Below are positions 1 to 20,416 of a stretch of 20,416 bases of DNA, piece by piece. How positions within the stretch are numbered: position 1 is the first letter of the stretch; the number at the start of each line of letters is the position of its first letter. Made by a program: the position numbers and the translations under genes. This DNA comes from an uncultured Bacteroides sp. (lineage in GTDB: Bacteria; Bacteroidota; Bacteroidia; Bacteroidales; Bacteroidaceae), in contig URCM01000053.1 of NCBI GenBank assembly GCA_900546355.1, positions 1 to 20,416 of the forward strand, in the 5' to 3' direction. Under the pieces are notes generated by a model, which saw nothing but the letters and a program-made list of their open reading frames with translations, was not told the DNA's origin and ran no database searches.

Positions 1-3
1 TTT

Positions 4-17
4 GTGTCTCTGTGTTC
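4..17. repeat. Partial copy of the CACAGAGAC-type repeat
   Basis: GTGTCTCTGTGTTC at 4-17 is identical to 7836-7849, the outer end of the large inverted repeat downstream of the HU-related gene. The rest of this copy, if any, lies left of the window. Confidence 0.6.
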
Positions 18-93
18 CATTCCATTTTTCGCAAACCAATTTTGTTCTACTATAAGAAGTTAAGAAGTGTCCACAATAATCTGCATAATTACA

Positions 94-222
94 AAAATGA
101 ATATCCGCATTTTACCCAATAACTTGTAGGGGCAGGGTCTGCCTGCCCGAAAAACATCCACGTGGGCGCATACGGGCGGGCTAACCCCGCCCCTACATTG
201 GCTAATAGCGGACATTCATTTT
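94..222. repeat. Palindromic repeat, long form with nested hairpin
   Basis: The ends are inverted: AAAATGAATATCCGC on the left and GCGGACATTCATTTT on the right, with one mismatch. The interior holds a second inverted repeat with 24-base arms at 126-149 and 173-196, about 20 of 24 positions complementary and very GC-rich. The outer arms match the shorter palindrome at 7992-8048. It lies in the noncoding DNA upstream of the pilus operon and encodes no protein. It is compatible with a non-autonomous, REP- or MITE-like repeat, but no target-site duplication was identified. Confidence 0.75.
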
Positions 223-226
223 CAAT

Positions 227-259
227 AATTACAATTACAATTACAATCCTTACAATTAC
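227..259. repeat. Short AATTAC tandem repeat
   Basis: Three direct AATTAC units (227-244), then AATCCTTAC, then a fourth AATTAC (254-259). The repeat is AT-rich, noncoding and upstream of the pilus operon promoter region. Copy-number slippage is conceivable, but nothing in the sequence proves a role. Apart from this repeat and the palindrome to its left, the first 340 bases show no gene. Confidence 0.6.
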
Positions 260-318
260 GTTTACCGGAAAGTCCAGCGTAATCCCATGCGTGTTAAACT
301 TTTTTAATACATATATTC

Positions 319-349
319 TTTCCTTTTTAGAAAAATATTTTCATATTTG
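319..349 (+). promoter_or_regulatory. Candidate promoter of the pilus operon
   Basis: CATATTTG at 342-349 differs at one position from the Bacteroides -7 consensus TAnnTTTG. The -33 region (around 319-322, TTTC) is a poor match. If it is used, transcription starts near 355, upstream of the ATG at 407 and downstream of the earlier in-frame ATG at 347, which favours 407 as the start. The assignment rests on one imperfect box. Confidence 0.4.
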
Positions 350-406
350 CAAAGCAATAAGATTTATTTAAGAAAAGATACTAAAAAAAGACAAAAAGAA
401 ACGACC

Positions 407-1681
407 ATGTGGAGGAGAAATTGTTGCATCATGCTGCTTTTCATGTCTGTGCTTCCTGCATTCCAGCACGTCGGGGCGCAGGAGGTGCAGGACTCGGTAC
501 GGATTTATTTCCGGCAGGGACGCTCGGAGCTGGACATGTCTGTCCGCAATAACCGGGCTGCGTTAGGGCGCATAGCCGACAGCCTGAGCACCAGCTATGC
601 CGATTCGGTCTACATCTTGCGGAAGATTCTGGTGGAAGGCGGCGCATCGCCCGAAGGCAGCATCCCGCTGAACCGGAAACTATCGGAGAAACGTGCGGAA
701 ACTTTGTTCGGGTACTTGGCGCAATATGGCGAATTGCCCGACTCGCTGACTACTTTCCGCTTTATAGGAAGAGACTGGACGGGACTGCTCCGGCTGGCAG
801 AAGCAGACGAAGACCTGCCTTACAGGGAGCAGACGCTGGATTTTCTGCGCCAGGTAGCCGAAAAAACACAATCGGGAGAACGGGCTGAAGACAATTACGT
901 AGGTAAGCTCGCCCGCCTGGCGGGCGGCAAGCCATACCGCTACATGTATCGCCAGATTTTCCCCGAGCTACGCGCCTCGCGCCTCCACCTGTGGTACCGG
1001 AAAGTGTGGAATCCGCTGAAGACGCCTGTTCCTGCACCGTTCATCACACCCCTGCCCCTTGCCATGCCCGAACGGGCAGAAGTCCCCTATACCCCCGTGC
1101 CGCCTCAAAAACCGTTCTACATGGCTGTTAAGACCAATTTATTATACGATGCCGCGCTTGTCCCCAACATAGGTGTGGAATTTTACTTGAAAGACGGCTG
1201 GAGCATCGGCGCCGGATGGATGTACGGCTGGTGGAAGAAAGACCGCATCCACTGGTATTGGCGTGCCTACGGAGGCGATGTCACGGTGCGGAAATGGCTG
1301 GGCAAGAAAGCCGAAGAAAAACCGCTTACGGGGCACCACATCGGAGTATACGGACAGGTGCTGACCTACGACTTCGAGACCGGCGGGCGCGGCTACATGG
1401 GCGGTGAGCCGGGAGGAAGCCTGTTCGACCGTGCCAACTTCGTGGGAGGCATCGAATACGGCTACGCGCTGCCCGTGGCACGGAGGCTGAACCTCGACTT
1501 TTCGATAGGCATCGGCTATATGGGTGGAAAATATCATGAATATGTACCGATGGACGATTGTTACGTATGGCAGGCCACCAAGCAACGCCACTATTTCGGC
1601 CCCACCCGGCTGGAAGTTTCGCTGGTATGGCTGCTCGGACAAGGCAACGTCAACAAGATAACGAAAGGAGGCAGAAGATGA
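407..1681 (+). CDS. DUF3575 outer-membrane protein of the pilus operon
   Basis: Encodes 424 residues. The ATG at 407 begins a good signal peptide (MWRRNCC, hydrophobic core, VGAQ at 22-25). The in-frame ATG at 347 would add 20 charged residues before it and overlaps the presumed promoter. Residues about 28-205 look like an OmpA-type alpha/beta region (VRIYFRQGRSELD, then VEGGASPEGS). A Pro-rich linker (about 207-236) follows, then a C-terminal part rich in alternating aromatic and glycine residues, starting FYMAVKTNLLYDAALVPN, which is the DUF3575 signature and probably an outer-membrane beta-barrel. DUF3575 genes commonly head fimbrillin operons in Bacteroidales. The stop codon overlaps the next ATG (ATGA), indicating translational coupling. 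A structural or anchoring role in pilus biogenesis is inferred; the biochemical function is not known. Confidence 0.85.
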   Translation: MWRRNCCIMLLFMSVLPAFQHVGAQEVQDSVRIYFRQGRSELDMSVRNNRAALGRIADSLSTSYADSVYILRKILVEGGASPEGSIPLNRKLSEKRAETLFGYLAQYGELPDSLTTFRFIGRDWTGLLRLAEADEDLPYREQTLDFLRQVAEKTQSGERAEDNYVGKLARLAGGKPYRYMYRQIFPELRASRLHLWYRKVWNPLKTPVPAPFITPLPLAMPERAEVPYTPVPPQKPFYMAVKTNLLYDAALVPNIGVEFYLKDGWSIGAGWMYGWWKKDRIHWYWRAYGGDVTVRKWLGKKAEEKPLTGHHIGVYGQVLTYDFETGGRGYMGGEPGGSLFDRANFVGGIEYGYALPVARRLNLDFSIGIGYMGGKYHEYVPMDDCYVWQATKQRHYFGPTRLEVSLVWLLGQGNVNKITKGGRR

Positions 1682-2682
1682 AAAAGTTATTCTATCTGCT
1701 GGCGGCCCTGCTTCTGTTTGCTTCGTGCGAGCACAAGGAGCTGTGCTACCAGCACCCGCACCTGAAAACCGTCCGAGTGGAGTTCGACTGGAGAGATGCG
1801 CCCGATGCATCGCCCGCCGGCATGTGCGTCTACTTCTATCCGCTGGAAGGAGGGAACGGGCAGCGTTTCGACTTTACAGGCACGGCGGGGGGAGAAGTGC
1901 AGCTGAGGGTGGGCAGGTACGTTGCCTTATGCTACAACAACGATACGGAAATCGTGGAATTCTACAACACCGACGATTTTGCCACCCATGGTGTCTACAC
2001 ACGCGAAGGCAATCCGCTGGAACCGATATACGGCAATGCCGCCAACTATGCTCCCCGGGCGGACGGGAGCGAAGAAGAACCGGTGCGGATAAGCCCTGAC
2101 ATGATGTGGGGATGCACTGCTTCCGAAGTGGAAGTGACAGACGAAGGCCTGAGCTGCAGCTGCCTGCCATCCGGCGCGGAAGATGCAGACGGAGGGACGC
2201 AGCGCGACGAATACGTCATCACGCTTTATCCGCACGAACTGGTGTGCACGTATACGTACGAGGTGCGCAACGTCAGCAACCTGAAACACATGGTGCAAAT
2301 GTGCGGCACGATATCGGGCATGGCAGGCACACTGGCATTCGCTTCGGAAGAACTGGGGACGGAGAGCGTGACGGTGCCTTTCGAGTCGGTATCCGACGGC
2401 GTGTCGACGGTGACCGGACGCTTTTACACCTTCGGCCATCATCCGGACAACCCCGACCCGCACCGGATGGTGTTTTACGTAGTGATGGACGACGGGGCAA
2501 AGTATTGCTACAAGGATACGGAGAAGCTGGACGTGACCACACAGGTGCACGAAGCACCCGATTTCCGCCATGTGCATATCATCATTGACGGACTGGACCT
2601 GCCGCAACCCATCGAGAACGGACACGGGTTTGATGTGGACGTAGACGACTGGGAAGTAGTAGAGGAAGAAATAAAGATTTAA
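1678..2682 (+). CDS. DUF5119 lipoprotein, possible pilus anchor/assembly subunit
   Basis: Encodes 334 residues starting at the ATG that overlaps the upstream stop by four bases; an AAAGGAGG stretch just upstream is unusually Shine-Dalgarno-like for this phylum. The signal peptide MKKLFYLLAALLLFASC ends at a lipobox cysteine (C17), predicting an acylated outer-membrane lipoprotein. The mature N-terminus has EHKELCYQHPH, a pattern I associate with DUF5119. The rest looks like beta-sandwich sequence (for example RVEFDWRDAP and VRNVSNLKHMVQ). In FimA/Mfa1-type (type V) pili, lipoproteins encoded next to the stalk gene (FimB, Mfa2) anchor and limit the fibre. The position in this operon suggests a comparable role, but that is inference. 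It sits 37 bases before the first fimbrillin gene. Confidence 0.8.
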   Translation: MKKLFYLLAALLLFASCEHKELCYQHPHLKTVRVEFDWRDAPDASPAGMCVYFYPLEGGNGQRFDFTGTAGGEVQLRVGRYVALCYNNDTEIVEFYNTDDFATHGVYTREGNPLEPIYGNAANYAPRADGSEEEPVRISPDMMWGCTASEVEVTDEGLSCSCLPSGAEDADGGTQRDEYVITLYPHELVCTYTYEVRNVSNLKHMVQMCGTISGMAGTLAFASEELGTESVTVPFESVSDGVSTVTGRFYTFGHHPDNPDPHRMVFYVVMDDGAKYCYKDTEKLDVTTQVHEAPDFRHVHIIIDGLDLPQPIENGHGFDVDVDDWEVVEEEIKI

Positions 2683-2719
2683 CGAAAAGCCATGTTTAAT
2701 CAATTAAATTTTTAAAAAG

Positions 2720-3958
2720 ATGAAAAAGAGTTATTTGTTAGGAGCATTGGGGCTGTTGGCAATGGCATCGTGCTCGCAAGACGAAACCATCGGCATCAAC
2801 CACGATGGCGATGAAATCACCTTCAATGTGGTGACAAACAGCGCAACGAGGGCGGCGGACGTGTACTGCAACAAGAACCTGCCCGGCGGATTCTACGTGT
2901 CGGCCATCAGCGACGGCAAGACGTACATCGACGGAGACCATGTGACCGGCTCGAACGAAAAGTGGACCAACGAAAGCGGCACCCGCTACTGGCCGGAAAC
3001 GCCGGTAGACTTTTACGCACACGTCAACGCGGGAACTTCGTATAAATGGTCGGTAGACGGTGCAGGCAAGGCGACGGCAAAGTTTGAAAACTTCGCGGTA
3101 AACGGAACGGTAGCAGACCAGGTAGACCTGCTTTACGCCGTAAAGACCGGCCAGAAAAAAGCCGACGGGACGGTGAACCTTAACTTCCGTCATGCTTTGT
3201 CGCAAATCGTGTTCCAAGCCAAAAACACCAACGCCAACCTGTACGTGGAAATAGCCGGCGTGAGCGTAGCGAATGTGGGCGGGACGAATACGTTTACATT
3301 CCCTTCGGCAAATACCGAAACCAACATTGAAGATCATGATGGAAACGCAGACGGCGTGTACGAGGACGGCGAGTTTGGCGACATCACCGACGGACTCAAT
3401 TGGGGAACCTGGGTGGCATTGACACAGGGAGAGGAACAGTACGACGTAGACTTCATCAATAAAATACCTGTTCGGGGCAACAACACCCTTGTAGCCTTGA
3501 CTACGGCAAACGAAACAGACAAGGAATACAACAGCAACGCCATGCTGCTCTTGCCTCAAACAACGACTGCATGGGATCCCGAAGCAAATCCTCTGCCTGG
3601 AGCAGAGAAAAACACCGGGTCTTATCTCCTGGTAGACTGCGCTATCTTTAATGTGGCTGGAACGGACTATGCGGAAGGCGATGATGTCTGCCTGTGGGGC
3701 GAACTGAAAGAAGGCACATGGAATACCAAAGAGCTTGCCATCCCGGTAGCGTTCGACTGGCAGCAAGGCAAGAAATACGTCTATACGCTGGTATTCGGCG
3801 AAGGCAATGGCGGGTATGACCCCGATCCCGACCCGGATCCGGATCCGGAAGACCCGGACCCCGTACTTGTGCCTATCACGTTTGAAATCACCGTTGACGA
3901 TTTTGAACTCGTTGATGGCGGAGAAATCGAATCAGGCATTCCGGGCAAAGGCGCATAA
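2720..3958 (+). CDS. Fimbrillin-family lipoprotein, probable pilus stalk subunit
   Basis: Encodes 412 residues. The signal peptide has a lipobox cysteine at C18 (LLAMASC) followed by SQDE. An ATR-A motif at residues 42-45 (Arg44) lies where type V pilins are cut by an Arg-specific protease before polymerisation. The following region has typical Mfa-like/fimbrillin features: GTRYWPETPVDFYAHVN, then VDLLYAVKTGQ, then LNFRHALSQIVFQAKN. A Lys/Tyr-rich strand (GKKYVYTLVFGEG) leads to an Asp-Pro repeat (residues 367-381) and a final beta-strand-like segment ITFEITVDDFELVDGGE. In this family the C-terminal strands serve in donor-strand assembly. Stalk assignment rests on size and gene order. Confidence 0.85.
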   Translation: MKKSYLLGALGLLAMASCSQDETIGINHDGDEITFNVVTNSATRAADVYCNKNLPGGFYVSAISDGKTYIDGDHVTGSNEKWTNESGTRYWPETPVDFYAHVNAGTSYKWSVDGAGKATAKFENFAVNGTVADQVDLLYAVKTGQKKADGTVNLNFRHALSQIVFQAKNTNANLYVEIAGVSVANVGGTNTFTFPSANTETNIEDHDGNADGVYEDGEFGDITDGLNWGTWVALTQGEEQYDVDFINKIPVRGNNTLVALTTANETDKEYNSNAMLLLPQTTTAWDPEANPLPGAEKNTGSYLLVDCAIFNVAGTDYAEGDDVCLWGELKEGTWNTKELAIPVAFDWQQGKKYVYTLVFGEGNGGYDPDPDPDPDPEDPDPVLVPITFEITVDDFELVDGGEIESGIPGKGA

Positions 3959-3986
3959 TCCATTCAGGAACTGAACAAATTTTATA

Positions 3987-4018
3987 GACTGGGTGGGGTT
4001 GAATGTCCCTGCCCAGTC
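3987..4018 (+). promoter_or_regulatory. Strong hairpin between the two fimbrillin genes
   Basis: GACTGGG (3987-3993) pairs with CCCAGTC (4012-4018). The stem extends inward through TGGGG/CCCTG (two G-U pairs) to 12 bp, with loop TTGAATGT. No U-tract follows, so it is not a classical terminator. It lies 28 bases after the stalk-type gene and about 90 before the next start. It could stabilise the upstream mRNA end or reduce readthrough, giving more stalk than tip protein; this role is inferred. Confidence 0.6.
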
Positions 4019-4108
4019 ACTGGACAAATATACAAATGAAGAAAAGCCGTGGTTATCCCGTGTCAACCGGAATTATCAACGGGCTATAGATTTTTACGGA
4101 GGAACAGA

Positions 4109-6856
4109 ATGATGAATACAAAAGACCTGTTACAGAAAACGGGGATGCTGGCGGTTCTGGCACTTGCACTGGCATCCTGCTCGGAAGACGAACTTATCAA
4201 CCGCAAGGGAGCGGCGAGCAATGCCATCAGCTTCGGCATCGCCAGCCCGACCCACAGCGCAGACAGCCTGCCGAGCCGTAGCCCGCAAGCGGAAGAACCG
4301 CCCTTGCTCTTGCTGGGCGAAGGGAAACGGGATACGCTCTATCTTCACGCTTCGATAACGGACAACATTGCCACTCCTCCGGACCAAGAGCCCGCGACAC
4401 GGGGCATACCGGTGGATGAAACCAATTTCAAGGAGGTATACAGGAGTTTCGGCATAACGGCTTATGCAGAAGGCGGCGCATTGTTTATGGACGAAGAAAT
4501 AAGCCAAGAATCGGGAGGTATATGGTCGCCCGACGAAACCCGCTACTGGCCCGCCGATAAAGACCTTACCCTCGATTTCTATGCACAGGCTCCGTACGGC
4601 AATGCCCACGTGACGGATGTATCGGCAGGGGAGGGAAAAATCAGTTTTTCTTATACCGTACCCGACGGAACAGGCAACACCGACGCCGACGCCGAAGCCC
4701 AGCCCGACATCCTGTTCGCCTATGCGGCATGCAGCAAAGCGGAATCGAAAGGCGGTACCGTATCGCTTGAGTTCGGGCACGCCCTTGCCGGCGTGAAGTT
4801 TGTAGCCAGCAACGTGACCGGAAGCACGATAAAAACCATTACCCTGAAAGGCTTGCAGGGCGAAGGCACATGTACATACGATGCCGGGACAGGGACGTTC
4901 GACTGGCAAACCAGCGGGGATGAGCGCGTTTTTTCCCAAACCTTCGACGTTGAGCTTTCGGGACAGCAGGCGGGCAAGCAGCCCATTACCGACCAACGTC
5001 CCGAAACCACCTTTATGATGATTCCGCAAACGCTGGAGGGCGTAACGGTGGAAGTCACGCTCGTAGAAACGGCAAGTAGAGAACCGTTTACGCTGACCGG
5101 TTCGTTGGCAAAGACCGTGGCATGGGAAGCCGGCAAGATTTACACCTATGCGATTTCTACCGAATCCATCAACTGGGAATACGTGTTCGAAGTGACTCCC
5201 TCCATCACGCTTCCCCTCGGCGAAACGCAGGCACAGTACACCGTGACGAGCTACCGCCAGCGCAAGGGAGACCCCAGCATCAGGCAAGCCGTGGCATGGA
5301 ATGCGGAGTATCCAAGCTTTTCGGAAACCGACCCAGAGAAGGGGGAGGTAGAAACGACATTGAAAGATATACTTTTGGACTTCACTTATCAGGATGAGAA
5401 TCCTTCGGAAACCAAATCGTACCCCATTGAAGTGACGACTACCACCCTGAGAACCACCTGGGACGGAGACCTGACATTGAAAGGGAATACTCAGCGGGGA
5501 AGCGCGGACAGTCCTTACGACCTTTCCACCCACGATGAGAACGGAGTCACCATTGACCAGACCACGGCGAATTGTTATGTAGTAAGCGCGGCAGGGACGT
5601 ACCAGCTGCCTTTGGTATATGGAAATGCCATAAAAAACGGAAGTGAGAACAGTGCCGCTTACCAGGGCGGGAAGTTTAAAGATTACCTGAACCGCACGAT
5701 AAGCAGCTCCCGCATCACCGATGCCGACAACGCCGTACTGGTATGGAGCGACGGGTTCTTCATGTTCAAAGACATCCACCTGGACGCGGGTAAGCAAAAC
5801 CTGGTGTTCACCATCGACTCCAACTATATGCAACAGGCCAACGCCGTACTGGCGGTACGCGACGCCAGCAACCGAATTATGTGGAGCTGGCACATCTGGG
5901 TGACGGAACGCCCCGTTTATACGGTGAGGCACACGTTGCAGGATTTATTCGTCAGCTCTAATACGTACGAGCTGATGCAATGCAACCTGGGCTGGGTAGA
6001 CGGAAAAAAGGTTTATTACAACCAGCGTGACCTGACCTTCCCTTTCACCCAAGTCGGTTCGGGCAAGACCGCCGAGCTGATAGTAAGGCAGGAAGGCGAA
6101 ACATTCGACTATAAAGATGTAGGCTCCACCTACTACCAATGGGGGCGTAAAGACCCGCTGGTGGCTTTAAAGAATTGGGATTCGTACCGATATGAAGACT
6201 ACCGGTTGCACGAAACAGGCGATCCGGATTACGTGTACCGGTATGAGACAGGGCCTACGACCATCGGAGACGCCATACAGCATCCCAACGTGTTTTATAC
6301 CCGCGGGACAACCGGCGGTGCCGACTGGAACGGCGACCATACCCCTACGCTGTGGAACGCCGATGCCGATGGCGGTACGTTAGAGTCTACCACTTCCGTA
6401 AAAACCATATACGACCCTTCGCCCAGAGGCTTTAAAGTGCCTATGCCGCGTGCCTTTGCCATTTTTGTAAACGGCAATACAGGAGACGGGAATAACGGTA
6501 CGACAGGTGTGCTTAACGGGTATGTGTTTGGAGATAACGTACACAATAAATACCGGGTTTACCCTCAAGCCAACAAGCAAGGATACGAAATCCCCTTGAC
6601 CGCTACCGGACAACGCGCGGACATCTCAGGATTGCCAGTTTACGAGGAATACGGTACTAAAAAAGCTGAGATAGGAGGATTATGGTCACTGTATGGCGTG
6701 TATTACTGGACGTGCGTGCCCATTAAAACCCAAAACACATCCGCCTATACGCTTGTCATACGTAAAGACCATCCTTCGGGGCTGGAAGTTTATTCATACG
6801 GATTTGTGGGCACGAAGACCATGGCACGCCCCGTACGCCCTATCGCCGACCGATAA
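4109..6856 (+). CDS. Large fimbrillin-family lipoprotein, probable tip or accessory adhesin
   Basis: Encodes 915 residues from ATG 4109 (an ATG-ATG pair, preceded by ACGGAGGAAC); the frame is open to 4049 but the extra residues precede the signal peptide. Lipobox cysteine C24 (LALASC). An ATR-G motif at residues 96-99 (Arg98) parallels the cleavage-like site of the upstream fimbrillin. Residues about 100-375 form a fimbrillin-like module (WSPDETRYWPADKDLTLDFY, LEFGHALAGVKFVASN). A beta-rich middle follows with TANCYVVSAAGTYQLPLVYG near 490-510 and MWSWHIWVTE near 590-600. The C-terminal third has YYQWGRKDP, YDPSPRGFKVP and a closing ARPVRPI, resembling the major paralogous/FISUMP-type domain often seen on pilus tips. 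It is more than twice the length of the stalk-type protein. The tip role is inferred from architecture. Confidence 0.8.
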   Translation: MMNTKDLLQKTGMLAVLALALASCSEDELINRKGAASNAISFGIASPTHSADSLPSRSPQAEEPPLLLLGEGKRDTLYLHASITDNIATPPDQEPATRGIPVDETNFKEVYRSFGITAYAEGGALFMDEEISQESGGIWSPDETRYWPADKDLTLDFYAQAPYGNAHVTDVSAGEGKISFSYTVPDGTGNTDADAEAQPDILFAYAACSKAESKGGTVSLEFGHALAGVKFVASNVTGSTIKTITLKGLQGEGTCTYDAGTGTFDWQTSGDERVFSQTFDVELSGQQAGKQPITDQRPETTFMMIPQTLEGVTVEVTLVETASREPFTLTGSLAKTVAWEAGKIYTYAISTESINWEYVFEVTPSITLPLGETQAQYTVTSYRQRKGDPSIRQAVAWNAEYPSFSETDPEKGEVETTLKDILLDFTYQDENPSETKSYPIEVTTTTLRTTWDGDLTLKGNTQRGSADSPYDLSTHDENGVTIDQTTANCYVVSAAGTYQLPLVYGNAIKNGSENSAAYQGGKFKDYLNRTISSSRITDADNAVLVWSDGFFMFKDIHLDAGKQNLVFTIDSNYMQQANAVLAVRDASNRIMWSWHIWVTERPVYTVRHTLQDLFVSSNTYELMQCNLGWVDGKKVYYNQRDLTFPFTQVGSGKTAELIVRQEGETFDYKDVGSTYYQWGRKDPLVALKNWDSYRYEDYRLHETGDPDYVYRYETGPTTIGDAIQHPNVFYTRGTTGGADWNGDHTPTLWNADADGGTLESTTSVKTIYDPSPRGFKVPMPRAFAIFVNGNTGDGNNGTTGVLNGYVFGDNVHNKYRVYPQANKQGYEIPLTATGQRADISGLPVYEEYGTKKAEIGGLWSLYGVYYWTCVPIKTQNTSAYTLVIRKDHPSGLEVYSYGFVGTKTMARPVRPIADR

Positions 6857-6883
6857 CGAAGACAGCACATTATATCTCTATCA

Positions 6884-6968
6884 AAACCGCGGGGAAGCGT
6901 CCCTGCACACATTTTACTTAAATTAGTAATCTCGGAACCGGTCCGCAGGGATGCGTGCCGGTTTTTTT
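6884..6968 (+). terminator. Terminator of the pilus operon, with two alternative foldings
   Basis: AACCGG (6936-6941) pairs with CCGGTT (6958-6963), extended by an inner CGC/GCG, and is followed by a seven-T run (6962-6968). This is a regular intrinsic terminator. GCGTCCCTGC at 6897-6906 can instead pair over 10 bp with GCAGGGATGC at 6945-6954, and AAAACCG (6883-6889) with CGGTTTT, giving a longer competing stem. It lies within 115 bases of the adhesin stop codon. Confidence 0.8.
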
Positions 6969-7074
6969 GCATCGTACAAGTCTGTTAGTTGCTGATATAT
7001 AAAAGGTTACGCGTAAATATGCAAAATAATCCCATTTTCGTTAACAGATTTTTACATTCACTCGTTCAGAATCC

Positions 7075-7105
7075 ATTGTCACGTGAAAAAGAAGCGGTAC
7101 CTTTG
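7075..7105 (+). promoter_or_regulatory. Promoter of the HU-related gene
   Basis: TACCTTTG (7098-7105) matches the -7 consensus TAnnTTTG exactly. ATTG (7075-7078) sits 19 bases upstream in the -33 position. The start codon follows 27 bases after the -7 box, giving a short leader. Confidence 0.7.
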
Positions 7106-7131
7106 CAATGTAACACAAAAACTAAACTACT

Positions 7132-7626
7132 ATGATTGACTATTCGGTTTACTTGATGGCGAACCCGATGGATGCGGAAGCGCCGGAGAAAGCCTACGGA
7201 AAGGCCCAGATGAAAGAGTCGATGACCTTCGACAAGTTTGTGAAACACATTGCCGACCACAACGGAGTGTTCTCGCGCGGCACGGTGCAGGGCGTGGTGC
7301 TCGACATGTGCGAGTGCCTGGTGGAGATGCTGCTCAACGGCAACAAGGTGCAGCTGGGCGCGCTGGGCGACTTCTGGATTTCGCTCTCGTCGAAGGGCGC
7401 GGATTCGCTGGCGGAATTCACGACGGCGAACATCACGGGCATCAACGTGATTTTCACTCCCGGTTCGGACTTTGCCGACCTGATGAGCCGGGCGCAGTTC
7501 AACCCCGTAGCGAGCCGCGTGGCGCAGGCGGCTACGCTGAAGGCCGAGAAGGCGGGCGAGGCTACCGTCAATTTGGAAGCGGCGAAACGCAAGCCGTCCG
7601 CATCGGATGCCGGAACGGGCGTGTGA
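7132..7626 (+). CDS. HU-related (histone-like) DNA-binding protein
   Basis: Encodes 164 residues, longer than canonical HU (about 90) and typical of the HU-related family abundant in Bacteroidetes. Residues about 8-30 form a short lead-in. The HU fold follows: TFDKFVKHIADHNGVFSRGTV, helix VVLDMCECLVEMLLNGNKV, then the turn-strand LGALGDFWISLSSKGADS and INVIFTPGSDF. The C-terminal 40 residues are rich in Ala, Lys and Glu and probably flexible. It is expected to bind DNA non-specifically as a dimer in the nucleoid; its target and special role are unknown. It has its own promoter. Downstream come a large inverted repeat and the smalltalk peptide gene, a common companion of this family. Confidence 0.88.
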   Translation: MIDYSVYLMANPMDAEAPEKAYGKAQMKESMTFDKFVKHIADHNGVFSRGTVQGVVLDMCECLVEMLLNGNKVQLGALGDFWISLSSKGADSLAEFTTANITGINVIFTPGSDFADLMSRAQFNPVASRVAQAATLKAEKAGEATVNLEAAKRKPSASDAGTGV

Positions 7627-7639
7627 TTTTCTTTTTATT

Positions 7640-7849
7640 GAACACAGAGGCACAGAGACACGGAGAGTTTTTTCTATTCTGAACGCAGAGGCGCAAAGGC
7701 GCAGAGGAATAATTAGAGAAGGCAAAAGACACGGAGCCAACACCGCCTCGCTTTCGCGTCCTTTGCTCTCTCAAAAAAATAAACTCTGCGCTTCTGCGTC
7801 TCTGCGTTCGATAAAAATAAAAACTCTGTGCCTCCGTGTCTCTGTGTTC
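7640..7849. repeat. Large inverted repeat of CACAGAGAC-type units
   Basis: Two left units (7640-7667 and 7681-7706) are mirrored by two right units (7784-7809 and 7824-7849). Both outer units begin or end with GAACACAGAG or its complement; both inner units carry GAACGCAGAG. The A/T spacers between units also correspond. The loop side (7707-7783) contains further partial complementarity, such as GGCAAAAGAC against GTCCTTTGC. RNA from here could fold into one long imperfect hairpin. No protein is supported in it. It fills the gap between the HU-related gene and the 31-residue gene. Confidence 0.85.
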
Positions 7850-7877
7850 GATAAAAAAACTATTAACTATTAATTAC

Positions 7878-7973
7878 ATGAAAAAGAAAAACATTTGGGG
7901 AATTATCATTCAGACTTTGATTACGGTTCTGACCGCTATCGGAACCTCGCTGGGAGTCGCTTCGTGCATGTAA
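7878..7973 (+). CDS. Smalltalk protein, 31-residue peptide
   Basis: ATG 7878 to TAA 7971-7973. The peptide begins MKKKNIWGIIIQTLITVL, continues with a hydrophobic TAIGTSLGVASCM end, and has a basic N-terminus. Length, the charged start, the IIQTLI core and the C-terminal SCM match the 'smalltalk protein' family annotated in Bacteroidetes, usually beside an HU-related gene as here. It could be a single membrane-spanning peptide, or a mini-lipoprotein with its cysteine at residue 30, though so late a cysteine makes normal lipoprotein processing doubtful. No function has been established that I know of. The usual amidase gene sometimes seen next to it is absent in this window. Confidence 0.8.
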   Translation: MKKKNIWGIIIQTLITVLTAIGTSLGVASCM

Positions 7974-7991
7974 GCAATTGACAATTATTTT

Positions 7992-8048
7992 AATGAATGT
8001 CCGCATTTTGCCCAATTAACCTACATTGGCTCATTGCGGACATTCATT
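7992..8048. repeat. Palindromic repeat, short form
   Basis: AATGAATGTCCGC (7992-8004) is a perfect inverted repeat of GCGGACATTCATT (8036-8048). Inner CCCAAT and ATTGGC edges match those of the longer element at 94-222, but the GC-rich internal hairpin is missing and only about eight bases (TAACCTAC) lie between them. It begins 18 bases after the smalltalk stop and could fold at the 3' end of that transcript. Confidence 0.8.
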
Positions 8049-8081
8049 TTTGTTTTGCTATAAAGAAATTCTTTCCCCTCA

Positions 8082-8113
8082 TTCTGCATTCTTCATTAAA
8101 ATTCGTACATTTG
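8082..8113 (+). promoter_or_regulatory. Promoter of gcvH-purE-ispG
   Basis: TACATTTG (8106-8113) fits TAnnTTTG. TTCTG (8082-8086), 19 bases upstream, is a weak -33 match. It lies 31 bases before the gcvH start codon. Confidence 0.6.
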
Positions 8114-8144
8114 CAGGAAATATAAACCTTTAAAATCTCGAATT

Positions 8145-8525
8145 ATGAATTTCCCTACGAATGTAAAGTACACGAACGAACACGAATGGATTCGCCTGGA
8201 AGGTGAAGAAGCCTATGTAGGCATTACCGATTACGCACAAGACCAATTGGGTGACATCGTCTTTGTGGACATCACCACCGAAGGCGAGACGCTGGACAAA
8301 GGCGAAGTGTTCGGCACCATAGAGGTAGTGAAAACCGTTTCCGACCTTTTCCTCCCAATAGGCGGAGAGGTGCTGGAAGTAAACCCGGAACTGGAAGAGC
8401 ATCCGGAACTGGTGAACCAAGACCCGTACGGCAAAGGCTGGCTGGTGAAAATCAAACCGACAGACCCGTCGGAAATGGACAGCCTGCTGGATGCGGATGC
8501 ATACAAACAGCTGATTAATGAATAA
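8145..8525 (+). CDS. gcvH: Glycine cleavage system H protein
   Basis: Encodes 126 residues, the usual length. It carries the lipoyl arm that shuttles the aminomethyl intermediate between the P, T and L proteins of the glycine cleavage complex in the cytoplasm. The N-terminus [20 protein letters not shown] and the motif [17 protein letters not shown] are characteristic. The lipoylation lysine is K63 in [18 protein letters not shown], followed by [19 protein letters not shown]. The P and T genes are not in this window, as is common in Bacteroides. It is followed by purE and ispG on the same strand; the 143-base gap to purE contains a palindromic repeat. Confidence 0.97.
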
Positions 8526-8532
8526 TTTAATA

Positions 8533-8654
8533 AAGGAGTTAAGGAGTTAAATGAGTTATCACTCCGCTGCGCTCCGTTAGGAGTTAAAGCCAATAGTCAG
8601 GTTGATGAAAACGAACCTCTTTAACTTCTTAACTCCTTAACTTCTTAACTCCTC
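8533..8654. repeat. GGAGTTAA-type inverted repeat between gcvH and purE
   Basis: AAGGAGTTAAGGAGTTAA (about 8533-8550) is complementary to the direct-repeated CTTAACTCCTTAACTTCTTA region at 8627-8646, with more copies on either side (8616-8654). A small GC-rich CTCCGCTGCGCTCCG lies between. It forms a noncoding, potentially long hairpin inside an apparent operon. A fragment of the same motif (AAGAAGTTAAGAAGT) occurs near 55-69. Confidence 0.75.
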
Positions 8655-8668
8655 AAAAAACAAACGAC

Positions 8669-9178
8669 ATGAAACCAATTGTAAGCATTATCATGGGAAG
8701 CACTTCCGACCTTCCCGTTATGGAAAAAGCGGCAGCCCTGCTCAACGAGATGCAAATACCGTTCGAAATGAACGCACTTTCCGCTCACCGCACGCCCGCC
8801 GAAGTGGAGAAATTTGCCAAGGAAGCAGCAGGAAGAGGCCTGAAAGTCATTATTGCCGGAGCCGGCATGGCGGCCGCATTGCCGGGTGTCATTGCCGCCA
8901 ATACCACATTGCCCGTTATCGGCATTCCTATCAAAGGCTCCACGCTTGACGGAGTAGACGCTCTGTATTCCATTATCCAAATGCCTCCCGGCATCCCTGT
9001 GGCTACGGTTGCCATCAACGGAGCCATGAATGCCGCTATCCTTGCCGTGCAGATGCTTTCACTTGCCGATGAAGAACTGGCAAAGAAATTTGCCGCCTAC
9101 AAAGAAGGCTTGAAGAACAAAATCGTGAAAGCCAACCAAGACCTGAAAGAGGTGAAATACGAGTATAAAGTGAACTAA
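8669..9178 (+). CDS. purE: N5-carboxyaminoimidazole ribonucleotide mutase (class I PurE)
   Basis: Encodes 169 residues, the normal class I length. It converts N5-CAIR to CAIR in de novo purine synthesis in the cytoplasm as an octamer. The family signatures are all present: IIMGSTSDLPVMEKAA near the N-terminus, SAHRTP with active-site His40, IIAGAGMAAALPGVIAA, and PVIGIPIKGSTLDGVDAL, followed by the MPPGIPVATVAI segment. The C-terminus ends in a charged helix (KIVKANQDLKEVKYEYK). The ispG start follows 30 bases after its stop, so the two are probably cotranscribed. The pairing of gcvH, purE and ispG is a recurrent Bacteroides order; the functional link is not obvious. Confidence 0.97.
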   Translation: MKPIVSIIMGSTSDLPVMEKAAALLNEMQIPFEMNALSAHRTPAEVEKFAKEAAGRGLKVIIAGAGMAAALPGVIAANTTLPVIGIPIKGSTLDGVDALYSIIQMPPGIPVATVAINGAMNAAILAVQMLSLADEELAKKFAAYKEGLKNKIVKANQDLKEVKYEYKVN

Positions 9179-9208
9179 AATACATTTTTTATATTCACCA
9201 CAGAGGAC

Positions 9209-11041
9209 ATGGATTATTTCAACTATTCACGCCGCGAGGCAAGCGAAGTATATGTAGGCGGCACACCTATGGGAGGCACTAACCCCATCCGGGTGCAAAG
9301 CATGACCAACACGCCTACCACCGATACCGAAGCCTGTGTAGAACAAGCCATCCGCATCATTGAAGCTGGAGGCGAATATGTGCGCCTCACCACCCAAGGC
9401 ACACGTGAGGCCGAGAACCTGAAGAACATCAACATCGGCTTGCGCTCGAAAGGCTACGGCACACCGCTGATTGCTGACGTCCACTTCAATCCGAAAGTGG
9501 CGGAAGTGGCAGCACTTTATGCCGAAGGGGTACGCATCAACCCGGGCAACTATACCGATGCCGCACGTACCTTCAAGAAGCTGGAGTATACGGATGAAGA
9601 ATACGCCAAAGAGATACAAAAGATACGCGAACGGCTGGTCCCTTTCCTGGACATCTGCAAGGAAAACCATACCGCCATACGCATCGGGGTAAACCACGGC
9701 TCGCTGTCCGACCGTATCATGTCGCGCTACGGCGATACACCGGCAGGCATGGTGGAATCGTGCATGGAGTTCCTGCGCATCTGCGTGGAAGAACAATTCA
9801 CGGACGTGGTCATTTCCATCAAGGCATCGAATACCGTCATTATGGTGAAAACGGTCCGCTTGCTGGTGGCGCAAATGGAAAAAGAAGGCATGGCGTTCCC
9901 GCTTCATTTAGGCGTGACAGAAGCGGGTGACGGGGAAGACGGGCGCATCAAGTCGGCATTGGGCATCGGAGCCCTGCTATGCGACGGACTGGGCGACACC
10001 ATCCGTGTCTCGCTTACAGAAGCTCCTGAAGCCGAAATACCCGTTGCACGCAAATTGGTGGACTACGTCGCCAAGCGGAACGGCCATGTCTACATACCCG
10101 GGACGGAAGCGGAAGGCTTTTGCTACACCGACCCTGCGCGCCGTGCTACTACACCCGTGGGAAACATCGGAGGAGAACAAGTGCCCGTAGTCATTTCGGC
10201 ACGCCTCAACGGGAATATGGAGACAAGCGGACAATTCCGTCCGGACTATATCTATTGCGGGCAGACCTTGCCCGAAGAACGCCAGCCGGGCATCGGCTAC
10301 ATCGTAGACGCTAACCGCTGGGACGGAAGCGAAGGCACGTATCCGGCATTCAGCCACAAACAACTGATTGAGCTTCATTTCAGCCAGGCAGAACGGAAAT
10401 TCCTTTTCCTTACCTATCTGACGTTGGACGAAGAAGCAATCGCCTGCCTGCGCCGCCATCCGGAAACCGTCATCATCGCACAGAGCAACCATGTGAACCG
10501 CTTGGGCGAATTCCGCGGCTTAGCCCACCAACTGATGGCATTAGGGCTGAAAAACCCATTGGTGTTCTTCCAGTACTATAAGGAAACCAGTCTGGAAGAT
10601 TTCCAGTTGAAAGCCGCTACGGATATGGGCGCTTTACTCATCGACGGGTTCTGCGACGGCATCTTGCTTTATAACGACGGTGATGCTATCTCCGACTTGA
10701 AATCAGACGAAACCGCATTCGGCATCCTGCAAGCCGGACGCCTGCGTACTTCGAAAACCGAATACATCTCCTGCCCGGGATGCGGACGTACGCTCTACGA
10801 CCTCGAAGCAACCATCGCCCGCATCAAGGCCGCGACCTCGCACCTGAAAGGCTTGAAGATAGGCATCATGGGCTGCATCGTAAACGGTCCGGGCGAAATG
10901 GCGGACGCCGACTATGGCTATGTAGGTGCCGGACGAGGCAAAATCAGCCTTTATAAGAAAAAAGAATGTATCGAGAAGAATATCCCCGAAGAGCAGGCGG
11001 TAGAGAAACTGCTGGAACTGATTAGCAGGAATGAAGAATGA
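9209..11041 (+). CDS. ispG: (E)-4-hydroxy-3-methylbut-2-enyl-diphosphate synthase, long form
   Basis: Encodes 610 residues. It reduces 2-C-methyl-D-erythritol 2,4-cyclodiphosphate to HMBPP in the non-mevalonate isoprenoid pathway with a [4Fe-4S] cluster. The N-terminal TIM-barrel starts with PIRVQSMTNTPTTDTEACV and includes LIADVHFNP, GVRINPGNY and IRIGVNHGSLSDRI. An inserted domain (roughly 280-500) separates it from the C-terminal reductase domain, as in plant, Chlamydia and Bacteroidetes enzymes; ordinary bacterial IspG is about 370 residues. Cluster ligands are visible as C522, C525 (SCPGCGR) and C556 with E563 (GCIVNGPGE). Its last codons and stop lie in an AATGAAGA-type repeat. Confidence 0.96.
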   Translation: MDYFNYSRREASEVYVGGTPMGGTNPIRVQSMTNTPTTDTEACVEQAIRIIEAGGEYVRLTTQGTREAENLKNINIGLRSKGYGTPLIADVHFNPKVAEVAALYAEGVRINPGNYTDAARTFKKLEYTDEEYAKEIQKIRERLVPFLDICKENHTAIRIGVNHGSLSDRIMSRYGDTPAGMVESCMEFLRICVEEQFTDVVISIKASNTVIMVKTVRLLVAQMEKEGMAFPLHLGVTEAGDGEDGRIKSALGIGALLCDGLGDTIRVSLTEAPEAEIPVARKLVDYVAKRNGHVYIPGTEAEGFCYTDPARRATTPVGNIGGEQVPVVISARLNGNMETSGQFRPDYIYCGQTLPEERQPGIGYIVDANRWDGSEGTYPAFSHKQLIELHFSQAERKFLFLTYLTLDEEAIACLRRHPETVIIAQSNHVNRLGEFRGLAHQLMALGLKNPLVFFQYYKETSLEDFQLKAATDMGALLIDGFCDGILLYNDGDAISDLKSDETAFGILQAGRLRTSKTEYISCPGCGRTLYDLEATIARIKAATSHLKGLKIGIMGCIVNGPGEMADADYGYVGAGRGKISLYKKKECIEKNIPEEQAVEKLLELISRNEE

Positions 11042-11116
11042 AAAACGAAGAATGAAGAATGAAGAATTTCCATGCGGGCGAAGCGATTCTTCATTCATCA
11101 TTCTTCATTCTTCATT
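11034..11116. repeat. GAAGAATGAA inverted repeat between convergent genes
   Basis: Several GAAGAATGAA-like units (11034-11068) are mirrored by ATTCTTCATTC units (11086-11116), with a GC-rich centre CATGCGGGCGAAGCG. The left arm contains the ispG stop codon and the right arm reaches the stop codon of the convergent GH43 gene. The stem could end transcription from both sides, though without long clean U-tracts. Confidence 0.75.
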
Positions 11117-12105
11117 TAATAATTGACTACAGGCCATCCGTCAGCTGTCCATGTCATTTCGCGTATAAACAATTTCGGGGCTCCATCTTCCGCAATCGAA
11201 TAAGCATGGCATAAGAAATAATCTTTTCCGTCGATGTGATAAGCTGCGTTATGTCCGATACCGGCATACGCTTCGTTTCCTTCTATCACCAGCGTTCCGC
11301 CTCCTTTTGCCATCGGTTTCCCTTCTTTGTCGGCATAGGGTCCGACAACCGACTTCGAGCGTCCTACCACGACTTTATAATTACTATCTTTCCCCCGGCA
11401 ACAATAATCAAATGAAACGAAAAGATAGTAATAGTCTCCGTGCTTCATGATAAACGGAGCTTCTACAGCTCCATCACCCGGATCTTTATCATCCAGCCCG
11501 AACGAACGCGGACGGCTGCAAAGCGAATGCCACTCTTCAGGCTGTGCCACCTGCATCAGGTCATCAGTAAGCTTCACCATTTTAATACCATCCCAAAATG
11601 AGCCGAAGCTCATCCATGGCGTACCGTCGTCGTCGATGATGATATTAGGGTCGATAGCATTCCACATATCCCGGTTGGGTACCGACTGGATTATTTTTCC
11701 GTGGTCGGTCCACTTAAAATCCGGGTCGGCAGGGTCGAGGGTGGGATTCGTCGCGTGTCCGATAACCGAGGTGTTTTTTGCAAAAGCCGAACAAGAATAA
11801 AACAGATGGTACTGCCCGTTATGGTAAATGATATCGGGTGCCCATGTATGTCCCTTATACCCCTTTACAGCTTCCACCGCCCATTGAGGAGCTTCGGCAA
11901 ACACGGGTTTCTCAAACTTCCATGTCTTCAAATCCTTAGAAGACATGACAGACACTCCTTCGCCCGTAGCGAACAAATAATAAGTATCACCTTGCTTCGC
12001 CATTACCGGGTCGTGCACCAACGGACTGTCGGTAGTCTGTGGCTGTTGGGCGAAGCCCCCCCATCCTATACCTAAGAACATGGTCAATAAAACAACTTTC
12101 TTCAT
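11116..12105 (-). CDS. Secreted GH43 glycosidase, probable endo-1,5-alpha-L-arabinanase
   Basis: Encodes 329 residues with a signal peptide (MKKVVLLTMF...GGFAQQ, cleavage near residue 19-20). A single five-bladed GH43 propeller follows. The three catalytic acids are visible: D32 in VHDPVM (base), D152 in NAIDPNIIID (pKa modulator) and E215 in VEAPFI (acid). H285 in GIGHNA corresponds to the central metal-associated histidine of arabinanases, and SFGSFWDGIKMV resembles endo-arabinanase sequences. It should cut alpha-1,5-arabinan backbones at the surface or in the periplasm; exact linkage is inferred. The gene follows the HTCS gene on the same strand but has its own operator-promoter region at 12162-12216, suggesting independent induction. 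Confidence 0.85.
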   Translation of the reverse strand: MKKVVLLTMFLGIGWGGFAQQPQTTDSPLVHDPVMAKQGDTYYLFATGEGVSVMSSKDLKTWKFEKPVFAEAPQWAVEAVKGYKGHTWAPDIIYHNGQYHLFYSCSAFAKNTSVIGHATNPTLDPADPDFKWTDHGKIIQSVPNRDMWNAIDPNIIIDDDGTPWMSFGSFWDGIKMVKLTDDLMQVAQPEEWHSLCSRPRSFGLDDKDPGDGAVEAPFIMKHGDYYYLFVSFDYCCRGKDSNYKVVVGRSKSVVGPYADKEGKPMAKGGGTLVIEGNEAYAGIGHNAAYHIDGKDYFLCHAYSIAEDGAPKLFIREMTWTADGWPVVNY

Positions 12106-12161
12106 ACGCTTGTAGTTTTTTATCTAAATAAAAATTATACTCACTGCTTGTCAGCATATTG

Positions 12162-12216
12162 CAAAGTTGCAAAAACAAAAACAAAACAAGGTGGACAAAC
12201 GTATCTTTCAGGTGGA
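12162..12216 (-). promoter_or_regulatory. Paired TCCACC operator and promoter of the left GH43 gene
   Basis: Read on the minus strand, TCCACCTGAAAGA begins at 12216 and TCCACCTTG begins at 12195, a 21-bp period. A -7-like box CAACTTTG (one mismatch to TAnnTTTG) starts at 12169, 26 bp after the second box. There is no good -33 element, which fits activator dependence. The same arrangement precedes the other GH43 gene. It lies just after the HTCS stop codon. Confidence 0.75.
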
Positions 12217-12230
12217 GAGTCTATCCCCAA

Positions 12231-15200
12231 TCACCCCTCCATCAGGCTACTCGGCGTAACATTGAAATGTTTCGTGAAACAGCGGGTAAAATATTTCGGG
12301 TCATTAAAACCTACGGCATAAGCTATTTCTGAAATATTCATCGTACGGTTCACTTTATTTTTCAACAACAGTTCACGCGCCAGGTTCAGACGGTAATTCC
12401 GTATGAATTGTCCTGCAGACTGGCCGGTCAGGCACTGCATCTTCTTATTAAGCAGACTCTTGCTGATTCCCATCTCATTGATGAAATCCCCTACCTCAAA
12501 GTCCGGATTCTTATAATTTTCTTTCACTACCCGCATGGCTCTTTCCAGAAACTTCTTATCACCCGAATTCTCTTCCGGCAATTCCAACGAATCGGTATTC
12601 ATATCAATGGAAAAACGTTGCTGGAAACGGCGGCGGTTCTCTAAAATGCTGGCAATGCGAGCCAGCAACATATTCTCATCGAAAGGCTTCAGCAGATAAG
12701 CATCTACTCCCATCTTATAACTGTCCAGCCGGGCTTCGTCCGAAGTCTTGGCGGTAAGCATCAGGAAAGGTATGTGGGAAATGGAAAAATCGCTCCGCAC
12801 CCGACGCAACAGCTCCACCCCATCCATCACGGGCATCATCAGGTCGCTGATAATAAAATCTACATTGTAAGTTTTCAGCGTCCGAAGCGCTTCCTCTCCG
12901 TCGGCAGCCTCCAATACATTATAATACTCACGCAAGATAGAGCGGGTATAATCACGCATGTCCTTGTTGTCTTCTACCACCAGCATGGTCATCTTGCTGT
13001 TACGCAACAGTTCCGGGCGGATTTCTTCGGTCACCTCCTGAACGTTCTCCTTGTCCGCGCCCCGCACCACAGGCAGCAGGGCATAGAAAGTAGAGCCACC
13101 CGACGCATTGTTTTTCGCCCCAATCTTTCCCGACAGCATATTTACCAGCTTACGGCAAAGATACAACCCGATACCTGTCCCACTCTGTCCGCTAACTGAT
13201 GCCTGGTCTTGGTTATCCGCCTGGTAAAAACGGTTGAAAATGCGGTCGATGTCTTCTTCGGGAATCCCCTTACCCGTATCGTGGACCGACAGGAAAAGCT
13301 TCTCGCCGTCATCCGCTTTCAGCACAGCTATATAAACCGATACGCTCCCACCCTTCGGCGTAAACTTCAGGGCATTGCTGATGAGATTGGTCAAGAGCTT
13401 GCGCAAGGCATCTTCGGCATACATCATAAACGGATTCTGCAAACGGACATAACAACGGAAATCAATGTCGCGAGCCTGAGAATAATCGGCAAACGAGGGA
13501 ATGAATTCATCCAGGAAACGGCGCAGATTGCCGTAATTAGGGATAATCCTCATGCGCCCTTCTTCCACTTTACGGAAGTCCATCAATTGGTTAATCAACG
13601 ACAACAAGTATTTCGAATTCCGGTCTACCAACCGAAGCTGCTCGATAACCTGCGGATTGTAACTTAGCTTAAGCGCCCGTTCTATCGGACCGACTATCAG
13701 CGTAAGAGGCGTACGGAACTCGTGCGTAATGTTGGTAAAGAAAGCCAGTTTGTCGACAGTCAGTTCTTCCACTTTGCGCGACATTTCCAGTATCTTGTTC
13801 TTTTGGCTGGTAATCTTTTCGTTCGACTCCTTCAACAACCTGTTCTGGCGCGAAAGTTCTTCCTTCTGACCAGACAAAAGCTGTTTCTGTTCTTCCAACT
13901 TCCGTGTGCGTTCTTCTACCATGCTATGCAACAATTTCTGCTGGCGTTTCATGGCATGGAAACGCCAATAAATGGCAGCTATCAGCACCAGCACCACCAA
14001 TAAATCGAACCAGACGGTCTTATAAAAATAAGGTGTAACCTCGATAGCCAATACTTGGGCGGAAGAGTTGAAATTTTTCCCATCCGAAGCATAGCGCAAC
14101 TCGAACACATATTTTCCCGGACGCAAATTGGTATACGACACGGTATGCTGATTGGCAGGCATCGTAATCCACTTGTCATCGAAACCTTTCAACCGATACG
14201 AATAACATGCCAACGCGGAAGGATTATAATCCAACGAAGCGAAACTAATCGTCAACCGTTTATCGCGTTCGTGAATACACACCTGATTATCTGAGAACGG
14301 AAGAGGATAGTCGAAACAAGACACGCCGGTAAATGCCAGCGGATAAGTTTTGTCTACTTCGGCACGAGGCACGATACGGATTTCCGAAAAACCATTCGTG
14401 CTGCCCACATACACGTCACCGTCTTTCGACCCTCCGATAGCATTCCAATAAAACTGATTGCTGAGCAGGCCGTCGTGTTTCGTATAATTCTGGAACGAGC
14501 CATCTTTCGGGTTGAAGCACGACAAACCGTTGTTTGTGGTCAGCCACACATAACCGTCTTTATCCTCCCACACACCGATTACACTGTTGTTTATCAAACC
14601 ATCCTTAGTCCGATATGCCTTGAAATGATAACCTTCGTCTGTTTTCGTCACCCGATAAAAGCCGTTTCCGTTTGTTGCGACCCATACGCAACCATCCTTA
14701 CCAGACGAGATAGAAGTAATTCGTTCGGGTACCTTTTCAGCCGGATTATCCAACTTATGGTCGTATAACGCATAATCCATTGAATCATTCTTATATGTAT
14801 GCAAGTCTACCCGGTACAATCCTGCCGTAGTCCCCATCCACAAAATCCCGTCACCGGTTATACAACCTCCCAACGAGCCATATACACTCCCACGACGCTT
14901 GCCTCGGAACGGGTCGAACACCTTTCCTGTTGCCGGATCGTACGCCTGTATGTCATCATTCGTACCTATCCACAGCAAATCGTTCAGCCGGTCGTAAAGC
15001 AGCACACTGACAAACGCTTGGGACAGTCCGGGTTTCTTTGCGGACAAAATAGGATGAAACGCTTTATCGGGCGAATTGCTTCCGTTCATCCATCCAAGCC
15101 CGCCACCCCATGTACCGACATAGATGCGGCCTTTCCCGTCAGAAGCCAACGCACTTACCGAATTATGGCTCAAACGCGCAGGAGCGGCAGTGGTGTAATG

Positions 15201-16403
15201 TTCAAAGTCTTGCTTGCCTGCCCGACGGAGATTCAACCCTTCCTCGACGGTTCCTACCCACAGCGCGCCATCCGGCTCTTCCAAGACGGCATTCACCAAA
15301 TTGCCCGAAAGGCTGCCAGGGTCTTCCGTCGAATGCAGATGGTTTTGTATCTGCAACCGAGAGATGAACATCTTATTCAATCCTCCCACTTCCGTCCCTA
15401 TCCAAAGCATATCTTCATCGGCAAGCAGGCAATTGATGAAATTGCAATTCAATCCGCCACCTCCGCTTGACTCCGACTGCTGGATGCGTATAAAATTATC
15501 GGTTACAGCATTGTATAAATTCAATCCTTTCAAGGTACCTACCACCAACGTCCCGTCCGGAGCCAGATTAATGTCGGTAATATAATTCTGCGACAAGGAA
15601 AACAAATCGCGCTCATCGGTAAAATAAGCCTTCAAAGTACGCGTACTGACATTGTACCGATACAATCCGTTGTTAGTACCAATCCATAAATCATTTTGCC
15701 AAGGGAAAAGACACTGCATCACGCAACCCTCAGGGATGACCGTCCCGGAAAAAACCGGCACAGGCTTCTGCGGCACAACCACATTTTCCTTGATAACCGA
15801 CAACGTACCCAGATAATCAAACCAAATATAGCCATCGGTTTCACAAAATGCCAGGCTGCGGTTATACAAATACAAATCGCATATCCGGACAATCTCCTTT
15901 ACTTTACCGTCTCCTAAAAAAGACACCTTGTAAAGTGCCCCGTCCGCACCAATCCACATATTGCCTGCCGAAGAACAATAAACAAAAGCTACCGAACGGA
16001 ATATACCGGAAGTGAATTTATCCCCCAACCGCTGCAAGCCGACCGGCTTGAGGCTTTGCACGTCAAGCAAGTCGATGCCCTGGGCACCCGCTATCCAGAT
16101 GCGCCCAAAGCGGTCTTCACACATCTTCACCACCACATTGTTCTTCAACCGGACATCTCCTGTAAATGCATTAAAAGTCATGAAATCGTAACCATCATAA
16201 CGCGTCACACCATTTCCGCCCGTAGATACCCATAAGAACCCACGGCTGTCTTTCATCAGGTCTTCCACATAATTTTCGGGCAAACCATCGTCCATCGTCA
16301 AGTGTGTAAACAAATAATTTTCTCCTCTATCGTGCGAAACTGCAGGAAAAACTCCTAAAATGATATAGGCCAACAAAAGCCATACCCAACGTTGTGTCTC
16401 CAT
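12231..16403 (-). CDS. Hybrid two-component system sensor-regulator (HTCS)
   Basis: Encodes 1390 residues, a typical HTCS size. It senses oligosaccharide in the periplasm and activates nearby carbohydrate genes. Order: signal or membrane-anchor segment (about 1-24); two-propeller sensor of Reg_prop repeats (about 28-680; LWIGTNNGLYRY, LWVGTVEEGL, VWVATNGNGFYR); Y_Y_Y domain (about 719-790; YSYRLKGFDDKW); transmembrane helix (about 799-815); coiled coil (about 820-885); HisKA with H894 in ITHEFRTPL; HATPase with N-box NLISNALKF, GKGIPEE and GTGIGL; receiver with E1144/D1145, phospho-acceptor D1187 (ISDLMMPVMDG) and K1239; AraC-type double HTH (about 1285-1388; ISEIAYAVGFNDPKYFTRCF). All key residues are present. 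The flanking GH43 genes are the likely targets; an arabinan oligosaccharide as signal is inference. Confidence 0.95.
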   Translation of the reverse strand: METQRWVWLLLAYIILGVFPAVSHDRGENYLFTHLTMDDGLPENYVEDLMKDSRGFLWVSTGGNGVTRYDGYDFMTFNAFTGDVRLKNNVVVKMCEDRFGRIWIAGAQGIDLLDVQSLKPVGLQRLGDKFTSGIFRSVAFVYCSSAGNMWIGADGALYKVSFLGDGKVKEIVRICDLYLYNRSLAFCETDGYIWFDYLGTLSVIKENVVVPQKPVPVFSGTVIPEGCVMQCLFPWQNDLWIGTNNGLYRYNVSTRTLKAYFTDERDLFSLSQNYITDINLAPDGTLVVGTLKGLNLYNAVTDNFIRIQQSESSGGGGLNCNFINCLLADEDMLWIGTEVGGLNKMFISRLQIQNHLHSTEDPGSLSGNLVNAVLEEPDGALWVGTVEEGLNLRRAGKQDFEHYTTAAPARLSHNSVSALASDGKGRIYVGTWGGGLGWMNGSNSPDKAFHPILSAKKPGLSQAFVSVLLYDRLNDLLWIGTNDDIQAYDPATGKVFDPFRGKRRGSVYGSLGGCITGDGILWMGTTAGLYRVDLHTYKNDSMDYALYDHKLDNPAEKVPERITSISSGKDGCVWVATNGNGFYRVTKTDEGYHFKAYRTKDGLINNSVIGVWEDKDGYVWLTTNNGLSCFNPKDGSFQNYTKHDGLLSNQFYWNAIGGSKDGDVYVGSTNGFSEIRIVPRAEVDKTYPLAFTGVSCFDYPLPFSDNQVCIHERDKRLTISFASLDYNPSALACYSYRLKGFDDKWITMPANQHTVSYTNLRPGKYVFELRYASDGKNFNSSAQVLAIEVTPYFYKTVWFDLLVVLVLIAAIYWRFHAMKRQQKLLHSMVEERTRKLEEQKQLLSGQKEELSRQNRLLKESNEKITSQKNKILEMSRKVEELTVDKLAFFTNITHEFRTPLTLIVGPIERALKLSYNPQVIEQLRLVDRNSKYLLSLINQLMDFRKVEEGRMRIIPNYGNLRRFLDEFIPSFADYSQARDIDFRCYVRLQNPFMMYAEDALRKLLTNLISNALKFTPKGGSVSVYIAVLKADDGEKLFLSVHDTGKGIPEEDIDRIFNRFYQADNQDQASVSGQSGTGIGLYLCRKLVNMLSGKIGAKNNASGGSTFYALLPVVRGADKENVQEVTEEIRPELLRNSKMTMLVVEDNKDMRDYTRSILREYYNVLEAADGEEALRTLKTYNVDFIISDLMMPVMDGVELLRRVRSDFSISHIPFLMLTAKTSDEARLDSYKMGVDAYLLKPFDENMLLARIASILENRRRFQQRFSIDMNTDSLELPEENSGDKKFLERAMRVVKENYKNPDFEVGDFINEMGISKSLLNKKMQCLTGQSAGQFIRNYRLNLARELLLKNKVNRTMNISEIAYAVGFNDPKYFTRCFTKHFNVTPSSLMEG

Positions 16404-16448
16404 ATTATAAGCGGAATTTCGTCTGATTTATCTTCAAAATACAATGCA

Positions 16449-16480
16449 CAAATTTACAGATTTCCACTAACGGAGACAAA
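16449..16480 (-). promoter_or_regulatory. Promoter of the HTCS gene
   Basis: On the minus strand, TTTG (16480-16477), exactly 20 bases, then TAAATTTG (16456-16449): a full consensus Bacteroides promoter. It predicts a leader of about 40 bases. No TCCACC box accompanies it on this strand, so steady expression rather than strong autoregulation is expected. Confidence 0.8.
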
Positions 16481-16515
16481 TAGCCAAACAGAAAATAAGT
16501 AAATAAAGTTCAAAA

Positions 16516-16530
16516 TCCACCTGAAAAAGA
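16516..16530 (+). promoter_or_regulatory. Additional TCCACC half-site in the divergent gap
   Basis: TCCACCTGAAAAAGA is nearly identical to the first box of the left GH43 operator. A degenerate TCCTCC follows at 16538, 22 bases from its start. It lies 83 bp upstream of the main pair, in the 285-base gap between the divergent HTCS and GH43 genes. A remote binding site or a decayed operator are both possible. Confidence 0.5.
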
Positions 16531-16598
16531 CTAAAAATCCTCCTCCTGCTTCCAGCCCCACAAATCTTGCATCAATTTATTCCAACATTCGCCAAACG

Positions 16599-16653
16599 TC
16601 CACCCGAAAAGAATAAATATCCACCCGAAGACCAAAAGACATTTCTATCTTTG
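16599..16653 (+). promoter_or_regulatory. Paired TCCACCCGAA operator and promoter of the right GH43 gene
   Basis: TCCACCCGAAAAGA begins at 16599 and TCCACCCGAAGACC at 16620, a 21-bp period (two helical turns). TATCTTTG, a perfect -7 box, begins at 16646, 26 bp after the second box. The -33 region is occupied by the second box and lacks TTTG, as expected for a promoter that needs an activator. Box spacing and distance to -7 equal those before the left GH43 gene. Confidence 0.8.
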
Positions 16654-16688
16654 TAATACCAGTTATCATTTCAAACTTTATAAAAAAT

Positions 16689-17675
16689 ATGAGAAGCAGA
16701 TATCCACGAATCCATGCAGCACTTTTAACAGGTATGCTGTGCCTTGGTAGCCTTTCAAGCGTTGCCGCCCCCAAAGACACGACATTCGTAGCCTCGGGAA
16801 ACCCGATTGTAAGCTATAAATATTTAGGCGATCCTGCCGCATTGGTTCATGACGGAACCTTATATATTTATGCGGGACACGACGAATGCCCGCCCCCCGG
16901 ACAATATTACCTGATGAATGAATGGTGCATCCTGTCGACCACCGACATGAAAACATTCACCGAACACGCTTATACCCTGAAAGCGAAAGATTTCAAGTGG
17001 GCAAAAGGCGAAGCGTGGGCAAGCCAGGTCATCGAGCGCAACGGAAAGTTCTATTGGTATGTGACTGTAGAACATGCCACTATCCCCGGCAAGTCTATCG
17101 GTGTAGCCGTAGGCGACTCGCCTCTTGGCCCGTTTAAAGACGCACGTGGTTCGGCACTCATCACCAATGATATGACTACCGAATACACCTCCATCCGCTG
17201 GGACGACATCGATCCCACCGTCTACATAGACGATGACGGACAAGCCTACCTCTTTTGGGGCAATACGCAATGCTATTACGCAAAGCTGAAAGAAAACATG
17301 ATTGAATTAGACGGTCCGATTATGCCTGTCCAATTGCCTCGCTTCACCGAAGCACCTTGGATACATAAACATAACGGCTGGTATTACCTGTCGTTCGCGT
17401 CCGAATTCCCCGAAAAGATTTGTTACGCCATGAGCCGCAACATCAACGGTCCGTGGGAGTACAAAGGAATCTTAAACGAAATAGCGGGTAACTCGAATAC
17501 CAACCATCAGGCTATCATCGACTTTAAGGGACAATCGTATTTCATCTATCACAACGGAAGTATCAACCCCGACGGTTGCGGTTTCCGCCGCGCAGTATGC
17601 ATCGACCGGCTTTTCTATAACGAAGACGGTACTATCAAGCGCATTCAGATGACTACCGAGGGGGTGACCCAATAA
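16689..17675 (+). CDS. Secreted GH43 glycosidase (arabinofuranosidase/xylosidase type)
   Basis: Encodes 328 residues with a signal peptide (hydrophobic segment to VAA near residue 26). One GH43 propeller: base D48 in YLGDPAALVHDG, modulator D175 in DDIDPTVYIDDDGQAYLFWG, acid E221 in RFTEAPWIHKHNG, and H273 in NTNHQAII near the active-site centre. The NEWCILSTTDMKTF segment is typical of exo-acting arabinofuranosidase/xylosidase relatives. Substrate cannot be set by sequence alone; with an endo-arabinanase-like GH43 beside the same regulator, trimming of arabinan or its oligosaccharides is the best guess. It is divergent from the HTCS gene, is preceded by the paired operator, and ends before a good terminator. 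It has no CBM or lipobox. Confidence 0.85.
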   Translation: MRSRYPRIHAALLTGMLCLGSLSSVAAPKDTTFVASGNPIVSYKYLGDPAALVHDGTLYIYAGHDECPPPGQYYLMNEWCILSTTDMKTFTEHAYTLKAKDFKWAKGEAWASQVIERNGKFYWYVTVEHATIPGKSIGVAVGDSPLGPFKDARGSALITNDMTTEYTSIRWDDIDPTVYIDDDGQAYLFWGNTQCYYAKLKENMIELDGPIMPVQLPRFTEAPWIHKHNGWYYLSFASEFPEKICYAMSRNINGPWEYKGILNEIAGNSNTNHQAIIDFKGQSYFIYHNGSINPDGCGFRRAVCIDRLFYNEDGTIKRIQMTTEGVTQ

Positions 17676-17769
17676 ATAAACAGATTTTCCATTAATTTAC
17701 TACTTAAAGCTTATACAGAAAAAGAAGAAGGCTTTTCATTAATTTCTAAAATAGGTTACTAAAACGTGT

Positions 17770-17808
17770 ATCCTTGGATATGTCGAGATGATATGTCCAA
17801 GGATTTTT
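17770..17808 (+). terminator. Intrinsic terminator after the right GH43 gene
   Basis: ATCCTTGGATAT (17770-17781) pairs with ATGTCCAAGGAT (17793-17804), 12 bp with one G-U, and runs into a T5 tract (17804-17808). It lies about 95 bases after the stop codon. Confidence 0.85.
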
Positions 17809-17833
17809 ATCTGAATACAGGTCCTTAACCATC

Positions 17834-17887
17834 AAAAAAAACGGCCACAAACCAAGTAAAGCTATTAAAGCTCACTGGTTCGGGCCG
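17834..17887 (-). terminator. Intrinsic terminator of the DUF3467 gene
   Basis: On the minus strand, CGGCC (17887-17883) pairs with GGCCG (17846-17842). The inner arms AACCAGTGAGCT and AGCTTTACTTGGTT add an imperfect stem, and eight U residues follow (A8 at 17834-17841 on the + strand). It sits 35 bases beyond the stop codon. Confidence 0.85.
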
Positions 17888-17921
17888 GATTTGTATCTAA
17901 GTTCTAAGTGCGCTGACACTT

Positions 17922-18251
17922 TTACGCCTCACCCTTGAAATCACTCAAAGGTGGTACAAAAGTCTTGCTGTTCCGTTGCTGTTCAGGCATTTGGATTGTT
18001 CCGAAATTCTTTTCATACTTCACAATATTGTCTTGTAAAGCAAACATAAGCCGTTTGGCGTTTTCGGGCGTCATCACAATGCGCGACTGTACGCCAGCTT
18101 TCGGAAGTCCCGGCATGATACGTACAAAATCGAGGATAAACTCGGAAGTAGAATGAGTAATGATAGCCAGATTAGCATACGTACCTTGAGCCACTTCCTC
18201 CTTCAATTCGATTTGCAACTGATCCGGATTGTTCTTATTTTCGTTTTCCAT
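17922..18251 (-). CDS. DUF3467 domain-containing protein
   Basis: Encodes 109 residues, cytoplasmic (no signal peptide or membrane segment). The DUF3467 pattern is clear: QIELKEEVAQGTYANLAIIT, then HSTSEFILDFVRIMPG, then a basic AGVQSRIVMTPENAKRLMFA and LQDNIVKYEKNFG. The N-terminus (MENENKNNPDQ) and the C-terminal tail after about residue 90 look disordered. Biochemical function is unknown. In many Bacteroidetes, as I recall, a member of this family lies near the rpoBC genes; here it stands alone between its own promoter and terminator, downstream of and in the same direction as the S41 protease (96-base gap). Confidence 0.88.
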   Translation of the reverse strand: MENENKNNPDQLQIELKEEVAQGTYANLAIITHSTSEFILDFVRIMPGLPKAGVQSRIVMTPENAKRLMFALQDNIVKYEKNFGTIQMPEQQRNSKTFVPPLSDFKGEA

Positions 18252-18288
18252 GATAATTAACTTGATGTGATTACTAATTTATCGCCCA

Positions 18289-18296
18289 CAAAAGTA
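18289..18296 (-). promoter_or_regulatory. Promoter -7 box of the DUF3467 gene
   Basis: TACTTTTG on the minus strand fits TAnnTTTG exactly and lies 38 bases before the start codon. The -33 region (TGTTTATAT, around 18317-18325) is AT-rich and only loosely matches TTTG. Confidence 0.55.
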
Positions 18297-18347
18297 GCAA
18301 ACTTTTTGCTATTATCATATAAACATAAGTAAAAAATTTACAAATTC

Positions 18348-20042
18348 TCAATCTGCCTCCGAAACCGAAAGAATTTTCCGGTACGCTGCAGGTGAAGCCA
18401 ATACCTCTATGGCTTTCTTCAAGTCGGCATCATCCTTCAAGCGTTGCATCACGGCTCCCCGCTGATAGAAATAACGGGTAGCTATCTCCTCGGCTAGCTG
18501 TTCCTTTATCGGCTTGGCGAAATAATCCAAGTCGCGGTCAAGATTATGGTTCAGCTTCTGTTCGAGTGCCTTAAACTCTTCCGCGGCACCTTCCATATAG
18601 CCTTCGAATTCCGCCACCTCCTTCAAGGTCTTCAGCAGTTGTTCACTCTGACGGTCGTATGTAAAGCCGGCTTCTTTTACCAATTTCTTGAAACCGGCAT
18701 AATCGGCATCCGTAATGCGCAACGAATCAACGGAAACCGGCACCGGATGATCCAAACAATATTGAGTGGCGTAATCGAATATCAAGTCATCGTTTACCAG
18801 ATAAAACAAGATATTAGGGAACTTGTCTCCTTTCACCTCAATATCAGGACGGATGCCTCCCCCATCGCGCACCTCACGCCCCGCCGCCGTATGAAACACA
18901 TGGGTCAAACTATCGGGAATGCGTGCCACCGAACCATCGGCATTCTTCTTGGCGTAATCTATCGCCTGGATGCAACGTCCGCTGGGAATGTAGTATTTCG
19001 AAGTCGTAACTTTCAGCGTACCGTTATAAGGCAACTGGCGGGTTGTCTGTACCAGCCCTTTCCCGTAAGTACGCGTACCGATAACCACCGCACGGTCTAA
19101 ATCCTGCAATGCCCCGCTTAAGATTTCGGACGCCGAAGCCGTATTGCCGTTCACCAGCACGACAAGCGGTATCTGTGTATCAATCGGTTCGCTTGTCGTC
19201 TTAAACGAGCCTGCCGCCTGACGGAGCTTTCCTTTGGTCACCACTATCTCTTTGCCTTTCGGCACAAACAGATTGATGATGTCTACCGCTTCCTGCAACG
19301 AGCCTCCACCATTGTCGCGCACATCAAATATCAATGCTTTCGCGCCTTTGTCTTTCAGCTCGATGAAGGCTTTCTTTACGTCCTTGGCGCAATTATCGGT
19401 AAAACTGGAAAGCGTCAGATAACCGACGCTGTCCTGCACCATGCCGTAATAAGGCACCGGGTTGTTGCGGATATTCTTGCGGGTAACTTTAAATTCCATC
19501 ACCGTACTGTCGTTCTTCAACGGGCGGAGCACCTTCAAGACAAACGAAGTGCCCGGCTCGCCACGCAACGCGTCGCTCACCTTCGAAGAAAAATCCTGCG
19601 GCTTCAAGTCGCCCCGCGTCATCTCTTTTCCTCCTACCGAAAGGATAATGTCACCCGCCTTCACTCCGGCCTCTGCCGCCGGCATACCTTCAATCGGTTC
19701 GATAATGGCGATGCGGTCTTTCTTCTCATAATAACGGATAACCGCCCCGATGCCTCCATACTTGCCGGTAATCATTTCCTTTAGGCTGCTCACTTCTTCT
19801 TCGGGATAATACTCCGTATAGGGGTCGGTCAGCGCCAACATCCCATTCACACCGTTCTGAATCACTTTTTCCACATCAAGCGTATCGACATAAAACAAGT
19901 CGAGTTCTTTAAAGATGGAATTCAGGATATCCAAATTTTTCGCTATCTGAAAATTACGGTCATCTTCTTTATCGGTAAAGCTGGAAAAGCCCAATCCCAT
20001 CAACACCACACATACGCTCAAAAGTATTCTTTTCACCTTCAT
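18348..20042 (-). CDS. S41 family C-terminal processing peptidase with PDZ domain
   Basis: Encodes 564 residues from ATG 20042 (MKVKRILLSVC); an in-frame ATG 30 bases earlier would put ten extra residues before the signal sequence. The hydrophobic N-terminus (VCVVLMGLGFSSF) predicts export or membrane anchoring. A short helical part is followed by a PDZ domain (about 90-175; GKYGGIGAVIRYYEK, AGVKAGDIILSVGGKEM), then the S41 core. The Ser-Lys dyad is S303 (NTASASEIL) and K328 (TYGKGLVQ), separated by 25 residues as in E. coli Tsp. SKYYIPSGRCIQ and DGGGIRPDIEV are conserved in CtpA-type enzymes. The C-terminal 150 residues are helical. It should cut C-termini of periplasmic proteins; substrates are unknown. 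DUF3467 lies downstream. Confidence 0.93.
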   Translation of the reverse strand: MKVKRILLSVCVVLMGLGFSSFTDKEDDRNFQIAKNLDILNSIFKELDLFYVDTLDVEKVIQNGVNGMLALTDPYTEYYPEEEVSSLKEMITGKYGGIGAVIRYYEKKDRIAIIEPIEGMPAAEAGVKAGDIILSVGGKEMTRGDLKPQDFSSKVSDALRGEPGTSFVLKVLRPLKNDSTVMEFKVTRKNIRNNPVPYYGMVQDSVGYLTLSSFTDNCAKDVKKAFIELKDKGAKALIFDVRDNGGGSLQEAVDIINLFVPKGKEIVVTKGKLRQAAGSFKTTSEPIDTQIPLVVLVNGNTASASEILSGALQDLDRAVVIGTRTYGKGLVQTTRQLPYNGTLKVTTSKYYIPSGRCIQAIDYAKKNADGSVARIPDSLTHVFHTAAGREVRDGGGIRPDIEVKGDKFPNILFYLVNDDLIFDYATQYCLDHPVPVSVDSLRITDADYAGFKKLVKEAGFTYDRQSEQLLKTLKEVAEFEGYMEGAAEEFKALEQKLNHNLDRDLDYFAKPIKEQLAEEIATRYFYQRGAVMQRLKDDADLKKAIEVLASPAAYRKILSVSEAD

Positions 20043-20153
20043 AAATCGTCCTTTATAAATTATGAGATACAAAGAAACACATTATTCCGTTTCAAATTAC
20101 AGAACAAAGGAAACATTTAACTTTACTTAGTTGTTGAGGCTCTTCAAATCCTT

Positions 20154-20167
20154 TTTTACCGGTAAAA
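20154..20167. promoter_or_regulatory. 14-bp perfect palindrome in the divergent intergenic region
   Basis: TTTTACCGGTAAAA is fully self-complementary and sits between the S41 protease gene (minus) and the tRNA-Asn promoter (plus). It could be a dimeric regulator site. No second copy was noticed in the window and the function is unknown. Confidence 0.4.
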
Positions 20168-20207
20168 TCAAGAAAAACGCTCTTGTTACCACATTTTTTT
20201 GCCAAAG

Positions 20208-20241
20208 TTGTTGCATAATTCAAAATAACCTACTACCTTTG
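20208..20241 (+). promoter_or_regulatory. Promoter of the tRNA-Asn genes
   Basis: TTGTTG (20208-20213), 20 bases, then TACCTTTG (20234-20241), an exact -7 match. The tRNA begins 21 bases after the -7 box. Confidence 0.75.
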
Positions 20242-20262
20242 CCACGCAATTAAGAAAAACAC

Positions 20263-20339
20263 TCTTCAGTAGCTCAGTCGGTTAGAGCATCTGACTGTTA
20301 ATCAGAGGGTCGCTGGTTCAAGTCCAGCCTGAAGAGCCA
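20263..20339 (+). tRNA. tRNA-Asn (GTT), with encoded CCA
   Basis: Acceptor stem TCTTCAG pairs with CTGAAGA. D-arm AGCTCAGTCGGTTAGAGC; anticodon stem TCTGA/TCAGA around loop CTGTTAA with anticodon GTT at 20297-20299. T-arm GCTGG-TTCAAGT-CCAGC, discriminator G20336 and genomically encoded CCA at 20337-20339. Confidence 0.97.
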
Positions 20340-20362
20340 GACAAAGACATACAAACAAGCAT

Positions 20363-20416
20363 TCTTCAGTAGCTCAGTCGGTTAGAGCATCTGACTGTTA
20401 ATCAGAGGGTCGTTGG
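20363..20416 (+). tRNA. tRNA-Asn (GTT), second copy, cut by the window end
   Basis: Repeats the first gene exactly 100 bp downstream through the D-arm, anticodon arm and variable loop, then runs off the window in the T-stem. The only visible difference is C20313 to T20413, in the 5' side of the T-stem. It is probably cotranscribed with the first copy. Confidence 0.93.

Follow-up and report, generated by a model that had tools for sequence, protein, structure and literature searches.

The window, i.e. the complete stretch of 20,416 nucleotides of an uncultured Bacteroides sp. considered here, harbors two GH43 genes that are transcribed away from each other, with an HTCS gene between them and a candidate operator before each (Table 1). 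HTCSs are described in excerpts of PMC3878776 as membrane-spanning sensors with an AraC-type HTH. The HTCS of the window shows an HEFR H-box, the receiver motif DLMMP, and a SHIP motif, which parts of PMC11253607 link to inhibition of DNA binding. Between positions 11116 and 17675, no SusC/SusD pair adjoins the HTCS, in contrast to several of its relatives. Elsewhere in the window, a DUF3575 protein and, after it, two fimbrillin-like (Mfa_like_1) proteins are encoded (347-6856), and a tRNA-Asn (20263-20339) is succeeded from ~20363 by what appears by eye to be a second copy, truncated where the window ends.

Bacteroides promoters consist of a -7 box, TAnnTTTG, and a -33 element, TTTG. Before the HTCS gene, such an arrangement is found with TAAATTTG, the only one of 13 TAnnTTTG sequences in the window that is preceded by TTTG at that distance. 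A general rule that every HTCS gene of this clade has a -33/-7 promoter holds for the window and is not claimed; it was dropped, as only 8 of 34 compared rows, the window included, have a -7-like box with TTG or TTTG located 19-21 bp ahead of it. Upstream of the GH43 gene on the forward strand, TCCACCCGAA begins at 16599 and again at 16620. The earlier note had proposed here an operator of two TCCACC boxes 21 bp apart, with TATCTTTG at 16646, 26 bp from the second box, and these positions are exact in the sequence. The -7 box of a canonical promoter is thus present at 16646; its -33 element is absent, with no TTG 18-22 bp upstream and neither TTG nor TTTG ~19-21 bp before the -7 box, and the second TCCACC box stands in that place. 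The tally of 0 of 66 composites with TTG at -33 was discarded as evidence, because this outcome is largely forced by a pattern in which TCCACC fills the position.

An identical geometry had been described for the opposite strand, before the other GH43 gene. The two spacings of 21 and 26 bp are indeed equal, with TCCACC starting at 12216 and 12195 on the minus strand, but the -7 box CAACTTTG at 12169-12162 is imperfect, its one mismatch falling on the first base of TAnnTTTG. These boxes read TCCACCTGAA and TCCACCTTGT, so that TCCACC is the sole part common to all four. The distance between both operators, put at about 4.4 kb across the HTCS gene, was measured as 4.38 kb. A box pair that likewise lacks a -7 box as the degenerate pair of Table 1 (16516-16543) occurs in locus L196 at 271 (-), with a spacing of 21 bp and 144 bp before the HTCS start; the two are at most possibly counterparts.

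Table 1. Features of the window around the two candidate operators
Feature	Position	Strand	Remarks
Candidate HTCS operator 1: TCCACC direct repeat, 21 bp apart	16599..16625	+	precedes GH43 gene at 16689
-7 box TATCTTTG	16646..16653	+	perfect TAnnTTTG; 26 bp from box 2 start
Candidate HTCS operator 2: TCCACC direct repeat, 21 bp apart	12190..12216	-	precedes GH43 gene starting at 12105
Imperfect -7 box CAACTTTG	12162..12169	-	26 bp from box 2 start; CAGCTTTG in L196
Possible degenerate second site (TCCACC followed by TCCTCC) at a spacing of 22 bp, without -7 box	16516..16543	+	weak evidence
HTCS, 1390 aa, presumed binder	12231..16403	-	Reg_prop, Y_Y_Y, membrane helix, HisKA, HATPase_c, receiver, HTH_18
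Presumed HTCS gene promoter TTTG-N20-TAAATTTG	16449..16480	-	before the HTCS gene
GH43	16689..17675	+	best-scoring solved relative Gly43N beta-xylosidase/alpha-L-arabinofuranosidase (3qed)
GH43	11116..12105	-	best-scoring solved relative arabinan endo-1,5-alpha-L-arabinosidase (1gyd)

TCCACC is a frequent hexamer, and its repetition might be fortuitous. The window contains 20 copies against 8.95 expected, 9 to 61 pairs at any spacing of 11-31 bp are present per genome in 19 relatives, and box pairs without a -7 box are frequent in these genomes. Since the hexamer is enriched by itself, the distinctive feature is the specific geometry. Among 22 loci with close HTCS relatives, 19 exact pairs occur at spacing 21 and at most one at each of 93 other spacings (7 to 100), while the remaining 58 loci yield no exact pair at spacing 21; the 22 loci were partly picked after the initial site search, a choice of which the test on 201 genomes described below is free. 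A variant with boxes 16 bp apart gave two matches, one of them overlapping a true site, versus five in its own reversed control. When up to two mismatches are permitted in the 19 genomes, 35 and 30 matches stand against 8 and 7 in the reversed control, a background owing to which weak matches by themselves mean little.

The composite TCCACC-N15-TCCACC-N20/21-TAnnTTTG was searched in 201 genomes of the Bacteroidaceae, the family of G019. There are 32 exact composites, distributed over 25 genomes, and the reversed pattern is absent from all 201. Orthologues of the HTCS were sought by scoring three candidates per genome and were found, among the matches listed, in 18 of the 201 genomes (E = 0, with 44-80% identity in the best row and nearly the whole length covered, apart from a match in G151 that begins at residue 224; the G207 protein carries one internal stop). 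Among these matches, the composite accompanies the orthologue in 16 of 18 genomes, versus 9 of 183 others (Fisher p 1.5e-15), and the association persists, again among the matches listed, if the four orthologue genomes that had contributed to defining the pattern (G008, G009, G012, G019) are omitted (12/14 vs 9/183, p 4.8e-12). Both orthologue genomes that lack an exact site, G087 and G156, exhibit one-mismatch sites beside the HTCS; this relaxed search was confined to these two and G180, leaving aside 173 further genomes that lack one.

The earlier note had named a scatter of unrelated hits across genomes as an outcome that would speak against an HTCS operator. Of the 32 exact sites, 24 are situated within ~5 kb of the regulator gene or near a relative of it that lacks the kinase (20 and 4, respectively). 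Three more lie elsewhere in genomes with the HTCS, namely before a GH43 gene on another contig (G184), a TonB-receptor gene (G198), and a DUF4861 gene (G165). The last five comprise three inside an ORF (G077, G090, G195) and two before TonB-receptor genes (G027, G076). Four of the nine composite genomes devoid of an orthologue (G024, G138, G166, G205) possess the kinase-less relative. The frequency of TCCACC and the three composites within ORFs are what speaks for a chance repeat of a common hexamer, an explanation whose probability is negligible and which is ruled out by the spacing peak at 21 only and by the tie of the exact composite to the regulator, with a reversed control of zero, so that the earlier judgement of chance as unlikely holds.

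The composites of G027 and G076 (L211 3794 (-), L212 2374 (+)) are exact, carry GCGAATAG or GCGGATAG before box 2, and occur without this HTCS. They are perhaps the operator of a related HTCS, and their presence indicates that other regulators may read similar boxes.

Conservation was furthermore assessed at 80 loci (L001-L080) gathered by HTCS protein similarity alone. A matrix built from 61 exact composites, drawn partly from these same loci, was applied with no more than one mismatch tolerated in the -7 box; it detects a site in 20 of 25 regulator-clade loci versus 0 of 55 other loci. Clade membership denotes here the tree clade plus L013; of the 55 others, the tree contains 10, and low identity is the sole criterion for the remaining 45, and six proteins that are short, partial or truncated, L013 included, stand outside the tree. 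No local site was recovered by the matrix scan at L002, L014, L018, L019, and L027 of the clade, and a 13.4-bit match at L020, located inside the HTCS gene and with a poor -7 box, was excluded from the count. The site is thus conserved with orthologous HTCSs and absent at the other HTCS loci, and both computational checks, scatter and conservation, uphold its reading as a putative HTCS operator. The genomes of the 19 relatives contain 17 exact composites, of which 16 are known HTCS-locus sites and the 17th (G017:C130) is found on another contig, before a gene resembling SusC-type genes. In a set of 119 genomes of one genus, which partly overlaps the other sets, 34 have an exact composite, and 20 of these show one site per strand, 4.4-7.9 kb apart and pointing outward like those of the window, with the intervening gene checked in part.

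A further comparison is offered by the relative G184, whose HTCS is 80% identical to that of the window and identical over 100 residues of the HTH domain (100%). When the divergent region of the window is aligned with each of two G184 contig ends, the best alignment falls at the operator (16593-16626), with scores of 38 and 39, which none of 500 shuffles reaches; the first of these contig-end matches corresponds to the -7-less pair 144 bp before the G184 HTCS start. The minus-strand site belongs to an extended conserved segment that also covers the end of the HTCS gene, CAACTTTG being found in the window versus CAGCTTTG in G184.

A consensus was derived from 64 sites with at most two mismatches, unique sequence, and a downstream ATG-initiated ORF of at least 150 aa. 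They stem from hand-picked loci, i.e. those with orthologous HTCSs, those with kinase-less relatives, those of additional sites from these genomes, and L115, L121, L136, and L167, minus L014. It reads wTTrTCCACCt...rTtCrTTTGTCCACCt, where rTtCr is weakly kept; departures from TCCACC affect box 2 in 10 and box 1 in 18 of the 64 sites. The yGAA extension that had been counted as part of the operator is not conserved in this set, a G occupying its second place in just 5/64 sites. The spacing to the -7 box proves less rigid than the fixed 26 bp initially supposed: a perfect box follows at 26 bp in 34/64 sites and at 27 bp in 20/64, and a box with one mismatch at 26 bp in 9/64 and at 28 bp in 1/64. 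In L001 and L121, box 1 is preceded at 19 bp by a third TCCACC box.

Genes downstream of the sites that were scanned for protein families encode GH43 enzymes (L195, L198, L210), a GH51-type arabinofuranosidase (L205), TonB-receptor Plug proteins (L200, L202), lectin-like Laminin_G_3 proteins (L197, L210), a DUF4861 protein (L209), and one protein without a family (L201). In the window itself, the sites stand before glycan genes beside the HTCS gene. In B. mediterraneensis (L002), the HTCS locus lacks a site, and two one-mismatch sites are placed elsewhere in the chromosome, one (L136) before a GH43 gene whose product is 82.5% identical to a GH43 of the window, the other (L121) ahead of a gene whose product shares 60% identity with an arabinofuranosidase confirmed by Pfam. 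Retention of the site at a target gene far from the HTCS locus speaks for regulation in trans.

At least five of the 201 Bacteroidaceae genomes (G024, G138, G166, G205, G180; L202-L206) encode a kinase-less relative of the HTCS, 983-997 aa long and sharing 34-37% identity with the HTCS in the sensor and 49-58% in the HTH. A domain scan of the five proteins retrieved Reg_prop, Y_Y_Y, and HTH_18, and HisKA, HATPase_c, and receiver are absent; all four that were checked have a signal-like segment plus one further membrane-helix-like segment. The operator is exact in four of these genomes and bears one mismatch in G180, the boxes and the distances of 21 and 26 bp being kept near the gene. It precedes TonB-receptor genes in L202 (by Pfam), L203, and L204 (both by resemblance), a GH51-type gene in L205 (by Pfam), and a gene for a 622 aa protein in L206. 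In a tree of sensor plus HTH, the kinase-less proteins are placed inside the HTCS clade (supports 0.99, 0.47, 0.89, 0.985), as they are in a sensor tree (supports 0.93, 0.97), and an HTH-only tree leaves their placement unsettled. These sequences suggest that the kinase part was lost in the relatives. In all three trees, L205 branches separately from the remaining four, though weakly supported, and the loss perhaps happened more than once. There is about an even chance, judging from the domains and trees, that the operator represents a lasting module serving two signalling designs, where the phosphorelay was excised and sensing and the DNA target were kept, turning an HTCS into a transmembrane one-component AraC-type activator. 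Narrow literature searches gave, among the papers listed, no account of kinase-less HTCS relatives, and the portions of PMC10766802 and PMC11784079 at hand describe no such relatives. A figure legend in PMC3404733 applies the term "one-component system" to some B. thetaiotaomicron regulators.

Direct repeats are a known form of predicted HTCS operators. For 16 HTCSs of B. thetaiotaomicron, motifs were predicted that are, in the excerpts of Ravcheev 2013 (PMC3878776), all direct repeats averaging 21 bp; hence the operator type is known and the window site is a new member. BT0366, the arabinan HTCS, is among the 16, its regulon being named HTCS_Ara-1 (same excerpts). The window sites share with this regulon two direct boxes at ~21 bp and genes linked to an AraC-type HTCS, a likeness that, given these excerpts, concerns repeat type and spacing. 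BT0366 senses arabinan and has targets flanking its own gene. The HTCS of the window likewise belongs to an arabinan locus, where it is flanked by GH43 genes with operators, and one GH43 is closest to arabinanases. Differences comprise the missing SusC/D pair beside the window HTCS and the fixed 26/27 bp to the -7 box, a feature seen here and absent from the HTCS_Ara-1 description in those excerpts of PMC3878776. The kind of site is therefore already known, and the window provides a new example, probably of the HTCS_Ara-1 group. SusR-like operators resemble it as a direct repeat of a membrane-linked sensor-regulator, but have 67 or 77 bp between box centres and are read by another DNA-binding domain (excerpts of PMC3878776). 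A full-text literature search for TCCACC provided no relevant paper among the matches listed, and PMC12125979 was set aside, as it concerns a Vibrio xylose regulator.

The site is very probably, as far as comparative sequence evidence can tell, an operator of the HTCS encoded between the two copies, which would activate the arabinan genes on either side. The sequence, the geometry, the conservation, the link to the regulator clade, and the kinds of target genes are established directly; ligand, phosphorylation, binding, and direction of effect are what we infer for the window HTCS. Another sugar-use regulator of the AraR or Crp type might read the boxes, which would then merely travel with the arabinan locus. 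AraR and BT4338 do act on arabinan/arabinose genes of B. thetaiotaomicron too, but the presence of the site tracks this HTCS clade and is not seen at the other loci searched, the 21 bp tandem repeat matches the published HTCS pattern, and the operator also accompanies kinase-less relatives that retain the HTH domain, so that a reader of this type is improbable.

In class II activator sites of the AraC family, tandem monomer sites are arranged such that the proximal one overlies the upstream promoter element. The window sites share this layout and differ in that the promoter is of the Bacteroidota type with a TAnnTTTG -7 box and the regulator spans the membrane. Under the preferred reading, an arabinan fragment would bind the periplasmic propeller of the HTCS, whose kinase domain would then phosphorylate the receiver. 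The HTH_18 domains of an HTCS dimer may act as two tandem monomers, each on one wTTrTCCACCt box, and boxes 21 bp, i.e. two helix turns, apart would both face the same side of the DNA. The proximal box would cover the place of the missing -33 element, for which the activator would substitute by recruiting RNA polymerase to the -7 box in a class II-like activation. Its position at -33 fits an activator that replaces this contact.

Work on BT0366 bears on the direction of the effect. Parts of PMC5061871 and PMC3404733 report that BT0366 binds oligoarabinan, that arabinan fully induces BT0364 and BT0367 only if BT0366 is present, that a BT0366 fragment gel-shifted the BT0365 and BT0366-BT0367 regions, and that a BT1754/BT0366 chimera was detected by ChIP at the BT0366 locus and at some down-going loci. 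The HTCS might bind the window sites as a repressor, and both the ChIP signal at loci going down when the chimera is active and the placement of the proximal box on the core promoter are compatible with it. Repression nevertheless appears very improbable, given that the BT0366 locus is not fully induced without BT0366 and that a box in place of the -33 element suits an activator.

With activation by the HTCS as the favored interpretation, a precise operator with a fixed core-promoter spacing would be at hand for one HTCS clade, which would render regulons predictable, including far targets. The natural kinase-less relatives on the same operator may offer a direct route to what the kinase and receiver contribute to sensing and activation.
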